A stretch of 64,000 bases of DNA from Gracilariopsis chorda (Eukaryota; Rhodophyta; Florideophyceae; Gracilariales; Gracilariaceae): positions 124,001 to 188,000 of the forward strand of contig NBIV01000081.1 of the NCBI GenBank assembly GCA_003194525.1, in the 5' to 3' direction. Each line of letters starts with the position of its first letter. Positions within the stretch are counted from its first letter, which is position 1. Under the pieces are notes generated by a model that did not search any database, was not told the DNA's origin, and saw only the letters and a program-made list of their open reading frames with translations. Both the position numbers and the translations under genes were made by a program. Positions 1 to 64,000 of this stretch are shown piece by piece.

Positions 1-3000
1 CTGGGAACTTCTTTTTTGGACCGGTATGTGCGTGCCATCTAACCACGCCTGCAGAAGGTGACATTTCGTAATGCCGCCCCTGTAGGTATCGTGTCTGCAT
101 CTCCGGGATCCGACGCAAATGTGCGTCAAGTGGGTAGACTTCCAAAGGAGACGAAGTCGAACAAACTCCGCGTGGTGAAAGGTGTTCCGATACCCGCGAC
201 AAGCCAGGCCGAAGTTTGGGTGCAATCATCCATCTACTTCAGGCTTGCACATTTTGCAGGGAAGCCCTCACCTTACTACGAGGCAACAATCTATGATGGC
301 GAATAGTGTCATTGAAATAGTGCCAACCATTCCCTTCAGGGTTGTCGTTGCAAACCTTAAAGAGCCTCCTGTAAGGCCCCACAAGGGCACCGTATTGGGG
401 ATAGCTCTACCTGCTCCTACAGGAATGGCTCAGATCCCACCAAAAGAATACCTCGCCGTGCAGGACAATGTCACCGGAATGGAAACTGATTCTTCACTGT
501 CGCTTCCTAAGGAGACACCCCCTGCCCCTTGGCAGGAGAAGCTCCAAATTGGCGAAGAAATCGGAAAATATCGCCAAAGGATAATAGAAATGTTATCTGC
601 CTTTCAGGATATGTGGTCCGGCCGTTTGCGCAAAGTGAACGTGACCAAGCACCGGATCCAGTTAACACCTGTGGCGAAACGGGTACACCAACTACAAAGG
701 AGAGCCGGACCCCATGCACGCGATTTCGAGCGTGAGGAGATCCCACGCATGTTGGAAGAGGGCATGATTGAGCCATCCAACTCCGGATAGGCCTCCCTGG
801 TGGTTTTTGCCAAGAAGAAAGATGGATCCCTGAGGTTTTTTATCGCTTACAGGCGCCTCAATGAGGTAACCATGCGCGATTCCAACCCGATACCCCGCAT
901 GGGTGAATGTCTCGACTCTTTAGGCGATGTGTCGGTACTCTCTACTCTAGACGCCGATACCGGATACTGGAAAATCGAGATAAATGACGCCGATAAAAAC
1001 AAGACAACGTTCACCACCCACTGTGGCATATTCAGGTTCCTAAGGATGCCTTTTGGATTGAAAAACGCCCCCGCTACATTCCAGCGGGCAGTTGACATAA
1101 CCCTGTCAAAAGTGAAGTAGCAATACACTCTGGTATACATTGATGACGTCATCATCTACTCGAGAACCGTGGAGGAGCACTTCACGCATGTGAGACACGT
1201 CCTACAACTTCTGAAGTATGCTGGCCTAAAATTGAAGCTGAAGAAGTGATTCTTCTTCAAGTGATCTGTAGATTACCTGGGACACGTAGTGCTCCCCGGT
1301 TGTATACAAGTTGCAAGCAAGACTCAAGACGCCATCAAGGAAGCCAAACCGCCCACCGACCAGACGGAACTACCTTCCTTCCTAGGTTTGTGCAATGTCT
1401 TCGGCAGGTTTGTCCCCAATTTTGCCCGAATAACGGCCCCATTGAATCGAATTTTGGAGAAAGATAAAACAATACGGATTGGCACCTTGACGGACGAGAA
1501 GTATGGAGCTTTCAAAATCCTGAAGAAGACGCTGATTGAACCTTCGATATTGATTCTACCGAAACGGCACGGACGCATGGTTTTGGATACGGACGTCTGT
1601 AAGTACCAGGTAGGATACGCTCTCTTACAGAAACAACCGGAAGGTGGACTGCAGCCAATAGGTCATTGGAGTCGTAGCCTCTCCCAGGCGGAGCAGAACT
1701 ACTCCACCTCCGAGCGGGAATGTCTCGCTATCGTATGGGCAGTACTACTACTGCGCCCCTCCTTGGAGGGTACTTGCTTCACCTTGAGGACCGATCATGC
1801 TCCAATGAAGTGGATATTGTCCTTGACGGACGCCTCCAGACACCTAGATCGTTGGAAGTTGCGCCTCCTGGAGTACGAGTTTGATATCATCCACCACCCA
1901 GGCATGAAACACCATGGCTGCAGGCAGCGGGCGCTCTGTCCCGTATATTCACCGATACAAAAAATACAACCCCCTTGGAGGACACCGTTCCTTGCCTCAT
2001 CCTATGCGGCACGGATGAAGGAAGCAAGCCTGCAGGAAATTCCGTGGAACGTAATAACCCTAGTGGAAAATATGGCAGTATTCCTGAGGTGATGGCCCTA
2101 GTTGAGGAGCAGAAGGAAGCACTCCCCATAACCATGGAGGAATTCTTCAAGGAGCAGAGCACGAACCCTTTCTGTAAGAAGAGTCTCGCCACTGTTGGAC
2201 ACACCAAATTACTCTTCGATATAGACCGGAATGGGGTGTTGGTGCGCCGCGCACCCCTCGACGGCGCCCTCCAAAAGGTGATCCCGGCTAGTGTTCTGTA
2301 TCTTTCGCATTATACACGCCTCGCAGGACACCCCGGTGGCCCCGCATGTATTTCAACATGAAAAGAGAGTTCTATTGGCCACACATGGCCAACAATGCTT
2401 TCCAAACAGTAGCGGACTGCCGTTCATGCGCCGCCACTAGAAGTACCATAAAGAAGCATAGCACACGCTTAACCTTGTTCCTCCTTATGTCCTTTGAAGT
2501 TTGTGGCCATGGATATATTGGGCTCTCCACCGAAGACGAATCGAGGATACCGTTATATTTTGGTTATCACCGACCGGTTTTCGAAGCTTACCCGCGCCAT
2601 TCCTCTGAGGAGCGCCATGGCTGGAGTTATTGCCGACACATTTCTGGAGAATTGGGTCTACCCGTACTGGATACCCCTGTACCTTCTCACAGATAATGGT
2701 CCCCAATTCGTGGCGAAACTGTTCTGCGCCATCTCAGGAATGCTGGGGATGAAACAGCTGTTTACCACCGCCTATGATCCCCAGACGAGTGGCCAAGCGG
2801 AAAGGTTCAAGAAAACCATGGCCTCGAGGGTAAGACACTATACTGCGGACCACCAGAAGGATTGAGACGCATAAGTGGGCCCGCTCACGTATGCCTACAA
2901 CCTTCAGGTGCACCGCTCCACAGGGACCTCACCGTTCAATCTTGTGCTGTCATGGATCCAGCTAAGCGCCGTGATTTCTACGCGCACCACGTCGCACGCT

Positions 3001-3510
3001 TTGGACGGTTCTCAGGCGCCCAAGGCAGCCCGATCAAGAAGAACAACCCTCAGGTGGTATGAGAACGCACTCGCGTTCGCCAAAGCTAGGCTGACCGTCT
3101 CTCAAAGAAGATACAAACAGGAGTTCGACCTCAAGGTGAAGCAAGGCCCACACCTGAAGGAAGGGGATGAAATATTCCTCGACAAACTCCAGGCGACGTC
3201 AGAAGAACCGCCAGACGTCATCTGCAAATTGGCGCCAAACAACTTAGGGCCCTATAAGGTCCTCGCCACCTATAAAGATACGATTGCCATTGACGTAGAC
3301 GGGCTTCACGACATCGTCTCAGATGATCGGGTGACAGAAGTCCCAGAGCCTCTCCCACGGAGGCGACCTCAGCAGCCACCCATCACTCATCCTCCACCGC
3401 AGGCGACACAAGCGGCACGACCGGGCATGCCCCATTCGCGTAAAGTAGTATCGGCAGACCTGCATGGCCCGTACACGAATGATGATGCTCCTCTTTTAGG
3501 CGAAAATCCT
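1..3510 (+). pseudogene. Ty3/gypsy retrotransposon pol remnant (5' end outside window)
   Basis: Degenerate Ty3/gypsy polyprotein read in order over several frames. About 58-790 is the protease-to-RT linker. 800-1120 is reverse transcriptase fingers/palm, with the QxAFQ-like run replaced by NAPATFQ and a YIDD catalytic box at about 1135-1150. 1289-1930 is the RT-linked RNase H (TDHAPMKW, HHPG). 1975-2450 is the integrase zinc-binding region. 2494-2865 is the integrase core (LLTDNGPQF, DPQTSGQAERF). 2875-3400 is the integrase C-terminal region, with a GPYKVL box. Stop codons at about 788 and 1118, another near 1247, and frame changes near 300, 2100, 2350 and 2865 break the reading frame, so no functional polyprotein is possible. 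Gag, protease and 5' LTR must lie left of the window. The family is clear; exact limits are not. Confidence 0.9.
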
Positions 3511-3519
3511 TGGGATACC

Positions 3520-3787
3520 CCGAACGTACTACATGGAGACCTATGCACCATTTGTGTCTTTCAATTTCGTTGGCATGTTCCTGTATATTATGCTACGCAT
3601 GCAAACGTATATCGTACAGGTTGAAATTAAGACTGCATTCCTGAATGGTGACCTGAAGGAAGACGTTTGGGTAATGTCTCCACGTGGTATCCCTGGGCTG
3701 AAGTCACAATGGTATAAAGTGGTAAAGGCCATATATGATACTCCAGGAGCGGATATACCTGATCATGGCCAAAGAAAGGGGAAGTAA
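3520..3787 (+). pseudogene. Ty1/copia reverse transcriptase fragment
   Basis: A short block encodes the start of a copia-type RT: ETYAP near 3536, the KTAFLNGDLKEDVW palm motif near 3630-3670, then a SQWYKVVKAIY stretch ending near 3735. It directly follows the gypsy integrase C-terminus in a different frame, so this is a junction between two unrelated retroelements. The following residues do not give the expected YGLKQ continuation, and no copia RT is recognisable after about 3740. It is a pseudogene fragment. The matching 3' end may be the polypurine tract and LTR-like block at 5.2 kb. Confidence 0.75.
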
Positions 3788-3789
3788 AC

Positions 3790-4874
3790 GACCTGGTGTA
3801 GGCTGGAATGAAGAGTCCCAGTAGAGGCGACCATCGTGGCTCCACGAATAGGAGAGAACACACTCTTGCCCGGCCTGAAGGGAAGCCATAAGGGCCTTCA
3901 CAGCGAATTCCGTAGAGGCACTCAGCATAACAAAACCTGTCAGGGAGCGGTGGGTATAGAGTACCTCCGAGGTGTGATATGCAAAAAGGAGGGGCGTCGC
4001 CACTCTCACGTAAGGCGACACCCAACGGTCCCTCCAGGAGTTGACGATGGGAACGTAGTATTTAGAACGGTGACCTGAAGGCATATCATGGAACTCGGTG
4101 TTATGCCATCCGAAGAAGAATCCAAAGGTGTTCCTTATACGTGTTTCGTCCTCGGAATGGGTACCCCACCTATTGTGGTCTAACCAATAGAGCCTGTCAT
4201 ATGGAGGGTCATAAGGGAGCAACGCCAGAGGAGAGCGGCCATCCGAGATGCTCACAGGACAGTGCTCCGCATGGTGAATGGATTCCTTCTGAAGGAGAAG
4301 TTGCAGACGCGAATGCATTTCGCGTTACTCGATAAACCTACAGTAGAGGGTATCGCAGTACCTTACCGTTGTCGGAGCGTTATCGCCGTGCACCGGAACG
4401 TGGAGCCAATGGGCGCGATACAAATCCTCACGGCTACGTTTGCCCTCACTCCAGGGAGTTTCGGGAACCGCGCGAAAGCGCCCCGCCTGATGGTACTGCG
4501 CGAAATGATGGACGTATTCACTGACGAAGCACGGTAGGCTAACCTGCGGATCGTGGAAAGGCACTAACACCCGAGTGGCGAGATGATCGAGATGCTCCGC
4601 AGGCTGGAGTGGCGCACCAATGGAGTTGTGGTACACCTGAGGATCCACAGGAGTAGAAGAGTGATCGTTGTAAGCTTGAGACAATCCAAAGGAAAGGAAG
4701 AAAGCAGGGAGAGCAGGAGAAAGTTGTGTGTTCACACCAGAAGAGGAGGGAGTTACCTGCAGAGGAATGCCATCGCCTATATGTCCTTCAGAAATCGCGC
4801 GAATACCGCAACGCCGTCGAGAAATTCGGGTGGATGACCCGTCGGAGGATGCAGGAGACGTAGGTTGCTCCATA
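3790..4874 (-). pseudogene. Unidentified minus-strand reading frame with one internal stop
   Basis: On the minus strand an open frame runs from about 5146 to 3704 with a single in-frame TAA at 4325-4327; the codons on both sides stay in phase. The most protein-like part starts at the ATG at 4874 (MEQPTSPASSDGSS). It includes aromatic-rich stretches such as YDRLYWLDHNRWGTHSEDE and YYVPIVNSWRDRWVSPYVRV. The part beyond about 3790 is only the antisense of the copia RT. I do not recognise the family. It has none of the RT, integrase, protease or zinc-knuckle motifs I looked for. It could be gag of an unknown retroelement, a captured gene, or chance openness antisense to decayed pol. It lies between the copia RT fragment and a copia-like 3' end. 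Confidence 0.35.
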
Positions 4875-5164
4875 ATGCAGAAGCGGTTCATAGTCCGCCG
4901 TTCAGGCGTTCCTCCAGGATATGAAAATCGCCCGCACGAGGAAGTGAGAAAATGGGGCTGAAATGCACCTGAACACCAGAAGGAGTTACACTTGAGGTAT
5001 GAGCGGACGCGGATGGATACGTGTGAGGTTAGGGCCATTTCTTCGCCTTGGAGGTTCCGAACGGACGCCGCACGGTGGCAAAGCGTATGCGAGGACAGCA
5101 CCTGCGATGGAGGTAGCAAGTCTTGCAGCTGCAAGGAGCGCCCCAAGAGGACTCACAGAATCAC

Positions 5165-5229
5165 CGAAGAAGACGAGCACTTAGGCGTGATGCACCTTGA
5201 GGACGTGGAGCAATCCAAGAAAGGGGGTA
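5165..5229 (+). other. Probable copia pol C-terminus and polypurine tract
   Basis: The plus strand ends an open frame with HLGVMHLEDVEQSKKGGM then TAG. Such short Lys/Gly endings are typical of copia pol, where the coding end overlaps the polypurine tract. The purine run AAGAAAGGGGG lies at about 5217-5227 and is followed directly by TGTAGTACAG, a canonical LTR start. This is the expected arrangement at the 3' end of a plus-strand LTR element. The rest of the RNase H domain is not recognisable upstream. Confidence 0.5.
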
Positions 5230-5730
5230 TGTAGTACAGTGGGTACTATATATGCTCCTGAAGATGGGCTGTTTTGGAAGATTCCTAACAGAGTACTTGT
5301 ATTTTCTAACTGGTTCCACGTAGCACACCAGTCCAGTAGAATCGTACCAGCGGACTGTAATTCAATTAGGTAGAATAACCTAACTTAGATTTTTATGGGA
5401 TGCAGTAGATACTTTCCGTCGAGTTCAGCTCGCGGCACTGTATATAGTGCGCCGCTTGAGCTCTAACTCCGGGGAAGTAAACCAAGCACCCTTGAGGCTT
5501 GTTCTAGTACGTCTGGTTCAACCTCGGTATACTCACGTTCAGGTACACTATTACGTCATCCTCTAGGTTTAGTTTCTAATCCACCAATACCCAGCACGTC
5601 CCATAGCAGCACCTGCAGGATTATCGTCCGCCCAGTGAACCCGCTCTACGCTTGGTGCTTGCGGATCTTCTTTCAGGCGTCCCCTGGTCGCCGCTCTTAT
5701 ATTAGGGAGACAACCACCTATTGGAACCCA
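5230..5730 (+). repeat. LTR-like block (3' LTR candidate, right end unresolved)
   Basis: The block starts with TG directly after a polypurine tract. It is non-coding and carries TATA-like sites (ACTATATATG near 5245 and CTGTATATAGTG near 5438), as expected for U3/R. No second copy occurs in the window, so the right end cannot be placed. It ends somewhere before the minus-strand copia remnant that begins near 5755. Confidence 0.4.
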
Positions 5731-5754
5731 GCTATTAGGTCGAATCTAAAAGTC

Positions 5755-7618
5755 CTATTTTAAGGACGTTGTGCTCACCATTGGCTGCAACACAGGGGAG
5801 TTGCATTGGCCATGTTGCGGAGTGTGTGTGTGGTGGGAGGTTTGAGTGTGATTGCTGTAACTAAGGAGGCTTCTGAGGTTGGCCTGTCTCGGGTTAGTAA
5901 GTGGTTGGACCGCTTGCGTGAGAGAGATTTGGATGGTTGAATAATGGTGTGGCCTGTACGCGCTTTTCGGCGCGAAATTGGCATTGTTCTTGCAGTGTGT
6001 GCTGTTGTGGGATTTAAATATGTGGCTTGTAAAGAGTACTGGTTGTTGCGCCATAGAGCTTAGACGATACTGGATGGTGGGTTGGATGTGTTATCTAAGA
6101 TATAGCCGGTATTTGCAGTAAGTGCGACCCAGCCATGTCTGGTAGCCAAGTCATTGACAGAGAGCAAATTGTGGCGAATGTACGGGTTGGCCACTGCATG
6201 TGTGTGGATATCCTTATTCTTGTTTTTTTTTGACGTGAAGCTTGCCACTGTGCGTGCAGGGGGTCTATTCGTTGGTCGCGAGTTGTGTTAGTGTGAGTTG
6301 TTGGAGAGGGGTCATGGTGGCTCTGGGCATGGGTATGTGGGTGGGGTGCGCGCCGCTATCCAGTACGAACTTATATTTGTATTCCGTGTCTGCTTCAGCT
6401 GCTTCGTACGGTGGTGGTGAAGCCTGGAATGTTTGGTAAAAGAAGGGGAGGTAAAGGGTACACGGGGATTGGTGAGCGGGGTAAGGCTGTTGTGATTTGA
6501 GAGAGGACAGTCTGGCTAGAAGATAGTTTGCCTGTGGTTTGTTCGTTCGACATTTGGGGTGAGCAGGATCTCGACATTGAGCATCTGTGTGGTTGCATCG
6601 TACACAGAGAGATTTGTGATGCTTGCAAAGCTGTTGGAATCGTATGCGGCCATAAGGGTAATGGGGTTTCTGAAGCCGCTTTCGTTGGTTATACTGATAT
6701 CTGGGCTGGTGGTATGTGACTGAAGGTGGTCTGTAGTATTCAATGAAGCGTTGAAAGGAATATTGTGGCGGTGTGATCCATTGGAAGGGTTTGTATATAT
6801 TTTGTAGTGATTTGAATACACGAATAAACTGTTTGAATGTTCTCGGTTTTTTCATGACGATATGTCCGGGAATGATGTAAGTTAATGTAGAATGCTTCTT
6901 GAGTGCAGCGATGATGAAATAGATTGTATTTTATTTCTCTGTAATGTGCGGATAGCGAGTCGCTACTATTAGTTATCGATATTTCATGTTCGCTTAGAGG
7001 TATGCGTCGATGTCGCTTGTATTCTGAATTTAAATGTTCGAGGCTTCTGTCTTCAGACATTGATAATCGTTCTTTGTTGATTGGTTGCCATGCTAAATAA
7101 TATCGTGTATAATATGGTGTGGTGTGAGATGTCCCCCTGGTACAATTAGAATGCCTAATATATCTATACAGACACTGCTCAGGACAGCTGAGAGGAGTCA
7201 ATGTTTTTGAGTGGTGAAGATGTCTAGTTGATTTGGATTTGTTGGTGGTTCTGGATTGACTTGAAAGTTTGGAAGAGCTCTGATAGATTTAGCTTATGTT
7301 TTGATGACAAGGTACCATAAAGCGTAGTATGTAGTGTCAAGTTTAAGTAGTTTGTGTATTTTGTCTGACTCTTTCATTGAGATGAGATAGTGAGCTGAGA
7401 ATGTGGCTGGTAATGTGAGTTGAGAGCAAGGTTGTTGGGTTGTATCTTTGGGTATATTTAAATCGGATGCGGTGGTAATAGGTATGTTGTATAACTCTTG
7501 AATATCTGGATTTTGTCGGAGCTCTTGCCTTTAGCGTAGGGCTAAACGAGGGTTGTTGTTGGACTCCGTTGTGGAGGTATGCGGCTGGAATTTGGGTGGG
7601 AGTGAATTTACGGTCGCC
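5755..7618 (-). pseudogene. Decayed Ty1/copia gag-protease-integrase remnant
   Basis: Minus-strand fragments line up with the first third of the intact copia polyprotein at 39633-43796. 6740-7201 matches the central gag. 6265-6855 holds the Cys/His gag motif (RCNHTDAQCRDPAHPKC) and the aspartic protease box FVLDSGAHPTH. 6060-6248 is the gag-pre-integrase segment RHNLLSVNDLATRHG. 5755-6054 continues downstream in another frame. Several frameshifts and stops break it, and the integrase core, RT and RNase H are gone, so the element is truncated at its 3' side near 5755, close to the LTR-like block of another element. Its own 5' LTR and primer-binding site survive at 7619-7721. It is the same family as the intact copy but clearly older. 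Confidence 0.85.
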
Positions 7619-7628
7619 GCCCATAACC
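7619..7628 (-). promoter_or_regulatory. Primer-binding site, initiator tRNA-Met anticodon-arm type
   Basis: Read on the minus strand, GGTTATGGGC follows directly after the LTR end. It is complementary to the anticodon arm of eukaryotic initiator tRNA-Met (GCCCAUAACC). This half-tRNA priming is known for Drosophila copia. The same site occurs in the intact copy at 44079-44089. Confidence 0.7.
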
Positions 7629-7721
7629 TGTGAGTGTGAGGCACTGACTCCCTTTCCTTTTACTTCGTTCTTGTCGTCGTCGTCTATGCTTATGTACTAT
7701 TTTTCACTGTAATGTTTGACA
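7629..7721 (-). repeat. 5' LTR of the decayed copia element (93 bp)
   Basis: On the plus strand the block runs TGTGAGTG ... TGTTTGACA, so it has TG...CA ends. It is alignable by eye to the 90 bp LTR at 44090-44179, sharing the CCTTTTACTTCGTTCTT-like core and the CACTGTAATG segment. It contains substitutions, consistent with an old insertion. Confidence 0.75.
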
Positions 7722-7971
7722 ATAACAACGCGTGACGTTTGCCAAGTGCAAAAATTTTTGGATAGTTTGATTCATGGATTGCAAGGGTTGCAGATTGTAT
7801 TTGTGGATGAAAGGGATACCAGGAGCACCTAACGCTACTGTAGCTTCCTTGGCAACCCGGACAGCGGTAGCAGGCTGTGCTACTAATTCTTTTTGTGCAC
7901 ACTATGGTAACCCGTAGCCATGTGGCGTGCTGCGATGGGAGCGGGAGGACGCCGACGTCACTAAGTCAGCG

Positions 7972-9006
7972 ATGAAACCCGACGCGACGAGCGCGTTCGT
8001 AACAGCACCGCCGCTGTGCATCTCGCGAAGCCGGGCTGCGAAGCGGCCGCATCGCGTAGCTCCCACCGCAACAGCCGCACCTCGGACCCCAGCAGTCGGC
8101 GCGCCTCAGCCGCAGCCCCGTCCGCGCTGGTTCCGTGTTCCAGCGCCCGATACGAACGCGCAACACTCTCAGCACGATGATCTCAAGCACGCGCTCCGTT
8201 CCCGGCGTCTGCACACTGTTTGTGAAGAAGCGGAATGCCCCAATATAGGCGAGTGTTGGAATGGTGGCACTGCCACTATTATGGTTCTCGGTGACACTTG
8301 CACTAGAGGATGTCGCTTTTGTGCGGTGAACACAAATTCGAAACCGGCGCCTCCCGATGAGGATGAACCTTTTAACGTGGCAGCTGAGATTGCTACCTGG
8401 GGGCTTAACTATGTTGTTCTGACGAGTGTGGATCGTGATGACTTGGTAGATGGTGGGGCGGGGCACTTTGCGAAGACCGTGCGGTTTATTAAGCAACTTT
8501 CGCCCTCTCTATTGGTGGAGTGCTTGGTTGGAGACTTTCAAGGAGATCAACAGGCTGTGCAACTGTTAGCGACTTGTGGTTTAGACGTGTTTGCGCACAA
8601 TATGGAGACGGTGCAGCGGTTACAACGTCATGTGAGGGACAAACGCGCTTCGTATGAGCAGAGTTTGAGTGTGTTGAAGGGTGCGAAACGGTGCGGCGTT
8701 TATACGAAGACTAGCTTGATGCTGGGGCTTGGTGAGACGGACGACGAGATTCGAGAGACCATGCGCGATTGTAGGGATGTTGGCGTAGACATTATCACGT
8801 TTGGGCAGTATCTTCGTCCCACTGAACGACATTTGAGTGTTGTTGAGTATGTGTCGCCTGAAAAGTTTCAACAGTGGGAGGAAGAAGGCAAGGCAATAGG
8901 TTTCAGGTATGTGGCGTCTGGACCTATGGTTCGCAGCTCGTACAAAGCAGGTGAGTACTTCTTAGAGAGCATGATCCGCGGAGACGCAGCTTACAACGGC
9001 GGGTGA
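7972..9006 (+). CDS. LIP1P: Lipoyl synthase, plastid-targeted (radical SAM)
   Basis: Lipoyl synthase inserts two sulfurs into octanoyl groups on lipoyl domains such as the plastid pyruvate dehydrogenase E2. The 344-residue protein has all hallmarks. The auxiliary cluster motif is [13 protein letters not shown], the radical-SAM motif CTRGCRFC follows, and a C-terminal RSSYKAGE supplies the conserved serine ligand region. A Ser/Ala/Pro/Arg-rich stretch of about 65 residues precedes the enzyme and contains SAFVTAPP, which resembles a red-algal plastid transit peptide. The frame is open to a GTG at 7927, but the first ATG is at 7972 and is preferred. No intron is seen. The region upstream is the LTR of a dead copia element. 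A mitochondrial isoform is the alternative; targeting is inferred. Confidence 0.93.
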
Positions 9007-9349
9007 TGGCACTTGAGCTAGAACAAATGTCTCTCGGTTTTCGTTAGGCTGCTATTGGACATTTGGTATCCTTGATAACCCCAAGCTGAGCGTTTGAAGG
9101 TTGGAGATCAACTGCTGCGTGGGGTTTGTGGAAGCTGGTACCATGCACTGCCATACAGGCGCCGCCCACCCTGCATTTTTTGCACGTTCCGTAAAATATC
9201 TGCGCTTACCAGAATGCGTCGTGGGCTGTGCACCAGAACTGCCGTCTGTGTTGGTGCCTCCCAGATATACCCGTCTTCATTCCGCACCCCCCGTCAAACT
9301 ATAAACTACCAGTCTTCAGATCCTCCTCTACATATACCTCGCTTTTCGT
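9007..9349. other. Intergenic, lipoyl synthase to DUF1517 gene
   Basis: 343 bp with no recognisable coding family. It should contain the lipoyl synthase 3' UTR and the promoter of the DUF1517 gene. No clear TATA box was seen. Confidence 0.5.
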
Positions 9350-10540
9350 ATGCAGCCAGCACCCGTTCTACGACAACCACCGTCCTCCACATCCCTCGTC
9401 ATGCCGAATTCAGCCTTCCTTGTGCCGACCCCGTTACAACTGCGCCCACTGCACGCAGCTTCACGCCCACTGTGCAGCCGCGCCCGACCGATTTCGACGT
9501 CAACGCTTTACACTCCACCTACAGCAAGCCTTAACTTTAACTTTCCGTCTCCAGCGAAAGTTCTTCAGCGCGTCCGTGACGACACACTAATTGTGGCAAA
9601 GCATGCCTCAAAAGCGGTTGCGGCCGTTGCGCTCATCGCCGCGCTAGTGCTACCACCTGATATGGCACTAGCCGCGTCCGGCGGTCGGATCGGCGGTTCG
9701 TCCTTCCGTTCATCTCCTGTGCCCTCGCGTGTGGCGCCGGCGCCGCGCTACGGAGGAGGTTACGGAGGTGGTTACAGTGGTGGATACGGCGGCGGCTTGT
9801 TCGGTGCCCCTGGTGGCGTTTACTTCAGCCCTATCATCTTGCCGTTTGGCGGTTTTGGTTTTGGTGGCATTGGTTCTCTCATACTGTTTGCCACAGCGGC
9901 GGCGTTTGTGGCCGACACCCTTCGGACTAAGAGTGAAGAGAGTGATATTCAAGAAGCTGTCGATCCAAACACATCGCTAACAACCGTCAAGATCGGCCTC
10001 TTGGCCAATGCGCGCGATTTGCAGCGCAGTCTTGACACGCTGGGAAGATCAGCTGATACCTCCTCTGTATCAGGCTTGAAATATGTCTTGGATGAAACGG
10101 CTATGTCATTGCTACGGAATCCGGACTACTGGATATATGGAAGTCTCAATAATCTGCAAAGTAGGCTGAGCACTGCGGAATCCGAATTTAGCCGCATCGT
10201 GTTGGAGGAGAGGTTGAAACTGGACGAGGAGACGCTTTCAAACTCTGCTGGACGTATTCGCGAACTTGGCAGGGCTAGTGCCACAACCCAGGATTACTCC
10301 AAGGCCCCCGGGGAGTATATTGTCGTCTCCTTGATTGTCGCTGCGACGGGAAATCTTGCGAGGAAGCTTCCGAGATCCATCGCATCCACTGCGGAGCTGG
10401 AGCAAACTTTGAGAGTGTTGGCCGGTACATCCACAGAAGCTTTACAGGGTATTGAAGTTATCTGGGCGCCACAGAGCTTGCGAGATACTTTGTCGGAGAG
10501 GGAACTGCTTACAGATCATCCGGAGCTGAAGAGGTTGTGA
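9350..10540 (+). CDS. DUF1517 family plastid protein
   Basis: The 396-residue protein starts with a basic, Ser/Pro/Thr-rich region (about residues 1-70) like a plastid transit peptide. A hydrophobic Ala/Leu segment follows (about 85-105, AVAAVALIAALVLPPDMALAA) and may be a thylakoid lumen or membrane signal. Next comes ASGGRIGGSSFRSS, the usual opening of DUF1517 proteins, a Gly/Tyr-rich linker and a second hydrophobic stretch (about 160-185). The C-terminal 200 residues hold the conserved globular part (LDTLGRSADTSS, LLRNPDYWIYGS, EYIVVSLIVAATG). The family is shared by cyanobacteria and plastids and its biochemical role is not established. A second in-frame ATG at codon 18 (MPNSAFLVP) could be the true start. 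Confidence 0.88.
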   Translation: MQPAPVLRQPPSSTSLVMPNSAFLVPTPLQLRPLHAASRPLCSRARPISTSTLYTPPTASLNFNFPSPAKVLQRVRDDTLIVAKHASKAVAAVALIAALVLPPDMALAASGGRIGGSSFRSSPVPSRVAPAPRYGGGYGGGYSGGYGGGLFGAPGGVYFSPIILPFGGFGFGGIGSLILFATAAAFVADTLRTKSEESDIQEAVDPNTSLTTVKIGLLANARDLQRSLDTLGRSADTSSVSGLKYVLDETAMSLLRNPDYWIYGSLNNLQSRLSTAESEFSRIVLEERLKLDEETLSNSAGRIRELGRASATTQDYSKAPGEYIVVSLIVAATGNLARKLPRSIASTAELEQTLRVLAGTSTEALQGIEVIWAPQSLRDTLSERELLTDHPELKRL

Positions 10541-11624
10541 GAAAGGGTTCGGCATGGTTTTGCACGTTCGCTATGTTCAACTGACACTGTAGATAATCAT
10601 GCTACTTTGACCGTAAACGATGGGTTTCACTGAGCACCTCGATAGCATTTGCTGTGTCCCTGCTGTTGCTCTCCGTTATCAATCTTGCCCAAAGTTCATG
10701 TCACGCTGAAGAATCTGTTTGTTGTTCTATAGCGAGGATGATTGACGGCAACGCATCCACATTGATCCACTTCAACCGTCCAGCCTGGATATTCATCATC
10801 TTTCAATCCTTCATAGCCTGGTCAGCGTACCCCGACCTTGAACGGCGCCTGATGGAACAAGCAGCGCATCAGAAAACGGCCCTGCGCGTTACGAGAATCT
10901 TCTTTTGGTCCTGTACGAAAGTTTCGAGTCTTTGCAAGAGACACTTCTCTGGCTACTTTCGTGCGACATTAGAACTTCGATTCCAAGCGCACCCGTTCTT
11001 ATCGCTATGCTGCTTCAAAAGGGATAATCCGACCCCACGTTTTGGTCCTGAAGGCTATCAAGTTGGCCCTCTTTGACCCATAAGGCGTTCATTTGTTTAT
11101 CCACTTTATTAGAAACGATTTTTGCGATTGCCTTACCCCTGTCTGCAGACACTCCTGCAGAGACGATGTCTTCTGGAGTGGAGCCTGCTTTCAGATTCCA
11201 CATGAATATCTCTAGTCGCCTATGGCATTAACCCGCACCGATGGGAACGAAGAGCGCACAATCCGTACCCGTTGGAGACAAGACATGTTTTGATCGGGCG
11301 GCTAACGAGGGTGGCCCCCCAGCATGACACTGGATGGTGCACCATAGTCCGCATCATGAAGCACACTGGAGCAATCTTTTTCTGAACCCTTTTTTTAGCT
11401 CGGACCCATTGGTTTCGGTAGGGTTCGTTACTTCACGTACCCGAATCAGCTTAACAGTTTTGTGGGTTTTCCAACCGACTGGGTGGTTCTTTACGGCTCT
11501 CAAGGATCCCCCAACGAGAGAAGCGCGTTTGCGTCGCAGAAACTTGTGTAGAACACAAAGGCATCTGTCACCATCGTCACCGTGTTTGAGGATCTACTAT
11601 TTTCATCACGTTTCCCCTTGGTCA
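10541..11624. other. Intergenic with weak open frames
   Basis: No gene is supported. A plus-strand frame ending at 11076 contains a signal-like run (FAVSLLLLSVINLA, about 10648-10690) but has no ATG until 10738 and no known domain. A minus-strand ATG frame at 11015-11203 encodes 62 residues (MWNLKAGSTPEDIVSAG start) without a recognised family. Either could be a decayed gene. The promoter of the HIT gene must lie in the last few hundred bases. Confidence 0.4.
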
Positions 11625-12047
11625 ATGTCGACGCGAGAAGCTAAAGCCACAGAAGTGTGGGAGCAATACTTTGAAAACGTACCGGCAATTCTTTACATGG
11701 ATGATGAGATTGTCGCATTTCCAGACCGTGACCCGAAGGCATCAACGCACGTCCTTGTGGTACCACGTCGTCGCCATATCATTGGCGTAGAGGGATTGAA
11801 ACCCAGCGACTTGCCACTTTTGGACGCTATGGGTCGAGTGGGGAAGCAGCTGACCAATTGCCTGCCATCCAACATGGGATTTCATCAACGCCCATTCCGT
11901 TCTGTTGATCATTTGCATTTACATTGCATTGTTCCTCCGTTTAGGTCACCTATGACGAAAGTATTCTTCATCAACCTGCTTAGAAGAGATTCGAATCTTG
12001 GTTACACAACGTTGTCACATGTGAAGAAGAGATTGGAGAAGATCTAG
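11625..12047 (+). CDS. HIT-domain nucleotide hydrolase, HINT3-like
   Basis: A 140-residue histidine-triad protein, expected to hydrolyse AMP-lysine or AMP-amide bonds in nucleoside phosphoramidates. The N-terminal half reads YMDDEIVAFPDRDPKASTH and VLVVPRRRHI. The catalytic triad is in VDHLHLHC, preceded by GFHQRPFRS, as in HINT3/aprataxin-like members. The C-terminus (NLGYTTLSHVKKRLEKI) also fits that subgroup. The frame is open upstream to an ATG at 11334, but those 97 residues look like untranslated sequence; the ATG at 11625 (MSTREAKATEVW) gives the normal family length. It converges on the RRM gene with only 15 bp between the stop codons. Confidence 0.88.
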   Translation: MSTREAKATEVWEQYFENVPAILYMDDEIVAFPDRDPKASTHVLVVPRRRHIIGVEGLKPSDLPLLDAMGRVGKQLTNCLPSNMGFHQRPFRSVDHLHLHCIVPPFRSPMTKVFFINLLRRDSNLGYTTLSHVKKRLEKI

Positions 12048-12062
12048 TCCGGTACACAACGT

Positions 12063-12725
12063 CTATTCAATTGCTTCTCGCACTCTTAATCTTGTCCCGA
12101 GACGTCTCGAATCACCATTGAGGATATCAATGACAGCCGCCGCAGTCGATTTGCCTCTCACTGTAACGAACCCAAATCCCTTGGACCTACCAGTAACACG
12201 GTCGAAAACTACTCTAGAGTAGGTGACCTCGCCGAACTCTGCAACAGTATTTCTGAGGACATCACTGTCAACTTTCGGCGAGAGTCCAGATATGTAAAGT
12301 TTTACCCCCACAACATTGGGGTCTTCTTCAGCATTTTGTCCTTCGTCAGCGTGCTCTGCTGATTCACGTAACGGCGCTCCCGTTACGGTTAGAGCATCTT
12401 TCGCGGTGGCCGTAAAGCGAGTGCGACATTGGCTGCATCTTACAATGAGACTTCCCTTCTCCAGAATTTGAGAAGCGGAGATTGGTTCATCGGACCCACA
12501 TGATGGGCATGTTGAGAAAGCCTCGTCTTGAGGACTTGGACGCCTTCTTCTTGAAGCATGGAAGCTTCTCGCTCCATTCAAAGGAAATATAGCGGGGCGG
12601 CAGACGCGCGGCATCAGCGTCTTGGGCGTAAAGGTGCACCCGTTGCGCACAAATGGCGAAGTCAGGGTTGAGATGCCAAGGGGAGTGTGCTGGGCAAGGA
12701 ATGCAGTTGGTGATTGTTTCCGCAT
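12063..12725 (-). CDS. Organellar zinc-ribbon/RRM RNA-binding protein
   Basis: A 220-residue protein with a basic presequence including ARSFHASRRRR, typical of mitochondrial import. A zinc ribbon follows at about residues 73-100 (CPSCGSDE ... CSQC). The C-terminal RNA-recognition motif spans about 140-217, with RNP2 LYISGL and RNP1 KGFGFVTV and the usual DRVTGRSKGFGF spacing. It should bind organellar RNA; the target is unknown. The combination of one Zn ribbon and one RRM is not an organelle family I can name. It shares an upstream region of 408 bp with the divergent AP-1 sigma gene and is convergent with the HIT gene. Confidence 0.82.
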   Translation of the reverse strand: MRKQSPTAFLAQHTPLGISTLTSPFVRNGCTFTPKTLMPRVCRPAIFPLNGARSFHASRRRRPSPQDEAFSTCPSCGSDEPISASQILEKGSLIVRCSQCRTRFTATAKDALTVTGAPLRESAEHADEGQNAEEDPNVVGVKLYISGLSPKVDSDVLRNTVAEFGEVTYSRVVFDRVTGRSKGFGFVTVRGKSTAAAVIDILNGDSRRLGTRLRVREAIE

Positions 12726-13133
12726 CTCTCAATCGTCTCTTTCTTTGTTTATGTCGATCTACTTGCCTGAATCGCACTCAACAACGTAATCCGCAATCTT
12801 AAACTCTGTACTCTTCTCTGAGAATAAGAAACCTCACAGCCCTACAAAGACGAATGTGATCACACGTCAGGTTTGGACGCTCTTCTCTGTACAGTTGAGA
12901 TTTCGAGTTTTTCTGAAAAACATTTTAACAATTGCTTACAAATCAGTCCCACATACCCTCACTGGTGTTGCCCACGCAAAGCTGTCTTTCTGCAGACTTT
13001 CTGCAGACTAGCGCTTGTCTTGATTTGTCTCAGGCTTTAACTTGGTGCGTTTAAGAACGTCTAAGGTCCGACCAGAGTTTCGTTGGCAAAGTAAAGCTCT
13101 GCTCGTAAAAGTACGTTCTTTGACCTCCTTAAA
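12726..13133. promoter_or_regulatory. Shared upstream region of two divergent genes
   Basis: 408 bp lie between the ATG of the RRM gene (minus) and the ATG of AP-1 sigma (plus), so both promoters must be here. A short direct repeat TTTCTGCAGAC TTTCTGCAGAC is at about 12988-13010. No clear TATA box was found. Confidence 0.45.
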
Positions 13134-13755
13134 ATGGTAAGTAGATTAGCAAGAAAACTGGTTGCTCTCTGAGTTTGCGTACGGCTTCAACATTTCGAGT
13201 TTCGCTAACCTTACACGGCAAATACATTCATTCTTGTCAATCTGAATCCAGATTCACTGGATTCTTCTCATAAACCGGCAAGGAAAAGTACGGCTCTCCA
13301 AGTGGTACGAGTCCTTCACAGAAACCGAGCGAAGCGCTATACTCCGCGATGTGCAATCGCACGTACTCACGCGGAGTTCGAAAATGTGCAATGTGGTCGA
13401 CCGCAAGGACAACAAAATCGTGTACAAGCGGTACGCGAGTCTGTACTTCATTGCATGTATCGACGCGGACGAAAACGAACTCGCCATGATGGAACTGTTG
13501 CACGTATTCGTGGAAGTTCTAGATAGTTACTTTGGAAATGTTTGCGAACTGGATCTCATCTTCCATTTCACACGCGCGTACTGGATACTAGACGAAATGT
13601 TTAGCGGCGGCGAACTCTTGGAGTGTGACAAGTCGGCGGTTCTAGCAGCCGTGTATAGTAAGGACGCAGCCGCAGAGCCGGTACCTGAGTTTGCACCCAA
13701 AACCCCTTCGGGTGCGCACGTTGCTTCCGCCAGTCATAGCTCTCGGCACCGATGA
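13134..13755 (+). CDS. AP1S: AP-1 clathrin adaptor complex sigma subunit (one intron)
   Basis: The small subunit of the AP-1 adaptor, which sorts clathrin cargo between trans-Golgi and endosomes. The coding sequence is join(13134..13136,13252..13755): the ATG is exon 1 alone and a 115 bp intron follows. Exon 2 opens with IHWILLINRQGKVRLSKWYE, the canonical sigma start, and continues in frame through CNVVDRKDNKIVYKRYASLYF, FVEVLDSYFGNVCELDLIF and AYWILDEM. The KVRLSKWY and LTRSSKMCN features favour sigma-1 over sigma-2 or sigma-3. The protein is 168 residues, about 10 more than usual, with a polar tail rich in Ala/Ser/His. Without the intron the N-terminal third would have no start codon. Confidence 0.92.
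13137..13251 (+). other. Spliceosomal intron directly after the start codon
   Basis: The donor is G|GTAAGT at 13137 and the acceptor is TCCAG at 13247-13251. A branch-site-like GCTAAC lies at 13204-13209. Removing 115 bp restores a full, family-standard AP-1 sigma N-terminus in frame, which is strong support. Confidence 0.9.
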
Positions 13756-14152
13756 TGCAAGTATTAAACATTCGAATAACTGTTAAAGTTCATTCCGTGC
13801 GCTTACATCGGTTACAACGTGTTGCTCCAGCGTCTTCAGATATCTTCTGCGCAAGGTTTGAAGCTTGAGCGCTCTTTGCCTGGTCGGAGTCAGTTGATCG
13901 TAGCTGGACAATTATCTAACAAGCATAAATTAGAGGCGGACAATACGTACTGTGGGGAAATAGCCCAGACCAAAAGATCAATTTCTGGAGGGTGCGCTCT
14001 AACGAGACCTCGTTCCGGAATATGTGTACTCGCCATCGCCGAAATTCCCTTTCAAGTTTCACATGGTCCGTTCTTTCGCACGCTACGCTTTCACTCTCAC
14101 GCCCTCGAACTGTTTTACTTGATTCTCACTACTCCGATAAGATTTATCAGAG
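13756..14152. other. Intergenic, AP-1 sigma to CSN7
   Basis: 397 bp. A plus-strand frame is open across part of it but matches no family. It presumably holds the AP-1 sigma 3' UTR and the CSN7 promoter. Confidence 0.45.
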
Positions 14153-14968
14153 ATGACTACGCAGTCAAGCGATCGTATGATCCACTACCTCTCCAGTTCG
14201 CGCCTAGCATCACCCGACATGGCGGCGCAGCTTTGCATACAAGCCACAGAAGACCCCAACATGTACGTCTTCGGAGAGCTCTTGTCTGTGCATTCAATTC
14301 AGGCACTCGAAAACAATCCCGAGAAGCAGAAATATTTCCAGTTGTTGCGTCTCTTCGCGCACGGCACGTTGTACGACTATCAACAGAACCGCCATCTGTT
14401 CCCGCCACTATCTGAAGCACAGCTTCGTAAACTCCGTGCCCTGACGTTAGTATCTCTGGCACATGGGCATAACGAGCTGCGGTACGAACAACTCCGCAGT
14501 GCCTTAGCTGTACAGAGCACGCGAGAGATTGAAGACGTGGTCATCGACGCAGTGTACGCCGGATTAATACGAGCAAGGATGAATCAGCAAGCGGGCACGG
14601 TGGAGATTATCGCAGCAGAAGGTCGTGATGTGGTTTTTCCAGCCGGAATAGAGTCCATGGTAAACTCACTCAAACGATGTTTATCAAGGGCAAATCAGCT
14701 AGCAAGAGAGATCGATAACAAAATTGATTTCATAGCCACCAACACCAACAAGGCGAGAGAACACAAGGAAAAGGCGGCGGCAGAGCTGGATGCAGTTCGG
14801 TCGCAACTTAAGGTAGAAGCGTCGAGAGAAGCGAAATTCAACCGAATGCGCAACAAGACATCCGACGTCCCGACAGAAAACGACGTGTTACAATACTACC
14901 GTAGAGACTCATCATTCAGAACGATGCGAACGAGGAGATCGTCGCGCTCGTCCGACACGGATTCTTGA
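14153..14968 (+). CDS. CSN7: COP9 signalosome subunit 7 (PCI domain)
   Basis: The 271-residue protein belongs to the COP9 signalosome, which removes NEDD8 from cullin-RING ligases. The PCI region spans about residues 30-170: FGELLSVHSIQALE, YFQLLRLFAHGTLYDY, then LRKLRALTLVSLA and the winged-helix segment STREIEDVVIDAVYAGLIRARMNQ. A C-terminal helix (about 180-250) is charged and coiled-coil-like, and the tail is Arg/Ser-rich. The order and spacing match CSN7 rather than eIF3m or Rpn subunits. The ATG at 14153 gives the family-normal start. It is convergent with the metaxin-like gene, 43 bp between stops. Confidence 0.88.
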   Translation: MTTQSSDRMIHYLSSSRLASPDMAAQLCIQATEDPNMYVFGELLSVHSIQALENNPEKQKYFQLLRLFAHGTLYDYQQNRHLFPPLSEAQLRKLRALTLVSLAHGHNELRYEQLRSALAVQSTREIEDVVIDAVYAGLIRARMNQQAGTVEIIAAEGRDVVFPAGIESMVNSLKRCLSRANQLAREIDNKIDFIATNTNKAREHKEKAAAELDAVRSQLKVEASREAKFNRMRNKTSDVPTENDVLQYYRRDSSFRTMRTRRSSRSSDTDS

Positions 14969-15011
14969 CTCGGTTAATTGCACTAAAGTTAATATAGTAC
15001 ATGAGGCACAT

Positions 15012-16034
15012 TTACTCATATTCGATCTCGATTTCATTAGCCAGTAGCACATGAGCGGCGAAAGCGGCGGCCGAAGCGATGACGAAGTAGCGATTCCACT
15101 TCCGTCGAGTAGTTTCTTCCTCAGATACTTCTGTTTCTCTATCCTGTTGCTCTCTGGCTCTTCTGGCAGCAGTGCGTCTGCATTCCTCGAGAAGCTGCTC
15201 GTTGTCGAGCTGGCCAACCAAGCGGTCGCCGTCGCGCGCGAAAAACTGTTGCTGCACGCGGGCGACAAAAGCGACGAGGTTGCTGAACTTGGCGACCTGG
15301 GCGCGAAGCTCAGTGCAGGGAAGAGGGACGTAGAGGACGGTAGCCAGATATCCGAAGACGATTGCGTCTAGGACAGAGGGCTCATCGCCATAAAAGAAGC
15401 GGTTGCGATCGCCCAGTCTGGTGGAGAGAGCGGCCAGAGCGATATCGGCGTCAAAGTAGAGACTGTCCGGACGGCGATCTGCGAGGTGACGGCGAACTTG
15501 GCGACGGTTGAGATACGGCAAAAGTCTGTTCAGGGGGAATGATGAGTTGCTCTCGAGAAGAGTGTGGTAGATGAGTTGATAATTGCTGTCGTTAAGATAG
15601 AGCTCGTAGAGCCTGGCAGGGGCGAATCGGGAGGTAACTAGGGTGGCGAAGGCGGTGCTTTCTGCGATCATGAAAGGGGTAAGATGGTGGTTGGGGTCAG
15701 GGAGCGTGATATTGGCGGTGAGCAGAGCGATGAGACTGGGAAGACCGGCGCAGACGGAGGGCTCAACACTGTCGGGGTTCTCAAAGATGACGACTGGGAG
15801 AAGGTTCGCGGTTGTCATAGAGCGCGAGGCGCCGGTGGAGAGGGAGAAGTTTATGTTGCAGAAGCGGAGGAGAGCGATTGCGGCAAGGCCATCGGCGTCG
15901 ATGGTGGGCAGCGCCCAGCCGCCGGACTCGGTGTAGATGCGGGCGGTGACGTTGGGGTCGGTCATGCGGGACGTGGAGCGCGCGTCGGACGGCTGCGCGT
16001 GGCGCGCGGACTTGCCGATTTGTCTTGTCGGCAT
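15012..16034 (-). CDS. Metaxin-like mitochondrial outer-membrane import protein
   Basis: Metaxins (Sam37/Tom37 relatives) work with Sam50 in inserting beta-barrel proteins. The N-terminal domain opens with ESGGWALPTIDADGLAAIALLRF, the metaxin thioredoxin-like start. The C-terminal GST-like domain carries FFYGDEPSVLDAIVFGYLATVL and the KFSNLVAFVARV helix. A hydrophobic segment close to the C-terminus (about residues 315-335, YFVIASAAAFAAHVLLA) would be the outer-membrane tail anchor. The ATG at 16034 gives 340 residues; the ATG at 15965 (MTDPNVTARIYTESGGW) gives 317 and fits the family start better. Confidence 0.83.
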   Translation of the reverse strand: MPTRQIGKSARHAQPSDARSTSRMTDPNVTARIYTESGGWALPTIDADGLAAIALLRFCNINFSLSTGASRSMTTANLLPVVIFENPDSVEPSVCAGLPSLIALLTANITLPDPNHHLTPFMIAESTAFATLVTSRFAPARLYELYLNDSNYQLIYHTLLESNSSFPLNRLLPYLNRRQVRRHLADRRPDSLYFDADIALAALSTRLGDRNRFFYGDEPSVLDAIVFGYLATVLYVPLPCTELRAQVAKFSNLVAFVARVQQQFFARDGDRLVGQLDNEQLLEECRRTAARRAREQQDRETEVSEEETTRRKWNRYFVIASAAAFAAHVLLANEIEIEYE

Positions 16035-16295
16035 TGCATTGGAGTCTGCAGCTCGTATGACGCTGCCGAGTCCGTCGCGCCCGCGCCGTCGCTATGGCGC
16101 CGCCCGGCACTCGAGACTGCGCTCGGCGCGCTGCCGCATAGCGCCACGTGGCCCCGAAGGCTTGTCACTGTATCTCTGAGAAATTCTCCAAGTCTTCGTC
16201 AACGAGGGGTGAGACTGTGGATAGCTTTTATAGTCCATGCCTCTTCTCGATACAAGAACGTCCATTCGGCCCTTCTTAAAGAGTTATCCGTCCCG
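16035..16295. other. Intergenic, PET127-like gene to metaxin-like gene
   Basis: 261 bp between two minus-strand genes, GC-rich in the half nearest the metaxin start. No separate feature was seen. It must serve as the metaxin promoter and the PET127 3' region is on its right-hand neighbour. Confidence 0.4.
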
Positions 16296-18245
16296 TCAGC
16301 GCAGGTACACACGCGCTAACCCGCTCACAAACTTGCACTCGTGCTCTGAACTCAGCTTTTCCACCTCGCGCAGCTGGTAACGCAGCCGGAACTGGTCACC
16401 GTCCCCCAACGAGATGTTTCGCCTCGGCACCTCCTCCTCGTTCATCAGTGGCGCCACCTTAAGCTCCCACACCTTCAGTCCGCCGCTCCGCATACCCGAC
16501 AAGTCGAACTTTAAGTGATTGAACACGTCGCGATTGGCCGCCACCCGGCGTTTCCTCTGCCCGCCCGTCCCCGTCCCAGCTATCCACTCCCCGCCGAGCG
16601 CTCTGATACGTCCATGCGCCCCGACTATCGCAACGCCGCTCCCCTTCTTGTGCAGCTCCGAGTCCAAATGCCACTGTCCGCATGCCTGCAACTTTGTTTT
16701 CAACCCCTCAGACGGAGTCGTTACCTCGCCCTCCTGATCCCGCCGTTCAAACTCCTTGTTTCCAAACGCGTCCACCTCGCCCTTTTTCAGACGCTGTACA
16801 AACACAAACATCTTCAGTTTCGACCACTCCGTATACAGCATCACCTTAAGCTTTTCATCGCAATCGTCCAACGGCATGCTTTTCGTAATCGTTCCCAGCA
16901 CCTCCTGCAACAAATGCACAGCCGTGCCAAATGCCACGTCCGCCCACCGCTCGCTGCCAAAAATGTACGACTCGATCTCCTTCAGCGAGATGTACTCCAG
17001 TCCGAGAAGTTCCGTCGTGTTATGATATGCCACAAGCGCACCAGCCATCCGTCCAATGCGTAGTTGTAACGCGTACTTCAAAAACACCGTTCTCACCATA
17101 TCGTAGAACTCACGCTCATACGAATCTGTCTTACCTTTGAGAAAACGTAGTTTGTGCGACGTGTACTGCAAGTAATTGGCGAGATCGTAGCGAATCTTCG
17201 CCACTGCGCGAGTTTTCACATCAAATACTTCGCCCGTAGCGGCATTGCGGCAGTCTATCTGAGCGCGTAACAGGAACTGTGATGCTTGTGAATAATGGTA
17301 AAACTGCTGTTCGTGACTGCTGGGCATAGCGTGTGGGTATTCTGAAGCCCTGCCCACTTCCGATTGTGAAGCAACGTACTTGCGAGTGAATTCCTCTGCT
17401 GAAGTGGTGAGCATGCGCTCCATAGAGTGACCCAAATCACGCAGAATGGAGGGACCGTTATCAGATCCTGAATGCGCATTAAGCGTGTAGACAACACGAT
17501 CAGAGCGGTTGAGAGAAAGCGTAAAGGCGACAGGCCGTCTGTGGTACTTTGAAAAATGACTGGGGAGATCAGCCAGTTGAGCGGAAAGACCACCTAACAA
17601 ATCAGTGTCTCGGTAGTTAGAAAGTAAATGATACATAGTGGCAATCGCGGGGGATATAGAACTGGTGCTGCTTGAATATCTGACCCCCGGGGTTTCCGCG
17701 GCGATTCGATGCAGGGTGAGATCGTCTGCAGCGGGCACGTAACCGGGAATGTTCCACCAAGCAATGTCCTCTGGCTGCACGATCTTCCGAATGTAGTCCT
17801 TATAGTAAAACGAGTGGCGATGGCGATGAGAAGGCCATCTACGATTTAGCGGAGTGGTTCGTTCTGGGTTTTTCAACAGCCAGGGCGCCTCGAGAGGGTA
17901 CAAGCCGTCACCGCGTAGAACAACGTCCATACCGTGGGCGAGCTCAGGGATGATGGTAGGATCCTGGCCGCTGGGGATTTCGCGAAGATGAAGCGATGTG
18001 TCGATGAGCTGGGGCCAGGAGGTGATGTCCTGTTTGGCGTGGGCAAAGTTGGCTGGATCGTCGGGAAGACTGTTTAATTGGGACGCGATTGGCTTCCATG
18101 GTGGAGGGCGACGATAACCAAATACGAGCGGTTGGGCGGATTCGCGGGGACGACGCTTCGGATCGGCTAGGGACGGTCGTGCTGTTAGAGAACGCGCTAG
18201 AGACCGCGTGGAGGCACTGACGCGGTGTACGCTCGCGACGAGCAT
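16296..18245 (-). CDS. PET127-like mitochondrial RNA processing protein
   Basis: The 649-residue protein opens with an Arg/Ser-rich mitochondrial presequence (about residues 1-35). The conserved Pet127 core follows: PELAHGMDVVLRGDGLYPLEAPW, the GVRYSSSTSSISPAIATMYHLLSNYR block, YTLNAHSGSD, RDLGHSMERMLTTSAEEF, FDVKTRAVAKIRYDLANYL and SYEREFYDMVRTVFLKYALQLRIGRM. The His in AYHNTTELLGLEYISL is in its usual place. In yeast Pet127 is tied to the mitochondrial membrane and to 5' processing, stability and degradation of mitochondrial RNA; the same role here is inferred. The last 100 residues (from about 550) are a divergent basic/Gly-rich extension plus a beta-rich tail. Confidence 0.85.
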   Translation of the reverse strand: MLVASVHRVSASTRSLARSLTARPSLADPKRRPRESAQPLVFGYRRPPPWKPIASQLNSLPDDPANFAHAKQDITSWPQLIDTSLHLREIPSGQDPTIIPELAHGMDVVLRGDGLYPLEAPWLLKNPERTTPLNRRWPSHRHRHSFYYKDYIRKIVQPEDIAWWNIPGYVPAADDLTLHRIAAETPGVRYSSSTSSISPAIATMYHLLSNYRDTDLLGGLSAQLADLPSHFSKYHRRPVAFTLSLNRSDRVVYTLNAHSGSDNGPSILRDLGHSMERMLTTSAEEFTRKYVASQSEVGRASEYPHAMPSSHEQQFYHYSQASQFLLRAQIDCRNAATGEVFDVKTRAVAKIRYDLANYLQYTSHKLRFLKGKTDSYEREFYDMVRTVFLKYALQLRIGRMAGALVAYHNTTELLGLEYISLKEIESYIFGSERWADVAFGTAVHLLQEVLGTITKSMPLDDCDEKLKVMLYTEWSKLKMFVFVQRLKKGEVDAFGNKEFERRDQEGEVTTPSEGLKTKLQACGQWHLDSELHKKGSGVAIVGAHGRIRALGGEWIAGTGTGGQRKRRVAANRDVFNHLKFDLSGMRSGGLKVWELKVAPLMNEEEVPRRNISLGDGDQFRLRYQLREVEKLSSEHECKFVSGLARVYLR

Positions 18246-19692
18246 CGGATGAACGGTGTGGCCACTGTTAGGCGCATGATGCGTCCGGTCCGACGCTGAT
18301 CACGGCTCGCATCTAAACGGTATATCGAGGGTCTGGGGTCGGACCTTTACGCCGATGCTTCAGCGGTCAATGGGGATACTCAAGTGTATCATGTTCCTTC
18401 CCTACGCGGGTATCCTTATGTACCACAGTATTGTCACTCTGCGTGACTTCGTGCGCATGACGCGCACTCATCAGAAAGCATTTGCGCATGCCCTGTCACG
18501 TCTCGGAGCTCGTAAAGTATGTCTTCGATAGTGATCACAGGCGCCGGTGATTTTTGAACTCGTTCTGTTCTACCGAACGTAAACGGTATCAGGGATAATC
18601 TTCGTTGCCTTTGGTGCAAGCGCAGCACGGTTTGACGGTACCAGCGGTATATGGCTAACCTTTTGTACCATACTCACTGCACTCACTTTGTCGCTCCAAC
18701 CTCTTTCACCACTATCCTCTGTCCGTCCCCAAACTATATTCGTCCATCACGAACCTTCTGTGTCGTTTTCTCACTGCCATTTTTCTCATCATCAGTGTTT
18801 TTCTCGTGGACTCTCTGCCTTCAGTATCATTCAGAGCAAAAAATCTGACATTTGTTTCATCACCTCCATTCCCTCTCATCAATACACACATCATCTTTGC
18901 TCTTTAAGTGCAATCTTTAATCACTCTCCTGCACAAATTTTGTTTTTTGGTCTGATTTAAGTTCTGTAGTCCATGAAACAGCAGTCTAACATACACCTAA
19001 GTCATTCTGATCTGATCCAGAGTCGCCTTTGCGCTTAAGGATCGCGCTAATTTGGCGCTTTGTACAGTCTCCGTATTCCCTTGCTCCCCGACAATCCCAA
19101 ACCCAGTTGTAGATCAGAACCCTTTCATTAATTAATTAATTAAGGAAGGTTCATAACATGTGCCGACGCCAATTTCAGACGTCCTTTTTGCTCGTGTCTC
19201 GTTTTGGAAGCATCTCAATTTGATCGAATAGCAATTCTCGCTAGTTTTGTACTCTTCCTTATGACAACATGAAGGACTCGAGCCGAAAAAATTGGTTAGG
19301 CTTACTTGATCTCTTCCTATCCAGGTGAATTGAACCCTGTGAGACTTTAGTGAACTGAACAGGTGCGACTGCTCTCTTGGACGTACTTTGGTTTTTACTA
19401 TTGAACAGAATACTGAAAAGATTTTAGTGATACTCTAGTAAAAATGTCTCAAAGAAGTGACGTCGAAAGTTTTCTATTGTTCGAGTTGAATGTGTCTCCA
19501 AAGATGGAGTGCACCCCAATCAGGGTGTTTGGAGAGAGCACGGCCTTTGGACCAGTCTCTCCAATAGCAGACTGATCACCGCGCATATAAGCCGGTCCGA
19601 CCAACTGCCATGCAGCGCTTCCTCTCTCTCCTCACCGGCTCCCACCAACTCGGCGTTCTCTAACTTTGGCACTCTAACTAATCCTCGGTACG
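18246..19692. other. Intergenic, PET127 to heparinase-like gene
   Basis: 1447 bp with no supported gene. The part next to 18245 is the PET127 promoter. 18650-18960 is pyrimidine-rich and unremarkable. A (TTAA)n-type palindrome (TTAATTAATTAATTAA) is at about 19127-19142. Confidence 0.45.
19585..19591 (+). promoter_or_regulatory. TATA box of the heparinase-like gene
   Basis: GCGCATATAAGCC lies 102 bp upstream of the ATG at 19693, a reasonable distance for a short 5' UTR. It is the only clear TATA-like site near this start. Confidence 0.5.
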
Positions 19693-22686
19693 ATGGGTAA
19701 TTTCCCTCCCCTTTCCTATTTGCTGCTTTTGTGTAGTATTGTCACTATTTCCTCGTCCGTGAAAGTTCCTCCCCGTACCGACGGATCCCCTTCACTCCGT
19801 AATGTAGATCGCGTAACTACTTTTATGAACGCCGGGCCTCATCCCTCTCTGTTCGGTTCAGTCGCAGTCACTCCAGCTCCGGCGGCAGCGTACAGCCCCG
19901 GAGTGCACCCCCGAATCCTTTTCGATGCCGACGGATGGCAACAACTGCTGTCAAGATACGCTGATGCAGATATGTTCAACCTGGACTCCTCCTGGTCTCA
20001 TTTTGTGCGTCGCAGCTCGCTGCATTTCGCGTCCAACACTGTGATCCAGACGCTCGCCCACATGGAACGAAGCGGCGAAACTGCCCTGTACACGGGTGAC
20101 GACCTAACCTCCGCCTCGCAAGAAACGCTCGATGCCCTCCAGCCGCTAGCAAGTCACGTCATGAACATGTCTGAGGGTCTCTATCAGAGTTTCTTCTTTT
20201 GTTCCTTGTGGACTAGTGTGAATGAAAAGGTTGTTGCGGAGCGAGGTGAGCCGGCCTCATTCCTATCGACTACCGTGGATGACTGCGTGAAGGCAGCGGT
20301 TGCGTGGTCCAAAGTGCTACTGGCACACCGTGCAGTCAACTGCGCAGGCGACTGTCCATCAGGAGACGCAGCTTCTCGGGCGTACCTTTGGGATGTGGAC
20401 AAATGGTTTGAAGTGGCAAACGACTGGTTCACCGCTGGCTCTACGCTTGCTCTCACTTTTGATGTGTTGCACGACCGATTCACTGTGGACGAGCGCCGGT
20501 CCGTGCTCAGCGCACTGGCCATGCTCATGTACAAGAAGACGTCCTGGGGAACCGGACTGGACAGCTCGCGAAACTGCCCGAACGCCGTCCAGACCCCGCA
20601 CCGCATCTTTAGCAACTGGGCGATGTACCACGGTCACATGTACATCACCAACCTCGCGCTCGAGGGCGAAACCGATTTCGACGCATATGCGTCGGCTGTG
20701 CTGTCATCCAGCGGGGACAACGGCTTCAACACGGGGCTGCATCATCGCTTTTCGGCTCTGATTGAGGCGTACATGACACACGCCGTATACCCTGACGGCT
20801 CTACCTTTGAAGATGCGTACACATACTTCATTGCACTGCGAGAGGGCTCGCTGGCGCTGGTCGCCGCCGAACGCAAGGGACTGAAGCTCATCGACTCTGA
20901 CCGCTTCCGCGCTCTGGTTCACAATGCGGCCCAAATGATGGAACCGTGGCAGTGTGCTCGCATTGTTGGGCACTCTTCCGGTGGCGGCATGTCATATCCT
21001 GCGTGGGCTGCGCTGTTCAAGTACGCCTACCCCGATGGAGCTCTACCGCAGATGGTGTGGAAGCAGCGAATGGGTCCGGACTTCAAGAACAACAACCCCT
21101 GTCGTATTGAATGGTACCAGAACGCTATGCATGTCGCTATTCTTGGCCTTGAGCACGGAAGCTCTACGTTCGCGGAGTCACCGCAGGGCTTGGAAGAGGA
21201 GCATTTGCTGCACTTCCCGATGTCGTACTTCAGCCCTCGCCGGGGACTGGTGATTGCGCGTAGCAGTGAGGCGGAAACCGCACAGTACATTCACTTTGAT
21301 GCTCGCCCGGACGCGATGTTTCCGGGCCATGAGAACGCCGATCGCGGTGTGTTCACATACACGGCGTTCAAGACGGCTTGGGTGGACGACTACTCCTGGA
21401 ACTACAACATCGACTCCAGACGCCACTCTGTGATGCACATCGACGGCTTGGCGCAGGATGCAAAGGCACCTTCTGTTGGCATGATCAAGGTTGAGGACAC
21501 CGGTGCAGAGATGATTGCAGCCGCCAACCTCACGTACGCGTACAACGTTCACTGGTCCCGAAACTGGCCATACGACACGGCGCCCACAGCCGCCGTGACC
21601 GTATACGAAGAAGACGGCTCGTACCGAAATGTAGGAAAGCGCTTTGATACCGAAGAGTACGGGCATCCGCATGACTTTGGGTGGCCTCTTGACGACGACG
21701 GAGCTGACCTCGGCTTCACCAGAGAGCAGTTCAACATGCACGGAGACCCGGATGTCGGGTTCCGAGGTATGTGGGTGTGGAAACGCAGCTATCGCGAGAC
21801 GCCGCTGGACTGGATGGCGCGTTCCGTCGTGTTGAACCGAGCAGGGACTGGCCCTGGATTCTTCATGGTGGTGGACTCGGTGAAAGTTTCCGGGGCTGCG
21901 GCGCAAAACAAGTTCGAATCATACGTCATGCTCGGTGACACAGTACAAGTGGAGTCAGAATCATCGAGCTGTGAAGGCGGCCAATGCCGAGTGGTGCTGG
22001 TGGACGACGGAATCGCGCAAGTTGATGTTCATGTGCTCACGGTCGGAAACGCAGCCTCATACAGCACTCAGTTGTTCGAAAGTGATAAGCAGCACACGAG
22101 ATTGATTGTTCGCAGCGACAACGTTCAAGAGGAAGTGTTTTGGATGGCGTTCCATCCGCACCTTGGGGAGCCCGAAAGGTTCTCTATGGAGCGAGTATCG
22201 AGCAATCTGATCAAGGTGCTTTATGATGGCGAGGAATACTATTATTCAGTTGACACCGATACCCATGCTGTTGTTCGGGCTGAAGCACCGGTGGAAAGCG
22301 CGCCGCCGTCACCAACATCCTCTCCGACTTCTTCTCCCAGTCCCTCGTCTAGCTCCTTACCGAGCCCTTCTCCCAGCTCTTCCGTTAGCGCCTCACCGAG
22401 TGCCTCTCGCAGTTCCTCTCCCAGCTCGTCCCCAAGCTCCTCTCCGAGTTCTTCACCGAGCAGTTCCCCATTGGCCAGTGCGTCACCGAGCTCTGTTCCG
22501 TCCATCTCGCCATCGGCTTCCGCATCAGTGACCCCTAGTCCTTCTCCCTCCACATCAAACTCCCCCATCCCAACGCCATTAACAACACCATCTTCGTCTC
22601 CATCTACGTCTTCTTTTGCTGCGGTAAGACGTAGGAGACGTTGGAGACGCAGGAGGTGGTGGGCATTTTGGCACTGGGGACTCTAA
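19693..22686 (+). CDS. Secreted heparinase II/III-like polysaccharide-active protein
   Basis: The 997-residue protein starts with a signal peptide (LSYLLLLCSIVTISSSV). The opening GVHPRILFDADGWQQLLSRY is the standard N-terminus of heparinase II/III and alginate-lyase-like toroid proteins. NWAMYHGHMYITNLAL, DGSTFEDAYTYFIAL and SGGGMSYPAWAALFKYAYPDG fit the alpha/alpha toroid, and residues from about 500 to 840 form the beta-sandwich part (YIHFDARPDA, RHSVMHIDG, WMARSVVLNR). Residues about 868-970 are a Ser/Pro-rich mucin-like stalk. The protein ends in a clustered Arg/Trp tail (RRRRRWRRRRWW) of about 30 residues. Action on cell-wall sulfated galactans is plausible in a red alga but inferred; whether it is a lyase or a non-catalytic relative cannot be told. 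Confidence 0.78.
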   Translation: MGNFPPLSYLLLLCSIVTISSSVKVPPRTDGSPSLRNVDRVTTFMNAGPHPSLFGSVAVTPAPAAAYSPGVHPRILFDADGWQQLLSRYADADMFNLDSSWSHFVRRSSLHFASNTVIQTLAHMERSGETALYTGDDLTSASQETLDALQPLASHVMNMSEGLYQSFFFCSLWTSVNEKVVAERGEPASFLSTTVDDCVKAAVAWSKVLLAHRAVNCAGDCPSGDAASRAYLWDVDKWFEVANDWFTAGSTLALTFDVLHDRFTVDERRSVLSALAMLMYKKTSWGTGLDSSRNCPNAVQTPHRIFSNWAMYHGHMYITNLALEGETDFDAYASAVLSSSGDNGFNTGLHHRFSALIEAYMTHAVYPDGSTFEDAYTYFIALREGSLALVAAERKGLKLIDSDRFRALVHNAAQMMEPWQCARIVGHSSGGGMSYPAWAALFKYAYPDGALPQMVWKQRMGPDFKNNNPCRIEWYQNAMHVAILGLEHGSSTFAESPQGLEEEHLLHFPMSYFSPRRGLVIARSSEAETAQYIHFDARPDAMFPGHENADRGVFTYTAFKTAWVDDYSWNYNIDSRRHSVMHIDGLAQDAKAPSVGMIKVEDTGAEMIAAANLTYAYNVHWSRNWPYDTAPTAAVTVYEEDGSYRNVGKRFDTEEYGHPHDFGWPLDDDGADLGFTREQFNMHGDPDVGFRGMWVWKRSYRETPLDWMARSVVLNRAGTGPGFFMVVDSVKVSGAAAQNKFESYVMLGDTVQVESESSSCEGGQCRVVLVDDGIAQVDVHVLTVGNAASYSTQLFESDKQHTRLIVRSDNVQEEVFWMAFHPHLGEPERFSMERVSSNLIKVLYDGEEYYYSVDTDTHAVVRAEAPVESAPPSPTSSPTSSPSPSSSSLPSPSPSSSVSASPSASRSSSPSSSPSSSPSSSPSSSPLASASPSSVPSISPSASASVTPSPSPSTSNSPIPTPLTTPSSSPSTSSFAAVRRRRRWRRRRWWAFWHWGL

Positions 22687-24541
22687 CTGTCTTAACTTAT
22701 TGTGTTCGTTTTAACTCTGTGAGTAAATACCTAATGCTGTGTTTGACCAAGTATCAACTTCATGATGGTTTCTTGTTGCACTCAATTGAAATACAAAAAT
22801 GTCATGCTACATAAGATATGCATAGCTCTACACAGTTCAGTAAATAGGGCAAATCCACTTCTTTCTCGAATCACTCACTTTTATATCTACGTAAATACAC
22901 GATGGCAGGCGGATGAGATAACAGTGCAATTGAAGCGATACAAATTTTTTGCGCTTAAACACGATCCTGGCTATGTTCCTTGGCTCGTGGATCCATGGCC
23001 TTGATGCGAATGCTGTCTCTTTGCTCTCGCGCTCTAGAATGGTTTCACAAGCGCAAAACTAGATTGCAATGGATTAATCAACATACTTGCAACTGATGCT
23101 GAACATTACCGTCTTATGTGTTGCTCATGAAACGAGGAAGAATTCCGTTTAAAAGGGAGAACCAAAGCCTTTAACCTTGAAGATACAGTATTCTTTGTGC
23201 TGGCACGGATCTTAACAGCGGTGAAGTTTCAAGTGGGCTTCAAGACAGCGAAAATTTGGTGTCCTGTCAGAATAACATCAGTTTATCAAATCTCATTCTG
23301 AGTTTCTGCATCTTTCATATTTCACAGCACTGACTATAACTGACTGAGTTAGGCTTCTCAAATGTGGTCAGTCATCATGGCATCAATTGGTACCGGGTTA
23401 GTACAAGGTTACCAGTTGGTAATAGTCCGAGCTACATAAATCCCTCAATACTTAAAAGAAGTGGCAAAACGACAAGGTTATTAACTTCTGACATCTTTTG
23501 GACAGTCCACATGAAAGCATCAAGAAAGATACACTTCAAATAAGTGAATTCGTGTTCTTCCGACAAATCGCAGATCATGGATGCAGCGCTAGCAAGTAGC
23601 CTTGACTCGCGGGATGAATACCTTTTGTTTCGAAACGGGCGAACACGATTTAAGAATGTAAGTTGATTCACGTGCACCGTTCTGCTGTAGCCAGAAGTGC
23701 AGCCTGAAGTTTGTGGGCAGCTGTAGCACCATAAAGTAAAGACAGTGAGAGAGAACGTCGAAGAAACTCATGAGAGTTTTAGGCTAGATCTACCCAAATA
23801 GTACCTTGTGCTCGTGTGGCTTTTAGAATATTTAATGTTCCCGGTAATGAATACATTAATTGGCTGAGAGCGTTACAAGTACAAATCTCGGTGCCGCCGT
23901 CGCGATCGAGATGGCTGTTATTACAGCGAACGAAGGGTGTAAGCAACAAGCACTGGTCAGAAAACCCCCGACGGAGGAAAGAATTATCTTGGGTAAATTA
24001 TATCTACAAAGGTAAACAATCGGGACTGAAGGCTTTCCTTCCTCGAGTTTGGTACAGTGCATAGCTGTGACGTGCGTCTGGAAGCGTCAAGAAGCGCTTA
24101 AGGAAGAGCCAATATTTGAGTAAGATATCATAGAACGAATGCGTGCTGAGCATGTAACCCTCTGCCTTGGTATCTTGCCACGTGGGCCTGGCTCCGCTCC
24201 ATGTGCTTCTGACGAGCCATCTTGACACGTGCCAGCGGCCAATCAGCGCTTAAGACATGTTTAGCGAAGTGCCATGGTTGGCCGAGAACGACCACTAGTG
24301 GCACTGCGCAGCATTTGGGGCTAATTCATTGGCAAACCACTTTTCTCCCACCGCGGCCGAGCTCTTTTTCGCCCCCCGTCGTTCTCCACAATCTGGAGTC
24401 CGGGCTAACTGGTAGCCTCCATAAAAGCGCATACTTCCTTCATCAGGTCTACAGCTGACTCCACCCCTTTCACCACCACCATCCCCCTGTCGCAGACCCT
24501 TCGAGTTTTTGTTTCATTACACAACAGTCTCCTCCCAAACC
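22687..24541. other. Intergenic, heparinase-like gene to old yellow enzyme
   Basis: 1855 bp with only short open frames of no known family. CATAAAAG at 24420-24427, 115 bp before the next ATG, is a TATA-like candidate for the old yellow enzyme promoter. Nothing else was recognised. Confidence 0.45.
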
Positions 24542-25684
24542 ATGTCGACGTATCCAAAGCTTCTCTCGCCCATCGACCTGGGACTGGATCTAAAACTGGC
24601 AAACCGCGTCGTTATGGCTCCCATGACACGCGGTCGCGCAACTGACAAACTCAAGGCAAACGATGTCATGGCCGAGTACTACGCTCAAAGGGCGTCAGCC
24701 GGTCTCATCATTACAGAGGGAACTCACATCTCCGTCCTCGGTCGTGGATGGTTCCAAGCTCCAGACATCTTCACCGAGGAAGATGCAAAAGCGTGGAAAG
24801 TGGTTGCAGATCGCGTTCACAGTCATGACGGAAAGATATTCTGTCAACTCTGGCACACGGGACGTGCTAGCCATTCCTCTTTCCGCGAAGGCGTTCCAGG
24901 GTATGAAGGTGATATGAAGCTATCTGTCGCTCCCTCCGCAATCAAGAGAGGTAGCCACTCCGGTAAACAAGGCTTCACCAAATTACCCGGGCAGGTCGAT
25001 ATTGAAACACCGCGTGCCCTCACTACTGAAGAAGTGGACGCCCTTCCGGAGGAGTATCGAAATGCCGCTCAGCAAGCAAAGGACGCTGGATTCGACGGCG
25101 TAGAGATTCATAGTGCCAACGGTTACTTGCTCGACGAGTTTTTGCAAAGCTGTTCAAACAAGCGTACCGATAAGTATGGCGGTAGCATGGAAAACCGATT
25201 CCGCCTCTTAGATGACGTTATTCGCGCCGTGCTCACTGTGTTTGAACCGCATCAGGTCGGTGTACGATTTTCACCTAACGGAGTGTTCAATGGTATGGGG
25301 TCTGATGACTATCGTGAATCATTTTTGTACTACGCCCAACGGGTTGCTGAATACAAGTTGGGGTACCTGCATATCATGATTGGTTTGGGATTCGGTTTCC
25401 ACAACAAAGGAGAACCGATGACTATGGCCGAGTTTCGCAAGGTGTACCCAGGAACGCTGATGGCGAATGTGGGATATGACGCCAAGTCTGCGGAAGAAGA
25501 AATAGCCTCTGGCAATACTGATATGGTTTCATTTGGTAGACCGTTTATCAGCAATCCCGATTTTGTTGAACGTTTGGCTTCTGGAGCGAAACTCAACGAC
25601 CCTGCACCCCAGTCTGTATATTACTCTTCTGTTGAAAATGCCATGGCCGCTGATGGATACACGGATTTCCCGACCATGTCGTAA
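24542..25684 (+). CDS. Old yellow enzyme family FMN oxidoreductase
   Basis: A 380-residue NADPH-dependent flavoprotein that reduces activated C=C bonds (12-oxophytodienoate reductase/N-ethylmaleimide reductase type). FMN-site residues are visible in VVMAPMTRGRA and FCQLWHTGR. The substrate-binding pair is in VEIHSANGYLLDEFL (His and Asn), followed by the conserved SNKRTDKYGGSMENRFRL. A late phosphate-binding region reads DMVSFGRPFISNPDF. Length is normal for the family. The ATG at 24542 (MSTYPKLLSPIDLG) is preferred over the non-ATG upstream opening. No transit peptide or peroxisomal C-terminus (ends in PTMS) is seen, so it is probably cytosolic. Confidence 0.93.
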   Translation: MSTYPKLLSPIDLGLDLKLANRVVMAPMTRGRATDKLKANDVMAEYYAQRASAGLIITEGTHISVLGRGWFQAPDIFTEEDAKAWKVVADRVHSHDGKIFCQLWHTGRASHSSFREGVPGYEGDMKLSVAPSAIKRGSHSGKQGFTKLPGQVDIETPRALTTEEVDALPEEYRNAAQQAKDAGFDGVEIHSANGYLLDEFLQSCSNKRTDKYGGSMENRFRLLDDVIRAVLTVFEPHQVGVRFSPNGVFNGMGSDDYRESFLYYAQRVAEYKLGYLHIMIGLGFGFHNKGEPMTMAEFRKVYPGTLMANVGYDAKSAEEEIASGNTDMVSFGRPFISNPDFVERLASGAKLNDPAPQSVYYSSVENAMAADGYTDFPTMS

Positions 25685-26886
25685 GGTCTTCTCGGATGCT
25701 CTTAGAAATGAGCATTGCTGTACTGGCGTTCGATCTGCGTTGACGAAGCGTCTTGAGCCTACAAGCACTATGCGATGAGTTGCACGTGCTTTCCAGCGGT
25801 GTTGAGAAAACAGGGTAGTTGGCTTGCTTCACGTCTTGAGGTACCAACGGTGCGCATTTCAGAGAACTAAAGCTCTTGACTTGTTTTTTATACCGAGCAA
25901 TTCTACGGCTGGCTTCTTCCTCAGGAGACACTAGTGTGACAAATGATGACCCAAGCCATGATTGCGGGTCATATAACCTATCCGTGGTGAGAAGATGGAT
26001 CTGCCGTGAACGTAGGGTGTCGAGAAGGGTGTTAGTGATCTAAGCGACTGCTTGGCACCGCAAGGAAGAAGAGGGAAGGAGTACAAACGTGATATTAGCA
26101 AAGCGCGATGAACTAGTAGTTAGACCAGAGTCGATGTTCATCAGTAGCATACCGTGTCACATGAAGCTGTTCTCGTTACAGCACATCCGATGGTTGTGCG
26201 TAGCACAATGTACTCCCTACGAATGTCATGTCTTAGAAGTCACTCGGGAGCTAACGTTGGCTCCGGAACCCTTGTCTGAACTAAGCGACTGCCAACTAGA
26301 GGCCACCATGTAAAGCGTCCGCAGATCAAGTTCCCGCATGCAGGATTCATATGGCATTGTGGTAGTTGCATACCCGCGCCCACATATACAAACAAACAGA
26401 AGCTTCTCCTAATGCACCACCGGGTCAAACTTGATTAGGATGGAATAACCTGTCGCACATGGCCCGTTCCAAATTGAACCACTGCTTGCAAGTCACAGAC
26501 TGTACAGACAAAACTTGAAGCACGAACATAGTTCGATGAGGCCCGAGGTGTCGTTAAGCTCGTCCAGGCGAAATGAGTTGAAGTTGAAGCTGTTGTAGCT
26601 CATCTCTAGAGCTGCAGTGCCAAATCGCTCTTTGCCGGATTAGTACCGAGCTGAGGGACCATGCGGGAACGCCAGTGGCCCCGCTTTGGGCACAATGAAT
26701 AATCCGCCCGTCGTAGTGTGCCGATTTTCCTGCTGATGCGATTCAGGAGGACGCAAAATGGATCCGCGACTGGGCCTGCCTCAAGAACTTGGCCTTCCTG
26801 GCAGAGACCAGCTTCTTAGACAGGTGGTAAGTCGAAGTCGGAATTAGGCTTCGTCCGCCCACAAGCAACAACAACAACGGACTTCG
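25685..26886. other. Intergenic, old yellow enzyme to carrier fragment
   Basis: About 1.2 kb without a supported gene. The segment CAGGTG|GTAAGT near 26820 resembles a 5' splice site upstream of the carrier fragment, but the sequence before it does not encode carrier repeats. A CAA microsatellite (CAACAACAACAACGG) is at about 26865-26880. Confidence 0.4.
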
Positions 26887-27264
26887 ATGAGGAGAACACT
26901 TCCTGCCATACGCAACGTTCCTTTTAAGGCAGCGGAATTCGGCATCTTTCACGTACTAAGTTCGCTCTCTTCGCGCATCAAGTCTCACGTGGAGCCGTTC
27001 GATACCCTCCTGTTCGGCATTGCCACGGGTGCTTGCGTGGGTGCGGCCTTAGCCCCCCTTGATTTTGTCGTTACGCGATGTATGGCAGAGCCCACGCGGT
27101 ACCGTGGTGTTTTGAATACTATTACCAAGGTTGTCAGAGAAGAAGGTGTGCGTGCCATTTTCAACGGCTTCGGGCATAAGGTTGTCCGAGAAGCAGCTTC
27201 TAGCGCATTGTTTTTCACTGTGTTTGACAATCTGCAACCGGAATCCCACTCCACACCACACTGA
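26887..27264 (+). pseudogene. Truncated mitochondrial carrier family protein
   Basis: 125 residues cover only the end of the second and the whole third repeat of a carrier: LPAIRNVPFKAAEFGIF, then the signature PLDFVVTR, the matrix helix YRGVLNTITKVVREEG, and AIFNGFGHKVVREAASSALFFTVFD. Full carriers have about 300 residues and three repeats; the first one and a half are missing and no upstream exon was found. The style resembles the S-adenosylmethionine carrier group. It could be a 3' exon whose 5' exons lie beyond a long intron, but it is more likely a truncated pseudogene. Confidence 0.7.
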
Positions 27265-29574
27265 AGTACCGTACAGTATGCCGCCCGACTCGCTTTATTA
27301 TCGCCATCTAACTTTCATAGCGATTAACACCATTGTCTACGAGGATAGTGCCTCATGTCGCAATTCTAGCATAGATATGTCCACCTAGGAACAAACAGAA
27401 CAAGACTTAAAACTAATCGCGCCAACTTCAAATCTGGAAAGCACTCCGTACCCCTGGTTCCCCTGACGCCCCCGTCGAGACCCGAACGCAATAACAACCT
27501 GGCTCCATTCAGACTCATAAGATATTACAATGCTCGAGTCGTATCTTCAGAGGTAGACAGAACTCTGAACTTCATCCGCACCATCCTGCAGCGTTGTCCA
27601 CCTACACTCCCCGCGCCAATGCCAAGCTTTTCTCGAAGATCCGCGAGAATGTTTTCTCAGGAAAGAAGAGCATTCATTTGGATGTGCTGACTCGCATAAC
27701 ACCGAGGCTGCTTTCCATCATGTTCTCCAGTTGCTTATCCATGAACACACGTACATTGACAGCTAGGGGCAAGCTTCTATCTCGTTTTGTCAAAGAGTAA
27801 TGATATGGGACCTCAACATGGGACATTGTCGTCTTGACGCGTATCTCGTGCCTCTCAATGTAAGGATTCCGCTGCACTTGAGAACTTCTAATGAGCATTC
27901 CCCTATTACAACAAGGGGCCATGTGCATAGATTATGTCCGTTAAAAAGTTTTCGCAATCACGACAATGCAGAGTTCTTCATTGCAGGACATTCCTCAGAC
28001 AGTTGTCTGCACATAATGCCGCAGTTCACAGGAGTCCAGAGAATATATCTTCCTGCCCAGTTTGTACGTCTACGTATTTCTACCGTCGAATTGCTCAAGA
28101 ACTCGTGGGCCGCTGTGTGATCGTGACTGTGGAAAAAGTGCATGTGGTGTACATGACGTGTGGAAATGAGCACGCGGTACATGTCTAAAGGTGTCTATAA
28201 TAGACGCGTTTTTGTACAACTTAGAGCTGGCCTTTGGGCAGACTGCATCGACAGCACTTTGTTTCATGCTGATGAAATACCGATACCAAGCCTTATCAAG
28301 AAGTCAAACGGGCCACCTCACTTGATTGTCGCCAACTTTACAAGTACGTCAACGAAAGATACGTGCATCATGAAGACGTCACCATGAGAAGCCTTGCAAC
28401 TGGCCGGGTAGATTGCGTATGGCACACCACTATGATGGGCCTTATGAAATGGTTGGATTCCAATCGGATTGTGCGCCGACCCTGGATTCTCCACTTCTTC
28501 TCGAGCTTTACCTGATAAACCCGGGCTAAAAGGATTGCTTGCGAGAATCGCTGTCTGATTCCCAAAATGCAGAACTGTGCAGCTATCAAGGAACACTGGC
28601 TTCGCACGTTTCGTGATCATGAAACTTCACCTGACCCGCTCCTAGGGATGATTCCAAGTCCCTAAATGCAAGAGTGCACACGCCGATCTACGGTATGAGC
28701 CCGTTTTATGGCTGTGCGTCTTGCTAAACATACTTGCCCGCTGCCATGGGCGTCATTGTAGGTGCACCGCATTGTCCTACTAGTCGAACGCTCTTGAGCA
28801 AGGCTTCCTCTTCCCAGGAAAGCTAGAATCGTCGGGGTCCTTGACTTCGCAATAACGTTGACGCCTTTCCCCGTTGCTCACCAGGATATGGTAGTTGCTC
28901 CCTCCGAATGGCATTCGTGGCCTAGTACTCTGACAAGAAACTGTTGAAATCCATTTCACCCATCTGTGGCGTTCACAACTGGCTTGATTTTGGTTCAGAC
29001 AAACGTGAGACCGAGAAATACTAGGTACCGTTGTACCCTGTATATGTTCAGAAGAAACTTGCTTTTCCTACGAATTTTCATGTTGTAGGCTGTCGCTCAT
29101 GGCTTTGTAGCTGTTCTACGCCCATATCTTGATTACGAACGCAACGCAACCGATGCTACGATATTCACAAAAACACCTGGTTGCCACTCGAGAATTGTTG
29201 CAAAGTTCCGAGTTGCCCTCCGGAGAGGCTCACTTCCTGATCTCAAGCGATCGTGATAGATAACGATATGCGTGAGAGCTAAACCGCGAACTGCAGCCTC
29301 TGCCTTTGCCCACGCGATAACCCTTACATGCAGCCAGGCACATTTCATCGTGAGACCAAGAAAGTACAGGAATCAGTCAGCCACGAGAAAACTTCTGCAT
29401 TTACAAAATCAACATCAAGCATGAGCCGCAGGAGGGCTCTGATACACCAACGCTTGTCCAGTTCAAAGATGACGTTACTTCGTTAGAACCATTGAGAACC
29501 ACAGCCTCTTGGCAGTGCCGCTCTGCTTGTCCACATTGCCACTTGAGTCAAAACGTACAGGTCCATTCTCATAA
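27265..29574. other. Gene-poor stretch
   Basis: 2.3 kb with only short overlapping open frames on both strands. No protein family, RNA or repeat was recognised in it. Confidence 0.45.
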
Positions 29575-29692
29575 GTACATAGAGTTTAGCGTGCTAGACG
29601 AAGACAAGCCCCCCTGTAGTGTGAGATTCTACCACAATGCCGTAATCAGGTAATGTGTGCCCATAAAGAAGAAGAAGAAGAAGAAGAAGAAG
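29575..29692 (+). repeat. SINE-like dispersed repeat, copy 1, with (GAA)n tail
   Basis: From GTACATAGAGTTTAGC to a run of about nine AAG/GAA units. A second copy at 34173-34287 matches across about 93 bp before the tail with roughly 8 differences by eye, and it ends in the same microsatellite. A 3' simple-repeat tail on a short non-coding repeat points to a SINE or the 3' end of a non-LTR element. Confidence 0.65.
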
Positions 29693-30240
29693 TGCGAGAG
29701 AGGCTTAGCGCTTGAGGGCTAAAATTGGTGGAAATGAGCAAGCCTAGAAACAGAGCTTGTTAGCCGTCGCAAACGGCAGGAACACCACTGATCTTCAGAT
29801 AGAGACGGCTCAGAGCCTCCCATGGGGTTGTTGCATTTTGGAATGAAGCGTCCAGGGCTACGTCTGTAGCTACCTGAAAGACTTCTGAGTTGGCATATCT
29901 GTTGTGAGGCCATGACGCTTTTGAAGAACAGCACTAATACGCCACAAAAAGAGCGCTACAGGGTCAGTCAATACTTGCCCCAGGCCAAGCGGGTTCCATT
30001 CTTCTCACTGACGAGTCCGCAGAGGCGGGACTCTTGGCACCAATGGCAGATTGTTCGTGTACCGTCTTAACTTTTTGAACTTGGGGGTAAGCTAAGACCA
30101 CAAGTCAAAATAACAGTTTAGCTGGTCTCCCAAGCAAATGTAAGGAAATTATACAGCAATTAATCCCACATGAGCCACAGAAGTTCTTGGCCTTCCTGAA
30201 AAGAGAAAGCTTTTACTGAACGCTCTCCTTCAGCTTGGTA
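29693..30240. other. Gene-poor stretch between two (GAA)n repeats
   Basis: No gene or repeat was recognised in these 548 bp. Confidence 0.4.
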
Positions 30241-30291
30241 ATAGAAAGCTGTTGTCCACAATAAAGAAGAAGAAGAAGAAAAAAATAACAG
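30241..30291 (+). repeat. Possible third, short SINE-like copy with (GAA)n tail
   Basis: TGTCCACAATAAAGAAGAAG resembles the end of copies 1 and 2 (TGTGTCCATAAA plus GAA units). Only the last 30-40 bp are similar, so this may be a 5'-truncated copy or coincidence. Confidence 0.35.
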
Positions 30292-30642
30292 TTCGGACGT
30301 CACCCACTCTCAAGAATTTGTCTCAGGAACCAGCAACGCATCACATGGGTTACGTTCTTTTCGACCGCTACCCAAAACCTCTATCTACGCAGGCAAATTT
30401 TGAGGCCCTATCTCTTAGCCTTCTCCTACTAGTAGAAAGCTAGAAGGCTAGCAATCTAACTCTCGTTCCTGTATGGGCGCACAGTTTCGAACCGTGTGTG
30501 CCAATGGAACAAACACTGCACGTTGTGCATCTCTCCGTATCCCAATCCCTCCAAGCGCTTTCCCCCGTCTCCCCTTGTACTCAGCTGCCTTTATCTGACA
30601 CCTTCATCGCAAGGTTTGCCTCACGCTGTAAACGGTCCATAC

Positions 30643-30999
30643 ATGGAAGTGAATTTCCCGGAGTGGAATCTTGTTAGGCCATTGCAAAGCAGCACTGGCG
30701 GATTTATGTTCGAGCACTTGTTTGACTACGGTAATGTGCGATATCATGATCGCATTCAAAAGAACCACAACGTGCAACAGTGCACGGAGAACAATCTTCT
30801 CAGTCAAGTGGACGGTTTCTTTGAAGAAAAAGATCTAGGGTCTATAGAAGACGTCATCGGAGAGTGTTTTGATCTGTTTTGGCCGTTTATTCAGCTTCAT
30901 GCTGAAGAGTACGATGGTCAAAGCATAGTTCGGCTGCAGCTTATTACCGTTGACGGAGAACTTCAGCTTTTCGAGCATGACGAGGAATTCAAAGAGTAA
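30643..30999 (+). CDS. Small hypothetical protein (118 aa)
   Basis: The first ATG of an open frame that begins at 30496 is at 30643 (MEVNFPEWNLVRPL). The product is acidic, with aromatic-rich segments (GFMFEHLFDYGNVRYHDR, ECFDLFWPFIQLHAEEY) and an acidic end (FEHDEEFKE). No signal peptide, membrane segment or known domain is seen. The composition looks like a real folded protein rather than noise, but there is no homology support. Confidence 0.4.
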   Translation: MEVNFPEWNLVRPLQSSTGGFMFEHLFDYGNVRYHDRIQKNHNVQQCTENNLLSQVDGFFEEKDLGSIEDVIGECFDLFWPFIQLHAEEYDGQSIVRLQLITVDGELQLFEHDEEFKE

Positions 31000-33062
31000 G
31001 ATGGATCACCTGAACCAAGCGAGGAATTTACGCAGAGGATCAGTTTTATCTGACGCACGTGTGGGTGGTTTTCCCGCTTAGATATTCTAAGGCGGCGACC
31101 TTGAGCCGTAAGGGTTACTGATGTACCTGGTGTTTGCACGTTTCGGCGCTATCATTGACATGTGATGTGAAAGTGAAGTAGGAGTTGGGCAACCTTTTCT
31201 GTTGCCTATTGCGTCAACTTGTCATGTGCGCATCATCGTGACTGTAGAGAACTTGGGGTTCAGACAGGTGGAGTGTTGTGCATCCCTTTGTAAACTCAAA
31301 AGAGGCTTCAGCGTCAAATTTGCTTCTCTCAGGATAGCAAGTTTTGTGGTAAGCGGACAGGTAGATGACCAGAGTAAGAAAGGGTTCGGACTAACTTTTT
31401 GCCCAAAGAGTGCAGGGCTATTCCAAGGATCAATTACAGACACCGTGCCAATCCGCCTCGTGTGCATACCCTGCTGCTGTACCGCTGGGATTCATGCTTT
31501 TCCACGCGAGCATGGATCCGCAATTGCGTCATGATTGTCATGCTGAGAGTTTATCACTTGTGGCCACACAACTGAAACCATGTTGAAAGAGTTGCTTCGT
31601 TGCAGTGGAGTCGTCCGGGGAAGAGGAAGGAAGACAAGAAGGCTAATCCTTTAACCCTTTTAGAACTGCATCCTTTTTACAAAGGGTAGATGGCTAGCCA
31701 ACCAGGAATGAACTTCACAAGGAGAAGGTTGTAATGATAGCCTAACCTTTACCTCGTATTTTTCAGTTATCAATCCCTTTTAGATTCATACTCCAGCTTT
31801 GCTGTACCCCTCAAAAGCTGCTCACAGGCGCGCTTACGTGTACACGTCTAGCGTTAATCAATGCTCATTTGCATTAGCACATTCGGCATACAGTGCACCA
31901 CCCTTCTGCAGCCAGCGGTAGCTACGCTATAAAAAGCATGAAAGGGAGGTTTACTGTACGGCCTTTTACTACGCCCGCCTGTTATGCCCTCCAATCGTTC
32001 AAATCCATTGCTGTTGCTTCCTGGGATATGTATCTGATCTCGTGAATTCGTGAACGGTTTCCTCGATACGTGCGAAGCAATTCATGCAGCTTTTTCAGTG
32101 GAGAACAGAGCATATGTTCCGCTCTGCTTCAATCAAATCCCTGGCAGTGAAGCTTACGTAGCGAACGTCCCTTCCACCTCAAACCAGCACCATGCTGTTG
32201 GACTCACGGAAGCATGCATCATGCATCATGATGATGCCGTGAGTCAAACCCACAGGGCAGACATAGCATTAATTTCCAGTTTGTAATTCTTTGAAGAGAT
32301 GACATTATTAGCCGTTCACGGCATTCACGTTCACACATGAACAGAGCATCGACATAAGACAGCTCAGAGCAGCCTCCTGAACGTCTACGAAGATCCACCT
32401 GTGCGAATCCCCATTTCAAGCTCTACCAAACGAATCTCTCCAACTCAGCACATTGGTTCTGTTCTCGTTCCAATGGGAGCTGCTACCAGACACCTTCCAT
32501 GACAAGAATTCCTTCCCATGTCCGCTCTGGAGAGCATCCTTAGAATGAAATTCTCTGTTGTGTCGACCATTCGTGACCAACATCTGGACCGATCTCCTTT
32601 GAAGGCTTGATACTTCATGATCTTCTGTCTCTACAGTTTCATCCTCTCTGTTTAGATTCAGTCCATACCACCAGCGCAAACGATTTGACACATCAACCAC
32701 ATTTCAGAGCATTGTGATAAGGAGAAAGACGTACGCATCCATGCAACGCCAGTGTTTATTTACTTCTTGGTTTGATCCCTCCTTCATTCCAGCGTAATCT
32801 CTCTCCGCAAAGTCACACTGGCCCGTAAGAGACGTGCTGGCCTTCTTCTTGCGTCGCTGTTATCACTGTTGTTCAACGAGTTAACTCAGTATAAAAGGAG
32901 TCAGGGATCAGTGCATCATTAGAATCGTGTCCACTGAACTACCTCCTCAACCGCGCAACTCAACTCGGATCGATAACTGTTTCTCAGAACTGTTTTTCCA
33001 CACCAGCCCCCAGATCACACGTACATTCCGTATACCAAACTTAATCCAACCGAGACCACAAG
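31000..33062. other. Gene-poor stretch with an orphan TATA box
   Basis: About 2 kb with no recognised gene. TATAAAAA at 31928-31935 is followed by a short ATG frame of only 17 codons near 31983, so a transcript may start here but no product is supported. Confidence 0.4.
32890..32897 (+). promoter_or_regulatory. TATA box of the secreted Cys-containing protein gene
   Basis: TATAAAAG lies 166 bp upstream of the ATG at 33063, in a clean context (CTCAGTATAAAAGGAG). It supports that the following small ORF is transcribed. Confidence 0.55.
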
Positions 33063-33506
33063 ATGATGATGAAAGCAATTCTTTCGATGGCTGTGGTGAT
33101 TTTCTCCGCCATAAACTGTGTCTCAGCCACGCATCTCACGAAGAGCTTCTACCTATCGCTGTCTCCGGAGGCACTGTTCGCCTTCGGAATTAAGGGTAAC
33201 ATTGGAGAAGGATGCGCCATTACTCTGAGTACCAACACCAGAACTGCATGTGATTTATACGTTAAAACCGCTACGGTTGGAGCTCGTGGATATCGAGGCT
33301 GGCCCCGTAATAGGCAGAATCTTGGTACCGGATGTGTTAAGGCTCCTGAGTTCCCGCGAGGTCAGACCTTCTGCTACTTCCAACGCAGCGAATACAATCT
33401 TCCGCGCTCGTTCCGTGCGTCGATCTGCACCGATTCTGGAATGACCAATGCCTCGAATCAGCTCAGGGATGCCATCCATAAAGGTCAGTGTGGATTGAAG
33501 AATTAG
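33063..33506 (+). CDS. Small secreted cysteine-containing protein, unknown family
   Basis: 147 residues with a clear signal peptide (MMMKAILSMAVVIFSAINCVSA). The predicted mature protein has six cysteines (GCAIT, ACDLY, GCVKA, FCYFQ, ICTDS, QCGLK), which could form three disulfides, and is basic. No known domain was recognised. A consensus TATA box upstream and a normal signal peptide argue for a real gene. An extracellular structural, defence or cell-wall role is possible but unsupported. Confidence 0.65.
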   Translation: MMMKAILSMAVVIFSAINCVSATHLTKSFYLSLSPEALFAFGIKGNIGEGCAITLSTNTRTACDLYVKTATVGARGYRGWPRNRQNLGTGCVKAPEFPRGQTFCYFQRSEYNLPRSFRASICTDSGMTNASNQLRDAIHKGQCGLKN

Positions 33507-34172
33507 GTTCTCCCTAAGTTTGGATCCATTCGGCCAAAATATGCTAGGAATGGTCTTCTCGTCATGCTATCTACAGACCTTTAAGTGATCGTTTCTGAAA
33601 GCATATTCAGAAATGCACAGACGAATAAGTTGCATTCTATGTTGGTATGATTATGATACAATAGAACTTGACTCTTTTTAAACCTTGTTCAACAAATGCC
33701 CAAATGCTCTTTCATTTTATGCAGGAGAGGTGGTAAGCGGGCTTTCTTCATTATGAACGAATAGTACCATACAAAGACATCATGTGCAGTGAGTGGTCCC
33801 TGAGTGGCGACAGCTGGACTCTTACCCAAGTTCTTGCCATACACACCATGTACAAAAAGGAGGAGTTTACACTACAACAAATCACCCCTACAGAGTAAAA
33901 GATTAGCTGTAGAGTACTACTATATAGCCCATAGTTTGGCAATAAAACTCATGTTCTCAAATTCACTTCAGAATGGTTGGTGTTCCCGTAGAAGCTTGGT
34001 GCTCCCGTAGAAGCTTGGTGCTGATCTTTCCATGTTCCGAGATAGTAGCTAGTGAGCGCAACACGGCTGCTGCAAGGTGAAAGCAAGCAGCATTCATCGG
34101 CTACATTCCGGAGACATGAATAGAGATTGGTACTACAGGACAGAGAAAATCTTTCTTTCCGAGTAGCTTCAC

Positions 34173-34287
34173 GTACATAGAGTTTAGCATGCTAGACGAA
34201 GAAAAGCTCCACTGTAGTGTTAGATTCTACCACAATGCCATAATCAGGTAATGTGTGTCCATAAAACAGAAAGAAGAAGAAGAAGAA
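34173..34287 (+). repeat. SINE-like dispersed repeat, copy 2, with (GAA)n tail
   Basis: Starts GTACATAGAGTTTAGC and ends CCATAAAACAGAAAGAAGAAG. It is the partner of copy 1 at 29575-29692, in the same orientation, about 4.6 kb away. Confidence 0.65.
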
Positions 34288-35749
34288 TGGTTGCTTGTTT
34301 GACTGTGTGGAACGGAAAAAGGGCTATCCTGAACTCAAATTTTTGTCCCCTTTTGTGAGCTGCTCCCTGCCTCGCAGTTCAGCTGCTATGCCCAGTTTCA
34401 GAGTATAGGTTGAGAAAGAGGGGTAAATTAGAGTTGTGGTTGCATAGAGCAAGGCCACATTGGTCCAGCAGTTACAAAACTGTGTCTGTGAGCTGTCTCA
34501 TAGAAAGGCGGAAGCTTACACATTCAAGATCTGTCTGTCTCGATCTCACCGGCGACATAAAGGTCGCAGGGCCATCGGAGACAGAGGGAGCAGCAGATAC
34601 ACACCAGAAGGACATCTCACGATAATCCTGAGAGGGGGTCAACGTCCGAGAAGGGCCTGGTCTTTGTCTGTCGACTCCCTTACCAAGCTCTACGTCATTG
34701 CTACCAGATAGCTTGTCGACTGTTGATCTCAGCACCATTAAGTTACACCAACGATACAGAGCAGAGTAAAATGGGATGCGTTTTGCTTCCCTCTGATACC
34801 CAACTGCCAACAGATCTGAACAAGTTAGCGAACATATTAATACGTTGTGCTCAAAGTGGGACCACTGGCTTTTCCGACATGAACCAAAACATCACACCAT
34901 ACTGGAAGCAAAGACATGTCTTTCGAAGAAGGCCCAGGCTTCAAGGCTTTTGAAAGAATCGACCGACTTTTCATACAAATCGAATTCTTCATTGGGCACG
35001 TATCTAATCTATATCCTATGGCTACATATCTTGAGAAGCATCTACTTCGTGTAACTATCTTGAAAGGGCAAAGAAGAAAGTAGATCAAAACAAGCTGATT
35101 TGATTTGAGCGCACTACCCATTGTGTTCCTAATTCGGAGATTACGGTGGGAAGTGATCTGGGAAAATCCCTCTCTGGAAGAGGAGGAAGTTTTCTCCCCA
35201 GCAATATCGCCCTATGACACCATCTAAGAACAAAGCGATTAACGCCTTTTTCTATACCCAAGAGATATTTCTTCATCTTCTCCCTTGGCTGTAGGGCCAT
35301 CTGCAACAACTGGGAAATACTTTACTAGAATCTGTTCTTCTGACAGGTCGATGATCCTCTCTTCTACAACTCATAGCGATAATCTTGACCCTTTTGTACC
35401 CATACTTACGCGTTTGTTCGACCACTTAGACCTGCTGCGCCCATTTGGAACTATACTTCTTCAATTCCAAATTCGGGACAGTCACGATCTTCAGTATCGA
35501 TTTGATTCGTTATTGACTGATTGTAAGGAACCCAGCGCTTCAACTAAACATACCAAGTGCTTGTTAACACGTAAAAGCAGTATTGCCTCAAACAGTTGTG
35601 GTGTAGTTCGCATACGATTATCAGTTAGGGTTTTGTCAGCAACACACCATAAACGCTCGACTTCGGCGACAGATCCAAAGCCAGGTACGTTTATATGTAT
35701 TACATATTATCATTGTTGGCCTTCTTGTAGAATCTGCCGGCAATCTCGG

Positions 35750-35828
35750 GCAATCTGAGGGGGCGATTGCTGAAATCGAACCCCTCAGATTGCAATCTCC
35801 TGGCCAGCCAGCAATCGCAGATTGCAAT
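35750..35828. repeat. Interlocked inverted repeats
   Basis: GCAATCTGAGGGG at 35750-35762 is perfectly inverted at 35781-35793. GCGATTGCTG at 35763-35772 is perfectly inverted at 35809-35818. GATTGCAATC palindromes sit at about 35789 and 35819. Only one of the two hairpins can form at a time. Confidence 0.6.
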
Positions 35829-36007
35829 CCAATCGCTTGCGTTCCAGCCCAACCTGGTGTGTACGGGTCTAACTGCGCGATGAAGTCAGAATATGAGCTG
35901 CGCGCCGACGCTTGTGGGGTCGAAGACAAAGAGAGTCACCCACAGTTTGGCAACTACTTGCAGTAAATTAAAACCACTTTGCTACAACCACCAAGTTTTA
36001 GGCCGGT

Positions 36008-36039
36008 CGCTTCTCTCTCTCTCTCTCTCTCTCTCTCTT
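36008..36039. repeat. (CT)n microsatellite
   Basis: About 15 uninterrupted CT units. Simple repeat, no other function visible. Confidence 0.9.
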
Positions 36040-36913
36040 CTACCGGTACACTAGTTTAATTCCTACTTGGTGCTGAAAGCTTTAATTGAAAGTTTCGTTC
36101 TATCGCTAGGAAAACCAGCATTCGTTCAGGCCATTTTCCGATAATTTCATGAACACCCAGTCCAAGTCCATGTCGTTCACGCATAGTTGGCAAACAAAGT
36201 CTTCTCGATGAGGTCCTCAAAGGGTATCTTGAATCATAATGGTCTTTATTGTATCGGTTTAGGCTTTGGCAGAAGAGACATTCTTGCCTTGCTGGCACCG
36301 AAACGGCGAGATGGAGCTTCCCCAACTCGCCTTACCGCGCTGCATAGCGCCAGTACTTCCGGTGCACGTGCACAGCGCAAGCGATAGAGTGGGGAGGGGG
36401 GGGGGGGAAAGGCCCGAGAAAGGAGCGCGTCAGCGCGTTTCGAACAAACGGATAGGCGTCGCCGCTGCTTCGCAGCGAAGTCGGTCGGTTGCGACGCGGG
36501 CGCCGCCGACGACCTTGCTGCCAGGTTGTGCGATGTGCCTGCAAATACATTAAATCCTTTTCCGCGCGCATTGAAATCCTAACATCGTTTCACACTCCCG
36601 GTCTACATCTGCAAACCATTCGGTTCGCAGTACGGGCATGCGCGGTTCTTCCTCTTAATGTCGCATCTGCAAGCAACGCTACTGTACTTTTGCCTTTAGG
36701 AGTCAAAAGAAGCCGCTTGTAAACTTCTTCACTCCAACTGGCAAAGATATCACCTGACGACCACAAGGTTCGGTCCATAGGTTTTTGGTAAACGGAAATC
36801 TTTAGTCTACTATCGCGAACGCCGTCGTCCTGATCTGTACAAATAGTCTAATCTTATCTACATCCAATCCCAGAGAATCCGCATACCAATCTGGCGAATA
36901 CGAAATGAAGAAG

Positions 36914-38389
36914 TCATGAGTCCCAAATCGCACCAAACGCAGGTATTCCGCGGGCCTCCATTCCATATACCACTTTCCTGGTGAGTTTCTGATTTGATAT
37001 GACAATAACCGCCTCTGCATTACTTTCTCGACAGAGTTGATACGCTTTTTTCACCATATCAGGTTTACCTAGGGCTGTAGTATCATGTATTACGGCATCA
37101 GGACTAGAGTTGCGGATTTCTGTGACTAGTTCGTGGCCGTAGGTTTGCTCTGGGGTGCGTGTCGACCAAAATAGACGGGATGGTACTCTTTTCGCAAGCA
37201 AATGAGGCAAAACAGGACCAATTCCGGAACCGGTTGCGACGTACAGCACTTTGTGGAACAGAGTTTCCATGTTTGCCACACCTGCTGTCGGGATACCGCG
37301 CACCCAGAAATGTGACGGCGGCTTGTCTATCACTGATGAAGTCCAATCACCGGCACGAGATATAACAAGTCGAAAGCCGTTACTTCCAGGACTGGGGATA
37401 TTTGCGAACGAATGCCATTCATACAAAGGAGCTATTGATATAGCCGATGATGAGCCAGGGAAAGTTTGCTTCACTCCTTCAAATTTCACGATTATGGCAT
37501 GCGTGGAGGGTTTGGTTATTGTCACTGGAACCTTGTGTAAGTATAACCAAGGAGAGGCGATTGATACTGTGATGAGAAGTAGCAGGTACGGCGACACACT
37601 AGTGAAGAATGCCCGCGCCATCGACTGATCTGGTGACTTGAAGTCACGGATTAAGAAAATGGTGTGGATCCATACGAGAAGCAAAGCGCTCCATCCCATA
37701 AAGCGATGTGTGGCCTCGAAAGTGTTGTGAAACTTTGAACGGAATCTCGGAAGAGCCAGAATGACAATAGCCACCAGTAACAAGTCGATCATATATGTGA
37801 GGAAAAGAAGTATTTCAGACGGGGATTGAACTGCCCGTGAGGCGCGCAAAGCAGTTGCAGAGATGGTGAACAGGAGTAACCATACAGTCGCTGACACGGC
37901 ACAGGCACTATGTAACCCACCGAAGTGGTATATCTTGCCTAACATCCAACGAATCCGCAATGGCAGTCGTGTCTTCGTACATGTTGCCAAGAAGAACAGC
38001 AAGTTGATGATTCTCTGTTGGCGGATCAGCACTGCAATCGTGATGTTGGAGATAACGAGATAGCCGATCGCTGGAAGGTTATCATGCCAATGCAGACTAG
38101 CGCCGAGAGCAAGTAAGGCAAGATTGAGCACAACAGTTAGAGCAATTAAGCGGCGATGCGTGGAGAACACTGGAAGGTGAAAGATTCGCTTGTGCTTGGG
38201 GTGTTTTGCTGGGAGCTTGAAGTCCTCAGCATCAGTTTCTGGATGAACACTGTGATTGTCTTCGCGTCCAGTTTTTTCCAGGTCCAATGTATCAAGGGAG
38301 CATGCGGTGAAGTCGGCTGAAGTATCTGATGTATGTCGAGATGAGGCCTCGGCTACAGGTGGTGGAAGAGTTATTATTACGGAGTTCAT
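36914..38389 (-). CDS. TmpA/ferric-reductase-like membrane flavoprotein
   Basis: From the first ATG at 38389 the protein has 491 residues (the frame opens upstream at a non-ATG codon). A polar N-terminal region of about 80 residues is followed by six or seven membrane segments (for example RLIALTVVLNLALLALGASL, AVSATVWLLLFTISATAL, LTYMIDLLLVAIVILALP, LLLVWIHTIFLI). Histidines in KIYHFGGLHS, EATHRFMGW and WIHT could ligate haem. The soluble C-terminal half has a nucleotide-binding-like KVLYVATGSGIGPVLPHLLA and FWSTRTPEQTYG, as in FNR-type domains. The closest style I know is the fungal TmpA group of integral membrane oxidoreductases. Substrate is unknown. Confidence 0.65.
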   Translation of the reverse strand: MNSVIITLPPPVAEASSRHTSDTSADFTACSLDTLDLEKTGREDNHSVHPETDAEDFKLPAKHPKHKRIFHLPVFSTHRRLIALTVVLNLALLALGASLHWHDNLPAIGYLVISNITIAVLIRQQRIINLLFFLATCTKTRLPLRIRWMLGKIYHFGGLHSACAVSATVWLLLFTISATALRASRAVQSPSEILLFLTYMIDLLLVAIVILALPRFRSKFHNTFEATHRFMGWSALLLVWIHTIFLIRDFKSPDQSMARAFFTSVSPYLLLLITVSIASPWLYLHKVPVTITKPSTHAIIVKFEGVKQTFPGSSSAISIAPLYEWHSFANIPSPGSNGFRLVISRAGDWTSSVIDKPPSHFWVRGIPTAGVANMETLFHKVLYVATGSGIGPVLPHLLAKRVPSRLFWSTRTPEQTYGHELVTEIRNSSPDAVIHDTTALGKPDMVKKAYQLCRESNAEAVIVISNQKLTRKVVYGMEARGIPAFGAIWDS

Positions 38390-39512
38390 TACTGGGATGT
38401 TGATATGCTGTATGTACCGACGGGAGACTAGGTGCCTCCAGAAGACTTGGGAGGCGAGGGGAAGCAACGGGTGACGGGGTAGAAGAGACAAATACGGAGG
38501 GTAGTTTCACTCGCTACTATGTGCAGAAGTGAGAACGCGAGTGAATTGTTTGCTGAACCATACAAGTAGAGACCTGAGTAGAACAGGAAGGAATCCAGCG
38601 CTAATCTTATATCTACAAGACGGTATCAATGTTTGAAAGCGCGTACGCAATATTTTGCCCTCCTAATCGAACTAACTCACCCTTACCGAGATTGCGACTA
38701 TGACGCACGGTGGATATTCACAGTCTTTAAATTACATCATTACATCACACAGGGCATGTACCATACGTTCCATATTAACTAGTGCAGCAGATGCTGTGTG
38801 ACCCTAAGTATAGTCACTCGTTCATTTCGACGTCGAAAGTTCCGCTTGGACCGACAAAGAATAATCTGCAATTGTGAGCGCCACGTCACTATACTGTATC
38901 GTCATTCCACCTGAAGAACGGTTTTAGGTAGAGCTAAGTTAACCTTAGCGCGTGTTGTTGGCGAGAGCCACAGTTGACCGTGAGTCACAGAATGGCGAGC
39001 TGCACATGCGCCACTGTCATTTTCTCACCGAAAAGGGCGTCGAATGACAACGACGTCATAGCTAGACTGCTAAGCCTTACGTAAAGGGGTATCTAGGTTG
39101 TAGCCTTGTAACATTTTCGCTAAACGTTGTGATCTGTGGCAAGTGAGAGCTGAATTGCTCTAATGTTCCTGATTGCCACGTGAAGCTACCATGTGTGCCC
39201 TCACGTGGTGCGGACAAAGTATTCTGTACTAAGAGTAGAGGGTTAACCCTTACCAAAAAGGGCTAAAAGGTTTCATCGTAAACAGGGACAAAGGCTCTTT
39301 CACAGAGCACCCCGCCATACCTCCACATGACTTGCTCTGGCATATGAGCGCGACTTTTATCTAAACTATCTTCTATCTAAATCTTGGGATGCAACACGCA
39401 GGATTCTGCTGTGGGCGTGGAAAGTTCCGGAAGTCCACTGTAGGATAGGCTACGAATGGTGTGGATGACTGCATACAGTCACGAGTGCTGTAACTTACGG
39501 CATCGTCCTGTC
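38390..39512. other. Intergenic before the copia insertion
   Basis: 1.1 kb with no gene. It has palindromes GCTAAGTTAACCTTAGC near 38931 and AGGGTTAACCCT near 39239. It should hold the promoter of the TmpA-like gene. Confidence 0.45.
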
Positions 39513-39517
39513 TTCCT
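39513..39517. repeat. Target site duplication TTCCT, left
   Basis: TTCCT directly before the left LTR is repeated directly after the right LTR at 44180-44184. Five bp is the normal copia target duplication length. Confidence 0.88.
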
Positions 39518-39653
39518 TGTGAGTGAAAGGTCCTAGCTCCTTCTTTTACTTCGTTCTGCTGCTGCCTTTGACTATATATCTAATCTCCACTGTAATGCTG
39601 TTTGGCTTTGAAAAGGCGCAATGCAGCAATGTTCATGCGTCTGCTGTTTGACA
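39518..39653 (-). repeat. 3' LTR of the copia element (87 bp core, possibly 136 bp)
   Basis: 39518-39604 is identical to the 5' LTR. On the internal side the 5' LTR begins TGTCAAACAGCATTACAG (minus strand). Here TGTCAAACAGCA occurs at 39653 and then CAAACAGCATTACAG again at 39604, with 46 extra bp between. The end of the gag-pol frame overlaps this segment. Confidence 0.75.
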
Positions 39654-42600
39654 GTCCCCGGTTGCTGCATTGCATTGCTTGCTGTGGGGAGGGGGTGTAA
39701 CTTGAAGACGCTGGCAAAGGTGGCGAAATCGATCCCGATGAAGGGGTTTTGTGAGAATGTCCGCGAGCATGTTTTTCGTTGCTATGCGATGCAGTTGGAT
39801 GTGCTTTTCTGTGACGTGATGTTGAAGATAATGATGCCGTAAGTCCAAGTATTTTCTGCGTTTTGTGGGGGCTTGATTTTCCGCTATGAGTACCGCTGAT
39901 CGACTGTCTATGTAGTGTGGTGTTGGGGTTTTGTCGCGGATGTTGATCGTCTGGAGGAGTTTGCGTAGCCATTGCGTGTGTTGAGTAGCGAAAGTAGCGG
40001 AGATGTACTCCGCTTCGGTTGTTGATAGCGCGACTATGCTTTGCTTTTTGGAGCACCAAGAGATTGGTGTCTGCCCGATGCAGTGGACATTGCCGGAGAT
40101 GGACTTTCGGTCTTTTGCATTGGCGTAGTCTGCATCACTGTATGTGCGAAGGTCAGATTTGTGGTAGTCTTGTTGTGTGCGTGGGGCTGTGTATCGAAGT
40201 CCATGTTTTTGGGTGCCTTTGAGATAGCGGAGGAGAGCCTTGAGTGCATGCCAGTGATGAACTTGTGGCTGTTTCATGTGTTGCGCCAATCGATTGGTGG
40301 CATATGTGATATCGGGCCTGGTGCAATCCGTAATGTACCTTATTTCACCAAGAATATGGCGGAAGGTTGTAGCTTGTGACGGTGGGAGTGGCTGTGTACT
40401 CTGTTGCTGATCCAGCGTTGTGGTGTGTGCATAGGGGGATAGAGTGGGGTTGCAGTTCGTCATGCCTGTTTGTTTCAGTATGGCTGCTATTGCATCTGGT
40501 TGCGAGATGTGGACGCTGCCAGTGGGGGTGTAGGTGATGGTCCAATTCAGAAAGCGTGTGGGCTTTCCTAATCTCTTGACTTTGTACTTGGTTTTCATGG
40601 CTGTGTATAGTTGGTCAATGAGGTTTGTTGTTGAGGCCAACACGAGAAAATCATCAATTGTGGTGCTGACTAGGATGATGCCAGCCGATGTGACCTTGAT
40701 GTAAAGGCATGGATCATGGTCGGATGCCACGAATTTGTGTGTGAATAGGAAGGTTTTGAGTCCCCTGTTGTAGTAATATGCCGCGGGTGGCGAACCGTAA
40801 AGGTTACCCTTGAGTTCACCGTAAGTGCTGTTGTGTTTCATAGTGCCGTCGAATAGTGGCATTTGCCGAACATACACGGGTTGATGGTGGTCATACTTTT
40901 CATGGAGGTATGCGGAAGTTATGTCAAAATGTTCCAGTGGCATTTGGTGTTTGGCATGGAGGGCAAATAGTAGCCTCTGTGTGGTGCGGTCTGCCGTGTA
41001 TGTGGTGGTGTGTTTGGGATCGTAATGAAGACCCGGTTGCATGAGGTCCCCTCTGAGGTTACAACGCGCTTTTCGTTGTGTGACGTTTCCATTGTTTGAT
41101 CTTTTGTAGCGGTAAAGCATCATGAGCGGAATGATCATGGGGGTTGGTGGACGGAAGTCAGGTGGGAGCCATTGAATGCATCGGTACTTGTCAAGATTAT
41201 GGAGCTCAGTATCGTGTGCGTGTTGCCAGTAAGTGGCATCGGGGTAATTGCGCGCTTGTGCCAACGTAGCTGGGGGTGGGGTGTCTATGGCAATTTTTGT
41301 GGGAACATCTTTGTGACGGGATGTCGCGGTGTGAAAGGCTTGTGTGGTGGTGGCTGTGGGATCCTTGTGTTTGTGGTGGGGTGTGAAGTCTTGGCCTCTT
41401 ATGCTTTGATACTGAGATGTCCTCAGGTTGAGTACCATAATGTGAGAAAGGCTTTCGGCGTACATGTATCGGGCGGGATCGGCTCGTGGTTGCAGTTTCG
41501 ATTTGGGCGCGTATATTGGAATAGTGCCTAGTTGTCCAAAAGTATATAGCCGTTTGATTGTGGGTTGTTGGTTATGCCATTTGTGATATGGAGAGGTGTT
41601 TATGGCAGAGTGATGTAGGAGGTTATATTTGAATATGGCGTCACGAGCGGCATCCTCCCAATAAGTATCATCTAGTCCACTTGTGTTTAGGTTAGCTCTG
41701 ACGGTGTTCATAATAGTGCGGTTGATTCGCTCCGCTATTGAGTTCTCTTGGGGTTGATGCGGGGTGCGAAGATGATGAGTTACTTGATGCTTTGCATATA
41801 TGGCTTGCATGTTGGACGATGTGTATTCTTTGGCGTTGTCACTCCTAAAATCTGTAAGCGGAAGTTCCATACGTTGGCGAATATGTTGGAGTGTTTTGTC
41901 GATGTGTTGAGGGATATCCTTGCGGTTACGTATAAAGTGCGCGAGGACGAAGCGACTGGCAGCGCATATGATTATGAGGATGTGATTGTTTCCGTGTCGA
42001 GAGGTGGGCTTGATGGGGCCGCATGTATCCGAACTTACATATGCGCCTGGGGGATATGGATGTGGCGTTCTTTTGTGTGGTGATGGGTGTGCCTGAGCAT
42101 GTTTGCAGGCACTGCACGTGATGGGTGTGTCATACGGTAGAGACGTGGGCATGGTGGGGATGAGGCGTTGCCGAGCTGTGAGTTTGAGTTTGCGTGGATG
42201 TGCATGATTTAACCTCAGGTGCCAGTTGTGTGCTTGGATCTGGAGGGTATTGGGGGAAGTGTGTCGGTCTGGGTATGTGAGTTGTTGCAGAGATTGGGTG
42301 TTGCGGGTAGTCGGGTGTGTGTTGTTGATCTGATGGGTGGTAACTGGAGGCAGTAGTGCTGTCTTTTTCGTGGTGCGTGAAGGATGTGGAGAGGGGCGGA
42401 TTTTGGGTGGTGTCTTGCAACTTTTCGGTCTTTTATAGGCTATGGTTCTGGAGGTGTATGCTCGTGTTTTATCCGGTATGGTTCCGGACAGTTCATATTG
42501 GGAGTTTTTCCATTTTGCTCGTGCGAGAAGTTTGTGTGGCATGCGGTGAGTGTCCACTATGTATCCGTAGTGGGGTGTGAAGTAGACCAGGCCATATCGA

Positions 42601-43796
42601 TGGGCCAGGTCATGAACCGAAAGCAAGTTATGCCTTAGATTTCGGTTAACCACTGCGTACGTGTTAATGGTGTTCTTGCTCTGATGCGGATGGATTTGGA
42701 GCATTCCATGGTGGCTGCAGGGGGTCTCCTGGTTGAGAGCGGTGTGCGTTAGTAAGGTTTGTGTGAGTTGTGTCATTTTGGATGTCGGTGTTTTGAGGTG
42801 AGTGGGGTGTGCTCCGCTGTCCAGTATGAACTTACCGTTGACCTCGGTATGCATGTCGGATAGTACGTCTGCTTGAGGCTGTGGTAGCGGATGCTGCACC
42901 GGTGGATGCGGGGGTTGAGGGAGAACATGGTACTGATATGGTGAGAATGTGGGGGTGGTCTGGGTGAGCATTGCTTGCGGTTTCATTTGGCGGAATTTTG
43001 GGTGACGAGGGTCGCGACATTGGGCATCGGTGTGGTTGCACGGTCTCCCGAAGGCCATGTGAAATTGACATAGTTGCTGTGGCGGTATCCTTTGCTGTGG
43101 ATAATAGGGCCGACGGTACTGACGGCGATTGATGTTGTATGGTCGAGCTGCTGTGCCGTAGTCCCCGGTGAATCTCGTGCTCCTGGGTGCTGTCGAAGTG
43201 ACTGTAAGGAGTGGGTGGTAAAGGTTGTAGAGTTCTTTGAATGTGCGTGTAAATGTCTTGATAGTTGTGGGTTTGTTGGCCAGGATGGGTCCTAGAATGG
43301 TGGTGATGGTGATGTTGTTACGAAGACCGGCGATGAGGAAGTCGACTGTTGTGCTCTCTTCGGAGATGTCGGGGTATTGTGCGGCTATCATTTTCTGACG
43401 GACATCCGTGTGCTTCTTAATGTATTCGTCGATAGTGGTATTGTCTTTAAAGGTGATACTTTCTGCTTCTGTTTTGAGGTACTGATGATCTTCTTTAGAA
43501 GATTGTGTGATGTGGCGGATGATCTTTTCTACAAGTTCATGCGGCGTAGGACGTTCACCTGGGACTATGAGCAGTCCTAGTATCTTGGACGAAACGCTGC
43601 TGAGAACTGCCGCAAGAAGTCTATTCTTCTTGCCGTAGTGGTTCTGGAGAGCCTCGGGTTCGATCGGTGCTGGTGGGTTTTGGTCAAGATGCTCGGTGGC
43701 CTGGATGGTGGCTGCATAGGTTTGGAGGGCTAAGTACCATGGTGCGTAGTTTGATGCGTCCAGCTCGGGTATGCGGTGGAGCTTGTCGTGTTCCAT
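39633..43796 (-). CDS. Copia Gag-Pol polyprotein, intact
   Basis: 1387 residues from ATG at 43796 without a stop. Gag occupies about 1-290, with a Cys/His motif (CQFHMAFGRPCNHTDAQC). The protease box is FILDSGAHPTH near 325. Gag-pre-integrase is LRHNLLSVHDLAHRYG, and the integrase zinc site is HLRLNHAH with CSACKHAQ. Integrase catalytic residues are in SSDTCGP, FRSDNAKEY and PQENSIAERINRT. RT has FDITSAYLH, GNLYGSPPAAYYY and the catalytic TIDDFLV (Ile in place of the usual Val). RNase H has YSDADYAN, STTEAEY and YIDSRSAV. All catalytic acids expected for integrase, RT and RNase H are present. The last codons overlap the start of the 3' LTR. Confidence 0.95.
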   Translation of the reverse strand: MEHDKLHRIPELDASNYAPWYLALQTYAATIQATEHLDQNPPAPIEPEALQNHYGKKNRLLAAVLSSVSSKILGLLIVPGERPTPHELVEKIIRHITQSSKEDHQYLKTEAESITFKDNTTIDEYIKKHTDVRQKMIAAQYPDISEESTTVDFLIAGLRNNITITTILGPILANKPTTIKTFTRTFKELYNLYHPLLTVTSTAPRSTRFTGDYGTAARPYNINRRQYRRPYYPQQRIPPQQLCQFHMAFGRPCNHTDAQCRDPRHPKFRQMKPQAMLTQTTPTFSPYQYHVLPQPPHPPVQHPLPQPQADVLSDMHTEVNGKFILDSGAHPTHLKTPTSKMTQLTQTLLTHTALNQETPCSHHGMLQIHPHQSKNTINTYAVVNRNLRHNLLSVHDLAHRYGLVYFTPHYGYIVDTHRMPHKLLARAKWKNSQYELSGTIPDKTRAYTSRTIAYKRPKSCKTPPKIRPSPHPSRTTKKTALLPPVTTHQINNTHPTTRNTQSLQQLTYPDRHTSPNTLQIQAHNWHLRLNHAHPRKLKLTARQRLIPTMPTSLPYDTPITCSACKHAQAHPSPHKRTPHPYPPGAYVSSDTCGPIKPTSRHGNNHILIIICAASRFVLAHFIRNRKDIPQHIDKTLQHIRQRMELPLTDFRSDNAKEYTSSNMQAIYAKHQVTHHLRTPHQPQENSIAERINRTIMNTVRANLNTSGLDDTYWEDAARDAIFKYNLLHHSAINTSPYHKWHNQQPTIKRLYTFGQLGTIPIYAPKSKLQPRADPARYMYAESLSHIMVLNLRTSQYQSIRGQDFTPHHKHKDPTATTTQAFHTATSRHKDVPTKIAIDTPPPATLAQARNYPDATYWQHAHDTELHNLDKYRCIQWLPPDFRPPTPMIIPLMMLYRYKRSNNGNVTQRKARCNLRGDLMQPGLHYDPKHTTTYTADRTTQRLLFALHAKHQMPLEHFDITSAYLHEKYDHHQPVYVRQMPLFDGTMKHNSTYGELKGNLYGSPPAAYYYNRGLKTFLFTHKFVASDHDPCLYIKVTSAGIILVSTTIDDFLVLASTTNLIDQLYTAMKTKYKVKRLGKPTRFLNWTITYTPTGSVHISQPDAIAAILKQTGMTNCNPTLSPYAHTTTLDQQQSTQPLPPSQATTFRHILGEIRYITDCTRPDITYATNRLAQHMKQPQVHHWHALKALLRYLKGTQKHGLRYTAPRTQQDYHKSDLRTYSDADYANAKDRKSISGNVHCIGQTPISWCSKKQSIVALSTTEAEYISATFATQHTQWLRKLLQTINIRDKTPTPHYIDSRSAVLIAENQAPTKRRKYLDLRHHYLQHHVTEKHIQLHRIATKNMLADILTKPLHRDRFRHLCQRLQVTPPPHSKQCNAATGDCQTADA

Positions 43797-44078
43797 TATG
43801 AGTGGTATGTACGATAAGGGATTGAAAGTGTGGCTGTATACTTGGTGAGGCGTTGAAATGCGAGTGTGTGGAGTAATGCGTTCACTATATTGAGTAGTGT
43901 CTTTGGGGTGGTGTGTGTCGTTGGCGGTGTGGATGGCGTTTGTGTAAGTTGTAGAATGTACGGATCTTGACGTAGTGCCCGTCCTTGGCGGCGAGCTTGG
44001 CGTTGGTGGTCCGTTGTGTCGTATTTGTTGGGGAAGAGGATGGAGTTAGGTGCTACGATGTTGGTGATCGTTGCGTGA

Positions 44079-44089
44079 GGCCCATAACC
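44079..44089 (-). promoter_or_regulatory. Primer-binding site, half-tRNA-iMet type
   Basis: GGTTATGGGCC on the minus strand directly follows the 5' LTR. It is complementary to GGCCCAUAACC of the initiator tRNA-Met anticodon arm, as known for Drosophila copia. Confidence 0.75.
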
Positions 44090-44179
44090 TGTGAGTGAAA
44101 GGTCCTAGCTCCTTCTTTTACTTCGTTCTGCTGCTGCCTTTGACTATATATCTAATCTCCACTGTAATGCTGTTTGACA
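44090..44179 (-). repeat. 5' LTR of the copia element (90 bp)
   Basis: Minus strand TGTCAAACAG ... CACTCACA with TG...CA ends. A TATATA-containing segment (GATATATAG) near 44147 is a candidate promoter. At 90 bp it is very short for a copia LTR. Confidence 0.9.
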
Positions 44180-44184
44180 TTCCT
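44180..44184. repeat. Target site duplication TTCCT, right
   Basis: Matches 39513-39517. Confidence 0.88.
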
Positions 44185-44340
44185 TGCAACAAAAGTGGTT
44201 GCTACTGTACAACTAGTTCACTGCAAGTGGTTGCTAAATCGTCGATAACTCTATTTCTCTTCAATCCCACCAGCGTCGGCGCGCAGCTTTTGTATTGACT
44301 CCATCGCGCAGTTTGACCCGTACGCACCAGCGTTTCGCAC

Positions 44341-44539
44341 ACCTAAGCGGCCTGCTTTGTTCCTAATCGATAACCAACTGTGTAGCTTTTTAAAAACACG
44401 TCACCAACTCCGAGCCTCTCGTATCAAATACATTTCTGCGTACCTAAGGGGCCTGTTTTGTTCCTATCCTTGGTAGTCGACAACCAACTGCGTAGCTTTG
44501 AAGGCTTCACCAACTCCGAGCCTCTCGTATCAAATACAC
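44341..44539. repeat. Two-unit tandem duplication, about 100 bp period
   Basis: ACCTAAGCGGCCTGCTTTG begins unit 1 at 44341 and ACCTAAGGGGCCTGTTTTG begins unit 2 at 44442. Both contain AACCAACTG(T/C)GTAGCTTT and then an identical 31 bp stretch starting CACCAACTCCGAGCC. The rest of 44185-45545 shows no gene; it is upstream of the enoyl-CoA hydratase gene, so the duplication may be in regulatory DNA. Confidence 0.8.
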
Positions 44540-45545
44540 GCTCTTGCAGGCCGATTGACATCGTCTTCTCGTTGCTTCATTGCGATACGATTCCATCCCA
44601 CATATCGCTATTGTCTTCCACCCCCTGCACACTCCAAAACATTGCAAGTCTTTGTTGCAGCTCTCCTAATCCTTGACCTAGAAGGTAGCAGAACGAATAT
44701 CGTTCTGACGTCTTTCCTAGTACCTACAGAACTGCTGCGACAACGACAGGGGTGACATCACGGTTGGGGAGAGCTGTCCACTTTCATTCGTTTTGGAGTT
44801 GAGTGGAATGCAACAAAGAAGTTACGGTTATGGACGGGGGTTGAGGCGTTTGGAGGATGCGATTATGGATGTTTGGGTATCTTGTTTGGACTGGGAGTTT
44901 TGGAGGTTATTATTTCATTTACATTTGTAACATTCTACCAAGGGTAATTTCTCTCAAACGGCGCATTTCGCTGCGAGGAGCGTTCGCCACGTCTAAAACA
45001 GCGACACAGAAACTTGGCAGGTAGCGATCGCTAACCTTAGTAGTCTACCAACGATATGCAACGCACTGCACAGCTGAAAGCGGGGAGATATAACGCCAAG
45101 AAGTGCAAAACTGAGCATATTGGACGTGACGAGGCAGTTCCTACGTAGTCATGCCCTATGAGAATAATGTCTGAATCAGAAAGCGTAAGGCACGTGGAAG
45201 GCAGACGTGGTTGCATCATCACCTTCGTGTTGCGTGCTCACTGAGCACTTCTCAGTACCTGTAATACCCTTCGTAGTAGTAAGGTCACAGCTCACAACCT
45301 TGCGACAGCGCGTGGAGATCTCGTTATTCCATTTAGGTCGCGTACAGCGGCAGACAGAAAGTTGAAAGCAGAACAGGCTACAGTTCCTTTTGGCGGTTTC
45401 ATACAAGGGATAAACGACCCGACGTCGATTTGGATGCTTTTGAAGAAGAGTTTTGGTTGGGAGCTTTCTAGCTGCAGACAGTAATCTTGCTGAACGTTGG
45501 CAGGGGTAAGCTAAGTCGTGCGTACAAGCAAAGAATCTACCTAGA

Positions 45546-46334
45546 ATGGGGGATCAAAATGACGTGCCTAATTTGGTGCTTGAGAAGGACGAAGGTTGTG
45601 GAGTTCGACTTCTTGTACTGAATCGCCCTCGCGCAAGAAATGCACTGAATCGAGCGCTGTCGGGGGCGCTTTGTAGCGCTTTACGACGTGCCGAGGAGGA
45701 AGAGCTCGTGCGGGTGGTGGTAATCAGTGCCGCAGCTCCTGTTTTTTGCGCCGGCGCGGACATTCACGAACTACGCGCTCTAACGCCCGGAATTGCATAC
45801 GAGCAACAATGGCTACAAGACTGGCCGAAAGCGCTGCACAGTATGCGAAAACCAGTTGTGATGGCTGTTGATGGGGTTGCTTTAGGTGGGGGGTTTGAAC
45901 TTGTTCTACTGGCGGATGTGGTTTTCGCGTCGAGGAAAGCGGAGTTCGGATTGCCTGAAGTGGGACTTGGAACGATTCCCGGTGCGGGGGGGACGGTTCG
46001 ACTGGTTGAAGCTGTTGGAAAGGGTCGCGCTTTGAGTATGATGTGGAGTGGAGAACGAATGGGAGTTGAGGAAGCTGCACGGTACGGAATTGTTGCACGA
46101 GTTTGTGAAGATGACGTTTTGAAGGAGAGCTTGGAGTTTGCGAGGACTGTTGCAGGACGGAGTGTAAATGCTGTTCGGATGGTGAAGGACATGGTTCGAG
46201 CTCGCGAGACGGAGTGGGGAACGAGACTCGGAATGGAACAGATGATGTACTATGTAAGTTTTGGAACGAATGAGTTTAAGGAAGGATGCGAACGGTTTGT
46301 GAGGCGTGGCAAGGGCGACCGCGGAGGCAGGTAA
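45546..46334 (+). CDS. Enoyl-CoA hydratase/isomerase family protein
   Basis: The 262-residue protein has the crotonase fold: LVLNRPRARNALNRAL near the start, the oxyanion-hole segment FCAGADIHELR, then KPVVMAVDGVALGGGFELVLLADVVFAS and the catalytic-glutamate region FGLPEVGLGTIPGAGGTVRLVEAVG. Both glutamates expected of enoyl-CoA hydratases are in place (GFELVL is at the first position; PEVGLG has the second), so hydratase activity is likely. Substrate cannot be assigned; short-chain or methylglutaconyl-CoA-like members are similar. No obvious transit peptide and the C-terminus (KGDRGGR) is not a PTS1 signal. Confidence 0.92.
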   Translation: MGDQNDVPNLVLEKDEGCGVRLLVLNRPRARNALNRALSGALCSALRRAEEEELVRVVVISAAAPVFCAGADIHELRALTPGIAYEQQWLQDWPKALHSMRKPVVMAVDGVALGGGFELVLLADVVFASRKAEFGLPEVGLGTIPGAGGTVRLVEAVGKGRALSMMWSGERMGVEEAARYGIVARVCEDDVLKESLEFARTVAGRSVNAVRMVKDMVRARETEWGTRLGMEQMMYYVSFGTNEFKEGCERFVRRGKGDRGGR

Positions 46335-47005
46335 CAAGGGTTAAGCAGAAAATTGCGCGAGGGGTCTGTTTCTCCGGAGAAGAAAGTTTGTGAGCATTGA
46401 ATACGCGGGTAGGGAAGCTTCCTTGATAGCTCACGATTGTAAAGGCTTTATCGCATGGTAAAGGGTTAAAGGTTTAACCCTTACCCTTCTCTAAGCTGCT
46501 GCGCTCTAAAGTTTACACAGACCCATTCTCCGCCACTTAACCGCACCACAGCCCAAGGCTCGGAAGCATAGAGACTCTGATCGGAGCCTACACGCAAGCG
46601 AGAAGCCGGAGGGGGGGGCGCATCTGACGCAAGGAGGTAAGGGCGATTCAGGGGCAAACGTCAGCGTCGAAACCATCTTACAGTTTGAAGACACTGACAC
46701 GGCGCACCACGGCGCGCGCCGACGAAAGATCAGATGCGTCTCAAACTGGGCGATTTGTCGTGGCCATCTTCGCGAGAATTGTTCTCCCGAGAACCTCGCC
46801 TCTGTTACGTCACGCCCGACGTTCTCCTTCGTCATCATGGCGCGCGCAACGCGCGCGCCATTGCTGCTGTCTTCTTTACCCCAACCCTCTTCTTCGTTCC
46901 GCTTTGGTACCGCAATGCCCACACCAGTCGCCGGCTATTTCAGCCGGTTCACTTCTCCGAACTTCCTCCACCTTCACCCCAACCCACCCGTCACATCGCA
47001 CCAAA
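46335..47005. other. Intergenic with a near-palindrome
   Basis: Contains AAGGGTTAAA-GG-TTTAACCCTT at 46460-46481, which extends outward as GGTAA/TTACC with one bulged base. A GC-rich open frame on the plus strand leads into the adenylation gene but lacks a domain and is read as 5' UTR. Confidence 0.55.
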
Positions 47006-48748
47006 ATGAGCCTCTCCATTTGTTCTCAAAGCCCAGCCCTGGCATCTCTCCCTCCTGCCCATCGGAAACTGTTCTGCCAGTTCTCGCAAGGAGTGGCCAC
47101 AACTCCCTCACATCCCACAATCACAGCTGCAATCGACTATTCCATCAGCCATCACCCAAATCTCATCGCCGCTCACACTCTGCTTGCAGATGGTTCTCTT
47201 CATCCTACCGACCATATTTCCTATGCTACATTGGGCAGACGCTCCGAAAATGTCGCGGCTGCCTTACAAGCACATGGCGTCACTCCCGGCGAATCTGTCT
47301 GTCTGTTTCTTTCCCGCGGTATCGACATGATCGTCTCTATAGTCGCAATACTTCGTATTGGAGCAAATTACGTTCCGCAAGATGCTCGTATCGCGCCACA
47401 TGACCAACTAACTCGAGTTGCCTCGGCTACGAAAGCTCGCATTGTGCTTACCTCCGACGCCCATATCCAAAACCTGCCAACATTCACCCAAGCTCAAGTT
47501 CTCACAGTACGCTCTGCAGAACAGCAAGCCCGTCATCTACCCCCCTTCAAAAACCCCAAACTGCCAGTGCAGCCATCAGCAACATGCTACATCATCTTCA
47601 CATCAGGCACAACAGGCCTTCCCAAGGGGGTCCAAGTAACCCATGGAAATGTCGCAAACGTATTGCTTACCGATCCAATGTCGCTTAACATGCGTCCCGG
47701 AGTACGAGTTTCGCAGATTCTTAGTATTGCCTTTGACATGTGTGCGTGGGAGGTACTTGGATCTCTATCCCATGCCTCAACCTTAATAATTCGTCATCGT
47801 AACATTTCGCACGCCGTCCAACAAGCACAGGTTGTAATATCAACTCCCTCTGTGTTGGGTACCATTGATTCTTCGCGAATGCATCATGTGAAAACTGTGG
47901 CCGTTGCTGGTGAACCTTGCCCAAGAGCGCTCGCCGACGAATGGAGCCAGTTCTGTACTTTTTACAACTCGTGTGGACCTACGGAAGTTACTATTATCAA
48001 CACTGCCAAGAAATGCAGTGTTTCCGATGCTCGTTTTACCATCGGTAAACCCACTCCGAATAATACCGTGTATGTACTTGATCCGCGCACACGGCAACCA
48101 TGCAAAATCGGTCAAGTGGGCGAAATGTGGGCTGGTGGAGACTGCGTATCAAAAGGGTACCTGGACAATGAACAGCTTACGAGGGAGCGTTTTGTGCATG
48201 ACCCCTTTGTTGGTGGCCCGGCACGCATGTATCGCACTGGAGACTTGGGCAGATGGACTACTGATGGAGAGCTTGAACACTTCGGAAGGGTTGATGAACA
48301 AGTGAAGGTGAAAGGTTTTCGCGTTGAACTGGATGGTGTTTCCTCCATTATTGAGAGCAACCCACAAGTCAAGAAGGCTGTTGTACTCAAAGTGAACGAT
48401 GCACTCGTCGCGTTTGTCACACCTTCGCATATCATCCCTCAACAAGTCATGCACACCGTCAAGGATCGTTTGCCGTATTACTGCGTACCCTCTCAGATTC
48501 TTTGCATGGATAAGTTTCCCAGAACTGGAAACGGAAAAGTGGATAAACGAGCTTTGCTGCGTGGATTGGCCCATTCACATCCAGCCGTTCCAGCCAAAAT
48601 TGAAAAGGGTACAAAGAACTTGATGGGAACAGCTGACCTGATGAATAATCCCAGATCTACTTGGATCGTTCAAGCAATCGTTCAAAACTTCTTCGTAATA
48701 TCTAAGTTAGTGAGAAACTTGCTAGCCCTTGCGCGTGACATAGCTTGA
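47006..48748 (+). CDS. Stand-alone NRPS-like adenylation (AMP-binding) protein
   Basis: From the ATG at 47006 (CACCAAAATGAGC context) the protein has 580 residues. Adenylate-forming core motifs are all present: A3 FTSGTTGLPKGV, A5 NSCGPTEVT, A7 YRTGDLGRW, A8 GRVDEQVKVKGFRVE and A10 PRTGNGKVDKR with the catalytic lysine. The style is NRPS adenylation rather than acyl-CoA ligase. There is no carrier, condensation or reductase domain; about 45 residues with a hydrophobic stretch follow (NFFVISKLVRNLLALA) and then stop. It should activate an amino or carboxylic acid as an adenylate; the acceptor is unknown. The frame is open a further 107 codons upstream but that part is not conserved-looking. 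Confidence 0.85.
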   Translation: MSLSICSQSPALASLPPAHRKLFCQFSQGVATTPSHPTITAAIDYSISHHPNLIAAHTLLADGSLHPTDHISYATLGRRSENVAAALQAHGVTPGESVCLFLSRGIDMIVSIVAILRIGANYVPQDARIAPHDQLTRVASATKARIVLTSDAHIQNLPTFTQAQVLTVRSAEQQARHLPPFKNPKLPVQPSATCYIIFTSGTTGLPKGVQVTHGNVANVLLTDPMSLNMRPGVRVSQILSIAFDMCAWEVLGSLSHASTLIIRHRNISHAVQQAQVVISTPSVLGTIDSSRMHHVKTVAVAGEPCPRALADEWSQFCTFYNSCGPTEVTIINTAKKCSVSDARFTIGKPTPNNTVYVLDPRTRQPCKIGQVGEMWAGGDCVSKGYLDNEQLTRERFVHDPFVGGPARMYRTGDLGRWTTDGELEHFGRVDEQVKVKGFRVELDGVSSIIESNPQVKKAVVLKVNDALVAFVTPSHIIPQQVMHTVKDRLPYYCVPSQILCMDKFPRTGNGKVDKRALLRGLAHSHPAVPAKIEKGTKNLMGTADLMNNPRSTWIVQAIVQNFFVISKLVRNLLALARDIA

Positions 48749-49229
48749 CCAGTTTGAAGAGTTATCTGGATTTAATATGTTTGTATCATGATGTGTACAG
48801 GAAGCTTTTCGACAACTTCTATGGTTGGCGCAAGTTATCAGAAACCTTAAGACATAGAGATGCTTTGCTCCGAACTAGTAGCAAGATGCTGTGGATAGAG
48901 ATGTCGCGGAAACTGTGTGGCGGTCCCATTTTCCGCCCGTCGTAATGCAGATGTTCTTACAGACGCAAATCGAAGATAATTCGAAATGAATTAACACCTT
49001 TTCATTAGTCCTCTCCCTAAACAACTTCGAACCGGAGCTCACTACTTTTGTAGCAGGTCGAAGTAGGACTTTGTCCCTCACACTATAGTTGACACGCGAC
49101 AGCAGTTATAGTAATAGGGCATCATACCGGATAACGGTTTCAAGTTGCTTTGGGCACGGAATGAGGCGTGCTAGGCCACCTATGGAGGTACGGTGACACA
49201 GTACGAGTACAGCTTACACGTACAAGGTA
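48749..49229. other. Intergenic between adenylation gene and the MULE composite
   Basis: About 480 bp, no gene or repeat recognised. Confidence 0.45.
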
Positions 49230-49234
49230 ATTTA

Positions 49235-49497
49235 GGGGGGGAGGCTGAGTGTACTTGTAGGAAAAACAGTAGCAACTCCACCAATCAAAAGCACGAATTC
49301 ACCCTTGATCAGCGAATGCAGTAGCCCGGGGGACCGCTTCCAACGTGTGCCACGGCATGATTGCCAATCAGCCAATCATAAGTAGGAGTTCACCCCGTCA
49401 CAGCGTCCTGATCCATCTATAACCAATTAAAAAACAACAAGTCATAGCAGTCCACATTCAAACTTGGCAAATCGCGCGCTTTTCGATACTGATAGCA
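49235..49497 (+). repeat. Left terminal inverted repeat of the MULE
   Basis: GGGGGGGAGGCT at the outer end, then ACTTGTAGGAAAAACAGTAG and a long match to the reverse complement of 59666-59928, ending near GATACTGATAGCACC. Confidence 0.88.
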
Positions 49498-49587
49498 CCA
49501 AGCATTTTTATCCACCAAAACACCTTTTTTTGAGCCCCAAAATCTAACAAACTGCCCTCATACAGTGCAAGCCATAAAGATAGGATA

Positions 49588-51782
49588 ACCCTCATAACGG
49601 GGTAATTTGGCAAATGGAACAATTTGGCAAGACATAAGAGCCACACATTGTCCCTGTCAGTTTCGGCTTTATTCAGGTCACTACTGGACTGCTACGTCAT
49701 TGTCCACTCCTTCTGACTCGGTTCTGACTGTTCCACAGTCTAGTAGCGGATGAAGCACAATGCCCGAGTCCATGAGACGCCAGACGGCTCGTCTCAAACG
49801 CAGCAAATTGCAACGAGCCCAAGAGGGAAAGGCTCGTAACCAAGCTTTTCAATTGCTGCAGACGAATGAGAAGCTTTCCAGCATTGTCGCACGCTGTTCT
49901 GTATCCCTCACAACGCTTTACCGCATAAGACGAGCTTGGAAGGAAAAGAAGCAATCACTGTTGCACAAACTTTTGAGTCCTGTAGACTACCATGCAGGAC
50001 GACCATCTGTCTTGAGCACACAAGAAGAAGAAATGATTGTGAAAAGAGTAAAGCATGCCGCCGAAAGAGGCTTTGCATTCGATATCAATCACCTCAAAGA
50101 AGCTATGTCAACTATAGCAGCGGACGGCAGACACAGCTACAAAAACGCTCTCCCATGCGATGACACAATCCGTAGCTTTCGTGCACGCCACCGCGACATC
50201 ACGTACCGAAAGACAGAGAATCACTGCCATCGGTACTTTCTTGGGGAGGACTTAGAACATGTCCACACCCTCGTTCACCACCTGAAAGCTTTGAAACAAA
50301 AACATTCCGACCTGTTCCAAGACCCAAGCCGCATCTGGAACTTGGACGAGACCGCAGTAAGCGCAGATTACGGAAAGCGAGGACGAACTTTCTCCGCATC
50401 CGCTTCTAATTTGGGTGGTAGGCGGCACAATATAAAGGACAATGGAGCCCACCTTACTGCTGTGGTAATTGCCTCAGCATCCGGTCTAGTTGCTCCACCC
50501 TTCTTTGTTGCGTCCGGAAAAAAGGTGATGCCGCGGTGGAAAACCCCGATCCCGAGCAGCGCGAAAGTCCACCTACCAGCCAGTCTACGGTGGTTGACGG
50601 AGAACACCTGGATTCCGGATGGAACCCATATCGCGCTAACGACGAAGGGGTCAATGACAATGGAGATCATGCCCAAACTCATTACGCATTTCAACGAGTT
50701 CTGCCGTAAGTTTGTGACACCTGACAAGCCCGTCCTGCTGCTCCTTGATGGCCATAGCTCCCGTAAAGGTGCCGAGTGGATCCTGTACTGCCATAAATAT
50801 AACATAATTGTTATCCAACTTCCGGCAAATACATCCCATTTTCTGCAACCTTGTGACGCAACCATTAATAAGAAGTTCAAGGAAAGGACAAGGCAGGTCA
50901 GAGATGTGCTGATAAAAACTGGAATGTATAGCAATGCGAACATTGCATTCAAACTTAAGCTGGGTGTTGCAGGATTTCAAGTTCTTACAGCAGACGTCGT
51001 TCAACAGAGCTTCATATCCACCGGCATGTGGCCGATGAATTTTCAATTCTACCAGATGCTTCGCGAGCGGCTATCGATGGAGAAGCGAGTTCCAAACGAG
51101 AATACTGAGCAGCACAAAGAACTGCACATGACATTACGGACAGCCGATGTTGTTATCTATTCGCGGATTCGAGAAATTGTGGAGCGTGAGGACAATGCCA
51201 CGATAGGTGTCGCGTTAGTAGAGCAGACGTTACAGAATAACCGTTCCGCCCATCGTGTCTTGTGGGAAGCTGCACCATTACAGGCACCTGTTTGTCATAT
51301 GCGTTCAAATATGAAAAGCATGTCGGGTGCGCCAGCCGCGGTTTTGTCTGATGTGGGTGTGTTGAAGAATGTGACGAATGGCGGGAGGGCGCAGCGGAGA
51401 TCAAGAACGGTAAAGTATGTTGGGCCAGGCAAGGAAAACATGCAGTTAGCAGGCGGGGATAATGTTGATGGAGCTGGTTTATGGGACGCCACCGATGATA
51501 TTCCACTTCTGACGCTCTGGCGGCAAGAGCGAAATGAAGACGGGTCTTTAGAGGAGCATAATGTAGCGGCGGCCGAAGCCGCCACAGCCCTGTTGGGGCT
51601 CAGCACAAGGTAATCGGCTTGCGATGAGTTGAAGTGGGTGATCGGGGCTTCGCCAAATTTCCCCAGGTTAGGCCTTGGGACAACGTGGCTTCAGAAATCT
51701 CCTGTAAAAAGCGTCCGTTTGAAGCCGTGGAGGACGATTTCTGCCTGCGAAAATTTGTGCCAAATATCCCCGCTGGGAGGGT
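49588..51782 (+). mobile_element. Pogo-like DNA transposon, intact
   Basis: TA at 49586-49587 and 51783-51784 brackets the unit. Inverted ends are ACCCTCATAACGGGG and ACCCTCCCAGCGGGG, continuing as TAATTTGGCA and ATATTTGGCA (about 20 of 25 bases match). One uninterrupted DDE_1 transposase gene fills it. It lies just inside the left MULE repeat, so it inserted into the MULE. Confidence 0.8.
49760..51613 (+). CDS. Pogo/CENP-B-type DDE_1 transposase
   Basis: The 617-residue protein has an N-terminal helix-turn-helix (about 25-60, SSIVARCSVSLTTLYRIRRAW), a CENP-B-type region (about 70-185, with GRPSVLSTQEEEMIVKRV), and the catalytic domain. The first Asp is in IWNLDETAVSADYGKRG, the second in LLLLDGHSSRKG and the third in LQPCDATINKKFK, with 35 residues between the last two. 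The middle part reads LTAVVIASASGLVAPPFFVASGKK, as usual for the family. The C-terminal 200 residues are variable. There is no stop or frameshift, so it may be functional. Confidence 0.93.
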   Translation: MPESMRRQTARLKRSKLQRAQEGKARNQAFQLLQTNEKLSSIVARCSVSLTTLYRIRRAWKEKKQSLLHKLLSPVDYHAGRPSVLSTQEEEMIVKRVKHAAERGFAFDINHLKEAMSTIAADGRHSYKNALPCDDTIRSFRARHRDITYRKTENHCHRYFLGEDLEHVHTLVHHLKALKQKHSDLFQDPSRIWNLDETAVSADYGKRGRTFSASASNLGGRRHNIKDNGAHLTAVVIASASGLVAPPFFVASGKKVMPRWKTPIPSSAKVHLPASLRWLTENTWIPDGTHIALTTKGSMTMEIMPKLITHFNEFCRKFVTPDKPVLLLLDGHSSRKGAEWILYCHKYNIIVIQLPANTSHFLQPCDATINKKFKERTRQVRDVLIKTGMYSNANIAFKLKLGVAGFQVLTADVVQQSFISTGMWPMNFQFYQMLRERLSMEKRVPNENTEQHKELHMTLRTADVVIYSRIREIVEREDNATIGVALVEQTLQNNRSAHRVLWEAAPLQAPVCHMRSNMKSMSGAPAAVLSDVGVLKNVTNGGRAQRRSRTVKYVGPGKENMQLAGGDNVDGAGLWDATDDIPLLTLWRQERNEDGSLEEHNVAAAEAATALLGLSTR

Positions 51783-51784
51783 TA

Positions 51785-53298
51785 CCCCATATTTTGTGGC
51801 GTCTTGGGTTCAAAATAGGGCCATGTATAAAACAAAAGCGGTGAAAAGGACTCTTTTCAGAAGACCAATCAGGCCCAACAGGCCGTTTTATAAAAAACTA
51901 AAAACGTCTGGATGTTATTCCGATTCAGCTACTACAGAGGGTGTCATATCTATAAGACATTTCCACCTTACGCCACCTTACAGAGCCCATACTGTGCTTC
52001 TAATAGTCTGTCTTGGCTCCCCGCTTCTCTAGGACCTGTACGCAACGCTTTGGCATGCTGCAAAGAAGCTTGTAGATGTAGGATGAGTCAATTTCGTCCC
52101 ATGATTCTAACACACAAGAATTGAGCTCTGACAGGTTAGAAAACTGACGAGCATTTGCATAAACCCTCCTTGCAAGTATGCCCCACATGTTTTCTATCGG
52201 ATTAAGGTCCGGAATCTTGGAAGGCCACTCCATAACGGTGATGTTTTGGTCTTTAAACCACTTTTTGGTGAGCTTTGCGCGATGGATAGAAGCATTATCT
52301 TGCTGAAACGTCCAACAACCAGCAAAGGTCTTCTCTGCAAACGGCAGCAAGTAATCCTCCAGTGTCTTGCAGTACTTCTTGGCATCCTGGTTACCACTTG
52401 TGATTGCTAAAACAGATTTACCACCTTCTGCAAAAGCACCCCATACCATCAAAGAAGAACCCCTTGCCTGCCTGCGAGAAAATATCCTTTCTTCCTTCCT
52501 TATGTCATGCCAGTAGTACGCGAGACGGTCCGGGCCATCCAAATTAAACTTCTTTTCATCAGAGAATACAACCTCGGCCCATTCCTGTGGCCTCCACTGG
52601 ACATGAGCTGAAGCCCATTCCATCCTCTTGGCACGGTGCAAAGGGGTGATGTTGGGGCATGGCAGCATCTTCTTGTAATCGAGAACGGGTGCTTTCTGCA
52701 ACATGCGCTGGGTAGTACGAAGGGACGCCGAGAGTTCCAGAGTCTTTCGAAGAGCACGGGCGCTCATATTGCCCTTGGCAGCCTCGCGGATGAGGCGTCG
52801 TTTCGCGACCACCGCGAGTTCCGATGGCCTACCGGAACTTTTTTTCACTCCGTAGGTGTCTTTGAGGCGGATACAGTTGCTTACAACGCTGCGCGACCTT
52901 CCCAGCGCCTTAGCGATGGATGAGACGCTTTCTTTGACACTGTGCAGAGCCGTGACCATTCCTTGTTCTTTCTCAGACAAACGGAGTCCCTTTCCCATGA
53001 TTGTGGTGGTTTTTGTGCTTGCGGGGGAACCCTCGGCTTGCTACAGAGCCATTGTTACCATATAAGGGCTTTGGCGCGTCATTACAGTGCGTATCTGTTT
53101 GCTTTTGCCGCGTAAAGCGGAAATGTCTTATAGATATGACACCCACTGTAGTAGCCGAATCGGAATAACATCCAGACGTTTTTAGTTGTTTATAAAACGG
53201 CCTGTTGGGCCTGATTGGTCTTCTGAAAAGAGTCCTTTTCACCGCTTTTGTTTTATACGTGGCCCTATTTTGAACCCAAGACGCCACAAAATATGGGG
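51785..53298 (-). mobile_element. Tc1-type transposon with about 187 bp inverted repeats
   Basis: CCCCATATTTTGTGGCGTC at 51785 is matched inverted at 53298. The arms run about 187 bp (51785-51971 and 53112-53298) with only a few differences. The left end abuts the TA that also ends the pogo element. On the right the expected TA reads TG, perhaps a mutation. The unit is about 1.5 kb with one intact transposase gene. Confidence 0.9.
52000..52998 (-). CDS. Tc1-family DD34E transposase, intact
   Basis: 332 residues from the ATG at 52998. The N-terminal paired helix-turn-helix region includes VSSIAKALGRSRSVVSNCIR and SSGRPSEL. Catalytic residues: VFSDEKKFNLDG, TFQQDNASIHRA, and WPSKIPDLNPIENMWG. 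The last Asp and Glu are separated by 34 residues, the Tc1 DD34E arrangement. All are present and the frame is unbroken, so the element may be or recently was active. Confidence 0.95.
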   Translation of the reverse strand: MGKGLRLSEKEQGMVTALHSVKESVSSIAKALGRSRSVVSNCIRLKDTYGVKKSSGRPSELAVVAKRRLIREAAKGNMSARALRKTLELSASLRTTQRMLQKAPVLDYKKMLPCPNITPLHRAKRMEWASAHVQWRPQEWAEVVFSDEKKFNLDGPDRLAYYWHDIRKEERIFSRRQARGSSLMVWGAFAEGGKSVLAITSGNQDAKKYCKTLEDYLLPFAEKTFAGCWTFQQDNASIHRAKLTKKWFKDQNITVMEWPSKIPDLNPIENMWGILARRVYANARQFSNLSELNSCVLESWDEIDSSYIYKLLCSMPKRCVQVLEKRGAKTDY

Positions 53299-53861
53299 TG
53301 TCCTATCTTTATGGCGTGCACTGTATCACTGCTTTCTTCCCGATTAGTGCCAATCTTCAATTCAGCGCTTTGCTCTGATTTCTTGTCCACTTTGCGCTCT
53401 TTTAACTCCCGTATCGAATTGCATACGACTATGCTCTAAAATAACCCTATGCTAGCTACTCTGCGATTACATAGGTAGCCTTTTGCACTGGTTTCACTCA
53501 TATCTGCATATCTTTTTTGAAAAACTATCTGAAACTGCACATTTGCTGTTTTATATCCTATTGCATGTTTCATATATGTTTTCTATGCCGTGCAACGTTT
53601 ATGTTTCCTTAATATGGCTCGGTAGCTCTACTAGGCGCTACAGTTAGACCTGTGTTGTATTCATCCTGGGTTGCTTGGTAGATTAAACAAAGCCTTAATA
53701 CCAGCATAGTGCTTATCATTGCTTTGCCCGTACGTTAATTTCTTTTCTACACTCGCTACGAGCCTGAAATGCACTTTAACGATCATTGTGTACCAATGTG
53801 CTCTTAATGTACATTTGCAATACATAATTCGTATATTGGTACTGGTTGTCTCAGAGAAGCT
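53299..53861. other. MULE interior without recognised coding
   Basis: About 560 bp between the Tc1 element and the first MULE-associated frame. AT-rich, no feature seen. Confidence 0.4.
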
Positions 53862-54935
53862 ATGTCAGACTGTAAGCGAAGAGATCGAGTGGTTATCCAG
53901 GGTTTGAAGAAACACACGCAATTGGAGCTCCCACAGGACGAAGAAGCGCAGATGTTTCGATATCATTCTGTCAATATGTTTATTGCAGCGCTTGTGTTGA
54001 ACTACTGCAACCACTCAGCATTTAATGTTGTCATTCGCAATCGTCGATCGGGTGAGTACATGTGTAATGTGCTCATTACTGCTGGTATTAAAGACATCGA
54101 AAAAGAACCTGGAGTGGTTCTTTGAACATGAAATACCGAGGCCTACCTCATGGAATTGTCCAAATCGTTCCACTCCAAGAAAAACTCAGCTGGGTTCAAA
54201 TTGGAACATCTGGAAACTTTTGTTGGACCATTTCGGTATTCATTTTTTGGAGATAATTTAGAGACACATACTGTGGTCGTACCAATGAATATTAGGAGAG
54301 CTCACTGGAGAATGATAGTCGGAAGAAGATCTTGGAGTAATGTCAGCACGATGGAGACAAGAACTGTGTATTTTGGAGACAGTATCGGCTGGACTTGCCC
54401 TGATTACGTATTGAGATTCTTTAAGGCAGTTTTTGACCACGGGTTTCCGCAGAATTCTGTTAAAAGGACAACATCGAAACAGAACTACATGTTAGACATT
54501 TTGGGGCTCGAAAAACAACAAGGTTCTCACAGTTGTGATGCCAAAGTCATTGCAGGCTTTGCATCCTTTACGGAAAGCACAAACATCTTCCAAAAGGAAC
54601 ATTTTTTGATGGGTACGACAAAAATCGTACGGATCAGTACCGCTAGATGTCTGCAAAAAATACTTTTTAAATATCGCCCTCAGATCAGAGAAAAATCGTT
54701 CGGAAAGTGTCTCTGAAGGTGACGTTGCTTTTCTTCAATACGAAAAATGGAAGAATCGTCTTGCGTTTCGACGAGAACAGGCTCGTCAGAGCAAAAGCGT
54801 AAATGAGTATACAGACGCCGCAGCTGAAGAGGTTGTGCCACCTCCGCATTATAGTGCCATAGATTTGGCAATGAGCGCATACGAGAAGAGAGACAGGGCT
54901 CAAATACCAGTCTCAATTAATGATCATGAATAATG
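53862..54935 (+). pseudogene. Ulp1-type (C48) cysteine protease frame carried by the MULE
   Basis: The best part is 54150-54716: HW in VVPMNIRRAHWRMIVG, the Asp in TVYFGDSIGW, then Gln and Cys in KQQGSHSCDAKVIAGF. This is the order His-Asp-Gln-Cys of Ulp1/SENP proteases. A preceding frame (53862-54125) and a following one (to a stop near 54933, with EKWKNRLAFRREQARQSK) are in other frames, so the gene is broken by frameshifts or has unseen introns. Ulp1-like genes riding in plant MULEs are known; here it would be part of the same element. Confidence 0.65.
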
Positions 54936-55930
54936 TCAAGCACGAGCCCAGAAATTGAGAGCAGTTTCGGAGAATCAGGATGGTTGGTAGAACTGTGACT
55001 TTCCGGAGAATTCAGTTTTTCGTAGCCGTCGCAAAGTGATACGATTCATGGAAAGCGCATTGTAAATAGGTAGTATTATTGAGGATATCGTTACGGAGGC
55101 AGCCATGTCATCAAACTTTAAAGTGCCTGGGATAACAAATTTGAGCTCCTCTTCGCAGCAATAAGGGAGCCAGACTCCCAGTTGGGATACTACTAAAGAT
55201 GTAGAAGATCTCGTTGAAGAAGTGTCAGATCTGCCAGATTTTATCTATAATTTAAACCTCTCTGGACAATTTTTGGGGTACATAGACTCCGCATCATATC
55301 CCGAAGTTGCGTATGACGAAGTACACTAGTAAAAGCCCAACTGCGCTGCATAAAGCACAAGCCACCAGTGTCATGTCGGAGATGCATCATCGCAAAACTA
55401 CAAGCAAAGTCGATGAAGTGGGTTTTGTCGTTCTCGGGGACCTACAGTCTTACGTTGCAGCCAGTCGCACAAGAGCTCTGTGAGGATAGGTACATCGTAT
55501 TTTTGTGGTCAATTCTCTGTCGTCTAAAGACCTGGAAGAGAGAACAGAAATTGGAGGATACCTCTTGGTGTTAGGATGTCCTGGCAAGAACGCTGATTTT
55601 GTTTCAGCAGAGAAATAGTTTTACCGTTGTGTAGAATCTTTTATCATGTATAGGCAAAAAGGTGGGGGCAGTCAATGATAATGAGGTGCGAACGAAGAGT
55701 GAACAGGTCTCAATCTGCTTAGACCGTAGGCGGAAACAGAAGAACTACATTTATTGAAAGAGGATGAAGTGGATTTGGTACAGGAGCCGCACTAAAGGCC
55801 ACCCGTAAAATACTTCATCTCTGATGATCACGATTCCTTCCCTACCTTGTTTCATGATCGTGATGAGAATGCTGCCGCAGACATTCGTATGGTCGAGAAT
55901 ATGGAGTGAAGTAGAAAGGAAGATGAAGCA
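54936..55930 (+). pseudogene. Fragmentary coding between Ulp1 and MULE transposase
   Basis: 55105-55329 reads MSSNFKVPGITNL ... SYPEVAYDEVH with one in-frame stop near 55159, and 55374 onward reads MSEMHHRKTTSKVDEVGFV. These look like decayed acidic protein segments. No family recognised. Confidence 0.35.
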
Positions 55931-58900
55931 GTGGTTATGGGAGATACACAGTGCTTGTGCTGTGAGGCTGTACAGTCATTTATTTCTAAAATGGGAGGAA
56001 ACGCCGCAGGACTGCAGGTCATTAAGGAGGTCCAGTTCATTTCTGACTGCTTCGGGTATGATGTACTCGTACGGGATTCAGGTTATAATAAGCAAATCAC
56101 TAGTAGTATTAATGCTGATGCTTGTAATGGTATGGATAGCGATGAATATGATGCTGAAGTGATTGGGGGTGAAGAGGTTCTGAAGGCATACTTGAGATGC
56201 GTGGAGCATAACATGGCTCCAAAGTGTCCTTTCCTTTGCGTAATCAGAATTAAGAATTCTATCTCGAGGCGAACTGGCTGTGGTGATTTGGTAAAAGTGT
56301 ACTGTTGTGAAATGAAAAACGGGTCGCACAACCACCCACCAAACCTGATCAAGGTGATAAGCCATTTGTCCCGTTAGCTTCAAAGAGATGCATTTGAAAT
56401 GAAATCGGAGCTGCACATTCAACCCAGAGACATTGTCTCTGTGCTGGAAAGAAAGTATAGTATCCCGATCAACACAATAGCGCTGCACAGTAGGCTTTCA
56501 GATTCATCACGTGTTGAGGCGCCAAAGCAGCACGAGTGCATGCTGCTCTGCAGAGAGCTCATGCACCTACGCGATGCTAACAGTCACAACAAGGTTTTTA
56601 TAAGTGCCAATGGACAAGGGGTGATGGATTCACCATCGTGGGCGTTTGCAGATTGGCTGGAAGATTATGCTAGGTATGGCGTGGTGCCAGGTATCAGCAT
56701 TGATTGCAAAGCCATCTCTAACAGGTTTGGTCTTTCGTTGTTTAACATCAATGGTAGGTCTAATGATGGTTATATCCCGACCTTTTTCATGGGTTTCGTT
56801 TTCTGTGAGACAGAGGAGAGCTTGACACAGATACTACGTGAATTCTAAGCCGCAGTACTGATCTCACCATCCATGATAGCCATGTACTAAAGTGTGGCGT
56901 GCATTAACGCAGTCCAGAAAGACTTTCCACTTTCGTACATAGCTCTGGATGAATGGCACTTGAACCAAAAAGAGGCTGGCAACTGTGCGTCAAGGTGTGC
57001 AAAAATTGGACGAAAGCAATGGATTAGAGATCTATCAACGGATCGTTTTAAACTTCGTCAGTCTATGTCAGAAGAGGGTTTCTTGGTTCGGCGAGAGCAG
57101 CATGGGAGTAAGTACTTCTACAGCCTTCAGCAAGATCCCCCATCGTCGAACAAATTCTTGTACCACAAGAACCGCAAAATGATTATTGCGGTGTATGGCA
57201 ATCAATCCGTCCCCCATCCTTTCCTTTTCTGGGAGCTGGGTATACAGAGAGCTCTAACTCAGTATACCGTCATCATATTTTCGGTAGATGTGTTCCAATA
57301 TGGAAAGTTCTAACTGAGATGCATACTGTAACCATGAAGCTGGAGGAAAAAAGAAGTGATGCAAGAACGAGGGCACTGAAAAGTCAGAACTGGACATTTT
57401 GTAATATATCCAACTGCCAGTTGCCAGTTACCACGAAGGCACTAGAAGCACTGATATCTGATTACACCTCATCTTGTCTGTTAAAGTCCGTTGAGGTGAG
57501 CGTGGAGCCGTGGGGACCGTTTGCGGTTCTCGAAGTCACAATCAAACCGATCTCCAAGACTGAGTGGCCAGATGAAAAGATGCAAAAGAGACAACGTTCC
57601 GATCGAGGTGTTATGTTTACTATCCTGTTCTCTGGAATAGATGGGACTTCAAACACAACAAAAGAATTGCTACAGAGCAGTTCGAGGTATAAACTGTATA
57701 TTTCAAAGCTTCTTAACCATCAAATGCCCTCTGCAACTTGTACCGTGGCCTGTTCTTGCTTGCAGCATTCCATCTCAGGTTTCCCTTGCCGCCAAATTGT
57801 CCGCTGTGCAGTTATATGTAGTAGAATACTGGTCCAAAGGCGAAGTGGGGAAGTAGTACCTACTATGGGTAGCGGGGGCAGAGTACCAGCCACTAGGGTG
57901 ACAATCCAATGGGTCTAGTTGTGTCGTGGGCACTTTCTGACGTGCAGGCGCAATGGGGGGAGGTTATCTGAGGTCCCTACAGGTAGGGCGCACTCGTAAC
58001 GATGGCTTGGAAGCCTGCGTCCGCTGGAAGTTTGGGGGCGACTAGAGGACGGAAGTGGTGCTGGCCTTTTCTCCTCAGTGGCCGGCTGCAGTCGAGCAAA
58101 CTATTACAGTCGGCGAGGCGCTCTAGACCACCGCCAACTACGACTAAGATATTAAATAAAATACTACATTATTCTACAGTGCACTGTACTGCAGTGCCAG
58201 CCCCACCGGAGGTCACACTTCAGATCACCATTATCTCTGACCCACGTGGCTGATATTGACACGTGTAATGCTCTTGTTCTTGGTCCACCACTTCGGTACT
58301 CCAGCTTACCAGTGATCTGACCTTACGGGTATTGTACTGTATTCTATACCCGGAACTGGATCTTTTTTCACCTATCCTGGCTGGTGTGCTAGGTTCCCGT
58401 ATTTGGATGGAGTCCTTTTTTGAACCGTACTGGAAGCATAACACCGAGGAAATCTCACATGCATATCGTACTGGCCTGCGCAAAAACACTGCAAGAAATC
58501 ATGCTGACTCTGCTTCGCTAAGTACCGTAAGCGCAATAGAATTTCCATGAGATCGAGAAATCGTCGATGAAGTGAATATCGAAAAAGAAGTGGACCATGA
58601 AGCCAACACATACCTCTCTTGGTCTGACAGAAAAGCGTTATATCACAAAATGCATCGCCTAGCATCGTCACTGGGTCCAATAGCCTTAAATAGCTTGAAG
58701 AAGATGATGCAAAATGCCATTAAGGTTCTTTCCCACGGCGAAATACAAGCAGAAATACCTGATAACTTCCTAAAGTCGAATGCAGTACGGACATTGATTC
58801 TTGCTGGGCAAAGTAGAACTCAAGACAAACTCCTCACAACCCTTAAGAACCCTAACTATGGTCTCACAAAGAGCGAAAGGCGGAAGCAAGGGTGCATGGA

Positions 58901-59108
58901 ATCATCCAAATCAAAACGATCATTGCATCAGAATACTAAGAAGCCACAATCCATCTCATTGAACCCTGCTAACCCGTCTCAAGAAAGTTCTCAAGGAGCT
59001 GGAGGCTCATTCCGATCCATGTCACAAAGCTCAGTGCTTCACTTAAACATTTCAAGAATAATGACAGACCGTGCGATTGACAAAGGTCTTAGAATCCTTG
59101 ACAAGTAA
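55931..59108 (+). pseudogene. Mutator-like (MULE) transposase, broken by in-frame stops
   Basis: One frame continues from 55931 to 57313 with in-frame stops TAG at 56376 and TAA at 56846, 56891 and 57311. It starts with a WRKY/FAR1-like zinc segment (VYCCEMKNGSHNHPP). The catalytic core follows: ISIDCKAISNRFGLSLFNINGRSNDGYIP with the first Asp, the FCETEESLTQILREF block, then ACINAVQKDFPLSYIALDEWHLNQ as in the MULE second motif. In another frame, 57319-57918 ends in a SWIM-like zinc finger (CSCLQHSISGFPC). 58572-59108 is the C-terminal tail. The 57920-58560 segment has no recognisable coding and may be an insertion. Not functional. Confidence 0.8.
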
Positions 59109-59665
59109 CCATCACAACGAATTATATAAAGTAATTTTCAACAGGTTCTGCGAGCGGTTACCAATCGTATATCGTAGGAATGATGACTAAAAACCAGATG
59201 GATAGGCGGCTTGAAGCAAAGCAATGAAGCTAGGATGAGTAGAATAGACTTGCAGGAACGGCGCAGCTCGGAGCGAACTGATGAGGCGAGGAAGAGTAGA
59301 AACCGGGCACAAGGATGGAGTAGAGCAAATCATAGAAGCACAAATTAGTAGAAAACTGAAGGAGCAAAAGGATTATTCAGAACGGAGGGGTGACACAGCA
59401 ATGAGTTCAACGCAGCCACGAAGAAATTGCAGAGCGAAACATTGAAGCAGCGCAAAGAGAAAGGATAACAAGAGCATTTTTGACCGTGACCAAGCAAGAC
59501 GCATGAATAGAAAGTGAACGAAAGAGCAGCGTGTATGCAAGTTCGACCTGGAACCTGGGTCGAAAGCCCTAAATAGTGAAGCAAAGATTGGTTGAGTGGC
59601 GGAAAGAAGATGGAGATCTACGCGCTGGGTAGAGCTGAGAAGCACATGGGCGGAGAAAAAAGGTT
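59109..59665. other. MULE 3' interior
   Basis: About 560 bp of purine-rich sequence with no coding family, up to the right inverted repeat. Confidence 0.4.
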
Positions 59666-59928
59666 AGTGCCATCAGTACCGAAAAGCGCGCGTTTTGCCA
59701 AGTTTAAATGTGGAATGCTATGAATTCGTGTTTTTTAATTGGTTGCAGATGGATAAGGACACCGTGACGGGGTGAAATCTTACTTGTGATTAGCTGATTT
59801 GCAATCATGCCGTGGAACACGTTGGAAGCGGTCCCTCAGGCTTCTACATTCCCTGATCAAGGATCAACTCGTGCTTGTGATTGGTGGAGTTGCTACTGTT
59901 TTTCCTACAAGTATATTTAGCCTCCCCC
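59666..59928 (-). repeat. Right terminal inverted repeat of the MULE
   Basis: Reverse complement reads GGGGGAGGCT, then ACTTGTAGGAAAAACAGTAG and continues to match 49235-49497, ending inside near CGGTACTGATGGCAC. Confidence 0.88.
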
Positions 59929-60858
59929 ATTTAAAGAAAGGCTATTCTGAGTAGCCGATAGCCTTTGCCGAATTACATCCCCACAGATATCTGGTGGCGT
60001 TTTTTTTCTTCCGCTGCATAGACAACTCTACGAACACTGTAAACGATGGTGATGTTTGTATTACCGAGTGAAAACGTAGGTAATGCTATTTCTGAGTGGA
60101 GTATTCTGTGATGCTTTGACTACTGCCGACGTAAATGTGAGTACCTACCTCCACGTTGGTGTCGCCGGGACAGCGAAAGTTGTACAAAGGGGCAAGTAGA
60201 GAAGACCTGACTTCTCTTGTCTAAGATCCGGGATGCGAGTGCGGTCCGTGCATAGATCCCGTAAACGGGGAACCTGCGGTGCACCCAACCTAGGCTAAGA
60301 CGGATGTTGGATGGGCTTTCTTTCTTTCAATTGGAGTCTTGGCAATCGGGGGAGCCTCAATGCATAGGTTTGACGTAATATCTAAGGATATAAGCTCCAG
60401 CGGTGGCGGTCCTCATTTGTTGGGGAGGATCTCGTTATACGGCCAGGGGGTAGACCTGGAAACAGCATACGGCAGTCATTAATTGTCACTTCAGCGGATC
60501 TTCTCGTGAGCCGCCGCTGTCTGTGTTTGGTGTGATGCGTGCCTCTGGTCCTTTAAATCGCCGCATTGGCATGGCCCAAGACGTGTACTTAATCAGTGGC
60601 TTCGGGAACACTAGAATGGCAAGAATACACGAGAGAGTTAGAAAGAGGGTCAGCAGGCGTGGGTGTCACGTCTGTGCCGGCTTCTTGTTAACTATTGCAG
60701 CAATTTACCAAAGTGGAAACAGTTGTTTCCGCAAGAAGCACCAAGATTCAAACTGATACAGTTTGAATCGTGTGGTAGCGCACGCAATGCACACGAAACC
60801 TACGCAGTCGCAAGGTGGGCTTTCAGCAGAAGCGCGCAATAGAACAAGAGAATAAATA
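59929..60858. other. Leader-like segment before the unusual RT element
   Basis: About 930 bp with no recognised gene. It has a poly-T run near 60000 and short inverted repeats (for example CCCGT/ACGGG near 60260). It could be the 5' untranslated part of the element at 60.9-63.3 kb. Confidence 0.35.
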
Positions 60859-60877
60859 AGCCTGCCTTCGGAGGCAG
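60859..60877 (+). other. Strong short hairpin before the RT element
   Basis: CCTGCCT TCGG AGGCAGG: a 7 bp stem with a four-base loop, about 40 bp before the first frame of the element. May be structural; no further support. Confidence 0.45.
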
Positions 60878-60913
60878 GTCTCCGAGGGAAGGGGGCAGAA
60901 CTCAGAGAGACCT

Positions 60914-63360
60914 TTGAGCCTTTTGTGCCTGTTTTCTTTGGCCTACCGCGCTACTCAGACAGACTTAAAACGCGTATCGTATTCTACCAACACTTCTGTC
61001 AGGGAGCTGGTGTTGGTAGGTAGGACTTATCCTTTAGTAGGAAAGGAGAAGACCCCTGAGAAAGGAAAGATCATGGACGAACCTGAAGAGGAATCCACCT
61101 CGGAGAGCAGTAGCGAGAACGGAAGCGAGAGGGTATCACCCCGTAAGCCACGCCATCGTGAAGACCCTGACTTGCAGTTAGTAATGCAGGCTCTAGGAAA
61201 GATGCAGCGGTACCGTAAAAAGGACCGTGATGAACTACGCAAAGAGCATGCTTCTCTTCCGGAAAAAGCTTCCAAAGTTGAAATCCAAGAAGGCTAGCAG
61301 CGAGAGAGATTTGTTGGAAATTCTGAATCGAGCCAGGCACAGAGAGGGTGAAGAAAGTGAAGAACGTGTGGCAAGTGGAACTTTGGACCCCTACGAGGAC
61401 TTTTCGAACGTGAAACCTTCTGCGTCGACTTCCAAAAAGTCTAATAAACGGTTCTTTAAGAAGTTGGCGCACCGACCTTTCCCAGATCAGGCAGTTCTCG
61501 TGGACTCTCTAGGAAGAGAAAACATGTTGAGGAAGGCTTTGAACAATTACACGACTGTCTCTGCGAGGTCTGAAGCTTGGCATATGAGTGGAAATTGAAA
61601 TAAGCGCAAAGCGGCCACAGTGGCAAAAATCATCGACTGCATCATTAGTTCTCTGGATTTTATGCGCGGGAAGGACGATCCTGCAGTTGAGCTTTCCATC
61701 TGGTGTTTCGAAGCTGTAGTAATGCCACACAGAACCGGGAACTGGTCTGCAACGCGTGAATTGGAGGAAGAGCAGGATGACTTGGGGAGCGAAACTCACC
61801 GACGACGATTGTTTAAGTTGGGTAAATTGAGAAAAGAACTCTCGACCTCGACGAAAAAGGATAATTATGCCCTGTCGGAAGACAAAGAGACGGCTTGAGC
61901 TGACTTAAAAAAAAAACGAAAACAACATATATAGTGAACTGAGGTACGATGAACGAGCGAGATATGCTTCCCCTACAGTGGTTAATTAGAGATGCCACGA
62001 GGCACCCAAAATGTGCAAGTAAACGACTAAATCAGCGTCTTAGGAAACGGAGACTGCTTGAGGACATCGTGCAAAAGCTGTTAGGTGAGCTGTATGGCCT
62101 GAATGCTGGGCATGTCTTCTCATATCATCCGAGGTCAGGAGAGAGAAATGCTGTTCAATGGCTGGCGACATACTTCTTGCAAAAGATTGGAGCGGAATCC
62201 TTCCGCAAAAGCTATTTCGATGCGAGGTTTTCTGTAGAGGAGGACGATGTTAGTTTTGGATATGAACCCCCATAGAAATGGGTGTGTTTGGACCTGGAGC
62301 GAGTTTCCTTGCCAGTCGATGGTCTGGCAGCCTCGGCTGATATTCTTGCACTATTAACAGAGCACATCAAAGGAACGTATGCCGCAGAAGATGCAATCCT
62401 GAAGCCAGCGTGTGAGCGTGAGCCAGTGGCAATGCCTTTTTGCAGCATTCAAAATGAAAGAACGTTAGTCTTAAAACTGCGAACGGCCGGACTTGTCCGG
62501 CTGATTAATGAACAACCAAAGGTGATCAATGGACTTTTTTTTGAGGTACCAAAGAGTGATAAGGGAAGCCAGAGGCTGATCATCGACGCGCGTAACGTGA
62601 ATAAAGTCTTTAGGGCACCTGGTGAGACTGATCTACCGAATCCAGGACACCTTGCAAGTTTGTGGATCGACCTTGGGCGAAAGCTATATGTCAGTATGTC
62701 GGATATGGACAATCAGTTTCATCGAATGAAGATACCAGAATGGAAAAGCCTCTATTTCGGTTTACCTCCTATAGAAAAGTGTGACACGCAGCTATACCCT
62801 GTTATGCGTTCCATGCCCATGGGTTGCTCAAACTCTGTGTTTGTGGCACAGGCCATTCATCGGGAGCTGGTCGAGTCTGCCAACCTATCGCGAAGGGGCC
62901 GGATAACGGGTATTATAAATTTTTTTGATTTGATGTATGGAGTCTTTGTTGATGATTACTTCTCCCTTGGTATGAATAAGAAAAAGCGACTATGGCGCTG
63001 ATTAGCGTATGAAATGCCTAAATAAGGCCAGAAAGACGTTGGAATTGGACTGTTGTTGCTTTTCAAAGATTATCTTAGATTAGGAAACTTATTACAGCTC
63101 AAAGTCGGCAATGGCGTATTTTTGGATTCCCCAAGCCGACAGTCACATTATGCGACGATGAAAATCACGATGAAAAAACGGGGGCGAAAAGAAGCAGTGA
63201 CCATTCGAATTTTTCTTGTCGCAAGGATTTTATACAAATTGATCAAGCACCGAAAAATCCGTAGACGAGAAAATCTCTTCCCATACACATCTGCTCCATT
63301 ACGGGCAATATTGTGACCATTGGTGGACCGATTGGGGTTGACTTCAATTTGACGCCCCAT
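60914..63360 (+). pseudogene. Retroelement with an atypical reverse transcriptase, decayed
   Basis: Consecutive frames on the plus strand: 60914-61297 (acidic/Ser-rich, gag-like), 61227-61598, 61620-61898 (in-frame stop between these two), 61949-62275 and 62282-63001 (same frame, separated by one stop). The last holds an RT domain: FEVPKSDKGSQRLIIDARNVN, SMSDMDNQFHRMKIPEWKSLYFGLPP, MRSMPMGCSNSVFVAQAIH and the catalytic FVDDYF. It lacks the FGLxNAPxxFQ box of gypsy and the KTAFLNG box of copia. The style is like RTs I recall from dinoflagellate and other protist genomes. A run of ten A near 61907 is a likely frameshift point. No LTR or integrase was found. Confidence 0.65.
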
Positions 63361-64000
63361 GTTTTGTGACTCGGATGAAATGACTACAACTTGGTTTGGA
63401 GGGTTTAGTGATCAGAAAATTAATCGGGAGGACGGTGGAAAAATGAGAGTAATTTATGCCAAGCTATAAATATAACCTCACAAACTTCACAGGAACCTGA
63501 ATGGACTCAGCTTATAACAGAGCAGTCGGTTTGAGGCGGTAGCCAACAATGCACTACCACTTTTGAACTTGCCGTTGCCGAATTGGGATGGGGGTTTCGA
63601 GAATCTTCAAGTCTCGTCATGATTCTATCATGGAACTATAATTTGGAAGGAATTGTGCTTACAGGAATCTGGAAGTAGTATTAGTAATAGATCGACGGTG
63701 TAGGTCCGTCCGTTTGTAGCAGTTTTGCCACGGATAGACCCGGAAATATGGATGTCTGAACGAGGTTTATGGATTTGGGGAGAGGCAGGGAAAATGGTTT
63801 AAGTTCATTGATGGATGAAGGCGCTTGCTGATATTTCGCGCAGTTTTCCAAACATCTTATCTTCGTACTAAAGTCAAATGTTGTGGCTAATAATCATGTG
63901 AAAAGCGTGCCTTCAGGTGCCTTAGAAAATAGCGTGTAGCCTAAGTACTCAACGAACGTAGTGAGCTGGCGAAGGTCTTCAAGTAAAAAATGATGCTTTC
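63361..64000. other. Right edge, no gene recognised
   Basis: 640 bp of decayed sequence following the RT element; it may be its 3' part, cut by the window end. Confidence 0.35.

Follow-up and report, generated by a model that had tools for sequence, protein, structure and literature searches.

The window analysed here, a 64,000-nt stretch of a Gracilariopsis chorda contig, holds at positions 49235–59928 a nested set of transposable elements. Its host is a MULE on the forward strand whose single gene survives only in pieces; near the left end lies a Tc1 element that itself contains a pogo-type element, and within the MULE gene lies a solo LTR. A red-algal host had been proposed from the letters alone, and phycobilisome-linker genes are indeed present in the same genome; phycobilisome linkers are known from glaucophytes too.

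The host MULE and its relatives

The MULE is bounded by terminal inverted repeats (TIRs) at 49237–49516 (+ strand) and 59649–59928 (− strand), which in a self-comparison of the window pair over 280 nt with 244/280 positions identical (87%). The original prediction was right about inverted ends but put their length at about 263 bp. Both ends begin GGGGG(GG)AGGCT, with seven G on the left and five on the right. ATTTA stands on both outer sides, as had been described (49230–49234 and 59929–59933), but it is a 5-bp match only, whereas the duplication of the family is 9 bp: the edge 9-mers agree at 3/9 positions and share ATTTA only at an offset, and a 5-bp match at offsets 0–2 is expected in 0.85% of random pairs.

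A search of the 91-Mb genome with the TIRs gave 24 matches, 16 of which form eight facing pairs about 5–24 kb apart. In the stretches fetched, the same interior was found at 13 of 15 loci beside the window, that is, at 7/7 paired and 6/8 single-ended loci, and was absent from the stretches fetched for the single-ended loci L036 and L037. The expected co-occurrence of the ends in other copies is thereby borne out. Exact 9-bp target duplications flank four other copies (C335, C94, C384 and C63), and the target-site 9-mers agree at 7/9 positions in C35 and, after a one-base shift, at 6/9 in C87. The flanks of C248 (2/9) and C201 (1/9) carry no 9-bp duplication; C374, which has the same flanks as C201, was left unscored. 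The MULE domain (PF10551, cut-off 27.6 bits) scores 38.1 bits in L025 and 29.2 bits in L038, and in the window copy 27.0 bits, which is below the cut-off, with two stops inside. The assignment to MULEs, which agrees with the original prediction, comes from the domain in relatives together with the exact 9-bp duplications of the four other copies; the window itself shows ATTTA only.

Instead of one insertion, the window element could be a chimera that arose when two MULE copies recombined; this would account for the missing 9-bp duplication. The poor agreement of the edge 9-mers and the unequal G runs fit such an origin, as does the divergence of the window TIRs, which differ by 13% compared with about 2% in C384 and C63, whose TIRs of about 375–390 bp are 98% identical. 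However, ATTTA is common to both edges (chance 0.85%), edge decay would look the same, and other old copies are likewise without clean duplications. We consider a chimera unlikely and retain a single insertion followed by decay, in which a cut-and-paste MULE with inverted ends of roughly 280 bp and one long gene would have entered a red-algal chromosome.

A single gene for peptidase and transposase

The intact relative C384 encodes a single 1702-aa frame with a Ulp1 peptidase (C48) at its N-terminus and the MULE domain after it, and the gene remnants in the window are collinear with this protein. The transposase had been called broken, and it consists of six collinear pieces with 11 in-frame stops and five frame changes; the window copy is dead. 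The Ulp1-type frame noticed earlier is present at 54132–54716, but its separateness from the transposase does not hold, because C384 encodes both in one protein and the two frames are thus pieces of one gene. On the + strand, the remnants run from the Ulp1-type peptidase part (53982–54674, C384 residues 76–311) through a linker region (54943–55613, residues 410–651) and a stretch with zinc-finger-like, MULE DDE and partial SWIM-like regions (55937–57840, residues 858–1479) to a C-terminal part 3′ of the LTR (58329–58919, residues 1465–1660). The SWIM zinc finger scores 11.6 bits in C384 against a cut-off of 19.6, with a CxC...CxH pattern recognized by eye. Before it decayed, the gene would have encoded a single transposase, with a Ulp1-type cysteine peptidase at the N-terminus, regions resembling zinc fingers, the MULE DDE domain and a SWIM-like finger.

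Peptidase_C48 (PF02902, cut-off 20.7 bits) was matched by C384 (23.4 bits), C33 (22.7 bits) and C206 (26.3 bits), and Pfam gave no such match for the Ulp1 parts of C190, L034 or the window. In PDB sequence searches, the Ulp1 piece of L034 matched nothing, the N-terminal part of C384 matched only ChlaDub2, at E-values of 0.064 and 0.088 that carry no weight, and its C-terminal part gave nothing meaningful. Nothing useful came from NCBIfam for the MULE gene or from Pfam for the frames of the window with stops written as X, and the structure prediction for the 194-aa Ulp1-like frame of the window was set aside at a mean pLDDT of 36.

We tentatively propose that in this red alga a large lineage of MULEs relies on one long transposase with a conserved Ulp1-type peptidase at its N-terminus. 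The peptidase would have been acquired before the lineage radiated and maintained by selection, with a function in transposition or in evading silencing. We found no description of this domain order in the sources available to us. The fused gene has open frames of 1700–1900 codons in several copies, among them frames of 1702 and 1914 aa, and 90 of 140 Ulp1 matches lie upstream of a same-strand MULE match at a distance of ≤6 kb (controls, 1 and 2). Alternatively, the element would have captured the Ulp1 part as a passenger of no use to it, as is assumed for many transduplicated MULE sequences of plants, in which captured ULP sequences occur in either orientation (PMC2528002 and PMC13317346, as far as these sources were available). 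Four of 17 Ulp1 pieces have lost the candidate catalytic Cys, one of them within an otherwise open 1789-aa frame, and dN/dS reaches 0.47–0.66 in several close pairs and, for two pairs that differ by very few changes, exceeds 2, all of which would suit a passenger. However, the Ulp1 part sits in frame within one long open reading frame and at that same place in most matches; the candidate His, Asp, Gln and Cys (positions assigned by eye) are kept in 16, 15, 16 and 13 of the 17 pieces, with all four kept in the window; and dN/dS between better separated copies is 0.21–0.33. We regard a useless passenger as distinctly improbable. The fused peptidase would probably take SUMO or ubiquitin off the transposase or off chromatin proteins of the host, and so aid transposition or silencing escape. 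With the fused gene, one could ask whether transposition requires a deSUMOylating or deubiquitinating enzyme carried by a transposon.

Comparison with described elements

Long-TIR MULEs of this kind had been thought little described. This does not hold for the TIRs, given that Table 1 of PMC6446971, in the part available to us, lists two MULE-Cc groups from Rhodophyta with TIRs of 192–640 bp, one open reading frame and a SWIM finger, one of them with a 9-bp duplication. These groups, 36 (Jittery sub-group) and 38, resemble the present family in their red-algal host, long TIRs and single open reading frame, with a SWIM finger to which the SWIM-like region here may correspond, and group 38 also in its 9-bp duplication. 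They differ in that the main text of that paper, as far as we had it, mentions no Ulp1 or protease, a distinction drawn from the descriptions; the "Various inserts, potentially host derived" that the same source gives for group 36 could include Ulp1. Neither Ulp nor protease is mentioned in the accessible main text of PMC2725143. The N-terminal Ulp1 fusion is the sole feature for which we found no description in the portions of the MULE literature at hand; the rest is mostly ordinary.

Single elements that combine a Ulp1-type peptidase with a MULE transposase are known from plants, in Kaonashi and in grapevine, melon and rice families; the review PMC13317346 calls the function of Ulp1 in plant MULEs unknown. 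In the accessible parts of PMC2528002 and PMC13317346, the plant ULP sits downstream of the transposase open reading frame in one orientation or the other, as in grapevine, or belongs to a different gene, whereas the algal ULP is N-terminal and in the same frame. Ginger1 transposons and, named alongside them, Mutator elements from hydra and lancelet likewise join a Ulp1 domain to a transposase (PMC2836005); Ginger1 differs in its Gypsy-like integrase and in carrying Ulp1 at the C-terminus. A figure in the available part of that paper also aligns the Ulp1 of Mutator transposases. A similar Ulp1 fusion may already be known in animal Mutator proteins.

The guests and the order of insertion

The guest block, with TA duplications at 49561–49562 and 53324–53325, spans 49561–53325 and is missing from all eight other MULE copies read there. 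The Tc1 element (49563–53323, − strand) measures about 1564 bp without the pogo-type element, which splits its left TIR into 49563–49587 and 51785–51973; the right TIR is at 53110–53323. Its transposase frame (52000–53040, − strand, 346 aa from stop to stop) matches DDE_3 at 73 bits and shows DD34E, with 34 residues between D and E. The pogo-type element of 2195 bp (49588–51782, + strand) lies within that left TIR between TAs at 49586–49587 and 51783–51784, and its 619-aa transposase frame (49754–51613, + strand) matches DDE_1 at 53 bits, with ten other full-length copies at 98–100% amino acid identity, eight of them without stops. We place it at the level of DDE_1 and TA, above the subgroups pogo, Fot1 and Tigger. 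The predicted pogo and Tc1 guests are thus present, each with its transposase frame, that of the pogo-type element being intact, but the Tc1, said to be intact with its own ends, is not structurally so, because the pogo-type element splits its left TIR.

The list of guests had also missed the solo LTR of a Gypsy-like retrotransposon (57817–58341), which is edged by TTATA and TTCTA (one mismatch) and absent from 8/8 copies that align on both sides. All four other LTR copies read start TGTAG and end TACTACA, the end of the window LTR being altered (GTACTGTA), and a copy in C90 has CAGCT on both sides. The 524-bp insert is identified as an LTR by same-strand pairs 8.8–10.8 kb apart on four contigs (C321, C172, C228 and C11), by its TG...CA ends, and by a reverse transcriptase and integrase between the C172 pair, all of which rule out a short nonautonomous element.

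The composite is, with high confidence, a decayed fused-gene MULE that received a Tc1, then a pogo-type element in the Tc1 and, separately, an LTR retrotransposon in the MULE gene. Close to the left MULE end, a TA would have been the target of the Tc1, and a TA within the left TIR of the Tc1 would then have taken up the pogo-type element; the retrotransposon would have arrived some time after the MULE, with only a solo LTR left of it. The block consists of separate insertions stacked together, and no sign of its moving as a unit was seen.

The order MULE, pogo, Tc1 had been read from the window and is refuted by the ends of other copies. The five other full-length Tc1 copies are all bounded by TA and CAGTGC on one side and GCACTG and TA on the other, with TA at 10/10 ends and an uninterrupted left TIR in 5/5. 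In six other pogo copies, all left ends start where the window pogo starts and five right ends agree, with ends ACCCTC...GAGGGT and TA at 6/6 left and 5/6 right ends. The outer bases once taken for pogo ends are therefore Tc1 ends, and the pogo-type element arrived after the Tc1. We give almost no credence to the earlier order, with a pogo of 49560–53326 entering the MULE and a Tc1 following near its right end: the arms 49560–49591 and 53295–53326 are 91% complementary and resemble the ends of one element around inner Tc1 arms, but their outer bases occur at 10/10 ends of the five other Tc1 copies and at none of six left and six right pogo ends. The pogo–Tc1 junction at 53299/53300 that this order needs, with TA changed to TG, was dropped after the other copies had been read. 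A nesting order that was convincing from a single sequence was thus overturned by other copies. As elements, both guests are ordinary: DDE_3 with DD34E and TA are as in Tc1 elements, and DDE_1 and TA as in pogo-type elements.

MULE ends and copies elsewhere in the genome

Self-comparison places the inverted arms of the MULE at 49237-49516 and 59649-59928 (280 nt, 244 identical, 10.1 kb apart). The left arm has 24 matching places in the 91.3-Mb host genome, of which 16 form eight facing pairs (contigs C81, which holds the window, C87, C35, C335, C201, C374, C94 and C248) and eight are single. Within the stretches fetched, the window's interior recurs in 13 of 15 other loci and is absent from L036 and L037. 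The element originally predicted therefore stands, as its ends occur together around the same interior in other copies. The C374 and C201 copies have flanks in common and appear to be a single insertion that was duplicated.

Target-site duplications were scored as edge 9-mers, with the exact end inside the G-run picked by eye, which favours matches. C335 and C94 match exactly, and the duplications of the two intact relatives examined, on C384 and C63, are exact 9-mers. C35 matches at 7/9, C87 at 6/9 only with a one-base shift (2/9 without it), C248 at 2/9 and C201 at 1/9 (C374 was left out of the scoring). The window copy matches at 3/9 and its edges have only ATTTA in common, at an offset; a 5-bp match at offsets 0-2 arises in 0.85% of random pairs. 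Over the outer 120 bp, the family copy L035 aligns with C384 at a score of 54 (best of 500 shuffles, 23), and the window's right end at 35 against a best shuffle of 29, a small margin.

The MULE copy L033 (G000:C87:89401-99300) reaches ~23.5 kb through a retroelement whose gag-pol frames are long (RVT_1, 109.6 bits), and a lone MULE TIR is adjoined by a DDE_1 (pogo-type) frame at L036:625-1754 (33.4 bits, first of two pieces). Four copies of a distant, ~71% alike subfamily (L039-L042, on C403, C672, C623 and C155) probably multiplied inside a larger repeat, because their flanking bases are identical at all four.

One broken Ulp1-MULE gene

The relative at C384:36019-43900 (TIRs ~375-390 bp, 98% alike) has one 1702-aa frame, with Peptidase_C48 N-terminal (23.4 bits; cut-off 20.7), MULE C-terminal (40.4 bits) and SWIM below cut-off. 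The window remnant follows this protein in six collinear pieces across residues 76-1660; 11 stops interrupt it, and its frame changes five times, once at the LTR. The Ulp1-type frame and broken transposase noted originally are thus both present, but as one broken gene rather than two separate things. Among the matches listed (140 Ulp1 and 141 MULE, the best candidates), 90 of 140 Ulp1 matches have a same-strand MULE match within 6 kb downstream, compared with 1/140 on the opposite strand and 2/140 on the wrong side. Peptidase_C48 also exceeds its cut-off on C33 (22.7) and C206 (26.3); a profile search gave no match above it on C190.

The host genome holds at least 111 MULE-domain matches. Pfam MULE (cut-off 27.6) scores 38.1 bits in family copy L025, 29.2 in L038 and 27.0 in the window, where the domain has two stops and, by eye, a Tyr followed by a stop at the second catalytic Asp position. 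No MULE-gene frame longer than 325 aa occurs in the 16 fetched stretches scanned, so the window family looks dead.

Across 17 aligned Ulp1 parts (15 from genome rows without stops and two more, also free of stops, from the window and L034), the candidate catalytic residues are kept in 16 (H), 15 (D), 16 (Q) and 13 (C). The candidate Cys is Tyr in L100 (C190), Phe in L097 (C247) and L102 (C299) and Ser in L106 (C82), all in pieces without stops. dN/dS was computed for 18 pairs, five of them saturated. Values for C384 are 0.23, 0.26 and 0.33 against C59, C295 and C247, and 0.31, near saturation, against C206; C33-C82 and C299-C82 both give 0.21 and C33-C299 0.27. C59-C295 gives 0.59, C206 against C54, C100 and C165 gives 0.48, 0.47 and 0.66, and two nearly identical pairs (C33-C265, C206-C60) exceed 2. 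We infer purifying selection on the Ulp1 part between families and decay within them.

MULE groups that combine a single ORF with long TIRs and SWIM are already on record for Rhodophyta in PMC6446971, one of them with a 9-bp duplication. ULP sequences lie downstream of the transposase in grapevine MULEs, Ulp1 is C-terminal in Ginger1, and hydra and lancelet Mutator elements encode Ulp1 too. No description of an N-terminal Ulp1-MULE fusion was found in the literature searches or the main-text passages covered.

Guest insertions and their order

The 49561-53325 block is absent from all eight other MULE copies read there (L025, L026, L027, L028, L029, L034, L035 and L038). The guests' own ends were found by fetching those of other copies. 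Five further Tc1 copies are listed at full length (96-97% identical); all are bounded by TA/CAGTGC...GCACTG/TA, with both ends uninterrupted through GATAGGA into CCCC. There are ten other full-length pogo-type copies (98-100% aa; eight without stops); the six read have left ends TA/ACCCTCATA in every case and right ends GAGGGT/TA in five, the C237 stretch stopping short of showing its end. These end sequences place pogo (49588-51782) at a TA within the Tc1 left repeat. The insertion order is MULE, Tc1, pogo, which overturns the predicted MULE, pogo, Tc1; judged by the other copies, the 'pogo ends' of that prediction are Tc1 ends. Identity among copies is highest for pogo, then Tc1, then MULE (~70-90%), in agreement with this order, but it dates families rather than insertions.

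Eight copies aligned on both sides (L025-L030, L033 and L038) cross 57817/58342 without a break. The insert at 57817-58341, a third guest edged by TTATA / TTCTA, is called a solo LTR. It has at least 39 other matches at 83-87% (best 40 of 288 candidates scored), and on C321, C172, C228 and C11 some of these form pairs on one strand at a spacing of 8.8-10.8 kb. The C172 pair encloses an RT domain (106 bits) followed by integrase, a Gypsy-like order. All four LTR copies read start TGTAG and finish TACTACA.

In itself, the locus is unremarkable, with dead and recent transposons nested together. Seven phycobilisome-linker matches in the genome, several on contigs that also have MULE matches (C12, C60, C144 and C427), support a red-algal host. 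An open frame of 706 codons for an AMP-binding enzyme (46628-48748; 207 bits) sits just to the left of the composite.
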